A stretch of DNA of 64,000 bases, taken from the NCBI GenBank assembly GCA_016200085.1, contig JACQFL010000036.1, forward strand, positions 62,001 through 126,000, given 5' to 3'. Each line of letters opens with the position of its first letter. Positions within the stretch are counted from its first letter, which is position 1. Position numbers and translations under genes: made by a program. Shown here piece by piece: positions 1 through 64,000 of the stretch. The DNA comes from Candidatus Rokuibacteriota bacterium. GTDB taxonomy: Bacteria; Methylomirabilota; Methylomirabilia; Rokubacteriales; CSP1-6. Below the pieces are notes generated by a model. That model had not been told where the DNA came from, made no database searches, and was given only the letters and a program-made list of their open reading frames with translations.

Positions 1-453
1 GTGCTCACCGTGTCCGACACGAAGACGCCCGAGACCGATACCAGCGGGGCCGTCATCCGCGAGCTCCTCGGCGCTGGCGGCCACCAGGTGGCCGGCTCCG
101 CCATCGTCCGCGACGAGCCCGCCGACGTGCAGCGCGTCGTGCGCGAGGCGTGCGCGCGGGACGTCGTGCAGGCGGTGATCATCACCGGCGGCACGGGCAT
201 CACCTCCCGCGACTCCACGTACGAGGCGGTGGACGCGCTGCTCGACAAGCGGCTGCCCGGCTTCGGCGAGCTCTTCCGCATGCTCTCCTACGAGGACGTC
301 GGCGCCGCCGCGATGCTCTCGCGCGCCCAGATGGGCATCCTGGCCCGCCGCATCGTGGTCTCGCTGCCGGGGTCCCCGAATGCCTGCCGGCTGGCGCTCG
401 AGAAGCTCCTGGTGCCCGAGCTCGGCCATCTCGTGCGTGAGGTGAGCCGGTGA
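1..453 (+). CDS. moaB: Molybdenum cofactor biosynthesis protein MoaB/MogA family (5' end possibly cut by window)
   Basis: LTVSDTKTPETDTSG, IITGGTGITSRDSTYEAV, LPGSPNACRLALEKLLVPELGHL motifs typical of MoaB/MogA. Confidence 0.85.
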   Translation: MLTVSDTKTPETDTSGAVIRELLGAGGHQVAGSAIVRDEPADVQRVVREACARDVVQAVIITGGTGITSRDSTYEAVDALLDKRLPGFGELFRMLSYEDVGAAAMLSRAQMGILARRIVVSLPGSPNACRLALEKLLVPELGHLVREVSR

Positions 454-827
454 GCCGTGCGCCCGCCGCGCTCGCGACGGCCGCGCTCGTGCTGCTCCAG
501 CTGGGGAGCGGCACGCCGCTCTCGCGCTCGATCGAGTCCATCGAGCGCTCTGTGACGCGGCCGATCCCCCAGGCGCCGCCGCTCGTCGTGCCTGCGCCGG
601 CCCAGGTGTGGGTGCCGGACCGCTACCTGCCGGTTCCGAGCGGCCCGGGCACGGTGTTCGTGCCCGGGCACTGGGAGCGCCCGGCGCCGGCCGGCCAGTT
701 CCACGTTCCGGCGCTGACCGTCTGCTCGACGGCGGGCGGATGCGTCACCGTCCCGGCGCACACGGCGCCGGCGCTCGAGCTGCGTCCGTTGCCGGAGAGC
801 CGCGCGCTGCCCCAGCCGCGTCCCTGA
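450..827 (+). CDS. Hypothetical secreted Pro-rich protein
   Basis: N-terminal hydrophobic segment; GTGA overlap with moaB; no family recognised. Confidence 0.55.
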   Translation: MSRAPAALATAALVLLQLGSGTPLSRSIESIERSVTRPIPQAPPLVVPAPAQVWVPDRYLPVPSGPGTVFVPGHWERPAPAGQFHVPALTVCSTAGGCVTVPAHTAPALELRPLPESRALPQPRP

Positions 828-852
828 GCCATCAGACTCGTGCGACAGCGAG

Positions 853-879
853 GCGCGCCCCGGGTTTCCCGGGGCGCGC
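853..879. terminator. Perfect 12-bp hairpin (GCGCGCCCCGGG-TTT-CCCGGGGCGCGC)
   Basis: Directly readable palindrome in the gap after 827; no U-tract. Confidence 0.55.
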
Positions 880-893
880 GGAGCGCTGGGGGT

Positions 894-916
894 GTGGGGG
901 CCATGTCGGCCCCCAC
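894..916. terminator. Second hairpin (GTGGGGGCC-ATGTC-GGCCCCCAC)
   Basis: 9-bp perfect stem, 5-nt loop, in tandem with the 853-879 hairpin. Confidence 0.5.
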
Positions 917-974
917 TCCGTAGATTGACGCGGGCGCTATACTCAGGGCGCACACGAACCAAGGAGGTTGCCGC

Positions 975-2051
975 ATGTCGCGCTCGCGCCGCCCGCTCCC
1001 GCTCGCGCTCGTCCTCGCCCTCGCGCTCTTCCTGACGGCCGTACCCGCGCTCCACGCCGCCGACGCCCCGGCCACCACGGCGCGGCGGGCGGCGGCGCCC
1101 GAGCTGGCGCGCTTCAACGACCTCCTCGCCGGTCTCGCCGAGAGCTTGCAGCCGGGGCTGGTGCACGTCCGGGTGCGCCGCGCGGCGAGCGAGGAGGGCG
1201 ACGGCGAGCGACGGGCCACGGGCTCCGGGTTCGTCATCGACGGCGCCGGCCTGATCGTCACCAACGCGCACGTCGTCGAGGGTGCGAGCGCCGTGCAGGT
1301 GCGGCTGCACGACGGCCGCCGCTTCAACGCGCGGGTGATCGGGCGCGACAACCGTGTCGACCTCGCGCTCCTCAAGGTCGACAACGCCGCGAACCTGGTC
1401 GTGCTGCCGCTCGGCGATTCCAACCGGCTGCGCGTCGGAGAGTTCGTGCTCGCGCTGGGCCACCCGTACGGGCTCGAGTACAGCGTGTCGTTCGGCATCG
1501 TGAGCCGCAAGGGCGCGCCGCTCACGGTGGCCGCGCCCCAGGTCGACTTCATCCAGACCGACGCGGTGATCAACCCCGGCAACTCGGGCGGACCGCTGGT
1601 CAACATGGCGGGCGAGGTCGTCGGGGTCAACAGCATGGCCCTGCGCAACGGCTCCATCGGCTTCGCCATCCCCATCAACCTCGTGCGCCTGCTCGTGCCG
1701 CAGCTCGAGGCCAAGGGCACGGTGGAGTGGGGCTGGCTCGGGGTCAGCATCACCGAGGTGTCGGACGACGACCTCGACCGCCTCAAGCTCACCGAGGCGC
1801 GGGGAGTCCTCGTGCGCTCGGTGCTGCCCGGCGAGCCCGCGGAGAAGGGCGGCGTGAAGGCCAACGACGTGATCGTGGCCATCGACGACGCCCGCCTCGA
1901 GGGACCGCGCGACCTGCAGCGCATCGTCGCCTCGACCCCCGTGGGCACGAAGGTCCGGGTCGTGGTGATGCGCGACGGCAAGCCGACGGAGGTCGAGGTC
2001 GAGATCGGACGCTACAAGGCCCCCGAGACCCCGCCCCGGATCGAGCGGTGA
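975..2051 (+). CDS. Trypsin-like serine protease with PDZ domain (HtrA/DegP family), intact triad
   Basis: TNAHVV, DLALLKV, GNSGGPL motifs; C-terminal PDZ; SD AAGGAGG before ATG. Confidence 0.92.
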   Translation: MSRSRRPLPLALVLALALFLTAVPALHAADAPATTARRAAAPELARFNDLLAGLAESLQPGLVHVRVRRAASEEGDGERRATGSGFVIDGAGLIVTNAHVVEGASAVQVRLHDGRRFNARVIGRDNRVDLALLKVDNAANLVVLPLGDSNRLRVGEFVLALGHPYGLEYSVSFGIVSRKGAPLTVAAPQVDFIQTDAVINPGNSGGPLVNMAGEVVGVNSMALRNGSIGFAIPINLVRLLVPQLEAKGTVEWGWLGVSITEVSDDDLDRLKLTEARGVLVRSVLPGEPAEKGGVKANDVIVAIDDARLEGPRDLQRIVASTPVGTKVRVVVMRDGKPTEVEVEIGRYKAPETPPRIER

Positions 2052-2444
2052 TCAGCGGGCCGCGAGCCCGTCCACCAGCCGCGTCACCCGCGCGACGATC
2101 GCGTTCCGGGCGGCCGCGAAGCCGTCGCTGACCGCGGGGACCTCGTCCCAGCGCTCCACCCTCACGCCCGGCGCCGCCGCCGAGAGGTCGCAGCCGAAGG
2201 ACACCACGCGCGTCGCCCGCGCGAGCTCGGCGGGCACGACGCCCCGCGGAGCGCGTCCCCGCACGTCGATCCCCTCGGTCGCGAGCCCCGCCACGACGGG
2301 CGGCGGGATCGCGGGATCGGGCGCGGTCCCCATGCACGTCGCGCGCAGGCCGAGCCCCCGGGCGGAGGCCAGGCGATCGAAGTGCGCCGCCGCGATCACG
2401 CTCTTGGCGGCCCCGTGCAAGCACACGAAGACCACGGATTCCAT
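2052..2444 (-). CDS. Low-molecular-weight phosphatase / arsenate-reductase-like protein
   Basis: N-terminal VVFVCLHGAAKSVIAAAHF P-loop-like motif. Confidence 0.7.
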   Translation of the reverse strand: MESVVFVCLHGAAKSVIAAAHFDRLASARGLGLRATCMGTAPDPAIPPPVVAGLATEGIDVRGRAPRGVVPAELARATRVVSFGCDLSAAAPGVRVERWDEVPAVSDGFAAARNAIVARVTRLVDGLAAR

Positions 2445-2554
2445 GGCGCTGCCTCCCCGGCCCCCTGACGGAATGTTCAGTCGTCACATACGATGTAACG
2501 GTTGTTTCACCCCCCTGTCAACGGTCTCGCTCGCCCGGCCCGGGGGGCGGCGGG

Positions 2555-3055
2555 TCAGGCGCGGGCGCGCGGGCTGGCCAGGGCCGCCAGCACGGCGCGC
2601 GCCCAGGGCTCGTCGAGGTCCGGCGCCGGCGCGTACGTGACCGCCTGGGTGAGGCGCACGCCGCCTTCCCAGTCTGCGGGCGCGTCCTCGACGACCTCTT
2701 CGACCTCGAGCAGGAAGAAGCCGAGTCCGAGATCCCCCGCCCCCTCGACGGGCAGCGGTCCATCGAGGAGCCGGAGCTTGAGGTACGCGATCGTGTCGGG
2801 CTCGATCACGAGCAGGGTCGCGACCCGCCGCCGGGCGAGGTTCTCGGCGCTCCCGCTGGTCGCCTGGATCACGAGCCCGAGCGTGCGGGCATCGTAGGCG
2901 CGCACCTCGAGGTAGCTCAGCTGCATGGGGTGGGGCCGCCCCGCTGCGTCCACCGTGACCAGCGGCAGGACGATGCCGAGCCGCCGCGCGAGGTCCCGCT
3001 GACCGAGCCGCGCGATCAGCGCGGGCGAGAGCGCGGGGCCGCGGCTGCGGGTCAT
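2555..3055 (-). CDS. Putative FMN-binding/pyridoxamine-phosphate-oxidase-like protein
   Basis: LVTVDAAGRPHPMQLSYLEVRAYD...ENLARRRVATLLVIEP resembles split-barrel proteins; start chosen at internal ATG (3055). Confidence 0.45.
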   Translation of the reverse strand: MTRSRGPALSPALIARLGQRDLARRLGIVLPLVTVDAAGRPHPMQLSYLEVRAYDARTLGLVIQATSGSAENLARRRVATLLVIEPDTIAYLKLRLLDGPLPVEGAGDLGLGFFLLEVEEVVEDAPADWEGGVRLTQAVTYAPAPDLDEPWARAVLAALASPRARA

Positions 3056-3059
3056 GGGC

Positions 3060-3719
3060 TCACGCCAGGTCGACGGGCTCGTCGACGTACACCCGGTAGC
3101 GTCGGGGCTTGACCGCGGCATGCGCCGGATCCACGTAGACGATCGAGCTCTGGCCGCGGATCTCGCGCGGCAGGATCGCCACCCGGATGAAGCTGGTCGG
3201 CGCGGTCTTGGAGGCGATCGCGTGGACGGGCTCGCGTCCGCTCTCGAACCAGGCGTCGCCCGGCCTCATGAGCCGCGCGGTCGCCTTCCCGACGCGCACC
3301 TCGAGCTCCCCGGCGAGGAGCCAGCGGATGCCGCCGCCCCGGTGACGGTGCGGCAACGCCTCGCCGCCCGGATCGAAATCCACCCGATCGCAGCGCATGA
3401 GATACCCGCGCCGGGGATCGAGATCGACGACGTGGGCGAGGAGCTGGCGCGACGTGACGCCGGGCGCAGCCGCCGGCTCGGCGAGATCCCGGAGCAGCTC
3501 GTAGCGCAGGAGGCGCCCGCCGGCGGCCCCGGCGGTCACGACGCACGGGGAGGCGCCGTGCCAGGCCGTGTCGGCGCCGAGGGCCCGATCGATGCCGGCG
3601 GCGATCGTCACCGCGCCCTCCACGGCGAAGAGCACGCGAGGGGCCGCGGCCAGGCGCAGCGCTGCGGCGGCCGCGCATCGATCCTCGCTCAGGCGAAGCG
3701 TGAAGGCGGGGGAGGCCAC
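3060..3719 (-). CDS. Cupin-domain protein
   Basis: LPHRHRGGGIRWLLAGELEVRVG...MRPGDAWFESG cupin motifs. Confidence 0.65.
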   Translation of the reverse strand: MASPAFTLRLSEDRCAAAAALRLAAAPRVLFAVEGAVTIAAGIDRALGADTAWHGASPCVVTAGAAGGRLLRYELLRDLAEPAAAPGVTSRQLLAHVVDLDPRRGYLMRCDRVDFDPGGEALPHRHRGGGIRWLLAGELEVRVGKATARLMRPGDAWFESGREPVHAIASKTAPTSFIRVAILPREIRGQSSIVYVDPAHAAVKPRRYRVYVDEPVDLA

Positions 3720-3768
3720 GCGCTCGGTCGCTGCGACGCGGTCGACGGGGTGGAGGGCGCGCGTCGGC

Positions 3769-4995
3769 TCAGCCGCCGGCGCGCTGCGCGGGCGCGGCGG
3801 CGGTCGCCACCTGGCCGTCGCCGTTCGGGGTGACCTCGCACGGGGCGCCGCCCTGGTGGTGGATCGACAGGTCCGTGATCGTCGGCGACGTGCCGCAGAG
3901 CGGGCAGCTGGGGTCGCGCCGCAGCTTGACCTCGCGGAAGCGCATGCCGAGGGCGTCGTACGTGAGCAGCCGCCCGATGAGCGGATCTCCGAGACCGAGG
4001 ATCAGCTTGACCGTCTCCGTCGCCTGCACCAGCCCGATCACTCCTGGGAGCACGCCCAGGACGCCGGCCTCGCTTCAGCTGGGGACGAGGCCCGGCGGCG
4101 GCGGCGTCGGGTAGAGGCAGCGGTAGCACGGCCCCTGGTTCGGGGCGAAGACCGTCGCCATGCCCTCGAACTGGAAGATCGAGCCGTGCACGTTCGTCTT
4201 GCCCGCGAGGTAGCAGGCGTCGTTGACGAGGTAGCGCGTCTCGAAGTTGTCGGAGCCGTCCACGATGACGTCGTAGTCCTTGATGACCTCCATCACGTTG
4301 TCGACGGTGATGCGCGTGGGCAGCGCCACGACGTTCACGTCCGGGTTGAGCGCCTTGATCGTGCGCGTGCCGGACTCGACCTTGGGCTTGCCGACGTCGG
4401 CGGTGGTGTGCAGGACCTGGCGCTGGAGGTTCGTGATGTCGACGACGTCGCCGTCCATGAGCCCGAGCGTGCCCACGCCGGCGGCGGCCAGGTAGAGCGC
4501 CGTCGGCGAGCCGAGCCCGCCCGCGCCGATGAGGAGCACCCTGGAGCGGAGCAGCCGCCGCTGGCCCTTGTCGCCGACCTGCGCGAGCAGGAAGTGCCGG
4601 CTGTAGCGCTGGATCTGATCCGCGGTCATCGGCACGTCACGCACCACGGGCAGTCCCGACTGCACCCACTTCTGGTAGCCGCCCTGCAGGTTGATGACGT
4701 TGGCGTAGCCGAGCTCCTTGAGCGCCTTCGCCGCGAGCATCGAGCGCAGGCCGCTCTGGCAGTAGAGGACGACGGTCTGGCTCGGGTCGGTGACGGCGGT
4801 GCCGACGCGGAACTCGAGGAAGCCCCGGCTGATGTTCGTGGCCGCCTCGATGTGGCCGTCCCGGAACTCGTCCGGATCGCGCACGTCGATCACGGCCACG
4901 CTCTCGCCGGCGGCCAGCCGCTTTTGTAAGATTGCCGGGCCTTCTTCGGGCACGACCTGGCGGGCCTCGGCGAGCATGTCCTTGAGGGTCTTCAT
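3769..4995 (-). CDS. moeB: Rhodanese-MoeB/ThiF molybdopterin-synthase adenylyltransferase, candidate selenoprotein (in-frame TGA at 4075-4077)
   Basis: N-terminal rhodanese ([15 protein letters not shown]...LYCQSGLRS), ThiF core ([33 protein letters not shown]), zinc CYRC/CPLC pairs; same reading frame continues through TGA as GLVPS-[TGA][20 protein letters not shown]. Confidence 0.85.
4042..4061 (-). promoter_or_regulatory. Candidate bacterial SECIS hairpin downstream of the in-frame TGA
   Basis: TCCTGGG-CGTGCT-CCCAGGA, 7-bp perfect stem starting 13 nt after TGA, 6-nt loop with G at position 2. Confidence 0.6.
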
Positions 4996-5076
4996 ACGGC
5001 CGATATTATCGCCATTCCCGATCGAATCAAGCGCCTTGGGGGGCGCTCGTGCCCGCTGGTATACTCGCGGAGATTC

Positions 5077-5946
5077 ATGAAGGGGATCATCCTCGCCGGT
5101 GGCTCCGGGACGCGGCTGTACCCTCTGACGATGGGCGTGAGCAAGCAGCTCGTGCCGATCTACAACAAGCCGATGGTGTACTACCCGCTGTCGTCCCTGA
5201 TGCTCGCCGGTATCCGGGAGATCCTCGTCATCACCACGCCCGAGGACCAGAGCGGCTTCCGGCGCCTGCTCGGCACGGGGGAGCACCTGGGCCTGACGAT
5301 CGACTACGCGGTGCAGCCGAGCCCGGACGGCCTCGCCCAGGCCTTCATCATCGGCCGCGGCTTCGTCGGCGGCGGCGGGGTCGCCCTCGCCCTCGGCGAC
5401 AACGTCTTCTACGGTCATGGCTTTCCCGATTCGCTGCGTCGCGCGGTCTCCCGCGAGCGCGGGGCCACCGTGTTCGCGTACTGGGTGCGCGATCCCGAGC
5501 GCTACGGGGTCGTGGAGTTCGACGAGGCCGGCCGCGCGATCGGCCTCGAGGAGAAGCCGGTCAAGCCGCGCTCCTCGTACGCCGTGACCGGGCTCTACTT
5601 CTACGACAACCGTGTCCTCGACATCGCCGCCTCGCTCAGGCCGTCGGCGCGCGGCGAGCTCGAGATCACCGACGTCAACCTCGCCTACCTCGCCGCGGGC
5701 GACCTGCACGTCGAGAAGCTCGGGCGCGGCGTGGCGTGGCTGGACACCGGGACCCACGAGGCGCTGCTGCAGGCGGCCACGTTCATCCAGACCATCGAGG
5801 ACCGGCAGGGCCTGATGGTCGCGTGCGTCGAGGAGATCGCCTACACCATGGGCCACATCAGCGCCTCCGAGCTCTTGCGCATCGCCGAGCCGATGAAGGG
5901 GAACTCCTACGGCCAGTACCTGATGCACCTGGTGGGGAAGGAGTGA
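5077..5946 (+). CDS. rfbA: Glucose-1-phosphate thymidylyltransferase
   Basis: [39 protein letters not shown]. Confidence 0.96.
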
Positions 5947-6482
5947 TGGACTGGAGCCCCGAGGCCAAGCGCGCCTTCTCGCTCCAGTCCTACGGCGCCT
6001 GGGCGCGCATCGACGGCGTGGAGCTCGTCGAGCTCGAGCGCCACGCCGACGACGGCGGGTCGATGACCGAGCTCGCGCGGCTGGCCGCCGGGCGGGTGGA
6101 GGGCCTCGCGGGCTTCGAGGCGCGCCAGGTGAACTACAGCGAGGTCGAGCCCGGCGCCATCAAGGCCTTCCACCTGCACGCCCGCCAGACCGACGTCTGG
6201 TACGTGCCGCCGTCCGACCGGATGCTGGTCGTGCTCGTCGACGTGCGCCTGGGCTCGAAGACCGAGGGGGCGCGCATGCGGCTGACCCTGGGCCAGGGCG
6301 CCTCGCGCCTGCTCCGCATCCCCCCCGGCGTGGCCCACGGCGTGCGCAACCTCGGGGGCGCGACCGGGCGCGTCATCTACTTCGTCGACGTGCAGTTCTC
6401 CCCCGATCCCGCGTCCTCGGACGAGGGGCGCCTGCCCTGGGACTACGCGGGCGCCGACGTGTGGGAGGTCACGCGCGGGTGA
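5946..6482 (+). CDS. rfbC: dTDP-4-dehydrorhamnose 3,5-epimerase-like protein
   Basis: IKAFHLHARQTDVWYV...RLLRIPPGVAHGVRN cupin epimerase motifs; overlap with rfbA. Confidence 0.78.
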   Translation: MDWSPEAKRAFSLQSYGAWARIDGVELVELERHADDGGSMTELARLAAGRVEGLAGFEARQVNYSEVEPGAIKAFHLHARQTDVWYVPPSDRMLVVLVDVRLGSKTEGARMRLTLGQGASRLLRIPPGVAHGVRNLGGATGRVIYFVDVQFSPDPASSDEGRLPWDYAGADVWEVTRG

Positions 6483-7498
6483 GGCTCGTCGTCACCGGCG
6501 GCGCGGGCTTCATCGGGTCCAACTTCGTCCGCCACGTCCTCGCCACGCACCCGGACGACCGCGTCGTCAATCTGGACAGGCTGACCTACGCCGGCAACCC
6601 GGCGAACCTCGCCGACGTCGAGCGGGACGCGCGCTACAGCTTCGTGAAGGGCGACATCTGCGACGGCGCGCTCGTGCGCGACGTGATCCGGGACGCGGAC
6701 GCCGTGGTGAACTTCGCCGCCTGCAGCCACGTGGATCGCTCGCTGGTGGAGCCCGACGAGTTCCTCCGGACCGACATCTTCGGCGTCCACACGCTGCTGG
6801 AGGCGGTGCGCGAGCTCAAGGTGCCGCGCTTCGTGCAGATCAGCACGGACGAGGTGTACGGCAGCGTCGAGCGCGGGTCGTCGCGGGAGACCGATCCGCT
6901 GCGCCCGACCAATCCGTACTCGGCCTCCAAGGCCGGGGGCGACCACCTCGCGCTCGCGTACTGGAGCACGTACCGGGTCCCCTCGCTCATCACGCGGTCG
7001 TCCAACAACTTCGGACCGTACCAGTACCCGGAGAAGGTGATCCCGCTCTTCATCACCAACGCGCTGGAGGACCGGCCGCTGCCCCTCTACGGGGACGGCC
7101 GGAACGTGCGCGACTGGCTCTACGTGCTCGACAACTGCGCGGCCATCGACCTGGTGCTCCGCAAGGGGAAGGACGGCGAGGTCTACAACATCGGCGGCGG
7201 CCACGAGGTCGAGAACATCGTGCTCACCCGCGAGATCCTCCGCCTGACCCGCAAGCCCGAGACGCTGATCCAGCCCGTGAAGGACCGGCCCGGCCACGAC
7301 CGCCGCTATGCGGTGGACTCCCGGAAGGTGCACCAGCTCGGCTGGGCGCCGAAGCATCCGTTCGGCCGCGCGCTCGAGGCGACGGTGGACTGGTACCGCG
7401 AGCACGCCGCCTGGTGGACGCCGCTCAAGTCGGGGGAGCTGCGCACGTGGTACGAGCAGCAGTACGGCGCCCACAGCGGGCGAGGAGAAACGCCATGA
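6479..7498 (+). CDS. rfbB: dTDP-glucose 4,6-dehydratase
   Basis: VTGGAGFIGSNFVRH, STDEVYGS, YSASKAGGDHLALAY, SNNFGPYQYPEKVIPLF; GTG start overlapping rfbC stop. Confidence 0.94.
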   Translation: MRLVVTGGAGFIGSNFVRHVLATHPDDRVVNLDRLTYAGNPANLADVERDARYSFVKGDICDGALVRDVIRDADAVVNFAACSHVDRSLVEPDEFLRTDIFGVHTLLEAVRELKVPRFVQISTDEVYGSVERGSSRETDPLRPTNPYSASKAGGDHLALAYWSTYRVPSLITRSSNNFGPYQYPEKVIPLFITNALEDRPLPLYGDGRNVRDWLYVLDNCAAIDLVLRKGKDGEVYNIGGGHEVENIVLTREILRLTRKPETLIQPVKDRPGHDRRYAVDSRKVHQLGWAPKHPFGRALEATVDWYREHAAWWTPLKSGELRTWYEQQYGAHSGRGETP

Positions 7499-8508
7499 AG
7501 GAACGCGTGGTGGGCGCCGCGGTCCTGGCCGTGCTCGCTCCCGTCGCGGCGCTCGCCGTGCCGGTCAGCCGTGAGCTCCGGCCACACCCGCGCACGACCG
7601 CCGCCGAGCCCTCGTACATCTCCCGCGTGGAGCCCGCGCTCCTCGGGCTCCGGGTCAAGGCGGACCGGGAGGCGCTCTCGAGCGTGCGGCTGGGCGCCGA
7701 GCGCTTCGCCACCGCCGTGACCTTCGACGGCCGCGGCTACGCGGTCACCGTGAGCTATGCCCTCCTCGACGCCGTGCAGGTCGAGGCGAAGACCCGGGAC
7801 GGCCGGACGGTGCGCGCGCGGGTCGCCGGCCTCGATCTGGAATCCGGGCTCGGCGTGGTGAAGCTGGAGGGGCCGGGGCCGTGGCCCGCGGCCAGGCTCG
7901 GGCAGTCGCGAGACGTCGTCGAGGGAACGCTCACCGGCACCGTGGGCCTCGACGAAGACAACGACCTCGTCTACGTCACCGGCGCCGTCCAGCGCATCCG
8001 CCGCTTCGCGGGCTTCTGGGAGTACATGCTGGATCGCGCGTTCATCGTCGCGCCGTCCACTGAGGCCTGGGGCGGCAGCGCCGTCGTGGACGCGGCCGGC
8101 AGCGTGGTGGGCATCGCCTCCCTGCGCGTCGGGGCGCCGCCGCACGTCAACGTCGTCATCCCCATCGACAGGCTGACGGCGGTGCAGGACGAGCTGATCG
8201 CTGCCGGGCGGGTGATGAGCCGCCCGCCGCGGCCATGGCTCGGGCTCTACACGCGGGACGGTGACGGCGCGCCGGTGGTGGACGGCTTCTCCCCCGCCGG
8301 ACCGGCGGCGCGGGCGGGCTTCCGTCCCGGCGACCAGATCGTGGGGGTCAACGGCGTCGTCGTGCGCTCGCAGGAAGAGTTCTACGAGCAGCTGTGGCGC
8401 AACCGCGCGGGCGACGTCATCCAGGTCGCGGTGCGCCGCAGCGACGGCGTGAAGGTCATCGCGGTCCCCTCGGTCGACCGCTACCGGACCCTGCGCCAGC
8501 CGCGGTGA
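7495..8508 (+). CDS. HtrA-like protein with PDZ domain and degenerate catalytic triad
   Basis: Trypsin-fold pattern aligned to the intact 975-2051 copy but H, D and S positions replaced; C-terminal PDZ (FRPGDQIVGVNGVVV). Confidence 0.75.
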   Translation: MKERVVGAAVLAVLAPVAALAVPVSRELRPHPRTTAAEPSYISRVEPALLGLRVKADREALSSVRLGAERFATAVTFDGRGYAVTVSYALLDAVQVEAKTRDGRTVRARVAGLDLESGLGVVKLEGPGPWPAARLGQSRDVVEGTLTGTVGLDEDNDLVYVTGAVQRIRRFAGFWEYMLDRAFIVAPSTEAWGGSAVVDAAGSVVGIASLRVGAPPHVNVVIPIDRLTAVQDELIAAGRVMSRPPRPWLGLYTRDGDGAPVVDGFSPAGPAARAGFRPGDQIVGVNGVVVRSQEEFYEQLWRNRAGDVIQVAVRRSDGVKVIAVPSVDRYRTLRQPR

Positions 8509-8527
8509 CGCGCCGGGGGCACGCGGC

Positions 8528-9934
8528 GTGAAAGGCGCGGCCGACACCTATCAGGGACGCGGCCTCATCGCCGATCCCATCCACCGCTACATCCTCTACA
8601 CCCGTCCCGGCGCCATCGCGGGCGAGGCCACCGAGCAGGACGTCATCGACACCGCGTGGGTGCAGCGCCTGCGCCGCATCCCGCAGCTGCAGTCCGCGCG
8701 CTGGGTCTTCCCGGCCGCGGAGCACAGCCGCTTCCAGCACTCGCTCGGCGCGATGCACCTGGCCGGCCGTCTCGCCCAGCAGCTCTACCCGTCGCTGCAC
8801 GCGATCTTCCCGGACGGGCCGTCGGCGCCCCTGCTCGAGGAGCTGCTGCGCATGACGGGGCTGCTCCACGACGTCGGCCACGGGCCGTTCGGCCACTTCT
8901 TCGACGACAACTTCCTGGTCGACTACGAGCTCACCCACGAGCTGCTCGGGCAGCGCATCATCCGCGAGGAGCTGGGCGACATCCTGACGTCGCTGCGGCG
9001 GAGCCCGTCGGGAGCGTTCCGCAACGGCGAGGCGATCGACCCGGAGTGGATCTGCTACCTGATGGGCAAGTCGTACACCCACCCGCTGGGCAGCCATCCG
9101 CGCTGGCTGCCGCACCTCAAGCCGCTGCTGTCCGGTGTCTTCACCGCCGACAACATGGACTACGTCCTGCGCGACTCCTACATGTGCGGGGTGGCGGTCG
9201 GGCCCATCGACATCGACCGCATCATCTATTACGCGTTCTTCAGCGAGAAGGGATTGACGCTCGACCGCGGCGGGCTGCAGGCGTTCATCATGTTCCTGAA
9301 CGCGCGCTTCTACATGTACACGAACGTCTACTACCACCGCACCACGCGCGGCATCGACCTGCACCTCAAGGAGATCTTCCGCGAGACCATGCGGATCGCC
9401 TTCCCGTACGACCTCCGCAAGGAGCTCCATCCGTATCTGCACCTGACCGAATGGACGCTGCTCGAGGAGGTCGGGCGCTGGCACGACGCCGACGAGCCGG
9501 AGCGGAAGGCCCTCGGCGCGGAGTGGCGTCAGATCCTGGACCGCCACCTCCGCTGGCGCATGTCCCACGAGGTGATCCTGCCGATGTTCGAGCAGCAGCG
9601 CGGCCAGAGCTACCTGACCAGCGAGGAGACGGAGCGCCGCGTGCGGGAGTTCCTGCCCCGGCCGCTGCGCGGCTTCCCGTTCAAGATCGACATGGCGCTC
9701 CAGGACCCGCGCCCGCTCAACCCGCTCGGGATGGGCGACCGGCAGATCTACGTCTACGACGCCAGCCGCGACGAGGTCACCGCGGAGCCGCTCAAGGAGC
9801 TGCTGAAGTTCCTGCCCGGCAAGGTCAACCAGTGCCGCATCTTCGCCATGAGCCACGAGCACGACGCCGCGCTGGCCCGCGCGCTGGAGCGGGCGCTGGG
9901 CGAGGAGCCCCACTCGATCGTCACCAACGTCTGA
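8528..9934 (+). CDS. HD-superfamily phosphohydrolase
   Basis: IHRYI...RLRRIPQLQSARWVFPAAEHSRFQHSLGAMHLA and LLHDVGHGPFGHFFDD HD motifs. Confidence 0.88.
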   Translation: MKGAADTYQGRGLIADPIHRYILYTRPGAIAGEATEQDVIDTAWVQRLRRIPQLQSARWVFPAAEHSRFQHSLGAMHLAGRLAQQLYPSLHAIFPDGPSAPLLEELLRMTGLLHDVGHGPFGHFFDDNFLVDYELTHELLGQRIIREELGDILTSLRRSPSGAFRNGEAIDPEWICYLMGKSYTHPLGSHPRWLPHLKPLLSGVFTADNMDYVLRDSYMCGVAVGPIDIDRIIYYAFFSEKGLTLDRGGLQAFIMFLNARFYMYTNVYYHRTTRGIDLHLKEIFRETMRIAFPYDLRKELHPYLHLTEWTLLEEVGRWHDADEPERKALGAEWRQILDRHLRWRMSHEVILPMFEQQRGQSYLTSEETERRVREFLPRPLRGFPFKIDMALQDPRPLNPLGMGDRQIYVYDASRDEVTAEPLKELLKFLPGKVNQCRIFAMSHEHDAALARALERALGEEPHSIVTNV

Positions 9935-10167
9935 CGCTCTTGACCAAGGGCGATCGACTGGCGGGCGGCCTCCCGCCGTCCGCGTGGGGCGTTGAGCCGA
10001 CGGGTCGTGCGTCAGCGCGTCTCTCGCCCGTACGCGGTCGCTTCACGCCTGTGCTGAACGGTCGCCTCGAGGACGGAGGCCGCGCCCACCGTCGAGGGGC
10101 GTGGTGTGCGTGGCGCGGGAGCGGGAAACCGGTGCCGGCTCGCTGTACGCCGCGCTATGCTACGGAC

Positions 10168-10353
10168 ATGGAACGCGAGGAGCGATCTCTCCGACCCGAC
10201 CCTCTGATCGAAGCATACAAGCGGGGCCTGGATCGCACGCTCATCCGGCAGAGCCTGCGCCTCTCGGTCGAGGAGCGGCTGGAGGCCTTGATCGAGCTCC
10301 AGCGGTTCGCCGACGAGTTGCGTCGGGCCGGCCGTCAGCTTCACGCCCGATGA
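10168..10353 (+). CDS. Small 61-aa protein, putative partner/antitoxin
   Basis: MEREERSLRPDPLIEAYKRGLDRTLIRQSLRLSVEERLEALIELQRFADELRRAGRQLHAR; ATGA overlap with the nucleotidyltransferase. Confidence 0.6.
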   Translation: MEREERSLRPDPLIEAYKRGLDRTLIRQSLRLSVEERLEALIELQRFADELRRAGRQLHAR

Positions 10354-10847
10354 CGGACTTCAAATCGGTCCTGCGCGTGCTGGCCACGTCGGACGTCGAG
10401 TTCATCCTCGTCGGTGGTGTCGCGGCGGTGGTCCACGGCTCGTCGCGTCTGACGCGCGACGTCGACGTCGTCTATCGCCGGTCGGCCGAGAATATCGAGC
10501 GGCTCGCCCTCGCATTGACGCCGTACCACCCGTACCTGCGAGGCGCGCCTCCGGGTCTTCCGTTCCAGTGGGACGCGCGGACCATCGAGCGCGGCCTCAA
10601 CTTCACGCTGACAACGGACATCGGCGACCTGGACCTTCTCGGCGAGATCATCGGCGGCGGGACCTGGGAGGCGCTCGTCGTGGACACCGAGGCGATCGAG
10701 GTGTTCGGTGTCCGGCTCCGGTGCATCGGTCTGAAGAGGCTCATCGGGGTCAAGCGCGCGGCCGGTCGCCCTCGTGATCTGGAGGCCATCGCGGAGCTGG
10801 AGGCGATCGTGGAGGAACGCGCTCGCGCCAGCGGGTCGTCGTCCTGA
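10350..10847 (+). CDS. Nucleotidyltransferase-fold protein (AbiEii/MNT-like)
   Basis: FILVGGVAAVVHGSSRLTRDVDVVY = G-G/S...D-x-D motif; 'ALVVDTEAIEVFGVRLRCIGLKRLIGVKRAAGRPRDLEAIAELEAI'. Confidence 0.75.
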   Translation: MTDFKSVLRVLATSDVEFILVGGVAAVVHGSSRLTRDVDVVYRRSAENIERLALALTPYHPYLRGAPPGLPFQWDARTIERGLNFTLTTDIGDLDLLGEIIGGGTWEALVVDTEAIEVFGVRLRCIGLKRLIGVKRAAGRPRDLEAIAELEAIVEERARASGSSS

Positions 10848-10925
10848 TCTGCGCCCGGCACGAGAGGGATCGGCACCTTCGACATGAGCGCCCAGCACCA
10901 CGGGACCCGGCTCTGAGGAAACCAT

Positions 10926-12098
10926 ATGGAGAAGTTCCGCGGCGTCGACTACTACGAAATCGAAGGCCTGCTGTCCGAGGACGAGCGGATGGTGCGCGAC
11001 GCCGTCCGCGACTGGGTGGAGGCGGAGTTCCTGCCCGTGGTCATCGAGCACCACCGCGCGGGCACCTTCCCGCTCGACCTGATGCCCAAGCTCGGTGAGA
11101 TGGGCATCTTCGGCGCCACCCTGCAGGGCTACGGCTGCGCCGGGCTCAACAACGTCGCCTACGGGTTGATCATGCAGGAGCTCGAGCGCGGGGACTCGGG
11201 CCTGCGGTCGGCGGCCTCGGTGCAGAGCGGGCTCGTGATGTACCCGATCCACGCGTACGGCTCCGAGGCGCAGAAGGAGCAGTGGCTGCCCGCCATGGCC
11301 CGGGGCGAGAAGATCGGCTGCTTCGGCCTCACCGAGCCCGACCACGGCTCCGATCCCGGCGGCATGAAGACGCGGGCCGTCCGCACGACCGACGGCTACG
11401 TCCTCAACGGCACCAAGCTCTGGATCACCAACGGCTCCGTCGCCGACGTCGCGGTGGTGTGGGCCAAGGAGGCCGACGGCGAGATCTACGGCTACCTCGT
11501 CGAGCGTGGCACGCCCGGCTTCTCCACGCTCGACATCCACGGCAAGTTCTCCATGCGCGCCTCCATCACCTCGGAGCTCGCCTTCCAGGACTGCCAGATC
11601 CCGCTGGAGAACAAGCTGCCGCACACGAAAGGCCTGCGGGGCCCGCTCGGATGCCTCGACCAGGCGCGGTACGGGATCGCGTGGGGCGCGATCGGGGCGG
11701 CCATGACCGTGTACGACTGGGCGCTCCAGTACGCGCAGCAGCGCGTGCAGTTCGGCAAGCCGATCGGGTCGTTCCAGCTCGTGCAGCAGAAGCTCGTGGG
11801 GATGATCACCGAGATCACCAAGGCCCAGCTGCTCTGCCTGCAGCTCGGACGGTTGAAGGACGAGGGCAAGGCGCGGCCGCAGCAGGTCTCCATGGCCAAG
11901 ATGAACAACGTGCAGATGGCGCTGGACGCCGCCCGCCTCGCGCGCGACATCCTCGGCGCGGCCGGGATCGTCGACGAGCATCCCATCATCCGCCACCTGA
12001 TGAACCTCGAGACCGTCAACACCTACGAGGGCACGCACGACATCCACACGCTGATCATCGGCCGCGACATCACCGGGCTCGACGCCTTCGGGATGTGA
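10926..12098 (+). CDS. Acyl-CoA dehydrogenase, glutaryl-CoA dehydrogenase-like
   Basis: GCFGLTEPDHGSDPGGMKTRA, WITNGSVADVAVVWAK, NTYEGTHDIHTLIIGRDITG. Confidence 0.9.
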   Translation: MEKFRGVDYYEIEGLLSEDERMVRDAVRDWVEAEFLPVVIEHHRAGTFPLDLMPKLGEMGIFGATLQGYGCAGLNNVAYGLIMQELERGDSGLRSAASVQSGLVMYPIHAYGSEAQKEQWLPAMARGEKIGCFGLTEPDHGSDPGGMKTRAVRTTDGYVLNGTKLWITNGSVADVAVVWAKEADGEIYGYLVERGTPGFSTLDIHGKFSMRASITSELAFQDCQIPLENKLPHTKGLRGPLGCLDQARYGIAWGAIGAAMTVYDWALQYAQQRVQFGKPIGSFQLVQQKLVGMITEITKAQLLCLQLGRLKDEGKARPQQVSMAKMNNVQMALDAARLARDILGAAGIVDEHPIIRHLMNLETVNTYEGTHDIHTLIIGRDITGLDAFGM

Positions 12099-12116
12099 CG
12101 CCGCCCCCCGCCGCCG

Positions 12117-13169
12117 GTGCTCGAGCTTCGTGACGCGGGCGCGCGCGTGGGGGGCGCGTGGGCCATCCGGGGCTTCCGCCTCCGCGTCGAGCCCGGCGAG
12201 CTGCTCGTGCTCCTTGGCCCCCCCGGCGCCGGCAAGACCACGGCGCTCCGCGCGCTCGCGGGCCTGCTCGCGCCCGAGGAGGGCGAGGCCCGGCTCGACG
12301 GCGCGCCCATCGCGGCCCTCGCCCCCTCCAAGCGCGGCATCGCGGTCGTGTTCCAGGGCCTCGCGCTCTGGCCGCACCTCACCGCCTTCGAGCACCTGGC
12401 CCTTGGCCTGCGCGCCCGCGGCGAGGCGTCCGGCGACGTGAGCTGGCGCGTGGCGGAGACGCTGGAGGCGTTCGGCCTCGAGGCGCTGGCCGGACGCCGC
12501 CCGGGGCACCTCGACGCGGACCAGCGGCTGCGCCTGGCCCTGGCCCGCGCGCTGGTGGTCCGGCCGCGCGTGCTCCTGCTCGACGAGCCGCTCGCGGGCC
12601 TCGCCGGCGAGCTGCGCGCGGTGCTGCGCGCCGAGCTCAAGCGGCTGTACCGCGAGCGCGGCATCCCGTTCGTGCACGCCACGCGCGACGCCGAGGATGC
12701 CATGGCGCTGGCCAGCCGCCTCGCCCTCGTCGAGGGCGGCCGCGTGGTGCAGGTGGGCGCGCCCCTCGAGGTCTACCGGCGCCCGCGCACGCGTGGCGCC
12801 GCCGAGATCACGGGCGCGCTGAACGCGCTGCACGGCGTGATGGGCTCCGGCCCGGGCGGCCGGCAGGTGCGGCTGCGCGACGGGCTGCGCCTGCTCGTCG
12901 GGCCCACCGACGCCCGCGACGGCTGGGAGGTGACGTGCGTGGTCCGTCCGGAGAGCGTGCAGCTCGGTGCGATGGAGGCGCGCGGCGTCAACCGGTTCCT
13001 GGCGACGGTCGCCGACGTCGCCTGGGCGCCCGGCCGCTGGACGTGCCACGTGCTCCTGCCCGGCGAGGTCGTGCTGCGCGTCGACCTGCCGCCCACCGCC
13101 GCCCCGCCCAAGCCCGGCGAGCAGGTGAGCGTGCTCCTGCCCGCCGAGGATGTCATCGTCCTCGAGTGA
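12117..13169 (+). CDS. Stand-alone ABC-type ATPase with degenerate signature/D-loop/H-loop
   Basis: Walker A GPPGAGKTT, Q-loop VFQGLALWPHLT, Walker B VLLLDEP; TOBE-like C-terminus; no permease adjacent. Confidence 0.8.
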   Translation: MLELRDAGARVGGAWAIRGFRLRVEPGELLVLLGPPGAGKTTALRALAGLLAPEEGEARLDGAPIAALAPSKRGIAVVFQGLALWPHLTAFEHLALGLRARGEASGDVSWRVAETLEAFGLEALAGRRPGHLDADQRLRLALARALVVRPRVLLLDEPLAGLAGELRAVLRAELKRLYRERGIPFVHATRDAEDAMALASRLALVEGGRVVQVGAPLEVYRRPRTRGAAEITGALNALHGVMGSGPGGRQVRLRDGLRLLVGPTDARDGWEVTCVVRPESVQLGAMEARGVNRFLATVADVAWAPGRWTCHVLLPGEVVLRVDLPPTAAPPKPGEQVSVLLPAEDVIVLE

Positions 13170-13184
13170 GGCCGGGGTCTTCCT

Positions 13185-13586
13185 CTATGCTGTCCCGCGC
13201 ACGTACAGCTCCACTTCGTGACCGTCGGGATCGCGCACGCTGAACGAGGTCGCCGTCTCCCCGAACGGGACGAGGCCCGCGGCCTCGACGGCGGCGCGCG
13301 CGGTGGCCAGGTCGTCGAGGGAGGCGCCGACGTCGAAGGCGATGTGGTAGAGGCCCGGCACGCCCTTGGCCTGGGGTCCCGGGCCCTCCGCGCGCGCCAG
13401 CTCGCAGGAGACGTCGTGGTGGTGGACGCCGGCCGAGAAGAAGACGATGCGCCCGTTCTTGCCCGTCCCCGTCTCCGCGAGCCCGAGGAGATCGCGATAG
13501 AACCCGCGCGCAGCGTCGAGATCGCGCACGAAGAGCGAGACGTGACCGAGCTCGCGGACCGCGATCCGCGGCGTCTGTGTCTGCAT
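13185..13586 (-). CDS. VOC/glyoxalase family protein
   Basis: LGHVSLFVRDLDAARGFYRDLLGL ... FSVRDPDGHEVELYV. Confidence 0.88.
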   Translation of the reverse strand: MQTQTPRIAVRELGHVSLFVRDLDAARGFYRDLLGLAETGTGKNGRIVFFSAGVHHHDVSCELARAEGPGPQAKGVPGLYHIAFDVGASLDDLATARAAVEAAGLVPFGETATSFSVRDPDGHEVELYVRGTA

Positions 13587-13614
13587 GGGGCGGGTAGTGT
13601 ACCATTGGCAGGTC

Positions 13615-14838
13615 ATGGCTGATTCTCCGCCGGCGACCCTGGGGGTGGCCGCCGCGCCCGCTGTCCTCGCCCGCGCCGCGAACCGCGTCAGGCCCCACGC
13701 CAGGCTCCTCGTGCTCCTGTCGCTCGGCCATCTCGTGATCGACGCCAACCAGGGCGCGCTGGCGGCGCTGCTGCCGTCGCTCAGGGGCGCACACGGGCTG
13801 AGCTACGCCCAGGCCGGCACGATCGTGCTCATGGGCACCCTCGCCTCGTCGGTGATCCAGCCGGCGTTTGGCTGGCTCGCCGACCGGAGCGCGCGCCGCT
13901 GGCTGCTCCCGCTCGCCGTCGTGCTCTCCGGGCTCGGGGTGGGCCTGCTCGGCGTGGCCACGGGCTACGCGTCCCTGCTCGCCCTCGTGCTCGTGATGGG
14001 CCTGGGCGTCGCCGCGTACCACCCCGAGGGCTACAAGACGGCCACGGGCGTGGCGGGCGATCGCAAGGCCACCGGCCTGGCGTGGTTCGCGCTGGGGGGC
14101 AACGTCGGCATCGCGCTGGGCCCGCCGCTGATCACCACCCTCGTCGCCGGCCTCGGCCTCGCCGGCAGCCTGGCGATGCTGGTCCCCTCCCTCGCGGCGG
14201 CGGCGATGCTGCTGGCCGTGCGGCCGCGGCTCGATCGAGCGGAGGCGCCGGCGGTGTCGACGGCGCGCCTCGCGCGCGGCGCCGACATGCCGCGGGCGAT
14301 GGCGCTGCTCATCCTCGTCGTCACGCTCCGCTCGTGGACGACGCTGGGGTTCACGACCTTCGTGCCCTTCTACTACGTCGACCACCTCAAGGCCGACCCC
14401 CGCGTCGTCGGCACGCTGCTCTTCGTGTTCCTGGGCGCGGGCGCCCTGGGCACCGTCGCGGCCGGGCCGCTCGCGGATCGCTGGGGGCCGCGCCGCTTCA
14501 TGACGTGGGTGTTCCTCGCGGCGCTGCCCTTCGGGATCCTGTTCCTCGAGACGCGCGGTCTCCTCGCGCTCGTGATGCTCGCGCTGTTCGGCGCGATGCT
14601 GACCTCGAGCTTCTCGGTGTCGGTGGTGCTGGGTCAGGCGTACCTGCCCCGGCACGCCGGGATGGCGTCGGGCCTCATCGTCGGCTTCGCCATCGGCACC
14701 GGGGGGCTCGCGGTGACGCTGCTCGGCTGGATCGCGGACCACCACGGCCTGCCGCTGGCCCTCTGGATCAGCGCGCTGCTGCCAGCCGCCGGGTTCGCGG
14801 CGGCGCGGTGGCTGCCCGCGCCGGGCGCGGTATCGTGA
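13615..14838 (+). CDS. MFS transporter (fosmidomycin-resistance-like)
   Basis: 12-TM pattern; HLVIDANQGALAALLPSL, YHPEGYKTA. Confidence 0.85.
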   Translation: MADSPPATLGVAAAPAVLARAANRVRPHARLLVLLSLGHLVIDANQGALAALLPSLRGAHGLSYAQAGTIVLMGTLASSVIQPAFGWLADRSARRWLLPLAVVLSGLGVGLLGVATGYASLLALVLVMGLGVAAYHPEGYKTATGVAGDRKATGLAWFALGGNVGIALGPPLITTLVAGLGLAGSLAMLVPSLAAAAMLLAVRPRLDRAEAPAVSTARLARGADMPRAMALLILVVTLRSWTTLGFTTFVPFYYVDHLKADPRVVGTLLFVFLGAGALGTVAAGPLADRWGPRRFMTWVFLAALPFGILFLETRGLLALVMLALFGAMLTSSFSVSVVLGQAYLPRHAGMASGLIVGFAIGTGGLAVTLLGWIADHHGLPLALWISALLPAAGFAAARWLPAPGAVS

Positions 14839-15674
14839 ACGAGGGGCTGCCGTTCCAGGACGGCGAGCAGGTGCTGCTGATCGACCAGCGGGGCAAGCGC
14901 CACCTCATCTTCCTGCGGAAGACGGAGACGTTCCACTCCGACCGGGGCTGGATCCCGCACGACACCATCATCGGCCAGCCGGAGGGCAGCTGGGTGCGCA
15001 GCTCGATGGGGCTGCGCTACCTGGCCTTCCGTCCCACGCTGGCCGAGTACGTGCTGGAGATGCCGCGCGGCGCCCAGGTCATCTACCCCAAGGACCTGGC
15101 GATGATCCTCTTCTGGGCCGACGTCTATCCCGGTGGCCGCGTGCTCGAGGCGGGCATGGGCTCGGCGGCCCTCACGCTCGCCCTGCTGCGCGCCGTGGGC
15201 AGCGAGGGTCGCGTCATCACCTTCGAGCAGCGCGAAGACTTCGCGCGCCGGGCCATCGCGAACATCCACATGCGGCTCGGCGAGGTCACGAACCTGACCG
15301 TGCGGCTGGCGCCCGTCGAGCAGGGGATCGCGGACGAGGGCCCGGTCGACCGGGTGCTGCTCGACCTTCCGGAACCGTGGACCCTCACCCGCGCGGTGGC
15401 CGGCGTGCTGCGTCCGGGCGGCATCCTCCTCTCGTACGTGCCCACCATCATCCAGTCCCACCAGCTGTCCCAGACGCTCAACGCCGAGCGCGAGTGGGCG
15501 CTGGTCGAGACGTTCGAGACCCTGATGCGCCCGTGGAACATCGAGGGCCAATCGGTGCGGCCGTTCCATCGCATGGTGGCCCACACCGGCTTCATCACCG
15601 TCGCCCGGCGCGTCGTGCCCGAGGCCGGGGCGCCGCCGCCGCCCCGCCCGCGGGACGCCGACCGCGTCCAGTAA
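14835..15674 (+). CDS. trmI: tRNA (adenine-58-N1)-methyltransferase
   Basis: PKDLAMILFWADVYPGGRVLEAGMGSAALTLALLRAVG, RVLLDLPEPW. Confidence 0.9.
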   Translation: MNEGLPFQDGEQVLLIDQRGKRHLIFLRKTETFHSDRGWIPHDTIIGQPEGSWVRSSMGLRYLAFRPTLAEYVLEMPRGAQVIYPKDLAMILFWADVYPGGRVLEAGMGSAALTLALLRAVGSEGRVITFEQREDFARRAIANIHMRLGEVTNLTVRLAPVEQGIADEGPVDRVLLDLPEPWTLTRAVAGVLRPGGILLSYVPTIIQSHQLSQTLNAEREWALVETFETLMRPWNIEGQSVRPFHRMVAHTGFITVARRVVPEAGAPPPPRPRDADRVQ

Positions 15675-15698
15675 CCCTTTCGCCGAGCAGGAGACCGG

Positions 15699-17591
15699 AT
15701 GATCACGTTCATGCGCCGCTATCCCCGGACCATCCAGGGGAGTCTTCTCGTCGTCATCGCGGGGTTCGTCGCCTCGCTGTTCATCTTCGGCGCCCAGAGC
15801 AAGGGCGCCGATCCGCGCGACTGGGTCGCCCGCGTCAACGACGAGACCATCACGCCCGACCAGTTCCAGCGCCGCTACGCGCAGTCGATGGCGATGATGG
15901 GCCAGATCTACGGCCAGCGCTTCACGCCCGAGCTGGCCGAGCGCCTGGGATTGCCCCAGCAGGTGGTCGAGGACCTCGTCAACGAGACCCTGGTGGTGCA
16001 GCGCGCCCGCGCCGAGGGCCTCGAGGTTGGCGACGAGGAGCTCAACGCCCGCATCCACCGCATCCCGGCCTTCCAGGAGAACGGCCGCTTCTCGCTCAAG
16101 CGCTACCAGGACGTCCTCGCCGTCAACCAGCTCACCCCGAGCATGTTCGAGGCGGACGTCCGCCGTCAGATGACGCGCGAGCGCGTGGAGCAGGTCGTGC
16201 GCGGCGGGATCAAGGCCTCCGACGCCGAGGTGGAGCAGGTCTACGTGGCGCGCAACGAGGAGGTGCGCGCGACGTGGGCGCTGGTGGATGCGGGACCGAT
16301 CGCCGCCGCCACCCCGGCCAGCGACGGCGAGCTGGAGGCGTACCTCAAGGAGCGAGCCGCCGACTTCCGCCTGCCCGAGCGGCGCCGCGCGCAGTACGTC
16401 GCCATCAATCCCAAGGACGTGACGCCCAGGATCACCGAGGCCGACGTCGAGCGGTATTACACCGCGAACGCGGCCGAGTTCGAATCCCCGCCCCAGGTCC
16501 ACGCCGCCCACGTGCTGGTCGCCGTGCCGCAGACGGGCGGGAGCGCCGCCGAGGACCAGGCGAAGGCGACGGTCGCCGAGGTCATCCGCCGCGCGAAGGC
16601 GGGCGAGGACTTCGCGGCGCTCGCCAAGGCCGTCTCCCAGGATCCCGGCTCGGCGGCCAAGGGCGGCGACCTGGGCTTCATCAAGAAGGGCGAGGTGATG
16701 CCCGACTTCGAGCGCGCGGTCTTCGCCCTCAAGAAGGGCGAGATCTCGCCCGAGCCCGTGCGGACCCCGTACGGCTTTCACGCGATCAAGGTGCTCGAGG
16801 TGCGTGAAGGCGGCAAGAAGCCGCTCAGGGAGGCCGCCGCGCAGATCCGCCAGAAGCTCGAGGGCGAAGGGGCCGATCGCGCCGCCCGGGCGCGCGCCGA
16901 CGAGGTGAGGCCCAAGCTCCAGGCGGCGGCCGACTTCATGGCCGAGGCCAGGCAGCTCGGCCTGGTGCCCGTGGAGACCACGCTCTCGCGCCAGGCCCCT
17001 ATCCCCGGCCTCGGCCGTCCCGACACGCTGCAGGAGGCCGCCTTCGGCCTCGCGGTGGGCGGGATCTCGACCCCGCTGCGCACTCCGGCGGGCTACGTGA
17101 TCTTGAAGAACGCCGAGAACCTGCCCGCGACGGTGCCGCCGCTGACCGAGATCCGCGACCGGGTGGCCACCGCCGTCAAGCGACAGAAGGCCGAGACGGT
17201 CGCGCTCGAGCGCGCCAGGCAGCTGGCCGCCGACGCGCGCCGCGGCGATTTCGCCGAGGCCGCGCGCCAGGCCGGCGCGACCACGGGCGAGACGGCGCCG
17301 TTCTCGCGCAGCAAGCCGGCCGAGCGGCTGGCGGGCGATGCCATGCTGGCCGCGCTGCAGACCCCCGTCCACCGCGTGACCGATCCGGTCAAGACCGGCC
17401 AGGGCTACTACGTGCTCAAGGTGCTGGAGCGCGTGGCCCCGGACATGGCCCGCTTCGCGGGCGAGCGCGACAAGCTCGCCCAGGAGGTCGTCGCGCAGAA
17501 GCAGGGCCAGGCGTGGACGGCCTGGATCGACGGCGCCCGCCGCACCGCGAGGATCGAGATCGCCCAGCGCTACCTGCCTCGCGCGGGGTAG
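15699..17591 (+). CDS. SurA/PpiD-like peptidylprolyl isomerase, membrane anchored
   Basis: N-terminal TM, SurA_N-like region, parvulin motif AAHVLVAVP...AKGGDLGFIKKGEMVP-type, second parvulin-like repeat. Confidence 0.88.
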   Translation: MITFMRRYPRTIQGSLLVVIAGFVASLFIFGAQSKGADPRDWVARVNDETITPDQFQRRYAQSMAMMGQIYGQRFTPELAERLGLPQQVVEDLVNETLVVQRARAEGLEVGDEELNARIHRIPAFQENGRFSLKRYQDVLAVNQLTPSMFEADVRRQMTRERVEQVVRGGIKASDAEVEQVYVARNEEVRATWALVDAGPIAAATPASDGELEAYLKERAADFRLPERRRAQYVAINPKDVTPRITEADVERYYTANAAEFESPPQVHAAHVLVAVPQTGGSAAEDQAKATVAEVIRRAKAGEDFAALAKAVSQDPGSAAKGGDLGFIKKGEVMPDFERAVFALKKGEISPEPVRTPYGFHAIKVLEVREGGKKPLREAAAQIRQKLEGEGADRAARARADEVRPKLQAAADFMAEARQLGLVPVETTLSRQAPIPGLGRPDTLQEAAFGLAVGGISTPLRTPAGYVILKNAENLPATVPPLTEIRDRVATAVKRQKAETVALERARQLAADARRGDFAEAARQAGATTGETAPFSRSKPAERLAGDAMLAALQTPVHRVTDPVKTGQGYYVLKVLERVAPDMARFAGERDKLAQEVVAQKQGQAWTAWIDGARRTARIEIAQRYLPRAG

Positions 17592-17620
17592 TCCTGCGGG
17601 CGTGCTAAGGTAAAGGACCG

Positions 17621-18103
17621 ATGTCCGTCAAGCGCACCCCCATGACCCGCGCCGGCTTCGAGACGCTGCGCGACGAGCTCGAGCACCTCAAGCGCGTGGA
17701 GCGACACGCCATCACCAGGGCCATCGCCGAGGCGCGCGCCCACGGCGACCTCAGCGAGAACGCCGAGTACCACGCCGCGCGCGAGAAGCAGAGCTTCATC
17801 GAGGGGCGCATCGCCGATCTCGAGGGCAAGGTCCATGGCGCCGAGGTCATCGATCCGCCGTCCTCCGGCGAGCGCATCACCTTCGCCTCGACGGTGCGGC
17901 TCGAGGACGAGGCCGGCAAGGAGGTCCGCTACTGGATCGTGGGCTCCGACGAGGCGCAGCCGGCCCGGGGCAAGATCTCGATCATGTCACCGCTGGCGCG
18001 CACCCTCATCGGCAAGAAGGTGGGCGACAACGTGACGGCGCAGCTGCCGGGGGGCAAGAAGACGTTCGACATCCTCCAGGCCAATTTTCCCTGGACGGAC
18101 TGA
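17621..18103 (+). CDS. greA: Transcription elongation factor GreA/GreB family
   Basis: [49 protein letters not shown]. Confidence 0.93.
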
Positions 18104-18106
18104 CCG

Positions 18107-19006
18107 ATGCCCTTCGCGCGGACCGACGACGGCGTGAACCTGTTCTACGAGGCGGCGGGCCAGGGCCTGCCCCTCGTGTTCGTCCACGAGTTCGCGGGGG
18201 ACCACCGCAGCTGGCTGCCCCAGATCAACTTCTTCTCCCGCCGCTACCGGACCATCGCGTTCAACGCGCGCGGCTATCCGCCCTCGGACGTGCCCGACGG
18301 CGTGCAGCGCTACTCGCAGGACCGCGCCACCGACGACGTCCGCGCCGTCCTCGACGCCCTCGGGATCGCGAAGGCGCACGTCTGCGGGCTCTCCATGGGG
18401 GGCTACGCCACCCTGCACTTCGGCCTGCGCCATCCCGGGCGGGCGCTCTCGCTGACCGTGGCCGGCGCCGGCTACGGTAGCGTCCTGGCCGAGCGCGAGA
18501 AGTTCCGGGCCGACGTCGCCCAGACCATGCGACAGTTCGAGGCGGACGGCATGGCGCAGGTCGCGGAGATGTACGCACGCGGTCCGACGCGCGTGCAGTT
18601 CCGCGACAAGGACCCCACGGGCTGGGCGGCCTTCCGCGACATGCTCGCGGGCGGCTCGGCGCGCGGGCACGCGCTCACCATGGGCGGCGTGCAGGCGGCC
18701 CGCCCGTCCATCTTCGAGCTCGAGGACGGGCTCGTGAAGCTCGAGGTGCCGACGCTCATCATGACGGGCGACGAGGACGAGCCGTGCCTCGAGCCCGCGC
18801 TCTTCATGAAGCGCACGATCCCGACCGCGGCGCTCGTGGTGCTGCCGAAGTCGGGGCACACCATCAACCTCGAGGAGCCGGAGGCCTTCAACCGCGCGCT
18901 CCTCGACTTCCTCACCGCGGTGGCCGCGGGCCGCTGGACGCGCCGCAACGAGGCGTCGCAGACGGGCTCCGCCATCCTGCCGGCGCCGACGAAAGGGACG
19001 CGATGA
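18107..19006 (+). CDS. Alpha/beta hydrolase
   Basis: LPLVFVHEFAGDHRSW, VCGLSMGGYATLHFG, PKSGHTINLEEPEAFNRAL. Confidence 0.9.
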   Translation: MPFARTDDGVNLFYEAAGQGLPLVFVHEFAGDHRSWLPQINFFSRRYRTIAFNARGYPPSDVPDGVQRYSQDRATDDVRAVLDALGIAKAHVCGLSMGGYATLHFGLRHPGRALSLTVAGAGYGSVLAEREKFRADVAQTMRQFEADGMAQVAEMYARGPTRVQFRDKDPTGWAAFRDMLAGGSARGHALTMGGVQAARPSIFELEDGLVKLEVPTLIMTGDEDEPCLEPALFMKRTIPTAALVVLPKSGHTINLEEPEAFNRALLDFLTAVAAGRWTRRNEASQTGSAILPAPTKGTR

Positions 19007-20169
19007 CGCTACCGCTGGCCGACTACGTGGTGATCGATCTCACCCGCGCGCGCTCCGGTCCGACGGCGGTGCGCCAGCTCGCCGACATGGGCGCCCGGGT
19101 CGTCAAGGTCGAGACGCGTCACGACGCCGACGCCGACTTCGCGCGGCACGGCTTCGACTTCCAGAACGTCCAGCGCAACAAGCGGTCCCTGACCCTCGAC
19201 CTCAAGAAGCCCGAGGGCGTCGCCATCCTCACGAAGCTGGTCGCACGGGCCGACGTCCTCATCGAGAACTACCGGCCGGACGTCAAGAAGCGCCTGGGCA
19301 TCGACTACGAGGCCTTGAGCGCGATCAACCCGCGGCTGGTCTACGCCAGCATCTCCGGCTTCGGCCAGAGCGGGCCCTACCGTGACCGTCCCGGCTACGA
19401 CCAGATCGCGCAGGGCATGGGCGGCCTGATGTCCGTCACCGGCCTGCCCGGTCAAGGCCCCGTGCGCGTGGGCATTCCCATCGCCGACCTGACCGCAGGG
19501 ATCTTCCTCGCCCAGGGCATCCTCGTCGCGCTGCTCGAGCGGGCGAAGTCGGGCCGCGGCCAGTGGGTGCACACCTCGCTCCTCGAGGCGATGGTCACGA
19601 TGCTGGACTTCCAGGCCACGCGGTGGCTGATGGGCGGCGAGATCCCGCCGCAGGCGGGCAACGACCACCCGACGGGGATCCCGACGGGCGTGTTCAAGAC
19701 GAAGGACGGCCACATCAACATCGCCGCGTCCGGCCAGCAGATGTACCGCCGGCTCTGCAGCGCGCTCGGCGTCGAGCACCTCATCGAGGATCCGCGGTTC
19801 GTCACCATCGCCGAGCGCTCGAAGAATCGCCTCGAGCTCAACCGCGAGCTGGAGAAGGCGACGCTGACGCGCCCGAGCGCCGAGTGGGTGGACAGGCTCA
19901 ACGCCGCGGGGGTGCCGTCGGGCCCGATCCTCAACGTCAAGGAAGTGTTCGAGAACGAGCAGGTGCGCCACCTGGGCCTCGCCGTGCCCGTGAAGCACCC
20001 GGCGCTGGGGGAGATCCAGCTGCAGCGGGTCGCCGTGACGCTCTCGCGCACGCCGGGCGCCGTGCGAACGTCCGCGCCCGATGCGGGGGAGCACACCGAC
20101 GAGATCCTCGCCGAGCTCGGCTACGGCGGCGCGGCGATCGAGCGACTCCGCACGGACGAAGTCGTGTAG
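19003..20169 (+). CDS. CaiB/BaiF family CoA-transferase
   Basis: VVIDLTRARSGPTAVRQLADMGARVVKVE, NKRSLTLDLKKPEG, ISGFGQSGPYRDRPGYD. Confidence 0.93.
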   Translation: MTLPLADYVVIDLTRARSGPTAVRQLADMGARVVKVETRHDADADFARHGFDFQNVQRNKRSLTLDLKKPEGVAILTKLVARADVLIENYRPDVKKRLGIDYEALSAINPRLVYASISGFGQSGPYRDRPGYDQIAQGMGGLMSVTGLPGQGPVRVGIPIADLTAGIFLAQGILVALLERAKSGRGQWVHTSLLEAMVTMLDFQATRWLMGGEIPPQAGNDHPTGIPTGVFKTKDGHINIAASGQQMYRRLCSALGVEHLIEDPRFVTIAERSKNRLELNRELEKATLTRPSAEWVDRLNAAGVPSGPILNVKEVFENEQVRHLGLAVPVKHPALGEIQLQRVAVTLSRTPGAVRTSAPDAGEHTDEILAELGYGGAAIERLRTDEVV

Positions 20170-20269
20170 CCGAAGACGGGGCCTCGACGGGCCCCCGCGC
20201 GTCGCCCGATCGTGTCGACGATGCACTTTTCCCTCTGCGGCCGCTGGCGGGGCGGGCGATGATGGCACG

Positions 20270-22834
20270 ATGAGCGCCGCCTGGCTCGCGCTGTTCTTCT
20301 TCGTCTCCGGCTTCTGCTCCCTCGTCTACGAGGTGGTCTGGCTGCGGCTGGCCATGGCGGCCTTCGGCGTCAACACGCCGCTGGTCGCGATCGTGCTGTC
20401 CGTCTTCATGGCGGGCCTCGCGATCGGCAGCTGGGGCGGTGGCCGGCTGGTGGTGGCCGCCGACCCGGGGCGCGCGCTCCGGCTGTACGCCGCGGCCGAG
20501 CTCGTCATCGGGCTCTCGGGCATCGCGGTGCCGTACGCGCTCGGCTGGGGCCGCGGCGTGCTGGCGCGGGCGGCGGAGACGGCCGCGTGGGGCTCGGGGA
20601 GCTACTACGCGGCCTCCGGAGCGTTCGTGGCGCTCGCGCTCCTGCCGTCCTGCGCGTGCATGGGCGCGACCTTCCCGCTGGCGATGGCGGCCCTGCGCGG
20701 CGCCTCCCGGGTCGAGGGCGCGTTCAGCTATCTCTATCTGACCAACGTCCTCGGCGCGACCACGGGCACGCTCCTGTCCGCCGTGGTCCTGATCGAGCTC
20801 TACGGCTTTCGCGGCACGCTCGCCATCGCCGCCGCGCTGAACGCGGGGCTCACGGCGGCCGCCTTCGCCCTGAGCCGGAGGCTCGGCGCCGCCGCGTCGG
20901 AGCGCGCCCTGGCGCCGCCGGCGTCCGTGATCGGGGGGGGCGGAGCGGCGGCGCTCCTGCTGCTCTTCACGACCGGCCTCACGAGCCTGGCCGCCGAGGT
21001 CGTGTGGGTGCGACAGTTCACGCCCTATCTCGGCACCGCGGTCTACGCCTTCGCCCTGACCCTGGCCCTGTACCTCGGGGCCACCTTTGCCGGCTCGCGC
21101 GCGTATCGCGCGCGCCTGGCTTCGTCGGCGCCCGTCGCGTGGGCGGTGCTCGGGGTGCTGGCCCTGCTGCCGCTGGCCGTCGCCGATCCGCGGCCCGGCA
21201 TCGAGGCGGGGTTCCTCTGGGGCGCGCTGCGGTTGGCCGTCGGCATCGTGCCCTTCTGCGCCGTGCTGGGCTACGTCACGCCGATGCTCGTCGATCGCTG
21301 GGCCGTCGGCGATCCGGGCCGCGCCGGGGCGGCCTACGCCGTCAACGTGGTCGGCGGCATCCTCGGCCCGCTGCTCGCGGCGTTCGTCCTCCTGCCCCTC
21401 GTCGGCGAGCGCGCCACCCTGGCGGTGCTGGCGCTGCCGCTGTTCCTCGCCGGGTGGTGGAGCGCGCGCGGGAGCCGGCGCGCGCGCCTGGCGCTGGCGT
21501 CCGCGGCGCTCCTCGCCGTGGTCCTGATCGCGGGCACGCGTGACTACTTCCACGCCTTTCCCCGCCGCGAGGTGCGCCGCGACTACACGGCGACGGTGCT
21601 CGCCACCGGCGAGGGCGCCGATCGCGGGCTGCTCGTCAACGGCATCGGGATGACGCGATTGCTGCCGGTATTGAAGGTGATGGCGCACCTGCCGCTGGCG
21701 TCGCTCGGGCGGCCGCCCGAGAGCGCGCTGGCCATCTGCTTCGGCATGGGGACCACGTTCCGCTCGCTGCTCAGCTGGAACGTCGACGTCACCGCCGTCG
21801 AGCTCGTGCCCAGCGTCCCGCGGCTGTTCGGCTATTACCATGCCGACGCTCCGGCGCTGCTGCGCTCCCCGCGGGCGCACGTCGTCATCGACGACGGGCG
21901 CCGCTTCCTCGAGCGCTCGCGCGCCCGCTACGACGTCATCACCGTCGATCCGCCGCCGCCCGTGGACGGCGCGGGCGCCAGCCTGCTCTACAGCCGCGAG
22001 TTCTACGAGGTGCTGAAGCCCCGCCTCAAGCCCGGCGGCATCCTGCATCAGTGGCTTCCGAACCAGGAGTCCTACTACGCCATCGAGAGCTACCCCACCA
22101 CGCAGGCCGCCATCGCGCGAACCATCAGGGAGGCGTTTCCCCACCTGCGCGTCTTCGTCGCCCGGGACGGCCTGGGCATCCATTTCCTCGCGAGCCAGGA
22201 GGCCGTCCCCCGGCGCACCGCCGCCGAGCTCGCGGCTCGGCTGCCCGCGGCCGCCGCGTCGGACCTCGTCGAGTGGGGCCCGGACCGCTCCGCCGAGGCG
22301 CAGCTCGCGGACGTGCTACGCCGGGAGACCACGGCTGACGCGTTCGTGCGCCTCGTGGCGGAGGCGCCGCAGCTCGTCGACGACCACCCGATCAACGAGT
22401 ACTTCCTCCTGCGCCGGACCTTCCGTCCCGACTTCCACGTCCACGACGAGGACTTCCGCCGCGAGGACCCGCCGGCGCTCCGGGCCGCGCTGTCGTCGCG
22501 CGGCTGGGGGTCGACCGCCCAGGGGCTGACGCTCGCGCCGGGCGGCTCCGGGGAGATGATCTATCGCTTCGACACCCGCCGCGGGGTGAAGGCGGCGCGG
22601 CTGTTGCTCTGGCTCCGCCCGCCGGCCGGGGTACGGACGTGGGTCGAGGTGGCGACCGACAAGGAATCGTGGATCACCGTGGGGCACGATGCGGAATACG
22701 GCGGCACGTCGATCGACGTCACCGGGATCGTGGCGAGGCAGCCGCAGTTCTTCGTGCGGCTCCGGGCGGTCTATCCGACGGGAGAGCGCCCGGCGCTCGT
22801 CGTGGAGCGCTTCAAGGTCGAGTACGCGGAGTAG
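20270..22834 (+). CDS. Membrane protein fused to spermidine-synthase-like methyltransferase domain
   Basis: Multiple TM helices (SGFCSLVYEVVWLR) followed by VDVTAVELVPSVPRLF...YDVITVDPPPPVDGAGASLLYSREFYEVLKPRLKPGG. Confidence 0.88.
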   Translation: MSAAWLALFFFVSGFCSLVYEVVWLRLAMAAFGVNTPLVAIVLSVFMAGLAIGSWGGGRLVVAADPGRALRLYAAAELVIGLSGIAVPYALGWGRGVLARAAETAAWGSGSYYAASGAFVALALLPSCACMGATFPLAMAALRGASRVEGAFSYLYLTNVLGATTGTLLSAVVLIELYGFRGTLAIAAALNAGLTAAAFALSRRLGAAASERALAPPASVIGGGGAAALLLLFTTGLTSLAAEVVWVRQFTPYLGTAVYAFALTLALYLGATFAGSRAYRARLASSAPVAWAVLGVLALLPLAVADPRPGIEAGFLWGALRLAVGIVPFCAVLGYVTPMLVDRWAVGDPGRAGAAYAVNVVGGILGPLLAAFVLLPLVGERATLAVLALPLFLAGWWSARGSRRARLALASAALLAVVLIAGTRDYFHAFPRREVRRDYTATVLATGEGADRGLLVNGIGMTRLLPVLKVMAHLPLASLGRPPESALAICFGMGTTFRSLLSWNVDVTAVELVPSVPRLFGYYHADAPALLRSPRAHVVIDDGRRFLERSRARYDVITVDPPPPVDGAGASLLYSREFYEVLKPRLKPGGILHQWLPNQESYYAIESYPTTQAAIARTIREAFPHLRVFVARDGLGIHFLASQEAVPRRTAAELAARLPAAAASDLVEWGPDRSAEAQLADVLRRETTADAFVRLVAEAPQLVDDHPINEYFLLRRTFRPDFHVHDEDFRREDPPALRAALSSRGWGSTAQGLTLAPGGSGEMIYRFDTRRGVKAARLLLWLRPPAGVRTWVEVATDKESWITVGHDAEYGGTSIDVTGIVARQPQFFVRLRAVYPTGERPALVVERFKVEYAE

Positions 22835-22844
22835 GCGCGCGTCC

Positions 22845-23975
22845 TCAGCGGAGCGCGTCACGCAGCTCGCGGGTGAGCACCTCCACGGTCCCGCGCGTGC
22901 CGCCGGCGAGCTTGAGCTTCCACTCGCCCTCGGTCTCGAAGCGCCGGTCGCGCAGCCGCTCCGCCCACGGCTTGATGGCGTCCCGGATGGCGTGCAGGTC
23001 GAAGGCGTCGCGCCGCAGCTCCTTGGCGCGCGCCATGACGTCGGGCGACACCCGGATGAAGGCGCGGAGGGCGGAGCCGGTCTTGATCGAGTACTTGCGG
23101 CCGGCCCACGCCTGCGGGAACGTCACCGAGATGGCCTTGACGTAGTTCAGGAAGAAGCGCTTGGCGCCCTGCCGGAGCTCGCCGATCCGCGCGCTGCCCC
23201 CCACCTTCTCCACCGTCTCGAAGAGGTCGACCATCTCCTCGGCGAGCGGGGCCTGGCTGACACGGCCCCGGCCGGTGCCCAGCATCTTGATCTCGCCGTG
23301 CAGCGGCGAGGTGTCGTCGTCGTTGAGCGAGCGGATGACGTCGTGGGCCAGGGCCTGGTTGGGATCGGGATACAGCTTGCGCCCCGACAGGCTGATGATG
23401 TGCGACGGGTTGAGGCGCGTGTGCTTGGCGTTGATGGTGACGAACAGCTCCACGATCTGCCGCGCGTCGAGCGTGTCGAAGAGGACGGCGGGCACCTCGA
23501 TGTTGACGCTCTCGCCGGCCTGGCTGAGCGCGTGCAGCGCGAGCAGCCGGTGCTGGCCGTCGAGCACCCGCAGCACCCCGTGCTCTTCCGGGATCTGCAG
23601 CAGGCCGAGGTCGTGATGGCCGGCGACCGGCGTGAAGGTGAAGCGCTTCTCGGAGGTGATGATCACCGCGCCCGGGATGGCGGGCAGGCTCCCCGCGTCC
23701 TTGCACTCGCGGTAGTAGGTGGCCAGCTCGTCGATCTTGCGGCGGATGACGGGGCGCTGGTACGCGGTCTCGCTCTCGCTGATCCTCCTCTCGAGCGAAT
23801 CCCAGTTCACCCGGGACCGGGAGCCGCTCCGGGTCTTCGGCCGCTCCGCATCCGGCCCACCCGAGTAGCCGAGGACCTCGAACTTGACCAGCCGGTCGAT
23901 GTCCTTGGCGCTCAACCCGGCCTGGTAGAACTCCACCCCGAACTGTTTGACGCGCCGCGCAGGGACAGTGATCAT
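22845..23975 (-). CDS. DGQHR-domain (DndB-like) protein
   Basis: VLRVLDGQHRLLALHAL and LFVTINAKHTRLNPSHI motifs. Confidence 0.85.
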   Translation of the reverse strand: MITVPARRVKQFGVEFYQAGLSAKDIDRLVKFEVLGYSGGPDAERPKTRSGSRSRVNWDSLERRISESETAYQRPVIRRKIDELATYYRECKDAGSLPAIPGAVIITSEKRFTFTPVAGHHDLGLLQIPEEHGVLRVLDGQHRLLALHALSQAGESVNIEVPAVLFDTLDARQIVELFVTINAKHTRLNPSHIISLSGRKLYPDPNQALAHDVIRSLNDDDTSPLHGEIKMLGTGRGRVSQAPLAEEMVDLFETVEKVGGSARIGELRQGAKRFFLNYVKAISVTFPQAWAGRKYSIKTGSALRAFIRVSPDVMARAKELRRDAFDLHAIRDAIKPWAERLRDRRFETEGEWKLKLAGGTRGTVEVLTRELRDALR

Positions 23976-23984
23976 GGTGCCCGC

Positions 23985-24014
23985 ACTGTACTTGATGGGA
24001 CAAACCCCTGTCAA
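23985..24014 (-). promoter_or_regulatory. Sigma70-like promoter TTGACA-N18-TACAGT for the DGQHR gene, overlapped by AAACCCC...GGGGTTT inverted repeat
   Basis: TTGACA at 24014-24009, TACAGT at 23990-23985, ATG 9 nt downstream. Confidence 0.55.
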
Positions 24015-24067
24015 AAGGGGGGTTTTCTGCGTTCGACACCACCTGAAGTTCTCCGCGGTTCCCGTCC

Positions 24068-24919
24068 GTGACCGCCGGCGCTCTGCTGCTCGTGCTCGTC
24101 GCGGCCTGCCTGCACTCCGGGTGGAACGCGCTGACCAAGCGGGCGAGCGACGGCCTCGTCTTCCTCTGGTCATCGGTGGCGGTGGCCACGCTCGTGCTCG
24201 GCGTGCCGGCGGCGACGTGGCTGCGCGCCGGCGTGCCGGCCGCCGCCGTGCCGTTCCTCCTCGCCACCGTGGCGCTGCACGGCGCCTACTTCTACACGCT
24301 GGGGCGCTCCTACCGCTCCGGCGAGTTCTCCCTCGTCTACCCGGTCGCGCGGGGCCTCGGCGTCGGGCTCGTCCCGCTCCTCGCCCTCCCCCTGTTCGGC
24401 GAGCGGCTGTCGCCGCTCGGCACGCTGGGCGTCGGGCTCGTGGTCGCGGGCATCGTCGTGCTGCAGTGGCCGGTCCCGGGCGCGGCGCGCCGGCACCGGC
24501 TGTCGGCCGGCGTGGGCTGGGCGATCGCGACGGGGTTCACCATCGCGGGGTACTCGCTCACCGACAAGGCCGGCGTCGCGCGCTTGCACCCCGTGCCGTA
24601 CGTCACGCTGCTCGGCGCCGGCTCGGCGCTCGTGCTGCTGCCCGCGGTGCTCCGCCGGCGCGTGGCGCTCGCCGCGGAGTGGAGGGGCAACTGGCGTCGC
24701 ATCCTCGCCGCGGCCTCGATGAACCTGACCGCGTACCTCCTGGTGCTGTTCGCGTTCCGGCTCTCCAAGGTGGGCTACGTCGTCGCGGCCCGCGAGCTGT
24801 CGATCGTGATCTCGACCGCCATCGGCGCGGTGGGTTTTCGCGAAGGGCGCGTGGCCGCCCGCCTCGCGGCGGCGGCGGTCATCCTCGCCGGCGTCACCTG
24901 CGTCGCGCTCGCGCGCTAG
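24068..24919 (+). CDS. EamA/DMT-family transporter
   Basis: 10-TM pattern; LHSGWNALTKRASDGLVFLW, EFSLVYPVARG. Confidence 0.85.
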   Translation: MTAGALLLVLVAACLHSGWNALTKRASDGLVFLWSSVAVATLVLGVPAATWLRAGVPAAAVPFLLATVALHGAYFYTLGRSYRSGEFSLVYPVARGLGVGLVPLLALPLFGERLSPLGTLGVGLVVAGIVVLQWPVPGAARRHRLSAGVGWAIATGFTIAGYSLTDKAGVARLHPVPYVTLLGAGSALVLLPAVLRRRVALAAEWRGNWRRILAAASMNLTAYLLVLFAFRLSKVGYVVAARELSIVISTAIGAVGFREGRVAARLAAAAVILAGVTCVALAR

Positions 24920-24955
24920 TAGACGTCCGCGACGCGGTGTCGACGATCGAGCGGC

Positions 24956-25111
24956 GGTCGGCCGGCGGGTGCGCGCGGCAGGGGTCACCGGGACCACGCC
25001 GCACGCGCGCGCCGGCCCGTGGTGGCTGGGCTCCATCCGGGCCGAGGGCGTCCGTTGTCGGTTGGGGTACGGGTCCGGTTGACCCCTGCCGCACGCACCC
25101 GCCGGCCGACC
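24956..25111. repeat. Long intergenic inverted repeat (39-nt arms)
   Basis: 24956-24994 versus reverse complement of 25073-25111, only a few mismatches; lies between convergent genes. Confidence 0.8.
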
Positions 25112-25186
25112 GGGCGTTGCGAGTTCTCGCCACGACGTCACCGACGGCAGATTCGCGCGGCGGGGATGGCGGCGCGGGGCGGCGGG

Positions 25187-26398
25187 TTACTTCAGGGCGA
25201 AGGTGTCGATGGCGAGGGCGGCGATGTGGCGGCCGATGGCGAGGGAGGCGGTCGCGCCGGGCGAGGGGGCGTTGAGGACGTGGATCGCGTGGGCGTCTCT
25301 GACGATGTGGAAGTCGTCGACGAGGGCCCCGTCCGGCGCCACGGCCTGGGCGCGGATGCCCGCGCCGCCTCGCTGCACGTCCTCGCGCCGGAGCTCGGGC
25401 ACCAGGCGCTGCAGGGCCCCGACGAACATCCCCTGGTTGAGCGAGCGCAGCATCTCGTAGGCGCCGGTGCGCCAGTACTTGCGCGCCATCGCCCGGAAGC
25501 CCGGGTAGCGGAGCGTCTCCGCGAGCTCGGCCAGACGCACGCGCCCGAAGGTGTAGCCCTCGCGCGCGAAGGCGAGCACGGCGTTCGGCCCCGCCTCCAC
25601 GTCGCCGTGGACCGTCCGCGTGAAGTGGACGCCGAGGAACGGGAACTCGGGGTCCGGGACGGGATAGATGAGGCCCCGCACGAGATGGCGCCGCTCGGCG
25701 CGCAGGAAGTAGTACTCCCCGCGGAAGGGGATGATCTTGACGTCGGGCTCGGCGCCCGCCATGCGCGCGACGTGATCGGAGTAGAGGCCGGCGCAGTTCA
25801 CGAGGTTGCGTGCGGTGACGACGCCGGCCGGCGTCTCCAGCGCGTAGGCGTCGCCGGGCGGCCGGATCGCGGTGACGCGGGACGACAGCCTGATGGCGAC
25901 CCCGTGCGCCTCGAGATCGCGGGCCATGGCGGCCGCGACCTCCTTGTAGTCCACGATCGCCGTGTTCGGCGAGTGGATCCCGCCGATGGCCGAGGCGTGC
26001 GGCTCGAGCTCGCGCAGGCGGGCGACGTTGATCATCGCCAGGCCGGGCACGCCGTTGGCCATCCCGCGCTCGTAGAGGGTCTGCAGGCGCGGCAGCTCGT
26101 CGTCGCGCGTGGCCACGATGACCTTGCCGCAGCGCTCGACGGTGATCCCGTGCTCGGCGCAGAACTCGCTCATGAGCCGCGCGCCCTCCACGCACAGGCG
26201 CGCCTTGTAGGAGCCGGGCTTGTAATAGATGCCGGAGTGGATCACGCCGCTGTTGTGGCCGGTCTGGTGCGCGGCGAGATGGTCCTCCTTCTCGAGGAGG
26301 GCCACGCGCGCGCCGGGCGCCTTCTCGAGGAGCGCGCGGGCGGTGGCGAGGGCCACGATGCCGGCGCCGACGATCGCCACGTCGTAATGGTCGGGCAC
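25187..26398 (-). CDS. lhgO: L-2-hydroxyglutarate oxidase
   Basis: [54 protein letters not shown] start. Confidence 0.93.
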
Positions 26399-26457
26399 GG
26401 GGACGTAGTATAACGTGTCTGCCGCGCCACGCCGGCGCGGACTCCAGGGAGGTCGCC

Positions 26458-26907
26458 ATGGCGGGGAAGTACTTCGAGGAGCTCGAGATCGGCCGCGCGT
26501 TCCGCCACCAGCCCGGGCGCACCGTCACCGAGGCGGACAACATCTGGTTCTCCTGCCTGACCATGAATCCCCAGCCGCTGCACGTGGACTTTCACGCGGC
26601 CGCGAAGGCGGAGTTCGGCAAGCCGCTGGTCAACAGCATCCTCACCCTCGGCATCGCCGTCGGCCTGTCCGTGGGCGAGACGACGCTCGGCACCACGGTG
26701 GGCAACCTCGGCTTCGAGAAGATCGAGTTCCCCCGGCCCGTGTTCCACGGCGACACGATCTACGCGGAGACCGAGGTCGTCGACCGGCGCGAGTCGAAAT
26801 CCCGCCCGCAGTGGGGCATCGTGACCTTCGAGCACCGGGCGATGAACCAGCACGGCGAGGTCGTGATGCGCGCGCGGCGGCAGGCCATGATGCGGAAGCG
26901 GCCGTGA
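26458..26907 (+). CDS. MaoC-like dehydratase
   Basis: [42 protein letters not shown]. Confidence 0.92.
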
Positions 26908-27794
26908 CGGCGCCGCGCCCGCGGCGCTCGCTGCACTTCGTGCCCGGCGGCCAGGAGCGCATGATCGCCAAGGCGCTCACGCTGCCCGCGGACGGGCTCA
27001 TCCTCGACCTGGAGGACGCGGTGCCCCCCGACCGCAAGGCGGCGACGCGGCCGATCGTGCTGGGATGGCTGCGGGGGCTCGACTTCGGCGGCCGCGAGCG
27101 CTGGGTGCGGATGAACCCGATCTGGGGGCCGCTCGGCCGCGCCGACGTCGAGCAGACCATCGCGGGACGGCCCCACGGCTACGTCGTGCCCAAGCCGCGG
27201 CACGCCGGCGACGTCCGCGAGCTGGCGCAGCTGCTCGACGCGCTCGAGGAACGGCACGGCATCCCACCCGGCGCGACCCGGCTCTGCCTCATCGCGACGG
27301 AGACCCCGGAAGGGCTGCTCAACATCCGCGAGATCGCGGCGGCGAGCCCGCGGATCGCCACGGTCTCGTGGGGCGTGGAGGACCTCGGCGCCGCGATGGC
27401 GCTCGGGCGCGTCCGCGACGCCGCGGGCCGCTACCTCGACATCCCCCGCTACGCCCGCGTGATGTGCGCCGTGGCGGCGTCCGCCGCCGGGGTGGAGGCG
27501 ATGGATACGGTCTACACCGACATCGCCGATCTCGACGGCCTGCGGCGCGAGTGCGAGGAGGCGGTCGCCATGGGCTTGACGGGCAAGATCTCGATCCATC
27601 CCAACCAGGTCCCCGTGATCAACGCGGCGTTCACGCCGTCGCGCGAGAGCGTGGACGAGGCGCGCGAGCTCGTGGCCGCGTTCGAGGAGCACGCGCGGCG
27701 CGGCGCGTACGCGTTCACGTTCAAGGGCCAGATGGTCGACGCGCCGCACCTCGCCCGCGCGCGGCGGATCCTCGCGCGCGCGGGTCTTTCCTAG
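26904..27794 (+). CDS. HpcH/HpaI aldolase / citrate-lyase beta-like (CitE)
   Basis: [53 protein letters not shown]. Confidence 0.93.
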
Positions 27795-27823
27795 AGCGGT
27801 TGCGCGCGTGAACGACGGTGGGC

Positions 27824-27980
27824 GTCACGGCGGGTCCTGCCCGGGGGTGAGGCTCGGCTTCGTCCTCGCCCTTTGGTTCGATGGGCCATGGGCGGTCGAA
27901 GACAGTACGCCGGCATCCAAGAGGTTACCGGGGGCTGCGGGCGAAGCCGAACCTCGTCCCCGGTCACCCGCTGCCGTGAG
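27824..27980. repeat. Imperfect long intergenic inverted repeat (about 40-nt arms)
   Basis: TCACGGC...GGCTTCG arm versus reverse complement of 27941-27980, about 29/40 matching by eye. Confidence 0.65.
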
Positions 27981-28026
27981 GTCGTGCCTCGCCATTCGGC
28001 GCCCGCCGCTTCGCTCGGACTAGCCA

Positions 28027-29040
28027 GTGCGCGCGATGGTGCTTCATGGACCGGGGCCGATCGAGGGCGGACCGCTTCGGGTCGAGGACGTCGATCCCCC
28101 GGTGCCCGGCGTGGGCGAGATCCGGGTGCGCGTATCGGCGTGCGGGATCTGTCGGACCGATCTTCATGTCGTCGAGGGGGAGCTTCCGGCGCGGCGGGCG
28201 CCCCTCATTCCCGGGCATCAGGTGGTGGGACGGGTTGACGCGCTTGGCTCGGGCGCGAGCCGATTCGCCCTGGGGGAGCGGGTGGGGATCGCGTGGGTCA
28301 GGTGGACGTGCGGGGCGTGCGGGTTCTGTCGGACGGGGCGGGAGAACTTGTGCGAGCGGGCGGAGTTCACGGGGTGGACGGCGGATGGGGGGTACGCCGA
28401 GCAGGCCGTGGTCCCGGAGGCGTTCGCGTACGCCATTCCCGCGGCGTTCGGTGATGCCGGGGCGGCGCCGCTGCTGTGCGCCGGGATCATCGGCTACCGG
28501 GCGCTTCGCCTGGCGGCGGTGCCGTCCGGCGGCGGGCTCGCCCTCTATGGCTTCGGGTCGTCCGCCCATATCACGCTGCAGGTCGCGCGGGCGCGCGGCG
28601 TGGAGGTCTACGTGTGCACCCGCGAGCCGCGCCACCGCGCGCTGGCGCGCGCGCTCGGCGCGACGTGGGTGGGCGCCGCCGCGGAGCCGCTCCCGGTGGC
28701 GGTCGAAGGCGCGATCATCTTCGCCCCGGCGGGCGAGCTCGTGCCCGCGGCGCTCCGCAGTCTCGCGCCGGGGGGCACGCTCGCGCTGGCGGGCATCCAC
28801 ATGAGCGACGTCCCGTCGCTGGCCTACGCGGATCTGTACCGCGAGCGCGTGATCCGCAGCGTCGCCAACAACACGCGCGACGACGGCGAGGGACTGCTGC
28901 GGGAAGCCGCGCGCATCCCGCTCACCCCCGAGGTCACCACGTTTCCCCTCGCCGACGCCAATCGCGCGCTGGGGGAGCTCAAGCGCGGCGGCTTCGCGGG
29001 CGCGGGCGTGCTCTTGACCGACGCCGCTCGCGGCGTATGA
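28027..29040 (+). CDS. Zinc-binding alcohol dehydrogenase
   Basis: GICRTDLHVVEGELP, GHQVVGRVDALG, CGACGFCRTGRENLCERAEFTGW. Confidence 0.92.
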   Translation: MRAMVLHGPGPIEGGPLRVEDVDPPVPGVGEIRVRVSACGICRTDLHVVEGELPARRAPLIPGHQVVGRVDALGSGASRFALGERVGIAWVRWTCGACGFCRTGRENLCERAEFTGWTADGGYAEQAVVPEAFAYAIPAAFGDAGAAPLLCAGIIGYRALRLAAVPSGGGLALYGFGSSAHITLQVARARGVEVYVCTREPRHRALARALGATWVGAAAEPLPVAVEGAIIFAPAGELVPAALRSLAPGGTLALAGIHMSDVPSLAYADLYRERVIRSVANNTRDDGEGLLREAARIPLTPEVTTFPLADANRALGELKRGGFAGAGVLLTDAARGV

Positions 29041-29059
29041 TCACCGCGCGGAGGACGAC

Positions 29060-30346
29060 ATGAGCGATGCGAAGGATCTCCTGGCGCGGGCCGCCGCGGT
29101 GTTCCCCGGATGCGTGCTCGGCAGTCACCGCAGCGGGCCGGGCCTGGAGTTCGTGGTCCGCGAGGGGCGCGGCGCCTATCTCTGGGACACCGCCGGCCGA
29201 CGCTACATCGATTACCTGCTCGGCTCCGGTCCGATGGTCCTGGGCCACGCGCATCCCGCCGTCGTCGAGGCGGTGCAGAAGTACCTCGGCCGCGGGACGA
29301 CGTACATGCTGCTGAACGAGCCGATCGTCGAGCTGGCGGAAGAGATCGTGCGCGCGGTGCCCTGCGCCGAGCAGGTGCGCTTCACCTCGAGCGGCTCCGA
29401 GGCGACGTTCTTCATGCTGCGCGCCGCGCGGGCGGCGCGGGGGCGCGAGAAGGTGATGAAGTTCGAGGGCGGCTTCCACGGCACGCACGACTACGCCGTC
29501 ATGAGCGTGGCGCCGCGCTCGCCGAAGGCCTTTCCCGCCGCCATGCCCGACTCCTCGGGCATCCCTCACGCCATCGACGAGACGGTCCTCATCGCTCCCT
29601 ACAACGACCTCGCAACCACGGAAGCCCTCATCGCCGCCCACCACCAGGAGCTCGCCGCGGTCATCGTCGAGCCCTACCAACGCGTGATCCCGCCGGCGCC
29701 GGGATTCCTGTCGGGGCTGCGCGCGGTGACGCGGCGCTACGGGGTGCTGCTCGCCTTCGACGAGATCGTGACGGGCTTCCGCCTCGCCTACGGGGGCGCC
29801 CAGGAGTACTACGGCGTGGTGCCCGATCTCGCCGCCCTCGGCAAGATCGTCGCGGGCGGCTTCCCGCTCGGTGCCGTGTGCGGCCCGGCCGCGATCATGC
29901 GGCACTTCGATCCCGCCCTCGAGGGCACGGGCGACTACGTGTGGCAGGCGGGCACGCTGAACGGCAACCCCATCGCGGCCGTGGCCGGCCTGGCGACGCT
30001 CGCCGAGCTGCGCAAGCCGGGCGCCTATCAGCGGCTGCACGCGCTCGGGTCGCGGCTGCGCGACGGCCTGGCCGCGGCGGCGCGCCGCCAGGGGCTGGCG
30101 GCCCGGGTGAGCGGCGAGCCGCCGGTGTTCGACATCATCTTCACCGATCGCGACGTCGTCGACTATCGCGCGACGCTCACCGCCGACCGCGCGCGCATCC
30201 GCGCGTTCAACGAGGAGTGCGTGCGCCGCGGGGTGGTGAAGGCGGTCAACAAGATCTACGTCTCGCTCGCGCACACGGACCGCGACGTGGAGGAGACCCT
30301 CGGCATCTTCGACGAGGCGCTGCGCGCCGCCGCCGCGCGCGGCTGA
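29060..30346 (+). CDS. Class III aminotransferase, glutamate-1-semialdehyde aminomutase-like
   Basis: YLLGSGPMVLGHAHPAVVEAV, RFTSSGSEATFFMLRAARA, LLAFDEIVTGFRLAYGG, LGKIVAGGFPLGA. Confidence 0.92.
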   Translation: MSDAKDLLARAAAVFPGCVLGSHRSGPGLEFVVREGRGAYLWDTAGRRYIDYLLGSGPMVLGHAHPAVVEAVQKYLGRGTTYMLLNEPIVELAEEIVRAVPCAEQVRFTSSGSEATFFMLRAARAARGREKVMKFEGGFHGTHDYAVMSVAPRSPKAFPAAMPDSSGIPHAIDETVLIAPYNDLATTEALIAAHHQELAAVIVEPYQRVIPPAPGFLSGLRAVTRRYGVLLAFDEIVTGFRLAYGGAQEYYGVVPDLAALGKIVAGGFPLGAVCGPAAIMRHFDPALEGTGDYVWQAGTLNGNPIAAVAGLATLAELRKPGAYQRLHALGSRLRDGLAAAARRQGLAARVSGEPPVFDIIFTDRDVVDYRATLTADRARIRAFNEECVRRGVVKAVNKIYVSLAHTDRDVEETLGIFDEALRAAAARG

Positions 30347-30366
30347 CGCCCTGCGCCGTGCGGGGC

Positions 30367-30394
30367 TTGACCAGGGGCGACATCGGAGTAGACT
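30367..30394 (+). promoter_or_regulatory. Sigma70-like promoter TTGACC-N16-TAGACT
   Basis: Hexamers read directly; predicted start (~30401) coincides with first base of a hairpin. Confidence 0.55.
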
Positions 30395-30400
30395 TGGCCT

Positions 30401-30637
30401 GAGGCGGTCGGAAGGCGCCCCGACCCCTCGCGGCAGCACTCCGCTGCAGGAGGTGCGGTAGATGGAGAATGCTCCACCGGATCTGAGAGCCGCGCCGTCG
30501 GGAGCGTGCTAGCCGCTCCGGATCGGCGCCAAGACGGACGTAGATAAGGCTCCGACTCTTGCCGGGGCGTGCAGCGTGATGACGCTGCGACATGTGGCGG
30601 CGGGCGGGCGTGATGCTCCCCGCCGCCCGACTTTTTT
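30401..30637 (+). ncRNA. Candidate structured non-coding RNA of unknown family
   Basis: No plausible ORF; promoter upstream, series of hairpins (30401-30429, 30433-30447, 30463-30476, 30501-30519, 30571-30588) and intrinsic terminator. Confidence 0.55.
30596..30637 (+). terminator. Rho-independent terminator
   Basis: GGCGGCGGG (596-604) pairs with CCCGCCGCC (619-627), then TTTTTT at 30632-30637. Confidence 0.8.
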
Positions 30638-30676
30638 CAGGCGCACAACCGCCCGTGTGCCGCGCGGTGATCGACG

Positions 30677-31693
30677 GTGATCACGGAGCTGTTCGGGATG
30701 GCGTCGGGGCTGGCCGAGGGGGTCGTGGCCGCCGCGGTGCCGCCTGCCTGCCGCCGGCCTCTCGATCGCCCGTCGTCGATCGCCGCTGACGGCGCCGACG
30801 TCGTCGTCGAGTCCCCCGTCTGGCGGCCGCGCGCCGGCGGCCGTCATCTCGTGCCCTCCCTGAGCGTGCTCGCGCCGGCGTCGCATCGCCTCCGTCTCGA
30901 GGTGTCCGTGCGTGACGGCACGGCGTGGTCCCCGTGGATCGCCACGGCCAGCTTCGGCGGCGGCGCCTTCGCGCCGATGGGCGATGCCTGTGCGGCGCTG
31001 CGCTGCGACGTCGACGTCTTCACCGCCGCGACCCCCGTGGAGGCGGTGCGTGTCCGCGTGCGGCTGTCCCGCGCCGAGGCGCCGGCGATCCTCGACGCAC
31101 CGTGGCTCCTCGCCCTCTCCGCATGCGACCTCGAGGGTGGGGTGGTGGAGAGCGAGGCCGGTCCGCCCGCGAGACTGCCCGTCCCCGCGCTGAGCCAGAT
31201 GACGGCCGCGCCGGAGATCGCCCGGCGAATCTGCTCGCCCACGAGCGTGGCCATGACGCTGGCGTACTGGGGGCCTCGCGTCGAGCCCGAGGCGCTGGCC
31301 GCGGAGATGAAGCACGAGGCGCTCGACATGTACGGGATCTGGCCGGCGGCCGTCGCCGCCGCCGGGCGCCGCGGAGTGCTCGGCTACCTGCTCCGCTTCC
31401 CGGACTGGGCCGCGGCGGCCTGGTGCCTGGAGCGTGGCGTGCCGGTCATCGCGTCGATCGCCTACACGGCGGGGGAGCTGGCCGGCGCCCCGGTGGAGGA
31501 GACGACCGGCCACCTCGTGGTCCTCACGGGCTGCGAGGGCCGCGACGTGCTCGTCAACGATCCCGCGGCCGCCACGGCGGCCGACGTCCCGCGGCGCTAC
31601 CGTCGCGACGAGTTCGTGCGCGTCTGGCTGGAGCGCACCGGCGTCGGCTACGTCCTGTTCAGCCCGACCGGCACTCCGGCTGCCCCATCCTGA
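30677..31693 (+). CDS. C39-like cysteine peptidase family protein
   Basis: RRICSPTSVAMTLAYWG (Cys), TGHLVVLTGC (His), VLVNDPAA (Asn/Asp). Confidence 0.8.
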   Translation: MITELFGMASGLAEGVVAAAVPPACRRPLDRPSSIAADGADVVVESPVWRPRAGGRHLVPSLSVLAPASHRLRLEVSVRDGTAWSPWIATASFGGGAFAPMGDACAALRCDVDVFTAATPVEAVRVRVRLSRAEAPAILDAPWLLALSACDLEGGVVESEAGPPARLPVPALSQMTAAPEIARRICSPTSVAMTLAYWGPRVEPEALAAEMKHEALDMYGIWPAAVAAAGRRGVLGYLLRFPDWAAAAWCLERGVPVIASIAYTAGELAGAPVEETTGHLVVLTGCEGRDVLVNDPAAATAADVPRRYRRDEFVRVWLERTGVGYVLFSPTGTPAAPS

Positions 31694-31807
31694 CCGTCGC
31701 TCGAGCGCCGGGGAGGATGGCGGCCAGGCCCGCGGCCGCTCCGGGCCGGCGGACCAGACGGGATGGCCCCGGACGGTGTCCAGGGAAGGGTTTACAATGA
31801 CCCTCCA

Positions 31808-32092
31808 ATGAGACGCATCGTCTTCGTGCTCCTGGCGCTGCCGGCCCTCTCGGCCTGTGGGGCCGTCGCGGCCGAAAAGCAGTGGATGAAGATCGACCAG
31901 TCCTACACGACCCTGGACTACCGTCGCGACCTCAAGGCGTGCACCAGCGGGGGTGGCTGGTTCCGCGAGGGTACCCTCGACGAGGCGTGCATGAAGGCGC
32001 GTGGCTGGGTCGACGTGGCCGTCCAGGAGGTCAAGCCGCCGGAACCGACGCCGTACCGGTCGGGTGTGCCGAGCGCGCCCAAGGGACGGTAG
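31808..32092 (+). CDS. Small lipoprotein, hypothetical
   Basis: Signal peptide with lipobox LSAC. Confidence 0.65.
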   Translation: MRRIVFVLLALPALSACGAVAAEKQWMKIDQSYTTLDYRRDLKACTSGGGWFREGTLDEACMKARGWVDVAVQEVKPPEPTPYRSGVPSAPKGR

Positions 32093-32101
32093 CATCGCCA
32101 C

Positions 32102-33100
32102 GTGAACCTGCGCCGGCTGCTCCACATCATCGTGCTCCTGGCCGGCGTCATCACCGCCGGCACCGCGGGCTACGTCGCCATCGAGGGCTGGCCCGTGTTC
32201 GACGCGCTGTACATGACGGTGACGACCGTGTCGTCCGTGAGCTACGGCGAGATCCACCCTCTCTCGACGACCGGGCGCGTGTTCACGCTCGGCCTGATCG
32301 TCGTCGGCCTCGGCACGGTGCTCTACGGGCTCAGCGCGATCACGGCGTTCTGGGTCGAGGGCGACCTGTCACACATGTGGGAGAGGCGAAAGATGGCGCG
32401 ACGGATCGCGGACCTCCACGGCCACATCATCGTGTGCGGGGGCGGCGACACCGGCCGCCACATCCTCCGCGAGCTGCTGGAGACCCGCACGGCGTTCGTC
32501 TGCGTCGAGCGGGACCCGGGGCAAGAGCCCGCGCTCCAGAAGCTCGGCGAGGACGTGACCTACATCATCGGCGACGCCACCGACGCCGACGTGCTGCGCG
32601 CGGCGGGCATCGGGCGGGCCCGGGGCCTCATCAGCTCGATGCCCTCCGACAAGGACAACCTCTTCGCCATCCTCACCGCCCGCGAGCTCAACCCCGGCCT
32701 CCGCATCGTCTCGCGCGTGCTCGCCGACGACACCCGCAGTCGCCTGCTGCGCGCGGGCGCGGACGCCGTGGTCTTCAACAAGAACATCGGCGCGCTGCGG
32801 CTGGCCTCGGAGCTGCTTCGCCCGCACGTCGTCGGGGTGCTCGACGCGATGCTGCGCGAGACCACCGCGGTCCGGGTGGAAGAGATCCTGGTGGGCGCCG
32901 GCGCGGCGGGTCTGGCGCTCGGGGGCCTCAAGCTGCAGGAGCGGACCGGCGTCGTGGTCTTCGCGTTCCGCGAGCGCGACACCGGGCGCTATGGCTTCAA
33001 TCCCGCGCCGGACCGCGTGCTCCACGAGGGCGACGTGCTCATCGCCTGCGCCGATCCCGACCAGCTGACGGCCGCCCGCGCAGTGGCCCGGGACGGCTGA
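32102..33100 (+). CDS. Two-TM potassium channel protein with TrkA-N/TrkA-C (RCK) domains
   Basis: Pore TVTTVSSVSYGEIHPLSTTGRVF; HIIVCGGGDTGRHILREL RCK motif. Confidence 0.88.
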   Translation: MNLRRLLHIIVLLAGVITAGTAGYVAIEGWPVFDALYMTVTTVSSVSYGEIHPLSTTGRVFTLGLIVVGLGTVLYGLSAITAFWVEGDLSHMWERRKMARRIADLHGHIIVCGGGDTGRHILRELLETRTAFVCVERDPGQEPALQKLGEDVTYIIGDATDADVLRAAGIGRARGLISSMPSDKDNLFAILTARELNPGLRIVSRVLADDTRSRLLRAGADAVVFNKNIGALRLASELLRPHVVGVLDAMLRETTAVRVEEILVGAGAAGLALGGLKLQERTGVVVFAFRERDTGRYGFNPAPDRVLHEGDVLIACADPDQLTAARAVARDG

Positions 33101-33141
33101 CCGCGCGCGGCCCCCCAGGAGGGCCGCCGCTCCCCCGGCCT

Positions 33142-33372
33142 CTACCGTGCCGGCGTCGCGGTCCCGCGCTCGAATTCCATGAGGCGACCGTGCAGGGTCG
33201 CGGTGGCCGCCTGGTACCGTCGCAGCACTTCCGCGCGGCGGCCGTCGAAGCGGGTCCGCTCGAGCGCGACGCCGATCACCAGCCCCATCACCACCAGGTA
33301 GAGTCCGAGCAGGCCGGCGCCGAGCGCGATCCGCCACGCGCGCCGCGGCCGCGCCGTCCGCGTGGCGATCAT
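33142..33372 (-). CDS. Small single-TM protein, hypothetical
   Basis: RIALGAGLLGLYLVVMGLVIGVAL; overlaps upstream gene by 4 bp. Confidence 0.55.
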   Translation of the reverse strand: MIATRTARPRRAWRIALGAGLLGLYLVVMGLVIGVALERTRFDGRRAEVLRRYQAATATLHGRLMEFERGTATPAR

Positions 33373-33917
33373 CGCGGGCGCCCCTCCACTCGCGCCAGGG
33401 CGGCATCGTCCCGGCCCCGGTTGAATGCCGCCACGCGCGCGACCTCGTCGGGGCGCCGCGCGATCTGCCGCGCGATCTTGACGCACTGGAGGACCACGGA
33501 GCCGTCGCCGAGCCGGTCGAACGCCCGGCACGCCCGGAGCACGCCGTCGAGCGATCCGGCCTGCCGCGCCCGGAACATCGCGGTGAGGTACGTCTGACGA
33601 GCCTGTGGCTCCGCCGCGCGCGACGACTTCGATGCCGCACCCACCCGCAGCGTGGCGTCGCCGACCGCGAGCAGCCCCTCCCAGCCGCCGCTCTGCAGCG
33701 CGGCGCCGTACGCCGACGAGACGGCGCGCACGGCGGTCGTGATGTCTCCCGCCGCGATCGCCTCGTCGGCGGCGCGCACGTGCTCCACCCACGACAGGCG
33801 CGCCGGCGCCGCGATCGCCGCGGCTTCGGCCAGCGCGAGGAGCGCCAGCGCGATGGCGACGGCCAGGACGAGGGTGATCAGCCAGCCGTCGATGTGTCGG
33901 ACCAAGGTCTGTTTCAT
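33369..33917 (-). CDS. Hypothetical membrane-anchored helical protein
   Basis: N-terminal TM WLITLVLAVAIALALLALAEAAA; SD and -24/-12 promoter upstream. Confidence 0.6.
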   Translation of the reverse strand: MKQTLVRHIDGWLITLVLAVAIALALLALAEAAAIAAPARLSWVEHVRAADEAIAAGDITTAVRAVSSAYGAALQSGGWEGLLAVGDATLRVGAASKSSRAAEPQARQTYLTAMFRARQAGSLDGVLRACRAFDRLGDGSVVLQCVKIARQIARRPDEVARVAAFNRGRDDAALARVEGRPR

Positions 33918-33944
33918 TGGCTCAGCCCTCCCGCCCCGTGAGTA

Positions 33945-33961
33945 GGCAGGGGCGGTGCCAA
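33945..33961 (-). promoter_or_regulatory. Sigma54-type promoter TTGGCACCGCCCCTGCC
   Basis: GG and GC separated by 10 bp, matches YTGGCAC-N5-TTGC with one -12 mismatch; 28 nt before ATG 33917. Confidence 0.6.
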
Positions 33962-34031
33962 ATGTGCCGGCCAGCAAGATCAACGACTTGCGTGCGGCGC
34001 TCCATCCATCGGGCCTGGTGGTGGTGGTGGA

Positions 34032-34142
34032 TCATCCGAGCGCTTCCGCGAGGCCGAGCACGAGCACCATGAGCCCGAGCATCGCGACGGCCGCGATGAC
34101 GACGACGTCGCACCGGCTGACGATCTCCGTGTACAGCTTCAT
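34032..34142 (-). CDS. 36-aa single-TM micropeptide
   Basis: MKLYTEIVSRCDVVVIAAVAMLGLMVLVLGLAEALG; SD GGAGGA; -24/-12 promoter upstream. Confidence 0.5.
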   Translation of the reverse strand: MKLYTEIVSRCDVVVIAAVAMLGLMVLVLGLAEALG

Positions 34143-34171
34143 GGCTGCGATCCTCCTGCCCGACTCGTCAA

Positions 34172-34188
34172 GGCAGCGACGGTGCCAG
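34172..34188 (-). promoter_or_regulatory. Sigma54-type promoter CTGGCACCGTCGCTGCC
   Basis: 14/16 identical to the 33945-33960 element; correct GG-N10-GC spacing. Confidence 0.62.
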
Positions 34189-34291
34189 ACGACGATCGTC
34201 ACGAAAACGATCACTTGAGGCTCGAGCGCTCTGGTGGATGCGCCTGGTGGTGGTGGATTCCTGAGCGGTGGCGGCAGTAAGATACGCGCGG

Positions 34292-38338
<4,047 letters not shown>

Positions 38339-38347
<9 letters not shown>

Positions 38348-38476
38348 GCGCGCGTCCGCCCGGCGCGCTTCCACGCTCACGAGGTCGACGCCGTGCTCGC
38401 GGGCCAGTCGGAGGATCTCCAGCCGCAGCGCTTCCGCGGCGTGCGGATCGAGCGGCAGGGCGAGCTCGATCCGCAC
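38339..38476 (-). CDS. 45-aa micro-ORF
   Basis: VRIELALPLDPHAAEALRLEILRLAREHGVDLVSVEARRADARSA; end of co-directional operon. Confidence 0.4.
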
Positions 38477-38490
38477 GTCCTCGCGGTCGC

Positions 38491-38655
38491 TCAGGGGTGC
38501 CGCTCCTTGTAGCGTTGCACGACCGCGCCCTTGAACTGCCGGGCGACCCTGGCCACCGCCGCCCTGAATTCCTTGATGTCCTTCGCCTTCCGCTTGCCCT
38601 TGAGGGTGATGGTGATCTTGTAGACCTCTTTGGGGTGCCGGGGGATCAGTGGCAT
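38491..38655 (-). CDS. 54-aa basic micro-ORF
   Basis: MPLIPRHPKEVYKITITLKGKRKAKDIKEFRAAVARVARQFKGAVVQRYKERHP; strong SD AAAGGAG before ATG; not in ORF track because of length. Confidence 0.6.
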   Translation of the reverse strand: MPLIPRHPKEVYKITITLKGKRKAKDIKEFRAAVARVARQFKGAVVQRYKERHP

Positions 38656-38674
38656 CGATGGCTCCTTTCATGGT

Positions 38675-39748
38675 TCAGCCTCGCGCGTCGATGATGCCCT
38701 CGAACAGCTCCTCGGCGGGGAAGACGCCCGGCAGCGTGTCGAGGTCGCGCAGACTGTAGCAGTCCTCGACGACGTCGTAGGGCTCCCCGATGTCCGGCGC
38801 CTCGCCGAGGGCCAGCCGGACGTAGGTGGTCGCGGTGTTGTGCTTGCCCGCGAGGTCCACGAGCGCGGTGCCGGAGGCGAAGCGCCCGGCGTTGATCTCG
38901 GTCACGCACGGCGTGCCGTCGGCCCGCGCCTTGAGATCGAGGTTGAAAGCGCCCGTCGCCGTGCGGTCGACGGCCGCCACCGACGCCCGGCACACCCGCG
39001 CGACCTCGGGCTCGTGCACGGTCTTCGAGAGTGCGGACACCGACGACATGCCGCTCGGGCTGTTGCCGGCGCCGAAGTACGAGAGCCGCTCGCACGTCTT
39101 CAGCAGCACGAGGCGGCCGGCGCGCCAGATCCCCTGGGCGAAGAAGTCGCGGCCGGGCAGGAGCTCCGAGAGCGTGAACGACGCCGGCCGGACCCCGCGC
39201 ATGTCCCGCCAGTACTCGATCCACGCGCGGGCCTGCGCCGCGCTGGCCACGGGCAGGGCGCCGCGCGAGCCGTGGCCTGTGCGGATCCGGCACCACACCC
39301 CCGCGTGGCGGCCGAGCTTCGCGAACGTCGCGTCCAGCGTGGCGAGCGACGTCACCGGATAGGTCTCGGCGACGGGCACGCCGGCCCGCGCGAGGGCGCG
39401 GGCGAGCGCGAGCTTGTCCTGGCAGAGCACCACCGCGTCGTGGCGGGGGAGGAAGAGCCGGCCGCGCAGGCGACGCCTCCGCGCGGAGAGGAGGCGGACC
39501 TCGGCGTCGGTGGTGGGGATCACGCAGTCGACGCGCTCGCGCGCGGCGAGGCGCGCGAGGGCGCCCACGAAGCGCGGGTCGTCGACGTCGTGGACGAGGA
39601 AGTTGCGCTCCGCTTCCGACTTCTTGAGCGCGAAGCGGTCGTGGTGACAGCCGAGCAGGCGCAGCTCACGATCGCCCGCCCGCAGGCTGCGCAGCAGGCT
39701 GTTGCCCGCGCCGCCGCCGGCGCCGGTGACGAGGACGGAGGCGCGCAC
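38675..39748 (-). CDS. ATP-grasp enzyme
   Basis: ASVLVTGAGGGAGNSLLRSLR, CVIPTTDAEVRLLS, LCQDKLALARAL, ATGAFNLDLKARADGTPCVTEINAGRFASGT. Confidence 0.82.
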   Translation of the reverse strand: MRASVLVTGAGGGAGNSLLRSLRAGDRELRLLGCHHDRFALKKSEAERNFLVHDVDDPRFVGALARLAARERVDCVIPTTDAEVRLLSARRRRLRGRLFLPRHDAVVLCQDKLALARALARAGVPVAETYPVTSLATLDATFAKLGRHAGVWCRIRTGHGSRGALPVASAAQARAWIEYWRDMRGVRPASFTLSELLPGRDFFAQGIWRAGRLVLLKTCERLSYFGAGNSPSGMSSVSALSKTVHEPEVARVCRASVAAVDRTATGAFNLDLKARADGTPCVTEINAGRFASGTALVDLAGKHNTATTYVRLALGEAPDIGEPYDVVEDCYSLRDLDTLPGVFPAEELFEGIIDARG

Positions 39749-39753
39749 GCGGC

Positions 39754-40971
39754 TCAGCGGGGGACCTTGATCCCGCGGTTGCGAAAGGCCCAGCGCAGGA
39801 GGCCGCGGTGGCTGCCGTAGCGGTCGGCGGCGACGAGGGCGGCCACCGCCGAGGCGTACGACACCACCGTGCCGCCGAGGGCGTGCCAGGCGGCCGCGAG
39901 CAGCCGCGCGAACTCGTCGCGCGCGTCGAGCAGCGACTCGCGCGCGGCCGCGCCCGGCCGCCCGGGCAGCCGGCGCTCGATCTCGGCGAGCACCCGCCGT
40001 GGGCCTCGCGCCAGGGCCGCCCGGCGATCGGGCACCAGTCCCCGATCCATCAGCCGGCCGGCGTAGAGGCCGCAGAGCACGTCGTAGGCGGCGCCGGAGA
40101 AGGCCAGGGAGTAGGTGTGCTTGTCGCCCCGCCGGCGGGCGCGGCGCAGCCCCGACAGCCGGCGGCCGTTGAAGAGCACGCGCGCGGGACGGCCCGCGGG
40201 CAGGCTCCGCTCGGCCAGGCGGGACAGCGTGTTGTCGGAGAACAGGCGGCCCCGGGTGGCGGCGAAGATCCGGTTGACCTCGCCGTCGAAGTTGAGCGAG
40301 GCGACGGCGGCCACGAGGTCCGCGCACGCTTCCTCGTGGGCCCGGTGCTCGAGGGTCTTGCGCCGCTCGGGCAGGTTCCCGATCACGCCCTTGAGCAGGA
40401 CGTGGCCCATCTCGTGCGCGATGGCGTCGAAGTTCTCGGCGAAGGGATCGGCGCGATCGGGCGGCTCGTGGCCCGCGTCGAAGCGCGGAAAGCCGTACTC
40501 GACGTAGCCGGGCCCCGACCAGGAGTTGTCGGACTCCACGTGCGGAATGACCTCGAGACAGACCGGTTCCCGCACGCCATAGACCCAGGAGAGACGGTGT
40601 CCGAAGTGGTGCTCCCAGATCGCGTGCACCGACTTCAGCACCGCGAAGACGTTCGCCGAGTCGACGCCGGCGGCGCTGGGCGCGAGGCGGTCGTAGTGGC
40701 CGTTCGCGTCGGGACGGGGCGCGCCCGCCGTCCGCCCCCGGTAAGGCGGGCGCGCCCGGAAGCGGACGGCGTCGGCGTCTTCGACGCGGTAGGTCTTCTT
40801 GCCGATCGCGTCCACGACGCGAAGCTCCGCATCCGCGGGGCCGCGCCTGATCCGTCGGGGGAGCGTGTCGACCCACACGACCTCGCGGGCGCCGCGCTGG
40901 ACGTGCCGCTCCTGCAGCCAGATGACGAAGCGCGTTCCGCGTCGCGGAAGAACGTTCGCCGTCCTTGGCAT
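39754..40971 (-). CDS. Putative zinc metalloprotease (HExxH)
   Basis: FDAIAHEMGHVLLKGVIG with downstream HEEACADLVAA. Confidence 0.7.
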   Translation of the reverse strand: MPRTANVLPRRGTRFVIWLQERHVQRGAREVVWVDTLPRRIRRGPADAELRVVDAIGKKTYRVEDADAVRFRARPPYRGRTAGAPRPDANGHYDRLAPSAAGVDSANVFAVLKSVHAIWEHHFGHRLSWVYGVREPVCLEVIPHVESDNSWSGPGYVEYGFPRFDAGHEPPDRADPFAENFDAIAHEMGHVLLKGVIGNLPERRKTLEHRAHEEACADLVAAVASLNFDGEVNRIFAATRGRLFSDNTLSRLAERSLPAGRPARVLFNGRRLSGLRRARRRGDKHTYSLAFSGAAYDVLCGLYAGRLMDRGLVPDRRAALARGPRRVLAEIERRLPGRPGAAARESLLDARDEFARLLAAAWHALGGTVVSYASAVAALVAADRYGSHRGLLRWAFRNRGIKVPR

Positions 40972-41073
40972 GTCGTGGCGCTCCCTCGCCGCTGCGACCT
41001 GCGCCGGAATCTAGGCGTCGCGCTCGGGGTTGTCAAGGAGCACGGGGCGTCACCACCAGGAGCGCGAGGCGTC

Positions 41074-41090
41074 CTGGTACGCCGCTTGCC
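41074..41090 (+). promoter_or_regulatory. Sigma54-like promoter CTGGTACGCCGCTTGCC
   Basis: GG-N10-GC spacing, TTGC intact, one mismatch in -24; upstream of the second giant regulator. Confidence 0.45.
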
Positions 41091-41167
41091 TTCTTGGTGG
41101 CGCGGCGCCGGCGGCCGGTGGAACGCCGGCCGGCGCCGGAGCGGGAGGACGGAATATCAGCACGTTA

Positions 41168-44100
41168 GTGACCGGGCCGCAACGGATCGATGGTGGTGGT
41201 GGTGGAGGCGCCGTGGCGGTGCTCGCCGATCGCCGTCGCGCGCGGAGCACCTCGCAAGCCCTCGACCTCCTGGTCGGCGAGAGCCGTGCCATCGTGGCGG
41301 TCAAGGAGAAGATCGCGCGGCTGTTCCCGCACCACGCCGTGCCGCGTCGTCCGCCGCCGGTGCTCATCACCGGCGAGACCGGAACCGGCAAGGGCCTGCT
41401 CGCGCGGGTGATCCACGCCGTGGGGGCGCGCGCCGAGGGGCCGTTCGTCGACGTCAACTGCGCCGCCATCCCCGAGACCCTCCTCGAGGCCGAGCTGTTC
41501 GGCTTCGAGCGCGGGGCGTTCACCGACGCGCGCCAGGGCAAGCCCGGGCTCTTCCAGGCCGCGCACCGTGGCGCCATCTTCCTCGACGAGATCGGCCTGC
41601 TGCCGGAAGCGCTGCAGTCCAAGCTGCTGACCGTGCTCGAGGAGCGCACGGTGCGCCGGCTCGGCGCGACGCGCAGCGAGCCCGTCGACGTGATGGTTCT
41701 GAGCGCGACCAACGAGGACCTCGCCGCCGCGGTGCGGGCGCGCCGCTTTCGCGCCGACCTCTACCATCGCCTGGCCGTCCTCGCCATCGAGCTGCCGGCG
41801 CTGCGCGAGCGCGACGGCGACGTCCTGCTCCTCGCCGACCGCTTTCTCGCCGGGGTGTGCGCCGACTACGGTCTGTCGCCGAAGTCGCTCGGTCCCGCCG
41901 CGCGCGCCGCGCTCGCGGTCCACGCCTGGCCCGGCAACGTGCGGGAGCTGGCCAACGTCATCGAGCGCGCGGCGCTGCTCGCCCAGGACGCCGTCATCGA
42001 CGTCGCCGCGCTGGGGCTCGGCGCCCCGGGCGCGCCGGCCGCCGAGCCGCCACGCCCGGCCGGCGAGCGCACCCTGCGCGAGGCCGTCGGCGACGTCGAG
42101 CGCGAGCGGCTGCTCGCCGCGCTGGAGGACACGGGCTGGAACGTCTCGCGCGCGGCCGTGCGGCTCGGGCTGTCCCGCAACTCCATCCGGTACCGGCTGG
42201 ACAAGTACGGCCTCGCCCGCGGCACGCCGCCGGGGGCACGGCCGCGTGCGGGCGCGGCCAGGCCGCCGGTGGCGCCGCGCGGGGTCGCCGACGAGCCCCG
42301 GGCGCCGCGCGTGCTGCGCTGGCAGCGGCGGCGGCTCGCGCTCCTGCGCGCGGTGGCGGCGGACTCGCCGGCCGCGCGCGGAGCGCTTCCCGTCGAGGTC
42401 CTCGTCGAGAAGGTGCAGAGCTTCGGCGGGCGCGTCCTCGAGCTCGGCCGCTCGGGGCTCATCGGCGTCTTCGGGCTCGACCCGATCGAGGAGGCGCCGC
42501 GGAGCGCGGCGCTGGCGGCGACGGCCATCGTCAAGGCCGCCGAGCACCACCACCGCGCCACCGGGGCGGGGACCGGGGTCCGCGTGGGCCTGCACGCCGA
42601 CCAGCTCCTCGTCGGTCACCTCGACGGCGTGCCGTCGCTCGACAGCGAGTCGCGGCGGGCGGCCATCGAGATCCTCGAGCGCGTGGTGGCGGTGGCGCCC
42701 CCCGACGTCATCGCGCTGAGCTCGGGCGCGGCGGCCCTCGTCGAGCGGCGCTTCGACGTGGTGCCCCTGGCGTCAGGCGAGAACGGCGTCGGCCCGGTCT
42801 ACCGCCTCGCGGGCCGCGAGCGGGCCGGCCTCGACGTCGAGGGGCGGATGACACCGTTCGCGGGACGGCGGCACGAGGCGGCGCTCCTCGACGCCGTCCT
42901 GGCCACGGCGACGACGGGCCGCGGGCAGATCGTGGGGATCGTCGGCGAGGCCGGCATCGGCAAGTCGCGCCTCCTCCACGAGTTCCGGCAGAGCCTCGCC
43001 GGCCGCGGCGTGACGTATCTCGCGGGCCAGTGCGTGTCCTATGGCGCGGCCACGCCGTACCTGCCGGCGCTGGAGATGCTGCGCGACGCCTGCCGGCTGA
43101 CCGAGGCCGACACCCCCGAGTCGACCGCGGAGAAGCTGCGCTGGCACCTCACGGAGATCGGGATGGACGCTCCCGAGGCGGCGCCGTACCTGCTGCGCCT
43201 GCTCGGGGTGCGCGAGGGCACCGAGCGGCTCGCGCCGCTCACGCCCGAAGCGGTGACGACGCGGACGTTCGACGTGCTGAGGGAGATGGCGCTCGCGGGA
43301 AGCCGGCGCCGGCCGCTCGTGCTCGCCGTGGAGAACCTCCACTGGATCGACGCATCGACCGAAGCGTACTTCGGCGCCCTGGCCGACAGCCTCGCCGGCG
43401 CCCCCATCCTCCTGGTGTGCACGTTCCGTCCCGGCCGCCGCCCGGCGTGGATGGACCGCTCGTACGCCACCCAGGTCGCGCTCGCCCCGCTGTCACGCGA
43501 GGACAGTCTCGCCGTCGTGCGGTCCCTGCCCCAGGCGAGCGCGATCCCGCCGGCGCTCGCCGACGTGATCGTCGACAAGGCCGACGGCAACCCGTTCTTC
43601 CTGGAGGAGCTCGGTCGCGTGGTCGCGCAGCGTCCCGGGGCGGAGGAGTCGATCGAGATTCCCGGCACGCTCCAGGACGTGCTCCTGGCGCGCATGGATC
43701 GGCTGGCTCCCGAGACGCGCCGGCTGCTCCAGGTCAGCGCGGTGGTCGGGCGCGAGGGGCCCGTCCGCCTGCTCGAAGCGGTGTGGGACGGCGAGGGCGT
43801 GGCCGCGCCCCTCGGCGAGCTGAAGCGGCTCGAGTTCCTCGACGAGCGGCTCCGGGGCGAGGAGACGAGCTTCGTCTTCCGCCACGTGTTGACCCACGAG
43901 GTGGCGTACGAGAGCCTGCTGCCCGCCGAGCGCGCCCAGCTGCACGCGGCCGTGGGCCGGGTGCTCGAGGAGACGCACGCGGGACGGCTGGACGAGGCGT
44001 CGGGAACGCTCGCGCACCACTTCTCGCGCGCGGGCGACGCGGCCCGCGCGGTCGAGTACCTCCGCCGGTTCGCCGACGGCGCCGCGCGCAGCTACGCCCA

Positions 44101-45184
44101 TGCCGAGGCGGTCACCTCCTTGCGCGCGGCACGGGCCCACGCCGAGCGCCTGCCGGCCGGCCGCGACGCCGTGCTCGCCGACCTCGTGCTGCGGGAGGGC
44201 CGCTCGCTGCATTTCCTGGGACGGTTCGCCGAGAACCGCGAGCTGCTGGCGCAGCACGCCGCGCTCGTGGCGCGGCTCGCCTCGCCCGCGGCGAACGGCC
44301 ACTATCACCTCCTGGCCGGCCTGACGGCGAGCCACCTGGGCGACCCGGAAGCCGCGGCGGAGAGCGCCTCGCTCGCGATCGCGGCCGCGGGCGCGTGCGG
44401 CGATACCCGGACCCTGGGACGCGCGCACGTCCTCGTCGGCGTGGGCACGCTGTGGTCGGGACGGCTGCGCGAGGGCCTCGAGCACTGCCGCGCAGCGACG
44501 GCGGTCCTGGACGCGGCCCAGGACCCGAGCTGGCTCGGCCAGGCGCACTACGTGACCGGCCTCTTGCATTTCATGCGCGGCGAGTTCCCGGAGGCCCTGG
44601 CCGCCGAGGCGGAGGCCGACGCCATCGGCGCCGCCGCGGGCGACCGCCGCCTCCGCACCCACGCCGCCTGGACGACGGGCCTCGTGGAGGTCTACGGCGG
44701 GCGCCCGGCCGAGGGGATTGCGTGCTGTCAGCGTGCCGTCGAGGCCGCGCCGGACTCCTTCAGCGCCGCCGCCGCGGAGAGCTTCCTCGGCTGCGCCCTC
44801 AAGGAGGCCGGGCGCTTCGACGAGGCGATCGAGCGGCTCGAGGCGGCGGCCCGTCGCCTGGAGCGGTTCCGCTTCCGCCAGCAGCAAGGACTGGCCACGG
44901 CCTGGCTCTCCGAAGCGCTGCTCGGCGCCGGCGACGCCGCCCGCGCGGCGAGCGCCGCCGCCCGTGCGGTGGAGATCACGGACGAGGCGCGCTACGCGGC
45001 AGGCGCCGCCGTCGCCCGCCGCGCCGTCGGCCGCGCCGCGCTGGCCCGCGGCGACGCCCCAACGGCGGTGACCGCGCTGCAGGACGCGCTCGCCCGCTTC
45101 CAGTCAATGGAGATGGCGTACGAAGCCGCTCGCACCGAACACGCCCTCACCGAGGCCCTCGTCGCGACGCTGAATCATTCGTGA
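41168..45184 (+). CDS. Second multidomain regulator paralogous to 34292-38347 (start uncertain)
   Basis: GETGTGKGLLARVIH, GAFTDARQGKPG, WNVSRAAVRLGLSRNSIRYRL HTH, GEAGIGKSRLLHEF, TPR-like C-terminus. Confidence 0.88.
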   Translation: MTGPQRIDGGGGGGAVAVLADRRRARSTSQALDLLVGESRAIVAVKEKIARLFPHHAVPRRPPPVLITGETGTGKGLLARVIHAVGARAEGPFVDVNCAAIPETLLEAELFGFERGAFTDARQGKPGLFQAAHRGAIFLDEIGLLPEALQSKLLTVLEERTVRRLGATRSEPVDVMVLSATNEDLAAAVRARRFRADLYHRLAVLAIELPALRERDGDVLLLADRFLAGVCADYGLSPKSLGPAARAALAVHAWPGNVRELANVIERAALLAQDAVIDVAALGLGAPGAPAAEPPRPAGERTLREAVGDVERERLLAALEDTGWNVSRAAVRLGLSRNSIRYRLDKYGLARGTPPGARPRAGAARPPVAPRGVADEPRAPRVLRWQRRRLALLRAVAADSPAARGALPVEVLVEKVQSFGGRVLELGRSGLIGVFGLDPIEEAPRSAALAATAIVKAAEHHHRATGAGTGVRVGLHADQLLVGHLDGVPSLDSESRRAAIEILERVVAVAPPDVIALSSGAAALVERRFDVVPLASGENGVGPVYRLAGRERAGLDVEGRMTPFAGRRHEAALLDAVLATATTGRGQIVGIVGEAGIGKSRLLHEFRQSLAGRGVTYLAGQCVSYGAATPYLPALEMLRDACRLTEADTPESTAEKLRWHLTEIGMDAPEAAPYLLRLLGVREGTERLAPLTPEAVTTRTFDVLREMALAGSRRRPLVLAVENLHWIDASTEAYFGALADSLAGAPILLVCTFRPGRRPAWMDRSYATQVALAPLSREDSLAVVRSLPQASAIPPALADVIVDKADGNPFFLEELGRVVAQRPGAEESIEIPGTLQDVLLARMDRLAPETRRLLQVSAVVGREGPVRLLEAVWDGEGVAAPLGELKRLEFLDERLRGEETSFVFRHVLTHEVAYESLLPAERAQLHAAVGRVLEETHAGRLDEASGTLAHHFSRAGDAARAVEYLRRFADGAARSYAHAEAVTSLRAARAHAERLPAGRDAVLADLVLREGRSLHFLGRFAENRELLAQHAALVARLASPAANGHYHLLAGLTASHLGDPEAAAESASLAIAAAGACGDTRTLGRAHVLVGVGTLWSGRLREGLEHCRAATAVLDAAQDPSWLGQAHYVTGLLHFMRGEFPEALAAEAEADAIGAAAGDRRLRTHAAWTTGLVEVYGGRPAEGIACCQRAVEAAPDSFSAAAAESFLGCALKEAGRFDEAIERLEAAARRLERFRFRQQQGLATAWLSEALLGAGDAARAASAAARAVEITDEARYAAGAAVARRAVGRAALARGDAPTAVTALQDALARFQSMEMAYEAARTEHALTEALVATLNHS

Positions 45185-45189
45185 TTCGA

Positions 45190-45208
45190 GCGCCGGCTTC
45201 GCCGGCGC
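45190..45208. terminator. Hairpin GCGCCGGC-TTC-GCCGGCGC
   Basis: Perfect 8-bp stem between convergent genes. Confidence 0.55.
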
Positions 45209-45238
45209 AATCCTGTTGTTTCCTGGGGGCGGCTCGGA

Positions 45239-45257
45239 GGGGGCCGTCGAGGCCCCC
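45239..45257. terminator. Hairpin GGGGGCC-GTCGA-GGCCCCC
   Basis: Perfect 7-bp stem between convergent genes. Confidence 0.55.
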
Positions 45258-45264
45258 TTCGAAA

Positions 45265-46338
45265 TTAACTCCGCCAGCGGAGGGTGACGGGCTCGGGGAT
45301 CGGGTGCTTCATCGGCCCGCCGGTGCGGCGCGCCTCGAGGAGCGCGGCCTTGAGCTCGAAGTACCACTTCGCTGGTCGATCGGCGTCGTCGATCAGCGTC
45401 ATGTGCGGGGCGTGGCGGAGACCGACGGCCTGCCGGACGATGACGTCGCGGTCCTGCCCGAGGAAGACCTTCGCGAAGGCGCGGAAGATCGAGACGAAGA
45501 ACGGCACGGACCGGAACACGTTCCAGGCCGCGCAGAAGTCGATCCGGCTCTCGCCGGTCCTCACGGGCGTCACCACCGCGCGGCTCGAGAACCAGTACGC
45601 CCCGCAGCGGATCGTCTCGATGCGCGTGCTCGGCAGCGTGAACTCGATGGTGGTGACCACGGGCTGCCGATAGACTTTCAGGAGCTTGTACGGCGCGCTG
45701 TTCGCCGACGGCGCGTGACCCTGGATGCGGAAGCCCTCCTCGATCGGCTCGATGACCCGGGCCTTCTCGTGGATGCTGTCGCGCCGGCGCCAGAACCACG
45801 ACGCGTGCACGAACGGCCCGTGGGCGGGATCGATCAGGCCGATGACCCCGTGATCGACGCCGCAGGGAATGTCCACGCTGAGGTGCGTGATCCGATAGCG
45901 CCGGCCGAACACCGGCAGCCGGGGGACGGGCGGCCGGGCCTCGTCGCCGGCCTCCGGCTCCGGCACGTGGACCCAGACGGACCCGTCGGCCTCCGCCGCC
46001 GGGAGCGCACGGGCGAAGAGGCGGTCGACCCTCAGGCGCGCGCCGGCGGCCAGCGACGGGATGGTGCGGCATTGCCCGCTGACCGGCTCGAAGCGCCAGC
46101 CGTGATAGCAGCACTCGACCTCGCGCCCGTCGAACGTCCCCGCGGACAGGGGCATGCCGCGATGCGGGCACGCGTCTTCGAGCGCCCACGGCTGCCCCTC
46201 GGTGGTGCGTCCGAGGACGAGCGGCAAGCCGAGCAGCGTGGTGGTGCGCACCGCGCGCCCGCGGATCGCCGCGCTCGGCAGCGCGGGGTACCAGAAGCCA
46301 CGCAGCATCTCGTCGCCGTCAGGGTCAGGCCGGCTCAC
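45265..46338 (-). CDS. Rieske [2Fe-2S] aromatic-ring-hydroxylating-type oxygenase
   Basis: DACPHRGMPLSAGTFDGREVECCYHGWRF Rieske motif. Confidence 0.92.
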   Translation of the reverse strand: MSRPDPDGDEMLRGFWYPALPSAAIRGRAVRTTTLLGLPLVLGRTTEGQPWALEDACPHRGMPLSAGTFDGREVECCYHGWRFEPVSGQCRTIPSLAAGARLRVDRLFARALPAAEADGSVWVHVPEPEAGDEARPPVPRLPVFGRRYRITHLSVDIPCGVDHGVIGLIDPAHGPFVHASWFWRRRDSIHEKARVIEPIEEGFRIQGHAPSANSAPYKLLKVYRQPVVTTIEFTLPSTRIETIRCGAYWFSSRAVVTPVRTGESRIDFCAAWNVFRSVPFFVSIFRAFAKVFLGQDRDVIVRQAVGLRHAPHMTLIDDADRPAKWYFELKAALLEARRTGGPMKHPIPEPVTLRWRS

Positions 46339-46850
46339 GCCTTGCCTTCGAGCGCCCGCCGGATCTGGTCGAGGTGGTTGTCGTCGTGCCAGGCCACCTG
46401 CGTCACGAAGTCGTCGATGGTCATGCGGCCGCGCACCGAGTGGATGCCCCCCCGCGCGAAGTCTCGGGGCCCGAGCGTCGCGAGGTCGTCGAGCGACTCG
46501 CGGCGGCGCCGGCGGAACGTCACCAGCGCCGCGGCCGTATCCTGTCTGAGGTACTGGCGATCTTCGGCCCAGCGGGCGACGATCGACGCGACCTGATCGG
46601 GCTGGGCGCCGAGGAACGTCGGCTCGTCGACGGCCATGATGAGCCGCACGCGCGCCATCACGAATTCCTCGTTGTCGCGCACGTGGCAGACGACTTCCTT
46701 GGCCGCCCAGGCCGCGGCCTCCGGCCGCCGCGACAGCGCGGCGTCGTCGTGACCGCGGATCGCGGCCTCGTAATCGTCGGGCGTCTGCGCCATGCGGGCC
46801 AGGCGCCGGGCGAGCGGCTGGCGGGCGACCTCCTCCAGCGAGGGCATCAC
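46335..46850 (-). CDS. DinB-family protein
   Basis: WAAKEVVCHVRDNEEFVMAR ... AWHDDNHLDQIRRAL. Confidence 0.87.
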   Translation of the reverse strand: MMPSLEEVARQPLARRLARMAQTPDDYEAAIRGHDDAALSRRPEAAAWAAKEVVCHVRDNEEFVMARVRLIMAVDEPTFLGAQPDQVASIVARWAEDRQYLRQDTAAALVTFRRRRRESLDDLATLGPRDFARGGIHSVRGRMTIDDFVTQVAWHDDNHLDQIRRALEGKA

Positions 46851-47839
46851 GCCGTGCCGTCGAGCGCCCGCTTGAGCTGATCGAGGTGGTTGTCGTCGTG
46901 CCAGGCCATGAGCCCGACGAAGTCGTCGATGGTCATCCGGCCGCGCACGGGGTGGATGCCGCCGCGGCGGAGATCCCCGGGCGCGAGCTTCTTCAGATAA
47001 TCGAGGGACTCCTGGCGTCGCGTGCGGAAGGCGGCCAGCGCCGCGGCGGCGTCGTTCCGCAGATACTGCCGCTCCTCGGCCCAGCGGTCGGGATGCGCGC
47101 CGAGGAACTTCGGGTCGTCCATGGCCATGATGCTCTCGAAGCGGACCATGAAGAACTCCTCGGTGTCGCGCAGGTGGCAGACGACCTCCTTGGCCGCCCA
47201 GTTCTTGGGGTCCGGCCGGCGGGAGAGCGCGGCCTCGCTCTGCCCCGCGAGGGCGGCGGCGAGATCGTCGGCGGTGCGCTCCATGCGGGCGAGGCGCTGG
47301 GCGAGCGGCTGGCGGGCAACGTCCTCCATCGTGGCCATCGTCGTGGTCCTTTCCGGGACGAGCTGGTGGAACAGGCTCGACTCGCGCTGGTAGAAGCCCT
47401 GGGTATGGTACGAGTCTTTCAGCCGCAGCAGCGTGTAGTCGACGTGGTGGCCGACTTCGTGGAGCAGCGTGCGCAGATAGGTCCGGAAGGCCACGACCCT
47501 CTTCTGCTTCGCCGTCCGCATCCAGAGCTGGATCTTCGGAGCCTGCCCACGCTCCGCCGTGTAGAGCCCGTGCAGCTCGCCCCAGCGGGCGTGGGGCCGC
47601 GCCGCCAGCACCTCCACCCGCACGCGCGGCAGGCCGAGCTTGTACACGATCCCCGCGATGAGCCGCTCCGTCGCGGCCTGGGTCCGCGCGCGCTCCTCGG
47701 AGCCGAGCGCCGTCCCGAGGGCGTCCACGAGGACATGGAGCTCGCCCGGGCGATCGAGCCGGACCTCGGTGACGCTGTCGCTCTGCCGGTAGATCACCTG
47801 CTGCGCGCGGCTCAGGCGCGCGTAATACGAGAAGGGCAC
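46847..47839 (-). CDS. Zincin-like metallopeptidase domain fused to DinB-family domain
   Basis: TYLRTLLHEVGHHVDYTLL followed in the same frame by MATMEDVARQPLAQRLARM...AWHDDNHLDQLKRALDG. Confidence 0.75.
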   Translation of the reverse strand: MPFSYYARLSRAQQVIYRQSDSVTEVRLDRPGELHVLVDALGTALGSEERARTQAATERLIAGIVYKLGLPRVRVEVLAARPHARWGELHGLYTAERGQAPKIQLWMRTAKQKRVVAFRTYLRTLLHEVGHHVDYTLLRLKDSYHTQGFYQRESSLFHQLVPERTTTMATMEDVARQPLAQRLARMERTADDLAAALAGQSEAALSRRPDPKNWAAKEVVCHLRDTEEFFMVRFESIMAMDDPKFLGAHPDRWAEERQYLRNDAAAALAAFRTRRQESLDYLKKLAPGDLRRGGIHPVRGRMTIDDFVGLMAWHDDNHLDQLKRALDGTA

Positions 47840-48621
47840 TACCGGCCCGTCCACTTCGGCGGGCGTTTTTCCAGAAACGCGCGCGCGCCTTCCACGCGGT
47901 CCTCGGTGGTGCGAAGCAGGGTGGCGAGATCGTTCTCGAGCCGGATGCCGTCGGCGAGCGGCAGCCCGCGCCCCTTGACCACCGCCTCCTTGGCGTAGCG
48001 GAGCGCGACCGGCGCCTTGCCAGCGAGGGTCCGTGCGAAGGCCAGGGCCGTCGGGAGCACCTCGGCGGCGGGCACCACGCGCTCGACGAGGCCGATGGCG
48101 AGCGCCTCCGCCGCGGGCAGCCGCACGCCGCTGAGGATCATCTCGAGCGCCTTGCCCCGTCCGACGAGGCGCGGGAGCCGCTGGGTGCCGCCGCCGCCGG
48201 GAATGATGGCCAGGTCGATCTCGGTCAGGCCCAGCCGGGCGTCGTCGCCCGCGAACCGGATGTCGCAGGCCAGGGCCAGCTCGAGCCCGCCGCCGAAGGC
48301 GTAGCCGCGGATGGCCGCGATGATGGGCTGCGGGCAGCGGTCCATCACCTGGCGGAAGTCGAGGCGCTTGCGGTGCTCGCGGAAGCCGACCGCGCCCGTC
48401 GGGGCGACGAACTCGCGGATGTCGGCGCCGGCCGAGAACGCGCGCTCGCCGGCGCCGGTGACGACCACGACGCGGACGTCGTCGTCGGTGACCAGCGCGG
48501 TGAAGCACGAGGTCAGCTCGCGGCGCATGACGTCGTTCATCGCGTTGTGGACGTCGGGGCGGTTCAGGGTGACGGTGGCCACGCCGTCGGTGACCTCGTA
48601 GCGGATCGCCTCCCAGCTCAC
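47839..48621 (-). CDS. Enoyl-CoA hydratase/isomerase
   Basis: VATVTLNRPDVHNAMND, AIRGYAFGGGLELALACDIRFAGDDARLGLTEIDLAIIPGGGGTQRLPRLVG. Confidence 0.94.
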   Translation of the reverse strand: MSWEAIRYEVTDGVATVTLNRPDVHNAMNDVMRRELTSCFTALVTDDDVRVVVVTGAGERAFSAGADIREFVAPTGAVGFREHRKRLDFRQVMDRCPQPIIAAIRGYAFGGGLELALACDIRFAGDDARLGLTEIDLAIIPGGGGTQRLPRLVGRGKALEMILSGVRLPAAEALAIGLVERVVPAAEVLPTALAFARTLAGKAPVALRYAKEAVVKGRGLPLADGIRLENDLATLLRTTEDRVEGARAFLEKRPPKWTGR

Positions 48622-49790
48622 GCCGCCGGCCCTCCGAGCACGCCGCGCTCGCGCAGCCCGGCGATGGCCGCCCGGTCGTACCCGAGCTCGCGCAGGATCT
48701 GCTCGCCGTGCTCGCCGAGCAATGGCGGCCGCCCGGGATCGGTGACGGGCGTGGCGGAGAAGCGCCAGGGCTGGCCCATCAGGCGCAGGTGGCCGAGCTC
48801 GGGATGCTCGTAGTCGTGCAGCATGTCCAGGTGCCGCACGGCGGGGTCTTCCATGAACTCCGCCAGCGGCTGCACCGGGCCCGCCGGGATGTCGTGGGCG
48901 GCGAGCACCTCCAGCCAGGCCTGACGCGGCCGGCTGCGGAACGCCTGCTCGAAGATCGGCAGCAGCGCCTCGCGGTTGTCGAGCCGCTTGAGCCACGACG
49001 CGAACCGCGGGTCGTCGGCGAGGTGCTCGAGCCCCAGCGCGCGGCAGAGCTTCACCCAGAACGACTGGTTGCCGCAGGCGAGGAAGAACCACAGCCCGTC
49101 CTGGCACTCGTAGAGCCGGTACGTCGGGTTGTCGCGGAACACCGAGGTCTTGCCCGGGTAGTCGACGATGCTGCCCGACTGCAGCGCCATCACGCCCTGG
49201 AGCAGGGACGTTTCCACGCGCTGGCCGAGCCCGGTGCGCTCGCGCGCGAAGAGGGCGGCGAGGACGGCCTGCGCCGCCAGCGCCGCGGTGAAGTAATCGG
49301 TGACCGCGACGCGGAGGTACTGCGGCGGCCCGCCGAAGCCCTGCAGGGTCATGACCCCGGCCATGGCCTGGAGCAGCGGGTCGAAGCCCGGCCGCTCGAT
49401 GTAGGGGCCGGTGGAGCCGAAGGCGGTGACCGAGCAGTAGATGAGGCGCGGGTTCGCCGCGCGCAGCCGCTCGTAGCCGACGCCGAGGCGGTCGGCCACG
49501 CCCGGCCGCATGTTCTCCATGACGACGTCGCCCTGCGCGGCGAGGCGCTCGACCACCGCGCGGCCCTCGGCGGTCTTGAGGTCGAGGGCGATCGAGCGCT
49601 TGCCGCGGTTCCAGCCGTGGAAGCCGGGCAGCTCGCGGAACGAGTCGCCCGCGAGCGACTCGACCTTGACGATCGTCGCGCCCAGGTCGGCCAGCATCAT
49701 GGCGGCGTAGGAGCCGGCGATGTAGCTGGTGAGGTCGACGATGCGGATGCCGTCGAGGGGGGTGATCGGGCGCGTGCTCGCCAGGGCCAT
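48618..49790 (-). CDS. CaiB/BaiF family CoA-transferase
   Basis: LDGIRIVDLTSYIAGSYAAMMLADLGATIVKVES, GKRSIALDLKTAEGR. Confidence 0.92.
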   Translation of the reverse strand: MALASTRPITPLDGIRIVDLTSYIAGSYAAMMLADLGATIVKVESLAGDSFRELPGFHGWNRGKRSIALDLKTAEGRAVVERLAAQGDVVMENMRPGVADRLGVGYERLRAANPRLIYCSVTAFGSTGPYIERPGFDPLLQAMAGVMTLQGFGGPPQYLRVAVTDYFTAALAAQAVLAALFARERTGLGQRVETSLLQGVMALQSGSIVDYPGKTSVFRDNPTYRLYECQDGLWFFLACGNQSFWVKLCRALGLEHLADDPRFASWLKRLDNREALLPIFEQAFRSRPRQAWLEVLAAHDIPAGPVQPLAEFMEDPAVRHLDMLHDYEHPELGHLRLMGQPWRFSATPVTDPGRPPLLGEHGEQILRELGYDRAAIAGLRERGVLGGPAA

Positions 49791-49798
49791 CTCCGCGG

Positions 49799-50917
49799 TC
49801 AGGCCGTCACCCGGCGGGCGATCAGCTCGCGGTGCCAGTCCGCGTCGCCGTACATCACCTCGAGCGCCTTGGCCCGCTTGAAGTACAGGTGCAGGTCGTA
49901 CTCCCAGGTGAAGCCGATGCCGCCGTGGACCTGGATGGCCTCGCCGCAGACCCGGCGCGCCGCGTCGCCCACGTAGGCCTTGGCAATGGAGGCCGCCATC
50001 TCGGCGTCCGCCGCCTCCGCGTCGAGCGCCCACGCCGCGTAGTACGTCGCGGCGTGGCTGTTCTCCACCTCGAGCAGCATCTCGGCGCACTTGTGACGGA
50101 TGGCCTGGAAGGAGCCGATGGGCTGGCCGAACTGCTCGCGCACCTTCGCGTAGGCGACGGCCATGTCCAGGCACCGTCGCGCCGCGCCCAGCATCTCCGC
50201 GGCGGCGCCGACCGCGCCGATGCGCAGCAGGCCCTCGACGAGGGGCAGCGCCTGGCCGGGCGCGCCCAGCACCGCGTCGTCCGGGACGGTCACCCCGTCG
50301 AGCGTCACGTTCGTCCAGCGCATCGACAGGTCCATCCCGGTGACCGGCGACAGCGTGAGACCGGGCGTCGAGGGCTCGACGAGGAAGAGCGAGAGGCCCT
50401 CGGACGAGCGCGCGGGCACGGCCAGGACGTCGGCCACGTGGGCCCAGGGCACGAACGGCTTGGTGCCCGTCAGCGACCAGCCCGCCGCCGTCCGCTCGGC
50501 CTTCGTCGCGACCGCCGCTGGGGTCCAGTCCATCGCGCCGTCGAGCAGGGCGACGGTGCCGCGCGCGGCGCCGGCGGCGATGGCGGCCAGCCAGCGTCGC
50601 TTCTGGGCCTCGCTGCCGAGCTCGACGATCGCGGTGGCGGCGAGCACCGTCGAGAAGTACGGGCCGGGGTACGCGGCGCGGCCCATCTCCTCGAGGAGGA
50701 GGGCGGTCTCCACCATGCCGAGATCGGCGCCCCCGAAGGCTTCCGGCAGCGCGAGGCCGAGCCAGCCGAGCTGGGCCATGTCCTTCCACATCGCCTCGCT
50801 CTCGCCGCGCGGGTCGTCCCAGAGCGCGCGGGCCAGCGCGGGCTTGCAGCGCTCGTCGAGGAAGGCGCGCGCCGAATTGCGCAGCAGCTGCTGGTCCGAG
50901 GTGAATGAGAAGTCCAC
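49799..50917 (-). CDS. Acyl-CoA dehydrogenase
   Basis: MDFSFTSDQQLLRNSARAFLDE, AYAKVREQFGQPIGSFQAIRHKCAEML, QVHGGIGFTWEYDLHLYFKRAK. Confidence 0.93.
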   Translation of the reverse strand: MDFSFTSDQQLLRNSARAFLDERCKPALARALWDDPRGESEAMWKDMAQLGWLGLALPEAFGGADLGMVETALLLEEMGRAAYPGPYFSTVLAATAIVELGSEAQKRRWLAAIAAGAARGTVALLDGAMDWTPAAVATKAERTAAGWSLTGTKPFVPWAHVADVLAVPARSSEGLSLFLVEPSTPGLTLSPVTGMDLSMRWTNVTLDGVTVPDDAVLGAPGQALPLVEGLLRIGAVGAAAEMLGAARRCLDMAVAYAKVREQFGQPIGSFQAIRHKCAEMLLEVENSHAATYYAAWALDAEAADAEMAASIAKAYVGDAARRVCGEAIQVHGGIGFTWEYDLHLYFKRAKALEVMYGDADWHRELIARRVTA

Positions 50918-50927
50918 GCCGCCCTCC

Positions 50928-52136
50928 TCAGACCTTGGCGCGGTCGGCGCGGGCTTCCTTGGGCAGCCCGAGCACGCGCTCGCCGATCACGTTCTTCTGC
51001 ACCTCGGAGGACCCCGCGTAGATCGTGCCCGCGCGCGACCAGAGGAACGCCTGGGCCCACGTGCCGGGCTCGCCCGACGAGGTCTCGACCTCCGAGAACT
51101 CGTCGGGGCCGGCCACGGTGACCTGGCCCCAGGGGCCGAGGATCTCCTGGGCGATCTCGTGGTAGCGCTTCTCGAACTCGCTGTAGGACAGCTTGGTGAT
51201 CGACGAGGCGGCGCCCGGCGACTCGCCCTTGGTGAGCGCCGAGAGCACGCGCAGCGCGGCGTAGCGCTGGACCTCGAGCTCGGTCCAGATCCGCCCGATC
51301 TTCATGCGCACCACGGGATCCTCGACGAGGGGCCGCCCCTGCCGGCGCAGCTCCTTGGTGGCGCGCACGAGCTGGTAGAAGGCCGAGGCATACCGGGTGA
51401 CGCGGGCCAGCGAGTTGCCGCCGCGCTCGTAGGAGAGCGTGGTCTGCGCGATCTCCCAGCCCTGGCCGAGCCGGCCGATGAGATCGGCCTTCTCGGCGCG
51501 CGCGCCGGTCATGAACACCTCGGAGAACTGCGAGGACCCCGTGATCTGCCGGAGCGGCCGCACCTCGACCCCGGGCTGCCGCATGCTCAGGAGGAAGCAC
51601 GAGATGCCCTTGTGCTTGGCCACCTTCGAGTCGGTGCGGGCGAGCAGGAGACCCCAGTCGGCGATGACCCCGCCGCTGGTCCAGATCTTCTGGCCGTTGA
51701 CGACGAAGTGGTCGCCCGCGTCCTCGGCCCGCGTCTTGAGGCTCGCCAGGTCGCTGCCGGCGTTCGGCTCGGAGTAGAGCTGGCACCAGAGCTCGTCGGC
51801 CATCAGGATCTTTCTGAGATAGCGCTGCTTCTGCGCCTCGGCGCCGTGCACGATGATGGTCGGGCCCACGATGCCGATCCCGAGGCCGTTGATGGTGGGC
51901 GGCGCGCCGGCGTGTGCCATCTCGTCGGCGACGATGGCCTGCTGCATCGGCGTCGCGCTCTGGCCGCCGTACTCCTTGGGCCAGCCCATGCCGACGTAGC
52001 CCGCGTCGTACATCCGGCGGTGCCAGGCCCGCCGCTCGTCGAGCGTCCGGGGCTCGTGCGCGGGCGTGTTGGCCGCGAACCAGCGGCGAGTCTGGTCGCG
52101 GAACGCGAGATCCTCGGGCGAGTAGTTCAGATCCAT
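50928..52136 (-). CDS. Acyl-CoA dehydrogenase
   Basis: MDLNYSPEDLAFRDQTRRWF, LYSEPNAGSDLASLKTRA, IYAGSSEVQKNVIGERVLGLPKE. Confidence 0.93.
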   Translation of the reverse strand: MDLNYSPEDLAFRDQTRRWFAANTPAHEPRTLDERRAWHRRMYDAGYVGMGWPKEYGGQSATPMQQAIVADEMAHAGAPPTINGLGIGIVGPTIIVHGAEAQKQRYLRKILMADELWCQLYSEPNAGSDLASLKTRAEDAGDHFVVNGQKIWTSGGVIADWGLLLARTDSKVAKHKGISCFLLSMRQPGVEVRPLRQITGSSQFSEVFMTGARAEKADLIGRLGQGWEIAQTTLSYERGGNSLARVTRYASAFYQLVRATKELRRQGRPLVEDPVVRMKIGRIWTELEVQRYAALRVLSALTKGESPGAASSITKLSYSEFEKRYHEIAQEILGPWGQVTVAGPDEFSEVETSSGEPGTWAQAFLWSRAGTIYAGSSEVQKNVIGERVLGLPKEARADRAKV

Positions 52137-52170
52137 CGTGGCCTGGCCTCCATTTGACGTCGGGGGGGGA

Positions 52171-52420
52171 CCGCCGCTCCCCCCCGACACCCCCCAACGG
52201 TCACCGTCTGCGGTGATTGACGACTCGTTTCGGACCGCGGTCAACCGCTGGCGGTCGAGCGCCGCTCCCCCCGACACCCCCCAACGGTCACACGCGGCGG
52301 CGAGACAGCACGCGCTCCGAACACGCGGGAGCGCCCGCTCGCCGCTCGCCCCGATGCTCTCCAACGGTCACCGCATGCGTGGTTGGCGACTCGTTTCGCG
52401 GTGCGGTCAACCGTCGGCAA
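52171..52420. repeat. Three-copy degenerate direct repeat (unit about 80-88 bp)
   Basis: CAACGGTCAC at 52195, 52282, 52362; CGCCGCTC...CCCCGA before each; CGACTCGTTTCG at 52221 and 52387. Confidence 0.7.
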
Positions 52421-52463
52421 TGTATCAGCCCGACCCGGGGGCGGGCAACCGCGGCGGGCGACG

Positions 52464-53294
52464 TCAGCGCGGTGCGGGATCCGGCGGGGGCAGGCGGTAG
52501 ATCGCGGTGTGCAGCACGTGGGCGACCGGGCGCCGGCCGGCGACGATCAGGAGGTCGAGCTCGACGAAGTTGCGGCCCTTCTTCTCGAAGAGCGAGCGGA
52601 CACGCCCGCGCGTCGCCAGGGTGTCGCCGACGCGGGCGCCCCCGAGGTGGCGCACGACGCTGCCGACGTGGATCCAGGGCGCGACCTGCACGTTGCGGCT
52701 GAGCGCGCGGTTGCACTGCTCGAGCAGGAAGCCCGGGTGGGCCCAGGCCGCGGGCCCGCGATAGAGCGCGTGGTCGTCGCTCACGCGCGCCGTGTACTCC
52801 ACCGCGCGCGCCTCGTCGTAGAGGTTCTCGGAGGTGCCGAGGACGTCCAGGCCCTCGAAGACGGCGCGGGTCGCCACCGGCCGCTCGGCGGGCAGCCGGG
52901 CCGCGCGATAGAGCGCCGGGTTGACCGGCGTGGGCGAGCCGGCCGGCACGGTGGCGGTGAGCGTCGCGCACTCGTCGCCGAGCGGCGTGGTGGCGGTCAC
53001 CGTCGCCGTCACGCCGGTCGGCTCGCGGGCGGTGACGGCGCCGGCCAGCGTGACCTCGTCATCCTCGATCACGGGCTTGAGGAAGCGGACGGACGCGGTG
53101 CCGCGCGCGAGCCACGCGGCGCCGAACGCGTCGACGAGCGGGCGCGTGAGATAGGCGTAGACCGTGATGCCGGGGACGAGCCCGCCGCGAAACCCGTACG
53201 CGCGGGCGGTGGCGTCGTCGTGGATGACGTTCTCGCCCCCGCGCTCCCAGGTGTTGCGGGCCTTCAGGTGACGGTCGATGAGACGCTCGAGCAT
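52464..53294 (-). CDS. MaoC-like hot-dog-fold dehydratase/thioesterase
   Basis: NTWERGGENVIHDDATARAYGFRGGLVPGITVYAYL hot-dog pattern, two-domain length. Confidence 0.72.
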   Translation of the reverse strand: MLERLIDRHLKARNTWERGGENVIHDDATARAYGFRGGLVPGITVYAYLTRPLVDAFGAAWLARGTASVRFLKPVIEDDEVTLAGAVTAREPTGVTATVTATTPLGDECATLTATVPAGSPTPVNPALYRAARLPAERPVATRAVFEGLDVLGTSENLYDEARAVEYTARVSDDHALYRGPAAWAHPGFLLEQCNRALSRNVQVAPWIHVGSVVRHLGGARVGDTLATRGRVRSLFEKKGRNFVELDLLIVAGRRPVAHVLHTAIYRLPPPDPAPR

Positions 53295-53323
53295 GACGCG
53301 AAGTCTACTATACTGTCCTCGAC

Positions 53324-53917
53324 ATGCGCGCCGCCCTGATCGTGCTCGTCGTGCTCGCGGTCATCGTGGTGGGGATCGTGGCCTGGGCGATCGGCGTCAA
53401 CAACGAGCTCGTCCGCCTCGACCAGGACGTCAACGGCAAGTGGGCGCAGGTGCAGAACCAGTTCCAGCGCCGCGCCGACCTCGTGCCCAACCTCGTGGAG
53501 ACGGTCAAGGGTTTCGCCACGCAGGAGCGCACCGTGCTCGAGGAGGTCACGCGGGCGCGCGCCAGCGCGAGCAGCATCCAGCTCACCCCCGAGGCGCTGA
53601 ACGACCCCAAGGCCCTGGAGCGGTTCCAGACCGCGCAGTCCCAGCTCTCCGGCGCGCTCAGCCGGCTGCTCGTCACCGTCGAGCGGTACCCTGAGCTGAA
53701 GTCGAACCAGAACTTCCTGGCCCTGCAGTCGCAGCTCGAGGGCACCGAGAACCGGATCGCGGTCGAGCGCAAGCGCTTCAACGAGGCGGTGCAGGCCTAC
53801 AACACCCGGCTCCGGCTGTTTCCCGCGAGCGTGATCGCCGGGATGTTCGGCTTCCGCCCCAAAGCGTTCTTCGAGGCGGCGCCCGACGCGGCGACCGTCC
53901 CGAAGGTCAAGTTCTAG
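53324..53917 (+). CDS. lemA: LemA family protein
   Basis: NNELVRLDQDVNGKWAQVQNQFQRRADLVPNLVETVKGFATQE. Confidence 0.95.
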   Translation: MRAALIVLVVLAVIVVGIVAWAIGVNNELVRLDQDVNGKWAQVQNQFQRRADLVPNLVETVKGFATQERTVLEEVTRARASASSIQLTPEALNDPKALERFQTAQSQLSGALSRLLVTVERYPELKSNQNFLALQSQLEGTENRIAVERKRFNEAVQAYNTRLRLFPASVIAGMFGFRPKAFFEAAPDAATVPKVKF

Positions 53918-53951
53918 CCTGCTCCTCACGGTCATCCTCGTCTGGGCCCTC

Positions 53952-54662
53952 GTGGTGCCGCCGGCGCCGACCGGCGCCGTCAACGACTACGCCGGTCTGC
54001 TGACGGCGGCCGAGCGCGCCCGGCTGGAGGCGGTGCTCCAGGAGCGCAACCGGGCCACGGGCGCGCAGGTGGCCATCGCCATCTTCCCGTCGCTCGAGGG
54101 CGAGAGCCTGGAAGACTTCTCCAACCGCCTGGCCCGGCAGTGGCGCGTCGGCCAGCAGGGCCTCGACAACGGGGTCGTCCTCACCGTGTTCGTGGCCGAC
54201 CGCAAGGCGCGCCTCGAGGTCGGCTACGGCGCCGAGGGCAGCGTCACCGACGCCGTGACGAGCGACATCCTCCGCAACGTCCTGGCGCCCCGCTTCCGCG
54301 AAGGCCAGTACGCGCGCGGCCTGCAGGATGCCGTGGCGGCGGTCTTCCAGCACATCGAGGCCACGCCGCCCGACAAGCGCGCGCGGCCGCGCGCCTCCCG
54401 GGGCCCGAACGTCCCCGTGGTCGGGTTCTTCGTGCTCCTCGGCGTCATCGTGCTGATCCTCTTCCGCGACGCGCGCAGCAACGTGTCCACGGCGCGCCGC
54501 AACGTCTACACGGCCCGTGGGGGCGGCTGGTACACGCCCATCATCGTGCCCCCGGTCGGCGGCGGCTGGGGCGGCGGCGGCAGCTCGGGCGGGGACCCCG
54601 GGGGCGGCTTCTCGGGAGGCGGCGGCGACTTCGGCGGCGGCGGCGCGAGCGGGAGCTGGTGA
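53952..54662 (+). CDS. TPM-domain membrane protein (YgcG-like); true start probably slightly upstream
   Basis: VNDYAGLLTAAERARLEAVLQE, GVVLTVFVADRKARLEVGYGAEG, Gly-rich tail GGGGDFGGGGASGSW. Confidence 0.88.
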   Translation: MVPPAPTGAVNDYAGLLTAAERARLEAVLQERNRATGAQVAIAIFPSLEGESLEDFSNRLARQWRVGQQGLDNGVVLTVFVADRKARLEVGYGAEGSVTDAVTSDILRNVLAPRFREGQYARGLQDAVAAVFQHIEATPPDKRARPRASRGPNVPVVGFFVLLGVIVLILFRDARSNVSTARRNVYTARGGGWYTPIIVPPVGGGWGGGGSSGGDPGGGFSGGGGDFGGGGASGSW

Positions 54663-55120
54663 TGCACGGCCATCCGCGCTGGATCCGCCGCGTGTTCTCC
54701 GACGAGGACCTGCACGCCATCGCGGCAGCCATCGCGCGCGCCGAGCGCGGGACGGCCGCGGAGATCCGCGTCCACGTCGAGCGCCGGGCGCCGACGCGCG
54801 GCGATGCCCTCGCGCGCGCCCGCGCGGTGTTCGCCCACCTCCAGATGCACGACAGCGAGCACCGGAACGGCGTGCTCATCTACCTCGCGCTCGAGGATCG
54901 CCGGCTGGCCATCGTCGGCGACGCCGGGATCCACCAGCGGGTCGGCGACGAGTACTGGACCCGGATCAGGGACGTGATGGTCACGCACATGAAGAGCGAG
55001 CGTGCGCGGGACGCCGTGATCGAGGCGGTGGGCGACGTCGGCCGGGTGCTGGCCGACCACTTCCCGCGCGCGACCGGCGACGGCGGCGCGTCGGGCGACC
55101 ACGTCAGCGTCGGGCGGTGA
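54662..55120 (+). CDS. TPM-domain protein
   Basis: EIRVHVERRAPTRGDALARARAVFAHLQMHDSEHRNGVLIYLALEDRRLAIVGDAGIH. Confidence 0.87.
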   Translation: MHGHPRWIRRVFSDEDLHAIAAAIARAERGTAAEIRVHVERRAPTRGDALARARAVFAHLQMHDSEHRNGVLIYLALEDRRLAIVGDAGIHQRVGDEYWTRIRDVMVTHMKSERARDAVIEAVGDVGRVLADHFPRATGDGGASGDHVSVGR

Positions 55121-55145
55121 TACGCTGGGTCCTGGAGGGAATGCC

Positions 55146-55463
55146 ATGCGATCGTTCATCGCCCTCGGCGCCGCGGCGCTCGCCATCGCGCCCGTCCTCG
55201 CCAGCCCGTTTGCCCGTGCCCAGACGCCCGGGCCGGTACCCTCGACGGAGCTCAAGCAGGAGATGAAGCGCGCCCGAGCCGTGGCACCGCCGCCGCCGTC
55301 GCCCGAGATCGCGGCACGCGACGCCGACCGTGCCGCGACCGAGATGCGCAACGAGCAGGTCCTGAGGGACGTGGCTCGCTCGAGCCCGAACCGGCCCGAC
55401 CTCGGCTACGACGTCAAGAGCGGCATCCAGAGCCAGAACCTGAACCGCGCGCTCGCGCGGTAG
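55146..55463 (+). CDS. Small secreted hypothetical protein
   Basis: Signal peptide FIALGAAALAIAPVLASPFARA; SD GGAGGGA. Confidence 0.6.
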   Translation: MRSFIALGAAALAIAPVLASPFARAQTPGPVPSTELKQEMKRARAVAPPPPSPEIAARDADRAATEMRNEQVLRDVARSSPNRPDLGYDVKSGIQSQNLNRALAR

Positions 55464-55515
55464 CGCGCGGCCCCCGGACGCGGCCGGGCGGGGCCGTGCT
55501 ACAGTCGGGCCCGTC

Positions 55516-56616
55516 ATGATCAGCCGCGACGACGTCTCCACGCCCGCGCTGCTGCTCGACCTCGACCGCTTCGAGAGGAACCTCGCCCGCATGGCGGCGC
55601 ACGTCCGCGCCGCCGGCAAGCAGATCCGCCCGCACGCGAAGACCCATCGCTGTCCCGAGATCGCGCGGCGCCAGATCGCGGCCGGCGCGCTCGGCGTGGC
55701 GTGCGCGAAGCTGGGCGAGGCGGAGGTGATGGCCGGGGCGGGCGTGCGCGGGCTCCTGATCACCACCGAGGTGGTGCCGCCGGGCTCGGTGCGCCGCCTC
55801 ATGACGCTGATCGCGGGGGCACCGGATACCATGGTGGTGGTCGACAACGCGGAGAACGTCCGCGCGCTCGCCGCCGCCGCCGCCGAGCACGGCGTCGTGG
55901 TCAACGCGCTGGTGGACGTGCACGTCGGCGCGCGCCGCACCGGGGTCGAGCCGGGCGCCGCCGCGCTGGCGCTGGCGCGGCTGGTCGCGGGCGCGCGCGC
56001 GCTCAGGCTGGGCGGGCTGCAGGGCTACGCGGGGCAGTGCGCCCACGTGATGGGCTGGAAGGAGCGCCGCGCCGCCTCGCTGGCGGCGATGACCCCGCTC
56101 ATGGAGACGCGCGCGCTGCTCGAGCGCGAGGGGCTGCCCGTGGAGATCGTCGCTGGCGGCTCGACGGGCACGTACGACATCGACGTCGAGCTCGGCGGCC
56201 TCACCGAGCTGCAGGCGGGATCCTACTGCGTGATGGACGTCGACTACCGGCGGATCGGCGGGCGCGGCGGTGAGATGCTGACGGACTTCGAGATGGCGCT
56301 CACCGTGGTGGCCACGGTGGTCAGCGTGGCGCCCGACCGCGCGATGGTGGACGCCGGGCTCAAGGCGTTCTCCACCGACAAGCCGTTTCCCCCCGAGGCG
56401 GTCGAGCGCCCGGGGATCGAGTACGGCTTCGCGGGCGACGAGCACGGCCGGCTGACGCCGCGCGATCCCGACCGGGCGCCGCGGCTCGGCGAGCGCATCG
56501 AGTTCTTCCCGCCCCACTGCGACCCCACCTTCAACCTCTACGACCGCGTCCACGTCGTGCGCGGCTCCCGCGTCGAAGCCGTCTGGGACATCGCCGCCCG
56601 CGGCCGCTCCGACTGA
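55516..56616 (+). CDS. PLP-dependent D-serine/D-threonine aldolase-like (alanine racemase N-terminal) protein
   Basis: STPALLLDLDRFERNLARM, IRPHAKTHRCPEIARRQI, GLQGYAGQCAH. Confidence 0.88.
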   Translation: MISRDDVSTPALLLDLDRFERNLARMAAHVRAAGKQIRPHAKTHRCPEIARRQIAAGALGVACAKLGEAEVMAGAGVRGLLITTEVVPPGSVRRLMTLIAGAPDTMVVVDNAENVRALAAAAAEHGVVVNALVDVHVGARRTGVEPGAAALALARLVAGARALRLGGLQGYAGQCAHVMGWKERRAASLAAMTPLMETRALLEREGLPVEIVAGGSTGTYDIDVELGGLTELQAGSYCVMDVDYRRIGGRGGEMLTDFEMALTVVATVVSVAPDRAMVDAGLKAFSTDKPFPPEAVERPGIEYGFAGDEHGRLTPRDPDRAPRLGERIEFFPPHCDPTFNLYDRVHVVRGSRVEAVWDIAARGRSD

Positions 56617-56636
56617 CGCGCGCGCGTGGCGTTCCG

Positions 56637-56792
56637 GCGTGGCCTGGCCCGGGGGGTGGGGGAGAAGCTCGGCAAGCCGTTGGGTACGGGGAGCATCGAC
56701 GCGCGTGGGGCGCGGCGCGCGGACACGCGGTCACGAGATCACAGTCAGTCGGCTTGCGGAGCCTCTCCCCCACCCCCCGGGCCAGGCCACGC
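56637..56792. repeat. Long intergenic inverted repeat (29-bp perfect arms extending to about 43)
   Basis: GCGTGGCCTGGCCCGGGGGGTGGGGGAGA at 56637-56665 is the exact reverse complement of 56764-56792. Confidence 0.9.
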
Positions 56793-56854
56793 CGCCGCGC
56801 GCCCCGTGGACGGTCGGTCAGTTCCTGCGCGCAGCATTCTTTGTCGAACCGACA

Positions 56855-57319
56855 CTAGGACGTCGGTTCTGGGGACGCGGGGCGGTAGGCGATGAGGTAG
56901 CGGTGCTCGCCGTCGAGGATCGTGGTGCCGTGCTGGTTCGTCAGGGTCACCCGGAGCGTCATGAGGCCGGCGGAGCGCTTGCGCTCGAGCGCCGTCACCT
57001 CGTGCTCGGGGCGCACGGTGTCGCCGATGAAGGCGGGGGCGAGGAAACGGGTGCGCTGCTCGACGAAGGCCACGATCGACTCCTCGATGACCGGTGCCAG
57101 CGTGGAAGCGCCGACGGCGGTCATGGACGTGAGCAGGAGGCCGTGGGCGAGGCGCTTGCCGAAGCGCGTGCGCTTGCTGTACTCGTCGTCGTAGTGGATG
57201 GGATGGGCGTCGCCGGTCATGCCCGCGAAGAAGAGGAAGTGGGCGTCGGTGAGGGTCTTCGACGGGCTCCGGAAGCGATCGCCGACCGTGAAGTCCTCGA
57301 AGAAGCGCTGGCCGCTCAC
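56855..57319 (-). CDS. MaoC-like dehydratase
   Basis: GQRFFEDFTVGDRFRSPSKTLTDAHFLFFAGMTGDAHPIHYD. Confidence 0.9.
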   Translation of the reverse strand: MSGQRFFEDFTVGDRFRSPSKTLTDAHFLFFAGMTGDAHPIHYDDEYSKRTRFGKRLAHGLLLTSMTAVGASTLAPVIEESIVAFVEQRTRFLAPAFIGDTVRPEHEVTALERKRSAGLMTLRVTLTNQHGTTILDGEHRYLIAYRPASPEPTS

Positions 57320-58212
57320 CAGAGGCCCCAGAACACCGCCTTCACCTCGGAGGCATTCCGCGCCTGGAAGAGCCGCGGCCGCGCCAGGGCGGCGCCGGGC
57401 AAGCCCGTCGAGTACCACGCGAGGTGCTTCTTGAGCTGAACGAGGGCGATGCGCTCGGGCAGGTGGCCCTGGATGAGGTCGCAGTGCCGGCGGACGATCG
57501 CCGCGCGCGCCTCGCGCTCCGGCGCGTCGGTCGCGAAGATCCAGGGCCGGCCGAGGGCCGCGCGCCCGATCATCACCGCGGCGCAGCCGGTCGCTGTTCG
57601 CATGGCTGCCGCGTCAGCGTGACTACCGACATCGCCGTTGCCGATGACGGGAATCGCGACCGCGTCCACCACGCTCGCGATCACCTCCCACGGCGCGCGG
57701 CCCGTGTACTGCTGCGAGCGCGTGCGCGGGTGGACGGTGATCGCGCTCACGCCCTCGTCCTCGGCGAGTCGGGCGATGGCGACGGCGTTCAGCGTGCGCT
57801 CGTCCCAGCCACCGCGGATCTTGATGGTGAGGGGGACGCCGACCGCCTTGCGCATCGCGCGCAGCGCCCTGGCCGCCCCGAGCGGGTCGCGCATCAGCGC
57901 GGCGCCGTGGCCCTTGGCGACGATCTTTGGCACCGGGCACCCCATGTTGAGATCCACGCCGTCGGCGCCCTCGGCCTCGAGGATCCGCGCGGCCTCCGCG
58001 AGGACCTCCGGCTCGGAGCCGAGGAGCTGCATCGCGAGGGGGCGCTCCGCGGGCAGGTGCCGCAGCATGGCGCGCGTGCCCGCGTTGCCCTGCACGAGGG
58101 CGCGCGCGTCGACCTCCTCGCTGGTGAGGAGCCCGGCGCCGCACTCGCGGGCGACGAGGCGGAAGGGGAGATTGCTGACGCCGGCCATCGGCGCCAGCCG
58201 GAGGTCTAGCAT
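57316..58212 (-). CDS. dus: tRNA-dihydrouridine synthase
   Basis: LAPMAGVSNLPFRLVARECGAGLLTSEEV, GVDLNMGCPVPKIVAKGHGAALM, GNGDVGSHADAA. Confidence 0.93.
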   Translation of the reverse strand: MLDLRLAPMAGVSNLPFRLVARECGAGLLTSEEVDARALVQGNAGTRAMLRHLPAERPLAMQLLGSEPEVLAEAARILEAEGADGVDLNMGCPVPKIVAKGHGAALMRDPLGAARALRAMRKAVGVPLTIKIRGGWDERTLNAVAIARLAEDEGVSAITVHPRTRSQQYTGRAPWEVIASVVDAVAIPVIGNGDVGSHADAAAMRTATGCAAVMIGRAALGRPWIFATDAPEREARAAIVRRHCDLIQGHLPERIALVQLKKHLAWYSTGLPGAALARPRLFQARNASEVKAVFWGLW

Positions 58213-58221
58213 GCCTCGATG

Positions 58222-58890
58222 TTACTCCACGAACGCGACGGCGCGGACGGGCGAGCCGTCGGCGCCCTCGATCCGGAGAGGCAGCGCGAGGAAGCGGCAG
58301 CGCGAGGCGCCGATGGCGTCGAGGTTCGTGAGGTACTCGATCACCGTGATCCCGGCGGGAAAGAAGAGGAAGTGCGTCGTGCACTCCTCGCGCGGCACCC
58401 GCGTGGCGGGCGAGAAGATGCCGGTGCGCACCGAGTAATCGGGCGGGTAGTCGTAGCCGACGGCCTTCACGCCGCGCGCGATGAGCCAGTGGCAGGCGCT
58501 CGGGCCCGTCCACGGGGCATCCCGCCAGAAGCGCTCGTCGGCCACGGGCACCTTCTTCGGCCAGTCCGTCCGGAGCAGCGCGATGTCACCGCGGCGAAGG
58601 TGGAGCGCGTGCTTCTCGAGCTCGTCGGCGGTGACCTCGGCGTTGGCGCCGAGGTGGCTGAGGTCCACCACGGCGGCCTCCCCGATCCACTGGTCGACCG
58701 GCATGTCGGTGATGGACCGGTCGCCGGGCAGGAAATGGCGGGGCGCGTCCACATGGGTGTAGGCATGGCAGCTGATCGTCATCACCGAGGATTCGAAGTT
58801 CCGGCCCTCGGCGTGCGACGAGCGGATGTCGCGGGTGGCCGGCCACCGGAAGTGCGGCCGGATGGGGAACGAGAGATCGACGATGCGCAC
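58222..58890 (-). CDS. Cyclase family protein (kynurenine formamidase-like)
   Basis: VDLSFPIRP, ISCHAYTHVDAPRHFLPG, HxGTHxD-like metal motif. Confidence 0.85.
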   Translation of the reverse strand: MRIVDLSFPIRPHFRWPATRDIRSSHAEGRNFESSVMTISCHAYTHVDAPRHFLPGDRSITDMPVDQWIGEAAVVDLSHLGANAEVTADELEKHALHLRRGDIALLRTDWPKKVPVADERFWRDAPWTGPSACHWLIARGVKAVGYDYPPDYSVRTGIFSPATRVPREECTTHFLFFPAGITVIEYLTNLDAIGASRCRFLALPLRIEGADGSPVRAVAFVE

Positions 58891-58894
58891 GCGA

Positions 58895-59659
58895 TCAGCC
58901 GCGATCGGCCACCAGCACGGCGACCGGGTAGCCGAAGCGGATCTCGCCTCCCTCGGGGCGGGCCCCCACCCCGAGGGCATCGTCGGCCACCGAGGCGGCG
59001 AAGAGCGTCCGGATCTTCTCGTCGTCGCCGGGGTTCGGGAACGACCGCTTGAGCAGGCCTTCGACCTCGCCCTCCAGGCGATAGGTCTTCACGCGCGGCT
59101 CGGGCAGGCCGGCGGCGTGGAAGAGCCCGCGCAGCTCCTCCTGCGCCATCGCCCGTACGTGGGAAGGGTCGCGCAGCACCTCCATCGCGTTGAACGCGTC
59201 CGCCTTGTCCGGCGCGGGCGCGCTGTCGACGACGACCACGCGCCCGCCCTGCGCGCAGACCCGCCGCATCTCGGTGAGCGCGGCCGCGGGATCGAGGAAG
59301 TGATGAAACGCGAAGCGCGACACGACGATCGTGAAGGCGCCCTCGGGATAGGGCAGCGGGATGGCCTCGCCCTGCTGCCAGGTCATGTTGGTGAGCCCCT
59401 GCTCGCGCTGCACCGTCCGGGCGCGCTCGAGCATGGCGGGCGTGAGGTCCAGGCCGGTCGTGTGCTTGACCACGCGCGCGAACGCGCAGGTGACGAGCCC
59501 CGGGCCACAGGCGACGTCGAGGACGGTGTCCTCGGGGCCCGCGTCGCTGGCCTCCACGACCAGGCGCAGGGCCTCCTCGTCGCGGATGCCGGGCGCCGTG
59601 GAGAAGGGCACGGCCTGGCGGGTGAACTGGTCGAGGATCGCGTCGCGATGGGTCGCCAT
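58895..59659 (-). CDS. Class I SAM-dependent methyltransferase
   Basis: DTVLDVACGPGLVTCAFARVVKHTTGLDLTPAMLERAR. Confidence 0.93.
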   Translation of the reverse strand: MATHRDAILDQFTRQAVPFSTAPGIRDEEALRLVVEASDAGPEDTVLDVACGPGLVTCAFARVVKHTTGLDLTPAMLERARTVQREQGLTNMTWQQGEAIPLPYPEGAFTIVVSRFAFHHFLDPAAALTEMRRVCAQGGRVVVVDSAPAPDKADAFNAMEVLRDPSHVRAMAQEELRGLFHAAGLPEPRVKTYRLEGEVEGLLKRSFPNPGDDEKIRTLFAASVADDALGVGARPEGGEIRFGYPVAVLVADRG

Positions 59660-59660
59660 G

Positions 59661-60896
59661 TCAGAGGGTCCTCTTGAAGAGCCGGCCGCCCTTCATGATG
59701 AGCTTGAGATTGTCGAGCGGCTGGAACACGCGCAGGTTCTTCAAGGGATTGCCCGCGACCACGATCAGGTCGGCGTACTTGCCCGGCTCCACGCTGCCGA
59801 TCTTGTCGGACATCCGGAAGAGCTCGGCGTTGACCTTCGTGGCCGAGAGCAGCACCTCCATCGGCTTCATGACCTCGCCCTTGAGCTCGAACTCCACGGC
59901 GCGCTGGACCATCATGTCGCCGAGCAGGTCGGAGCCCGAGCCGATCTTGCAGCCGGCGCGGTAGGCGTACTCGAGGCCGCGCAGGCTCTGCTGGCGCGCC
60001 AGGTCGATCTTCTGGACCTGGTGATCGCCGATCCCGTAGCGCTTGCCCTCGCGATAGATGGCCTCGTACGTCACCATCGTCGGCACCAGGAACGCGTCCG
60101 CCTCCTTGATGGCCCGGGCGGCCGGCTCGCGGATCAGGTTGCCGTGCTCGATGGAGCGCACGCCGGCGGCGATGGCGTTGCGCACCGCGGTGTCGGAGTA
60201 GGCGTGAGAGAGCACGTACTTGCCGACGGCCTGGGCCTCCTCCACCGCCGCGCGCATCTCGGCGACGGTGAACTGGGTGGTGTCGAGCTCGTCGGACGGC
60301 GACATGGCGCCGCCCGAGGCCATGATCTTGATCTGGTCCACGTCGCGCCGCAGCTGCTCGCGCACGGCTCGGCGGACCTCGGCCTCGCCGTCGGCGATGG
60401 AGCCGATCATCCCCACGCAGCAGTCGAGGGGCGCGATCCACTCCGCCCGCCGGCGCTTGTCGCCGTGGCCGCCCGTCTGCGAGATGTAGTGGCCGGAGAC
60501 GAGCAGGCGCGGTCCGGGGACGTGCCCTTCCTCGAGGACCATGCGGAAGCCGTAGTCGGCGCCGCCGGCGTCGCGCACGGTGGTGAAGCCCTGCATCAGG
60601 CACTCCTCGGCCCGCTGCATGGCGCGCGCGGCGATGTAGGACGGCGGGTAGAACCGGTGCTGGTCGGTGATGTTCTCGGTGACCGCGCAGATGTGCACGT
60701 GGGCGTCGGTGAGCCCGGGCATCAGGGTCGCGCCCTTGAGGTCGAGGGTGGTCACCGGCCCCGACAGGGCGCCGACCTTGCCGTGGGCGACGACCTCCTT
60801 GATCCGCTCGTCCTCGACCACGACGGCCGCGCCCTCCTTCGGCTCGGCGCCCGTGCCGTCGATGAGGAAGGCGTTGGTGAAGACGGTGATGCTCAT
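59661..60896 (-). CDS. Amidohydrolase family protein
   Basis: LMPGLTDAHVHICAV, YVLSHAYSDTAVRNAIAAGVRSIEHGNLI, GSGSDLLGD. Confidence 0.93.
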   Translation of the reverse strand: MSITVFTNAFLIDGTGAEPKEGAAVVVEDERIKEVVAHGKVGALSGPVTTLDLKGATLMPGLTDAHVHICAVTENITDQHRFYPPSYIAARAMQRAEECLMQGFTTVRDAGGADYGFRMVLEEGHVPGPRLLVSGHYISQTGGHGDKRRRAEWIAPLDCCVGMIGSIADGEAEVRRAVREQLRRDVDQIKIMASGGAMSPSDELDTTQFTVAEMRAAVEEAQAVGKYVLSHAYSDTAVRNAIAAGVRSIEHGNLIREPAARAIKEADAFLVPTMVTYEAIYREGKRYGIGDHQVQKIDLARQQSLRGLEYAYRAGCKIGSGSDLLGDMMVQRAVEFELKGEVMKPMEVLLSATKVNAELFRMSDKIGSVEPGKYADLIVVAGNPLKNLRVFQPLDNLKLIMKGGRLFKRTL

Positions 60897-62425
60897 CGGG
60901 CCACGACCCTGGCCTCGTACATCCAGACCTTCTCGTCCGCGCGCGGCGACCACTCGACCTGGCTGGCCACGCCGTAGAGATCGTGCTGCTGCCAGAGGAA
61001 CACCCAGGGGGCCTCGTCGTGCACCATCTTCTGCAGCTCGGCGTAGGCCGCGGCGCGCGCCTTGGCGTCGACCAGGGTGGTGGCCCGCGCGAGCTTGTCC
61101 TCGAGGGCCTTGTTGTTGCCGTAGGACGAGTACGTCTGATCGCCGCGGAAGAGCGGGTCCATGGTGCCCTGACCGTAGAGCGCCGGCCCCCAGCCCAGGA
61201 AGAACAGGTCGCCGGTGTTGCGGTTCTTGATCTTGTCGAGGTGAGTCCCCCACTCGTTCACCACGACGTTGACCTTGATGCCCAGGCGCTGGAGCTGGGC
61301 CGCGATGGCCTGGGAGACGTCCTTGTCGAGCGGGTAGCGGCCGGACGGCGTGTCGAGGGTGAGGGCCAGCTTGGTCGGGTCGACGCCCGCCTCCTTGAAG
61401 AGAGCCTGGGCGCGCGCGGGGTCGTGCTTGTAGCACTCGACCGGCGCGAAGTCGACGTTCGTCGGCGCCATGGGCCCGCACATCCTGGTGGCGCGGCCCT
61501 TGAGGACCTGGGCGATGAGCTCGTCGACGTTGACGGCGTGGTTCATCGCCCGGCGCACGCGGACGTCCTGCATGGGCCCCGGCTTGAGGTTCACCAGCGC
61601 GAGATAGTTGATGCGCGACGAGACCGTCGAGCGCACCTTCGCCCGTCCGCTCTTGTCGATGGCCTCCACCGCCTGCGGCGGCACGTCCTTCATGATGTCG
61701 ATCTCGCCGGAGAGCAGCGCCGCCATGCGGGCGCTGAACTCGGGGATGAAGCGGAACGTCACCCGGCTGGCGTCGGCGGGGCCCTGCCAGTAGTCGGGGT
61801 TGCGCTCCAGCACGAGGCGCTCGTCACGCTTCCACTCGACGAACTTGAACGGACCCGTCCCCACGGGATTCTGCTGGAGCTTCTCGACGCCGCCCGGCTC
61901 CCGCAGGGCCTTGGCGGGCAGGACGAGGAAGTTCGTGAGCGAGGCGTGGTCGAGGAGGCTCGGGTACGGCTTCTCCGTCACGAAGCGCACGGTGGCATCG
62001 TCGACGACCTGCACGGCGGTGACGGGCTTCCAGTAGGACGCGCTCCAGTAGTGGCTCTTCGTCGCCGGGTTGGCCATGTACTCGTACGTCGCCTTGACCG
62101 ACTCCGCCGTGAACGGCTCGCCGTTGTGGAACTTGACGCCACGGCGCAGGGTGAACTCCCAGGTGGTGTCGTTGATCACCTTCCAGCCGGTGGCCAGCAT
62201 CGGCTTGGGCTTGAGGGTCTTCGCGTCGCGGTCGAGCAGGCGATCGTACATGTGCTCGAGCATGTTGTTCGTCGTCCAGTCCACGATCGTCACGCCGATC
62301 AGGGTGCGCGGCTCGGCGCCGAGGCCGACCACGACCTCCTTGGTCCGCGCCCGGTCCTGCGCGGGGGCCGGGACGACGCCGGCGGCGATCAGGAGGATCA
62401 GCGCGAGGGACAATGATCGGCGCAT
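60893..62425 (-). CDS. Oligopeptide ABC transporter substrate-binding protein (family 5)
   Basis: Signal peptide; TWEFTLRRGVKFHNGEPFTAESVKATYEY, VRRAMNHAVNVDELIAQVL. Confidence 0.94.
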   Translation of the reverse strand: MRRSLSLALILLIAAGVVPAPAQDRARTKEVVVGLGAEPRTLIGVTIVDWTTNNMLEHMYDRLLDRDAKTLKPKPMLATGWKVINDTTWEFTLRRGVKFHNGEPFTAESVKATYEYMANPATKSHYWSASYWKPVTAVQVVDDATVRFVTEKPYPSLLDHASLTNFLVLPAKALREPGGVEKLQQNPVGTGPFKFVEWKRDERLVLERNPDYWQGPADASRVTFRFIPEFSARMAALLSGEIDIMKDVPPQAVEAIDKSGRAKVRSTVSSRINYLALVNLKPGPMQDVRVRRAMNHAVNVDELIAQVLKGRATRMCGPMAPTNVDFAPVECYKHDPARAQALFKEAGVDPTKLALTLDTPSGRYPLDKDVSQAIAAQLQRLGIKVNVVVNEWGTHLDKIKNRNTGDLFFLGWGPALYGQGTMDPLFRGDQTYSSYGNNKALEDKLARATTLVDAKARAAAYAELQKMVHDEAPWVFLWQQHDLYGVASQVEWSPRADEKVWMYEARVVAR

Positions 62426-62614
62426 GGCGGCTCCTTTGCTCGAAGCGGTCGATGACGGTGGAACGCGCGTCCCCGGAGGATACACGACCTCCCCGACCAC
62501 CGGGAAGAGCGCCTCCGTCGCCAGCGCGCCCGTGAGCCGGGAACACCGCCCCGGCTTGGCCGGCGGAGCGTCCGGAACGCGGGTCGAAGGAACCGCGGAC
62601 GCGGTGGGGGGCAT

Positions 62615-62643
62615 TCGGGGGGAGCGGCGTTCGCTCCCCCCGA
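62615..62643. terminator. 12-bp perfect hairpin TCGGGGGGAGCG-GCGTT-CGCTCCCCCCGA
   Basis: Palindrome in the gap between the permease and substrate-binding genes. Confidence 0.6.
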
Positions 62644-62650
62644 TCTTCAA

Positions 62651-63457
62651 TCAGACGCGCAGCTTGGGATCGAGGGAGTCGCGGAGCCAGTCGCCGAGCA
62701 GGTTCACGCCCAGCGCCGTGAGCGCGAGCGCGGCGCCCGGGAAGGCGGCGAGCCACCAGGCGACGTACAGGTAGTCGCGGCTCTCGGCGAGCATGTTGCC
62801 CCACGCCGGCGTGGGCGGCTGCACGCCGAAGCCCAGGAAGCTGATGGCGGCCTCGGCCACGATGAACTGCGAGAACTGCAGGCTGGCCACCACGATGATG
62901 GACGGCGCGACGTTGGGCAGGACGTGGCGGAACAGCAGGCGGGCGCGTCCCGCCCCGAGCGCCGCGGCCGCCTGGACGTAGTCGCGCTCCTTCACGGTGA
63001 GGACCTCGCCGCGCACCACGCGAGCATACACGACCCATCCGGCGGCCGAAAGGCTGAGGATGATGTTGCGCAGGCCGAGGCCGACGATGACGTTGATCGT
63101 CATCGCGAGCAGGATGAACGGGAACGACAGCTGCACGTCGGCGATGCGCATCAGCGCCGTCGACGGCCAGCCTTCCACGAAGCCGGCGACGAGGCCGAGG
63201 AGCCCGCCGGCCACCGCGGTGACCGCCACCGTGCAGGTCCCGATGAAGAGCGCCAGGCGCGCCCCGTAGATCACGCGCGCGAGCAGGTCGCGGCCGAGCT
63301 GGTCGGTGCCGAGCGGATGCGCGGCCGAGCCGGGCGGCTTCAGCATGGAGCCGAAGTCGCTCGTCACGGGATCCGCGGGCACGAGCCAGGGCGCGCCGAG
63401 AGCGGCCACGACGACGGCGAGCAGCACGCCCAGGCCGAGCCAGGCCTTGAACGTCAC
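62651..63457 (-). CDS. Oligopeptide ABC transporter permease (DppC-like)
   Basis: HPLGTDQLGRDLLARVIYGARLAL, EAAISFLGFGVQPPTPAWGNML. Confidence 0.94.
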   Translation of the reverse strand: MTFKAWLGLGVLLAVVVAALGAPWLVPADPVTSDFGSMLKPPGSAAHPLGTDQLGRDLLARVIYGARLALFIGTCTVAVTAVAGGLLGLVAGFVEGWPSTALMRIADVQLSFPFILLAMTINVIVGLGLRNIILSLSAAGWVVYARVVRGEVLTVKERDYVQAAAALGAGRARLLFRHVLPNVAPSIIVVASLQFSQFIVAEAAISFLGFGVQPPTPAWGNMLAESRDYLYVAWWLAAFPGAALALTALGVNLLGDWLRDSLDPKLRV

Positions 63458-64000
63458 GCGCGGAGCCTGACCCGGGGGTCGAGCCAGCCGTAGAGGAGGT
63501 CGACGGCGAGGTTGATGAGCGTGTAGGTCGTGGAGATCACGAAGACGGCGGCGAGGACGACGGGAAAGTCGCGGTTGAGCAGCGCCTGTACGGTCAGCCG
63601 GCCGAGCCCGGGCCAGGCGAAGACCGTCTCGGTGATCACGGCGCCGCCCAGGAGCTGGCCGATCTCGAGCCCGGCCAGGGTCACGATGGGCACCGCGGAG
63701 TTGCGCAGCGTGTGCTTGGCGATCACGCGGGTCTCGGCGAGGCCCTTGGCGCGCGCGGTGAGGACGTAGTCCTCGCCGAGCGACTCCAGCACCGCCGAGC
63801 GCGTCAGGCGCGCCACGCGGGCGGCGAAGAAGGCGGCGAGCACGATGGAGGGCATGACGAGGTGCGCGAGCCCGCCGCGGCCGCCCGTGGGCAGCCAGCG
63901 GAGCTGCACCGAGAAGAGGTAGATCAGCATGAGGCCGAGCCAGAAGCCGGGCACGGCCTGGCCGAGGACCGTGGCCACCGTGGCGGCGTGATCGACGGCC
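63454..64000 (-). CDS. Oligopeptide ABC transporter permease (DppB-like), truncated by window end
   Basis: PALVLAAF-type, DYVLTARAKGLAETRVIAKHTLRNSAVPIVTLAGLEIGQLLGGAVITETVFAWPGLG. Confidence 0.93.
   Translation of the reverse strand, partial: AVDHAATVATVLGQAVPGFWLGLMLIYLFSVQLRWLPTGGRGGLAHLVMPSIVLAAFFAARVARLTRSAVLESLGEDYVLTARAKGLAETRVIAKHTLRNSAVPIVTLAGLEIGQLLGGAVITETVFAWPGLGRLTVQALLNRDFPVVLAAVFVISTTYTLINLAVDLLYGWLDPRVRLRA

Follow-up and report, generated by a model that had tools for sequence, protein, structure and literature searches.

A predicted sigma54-dependent membrane-protein operon of Rokubacteria, divergent from a giant activator gene

The locus described here raises a simple question: are two near-identical -24/-12 sequences, lying next to a giant sigma54 activator gene and before genes for small membrane proteins, real sigma54 promoters, and which activator would drive them? 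The genome (3.57 Mb in 57 contigs) has a gene for RpoN and genes for 11 strong sigma54 activators. It was compared with relatives that are Candidatus Rokubacteria according to the names of the matching records; "the window" below means the whole 64-kb stretch of DNA analysed. We consider it highly probable, judging from these sequence comparisons, that the locus is a sigma54-dependent, activator-controlled membrane-protein operon, with the giant activator, EBP1, acting via upstream CCACC boxes. Comparison shows that the layout, two predicted promoters with a box and an IHF-like element, divergent from the gene of a giant enhancer-binding protein (EBP), is conserved in Rokubacteria.

Two -24/-12 sites lie before membrane-protein genes

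Both sigma54 sequences reported in the initial annotation were found at their minus-strand places, and TGGCACCGCCCCTGCC and TGGCACCGTCGCTGCC indeed share 14 of 16 positions and keep the GG-N10-GC spacing exactly. The core of P1 (TTGGCACCGCCCCTGC; 33946..33961, minus strand) has a predicted transcription start site (TSS) at about 33934, from the -12 spacing, and that of P2 (CTGGCACCGTCGCTGC; 34173..34188, minus strand) at about 34161; the distance between P1 and P2 is 227 bp. The supposed fit to YTGGCAC-N5-TTGC held for TGGCAC and for the spacing but not for TTGC, since both sites have CTGC and score 10/11 each; the invariant GC of the -12 element is kept, and most relatives have TTGC. Each site had been placed about 30 nt before a Shine-Dalgarno sequence (SD) and ATG, which agrees with gaps to the ATG of 27 and 29 nt and a good SD at each. 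Likewise confirmed were three open reading frames (ORFs), 36, 182 and 76 aa long, and the divergent 1359-aa sigma54-activator gene.

Might these sites be chance matches in GC-rich DNA, copied along with their flanks? The window holds three sites at 10/11 against 1.1 expected by chance, a count that is not clearly above chance and by itself is not convincing. Moreover, the upstream regions of P1 and P2 align with each other, so the two sites are not independent events. Both observations favor chance. The genome-wide -24/-12 scan proposed in the initial annotation gave six matches to YTGGCACN5YTGC in 3.57 Mb, two of them at this locus. A strict sigma54 site at L001:1501-1516 (G000:C2:54053) lies before a small transmembrane (TM) protein gene, divergent from ABC permease genes and without a CCACC box.

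The promoter sites are conserved in relatives

The 182-aa family is present in 28 of 60 relatives, often with copies in tandem, whereas none of 21 genomes from outside the order has it. We scanned the 300 bp upstream of first 182-family genes, counting as a site any match of at least 9/11. A -24/-12 site was found in 29 of 42 cases, against 0/42 in antisense and 1.7 in shuffled sequence; second tandem copies had it in 0/15. Absence of the motifs from related genomes had been named as grounds for giving up the promoters, and many genera of Rokubacteria turned out to keep the site ahead of the homologous operons. This conservation, set against the antisense and shuffled counts, settles the promoter observation and refutes chance as a general explanation. 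The conservation is also strand- and position-specific among relatives with no more than 33-44% protein identity, and the spacing of the three elements (site, box and IHF-like element) is rigid. That chance matches were merely copied with their flanks is, in our judgement, extremely improbable.

The giant activator family was found in 25 of 60 relatives. At about 50 giant-EBP genes, a divergent site was present at 26 and a same-strand site at three, the divergent sites mostly lying 123-141 nt away from the giant-EBP start. P2 (34188), about 123 nt from the start of EBP1, lies at this conserved distance and would thus hold the ancestral position, while P1 (33961) looks like a duplicate, that is, an extra copy. 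The two promoters had been described as a pair; both sites stand, but not on an equal footing. Co-occurrence of the 182 family and the giant EBP over the 60 genomes (20/8/5/27, p 1e-5) was given little weight, because it reached only p 0.02-0.05 inside family or order.

A CCACC box and an IHF-like element accompany the promoters

Two shared elements upstream of the -24 were missed in the first reading, a CCACC box and an IHF-like element. In most loci, P1 and P2 included, a CCACC(ACC)n or TTGACCACC box starts about 61-69 nt before the -24. The putative activator binding sites are CCACCACCACCACCAG for P1 (34015..34030, minus strand) and CCACCACCACCAG for P2 (34244..34256, minus strand), the latter immediately upstream of the promoter of the activator gene. 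CCACCACCACCAG occurs three times in the genome, twice at this locus; for the third occurrence (C44), no -24/-12 match was found in the downstream sequence examined. The composite pattern of box plus promoter gave three matches in the own genome, every one before a 182-family gene, and 13 matches divergent from a giant EBP in relatives. One second 182-family gene of the same genome (L103, G000:C17:109075-109488), with a stop codon within the match, has a box-plus-promoter match upstream. Box-bearing sigma54 promoters in relatives (L145-L164) precede varied genes, among them, by eye, secreted, lipoprotein-like and MucR-like ones. As the targets of box promoters adjoining giant EBPs vary, the circuit would not be limited to the 182-aa family.

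The IHF-like element of P1 (CAAGTCGTTGATC; 33978..33990, minus strand) matches YAANNNNTTGATW at 8/9 and that of P2 (CAAGTGATCGTTT; 34205..34217, minus strand) at 7/9. At a threshold of at least 7/9, the YAANNNNTTGATW element was found in 26 of 49 cases against 4.6 in shuffled sequence, and 22 of these 26 are placed 28-29 nt before the -24. The genome has three HU/IHF-type genes, and we infer that IHF itself may bind the element.

The divergent giant activator is the leading candidate regulator

EBP1 is encoded at 34292..38347 on the plus strand (1359 aa by the longest start; the start is probably ATG 34292). Its domains are an AAA+ domain with a GAFTDA loop, a Fis-type HTH, a cyclase-like region, an AAA_16 STAND-type ATPase and TPR; Sigma54_activat, the AAA lid and the Fis-type HTH score above cut-off, and a Walker A motif is present. 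The activator loop is GAFTDA, versus the GAFTGA consensus, in 15 of 15 EBPs examined. PADLOC matches of EBP1 to RtcR/PspF were set aside, being due to the AAA+ domain and HTH only.

The idea that the giant divergent activator is the candidate regulator gains support from the distribution of the box and from its covariation with the recognition helix. All 19 box-bearing loci are in EBP-positive genomes and all six loci of EBP-negative genomes lack the box (p 0.001, from a table compiled by hand and without phylogeny correction, the related genomes not being independent). Full-length alignment of the EBPs revealed that TTGACC-type boxes adjoin EBPs with an RNTLRAR recognition helix (nine loci) and other ACCACC boxes adjoin EBPs with an RNT-RYR helix (ten loci), though this covariation may perhaps reflect a single clade split.

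The sigma54 promoters could nevertheless be real and be run by another of the 11 strong activators of the genome, with the giant activator merely a neighbour. In line with this, EBP2 has the same helix type, and the site persists before 182-family genes where the giant EBP is lacking: 8 of the 28 genomes with the 182 family have no giant EBP match, and several of these keep the sigma54 site without a box; in such genomes some other activator must be at work. On the other hand, such a reading fits poorly with the divergent site seen at about half of the giant-EBP genes (26 of about 50), with a box confined to EBP-positive genomes and with the pairing of box type and helix type, and we find it rather improbable for P1 and P2. 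At L056 an EBP is adjacent, yet the box is absent.

EBP2 is a second giant EBP (ORF 41030-45184). Upstream of it, CTGGTACGCCGCTTGC (10/11; 41074-41089, plus strand) and GGTGGTGGTGGTGG (41192-41208) possibly serve its own or cross regulation; CTGGTACGCCGCTTGC at 41074 was rejected as the EBP2 promoter, being without a box at the right distance.

EBP1, our preferred regulator, may also act on its own gene. A conserved -10-like hexamer of its basal promoter, TAAGAT, lies at 34278..34283 on the plus strand, and a TAAGAT-like hexamer was found 12-23 nt before 32 of 41 EBP gene starts, close to the box; a sigma70 consensus scan of 32950-34400 gave no match. The closeness of hexamer and box suggests autoregulation, as described for PspF: since the EBP1 promoter adjoins the box, bound EBP1 probably limits its own synthesis.

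The operon is predicted to encode small membrane proteins

The 182-aa protein (33369..33917, minus strand) is predicted to consist of an N-terminal TM helix and a TPR-like domain; its model has a long N-terminal helix and seven further helices (pLDDT 93.6). In structure comparison it matched TPR domains and designed helical repeats, for the most part weakly (TM-score to the query mostly 0.3-0.48). No family for this protein was found in Pfam, NCBIfam, PHROGs or PADLOC, and neither a TPR nor any other Pfam match was obtained in 21 members of the family. The start of the 76-aa TM protein gene (33142..33372, minus strand) overlaps the stop of the 182-aa gene, and at L097 a segment similar to the 76-aa protein and a 182-family domain form one in-frame fusion. 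Downstream of the operon lies a convergent K+ channel gene (Ion_trans_2, TrkA_N, TrkA_C; 32102..33100, plus strand), which is convergent also in several relatives (L054, L059, L062, L065) and broken in L066.

The 36-aa ORF (34032..34142, minus strand), with its own SD and ATG, had been taken for a TM micropeptide. A single-TM ORF it is, but its independence as a peptide is doubtful: the TM segment can be aligned to the N-termini of 182-family proteins (best z 5.6, at L059; mean 2.2), and the ORF probably represents a membrane anchor that became detached from this family. It may still be a functional micropeptide rather than a remnant, which P2 exists to express; SD, ATG and TM segment are all kept, and the promoter has all three elements. 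Against this speak the alignment just mentioned and the finding of no separate 36-aa homologue among the relatives' loci examined. We hold a functional micropeptide to be a serious possibility, albeit the less likely one, and it is compatible with our favored explanation of the locus.

Proposed circuit and its significance

In the activator-controlled operon that we favor, EBP1 would bind the CCACC boxes, IHF or HU would bend the DNA, and at both promoters the AAA+ ring of EBP1 would open the RpoN-polymerase complex. The signal would be received by its C-terminal cyclase-like/STAND/TPR part. The products, namely the TPR-like protein with its TM anchor and the two small TM proteins, would work in or at the inner membrane and possibly feed back on EBP1. 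By analogy, one may speculate, though we think it unlikely, that Rokubacteria have here an envelope-response circuit of an undescribed kind: the TM-anchored TPR-like protein, itself a target of the STAND/TPR-tailed activator, would retain that activator at the membrane or let it go, and the 36- and 76-aa anchors would tune the contact, in a PspA/PspF-like manner with unrelated parts.

The locus offers a concrete, testable regulon for a mostly uncultured lineage with little-described sigma54 control; the main text of a 2025 sigma54 regulon survey (PMC12316311) mentions neither Rokubacteria nor Methylomirabilota. It also brings to light a type of sigma54 activator with a putative C-terminal sensor, along with a family of membrane proteins that no Pfam model covers, and specificity could readily be tested on box and recognition helix, which vary together.

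Comparison with known systems

The closest parallel is pspF/pspA of E. coli, a system described as one in which IHF aids binding, PspA exerts negative control and pspF is negatively autoregulated (PMC3709507). In both, the activator has N-terminal AAA+ and HTH domains and no N-terminal receiver, and it adjoins a sigma54 operon of membrane-associated proteins, with an upstream activating sequence (UAS) and an IHF site between (here a putative UAS and an IHF-like element by sequence); the UAS region doubles at the activator's own promoter. However, EBP1 has an extra cyclase-like/STAND/TPR tail of about 1000 residues, and the products belong to a different family. A search of the genome for the PspA/IM30 family found none, while positive controls were detected. 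The predicted circuit is thus one that would work like Psp and is not a Psp member, PspA being absent.

With bacterial enhancer-binding proteins in general, EBP1 shares Sigma54_activat, the AAA lid and the Fis-type HTH, but its loop reads GAFTDA and its C-terminal module carries AAA_16 and TPR. The literature searched yielded no account of such an architecture, which is not proof of its being undescribed. Residues 400-1307 of EBP1 align with the TOMM system kinase/cyclase fusion protein (TIGR03903; E 3e-80), but at 270 versus 706 bits, far under the curated cut-off, and EBP1 lacks the kinase and is fused to a sigma54 activator. Finally, although its family lacks Pfam TPR matches, the 182-aa protein resembles TPR proteins in that its predicted fold is a helical array, with TPR domains among the weak structure matches.
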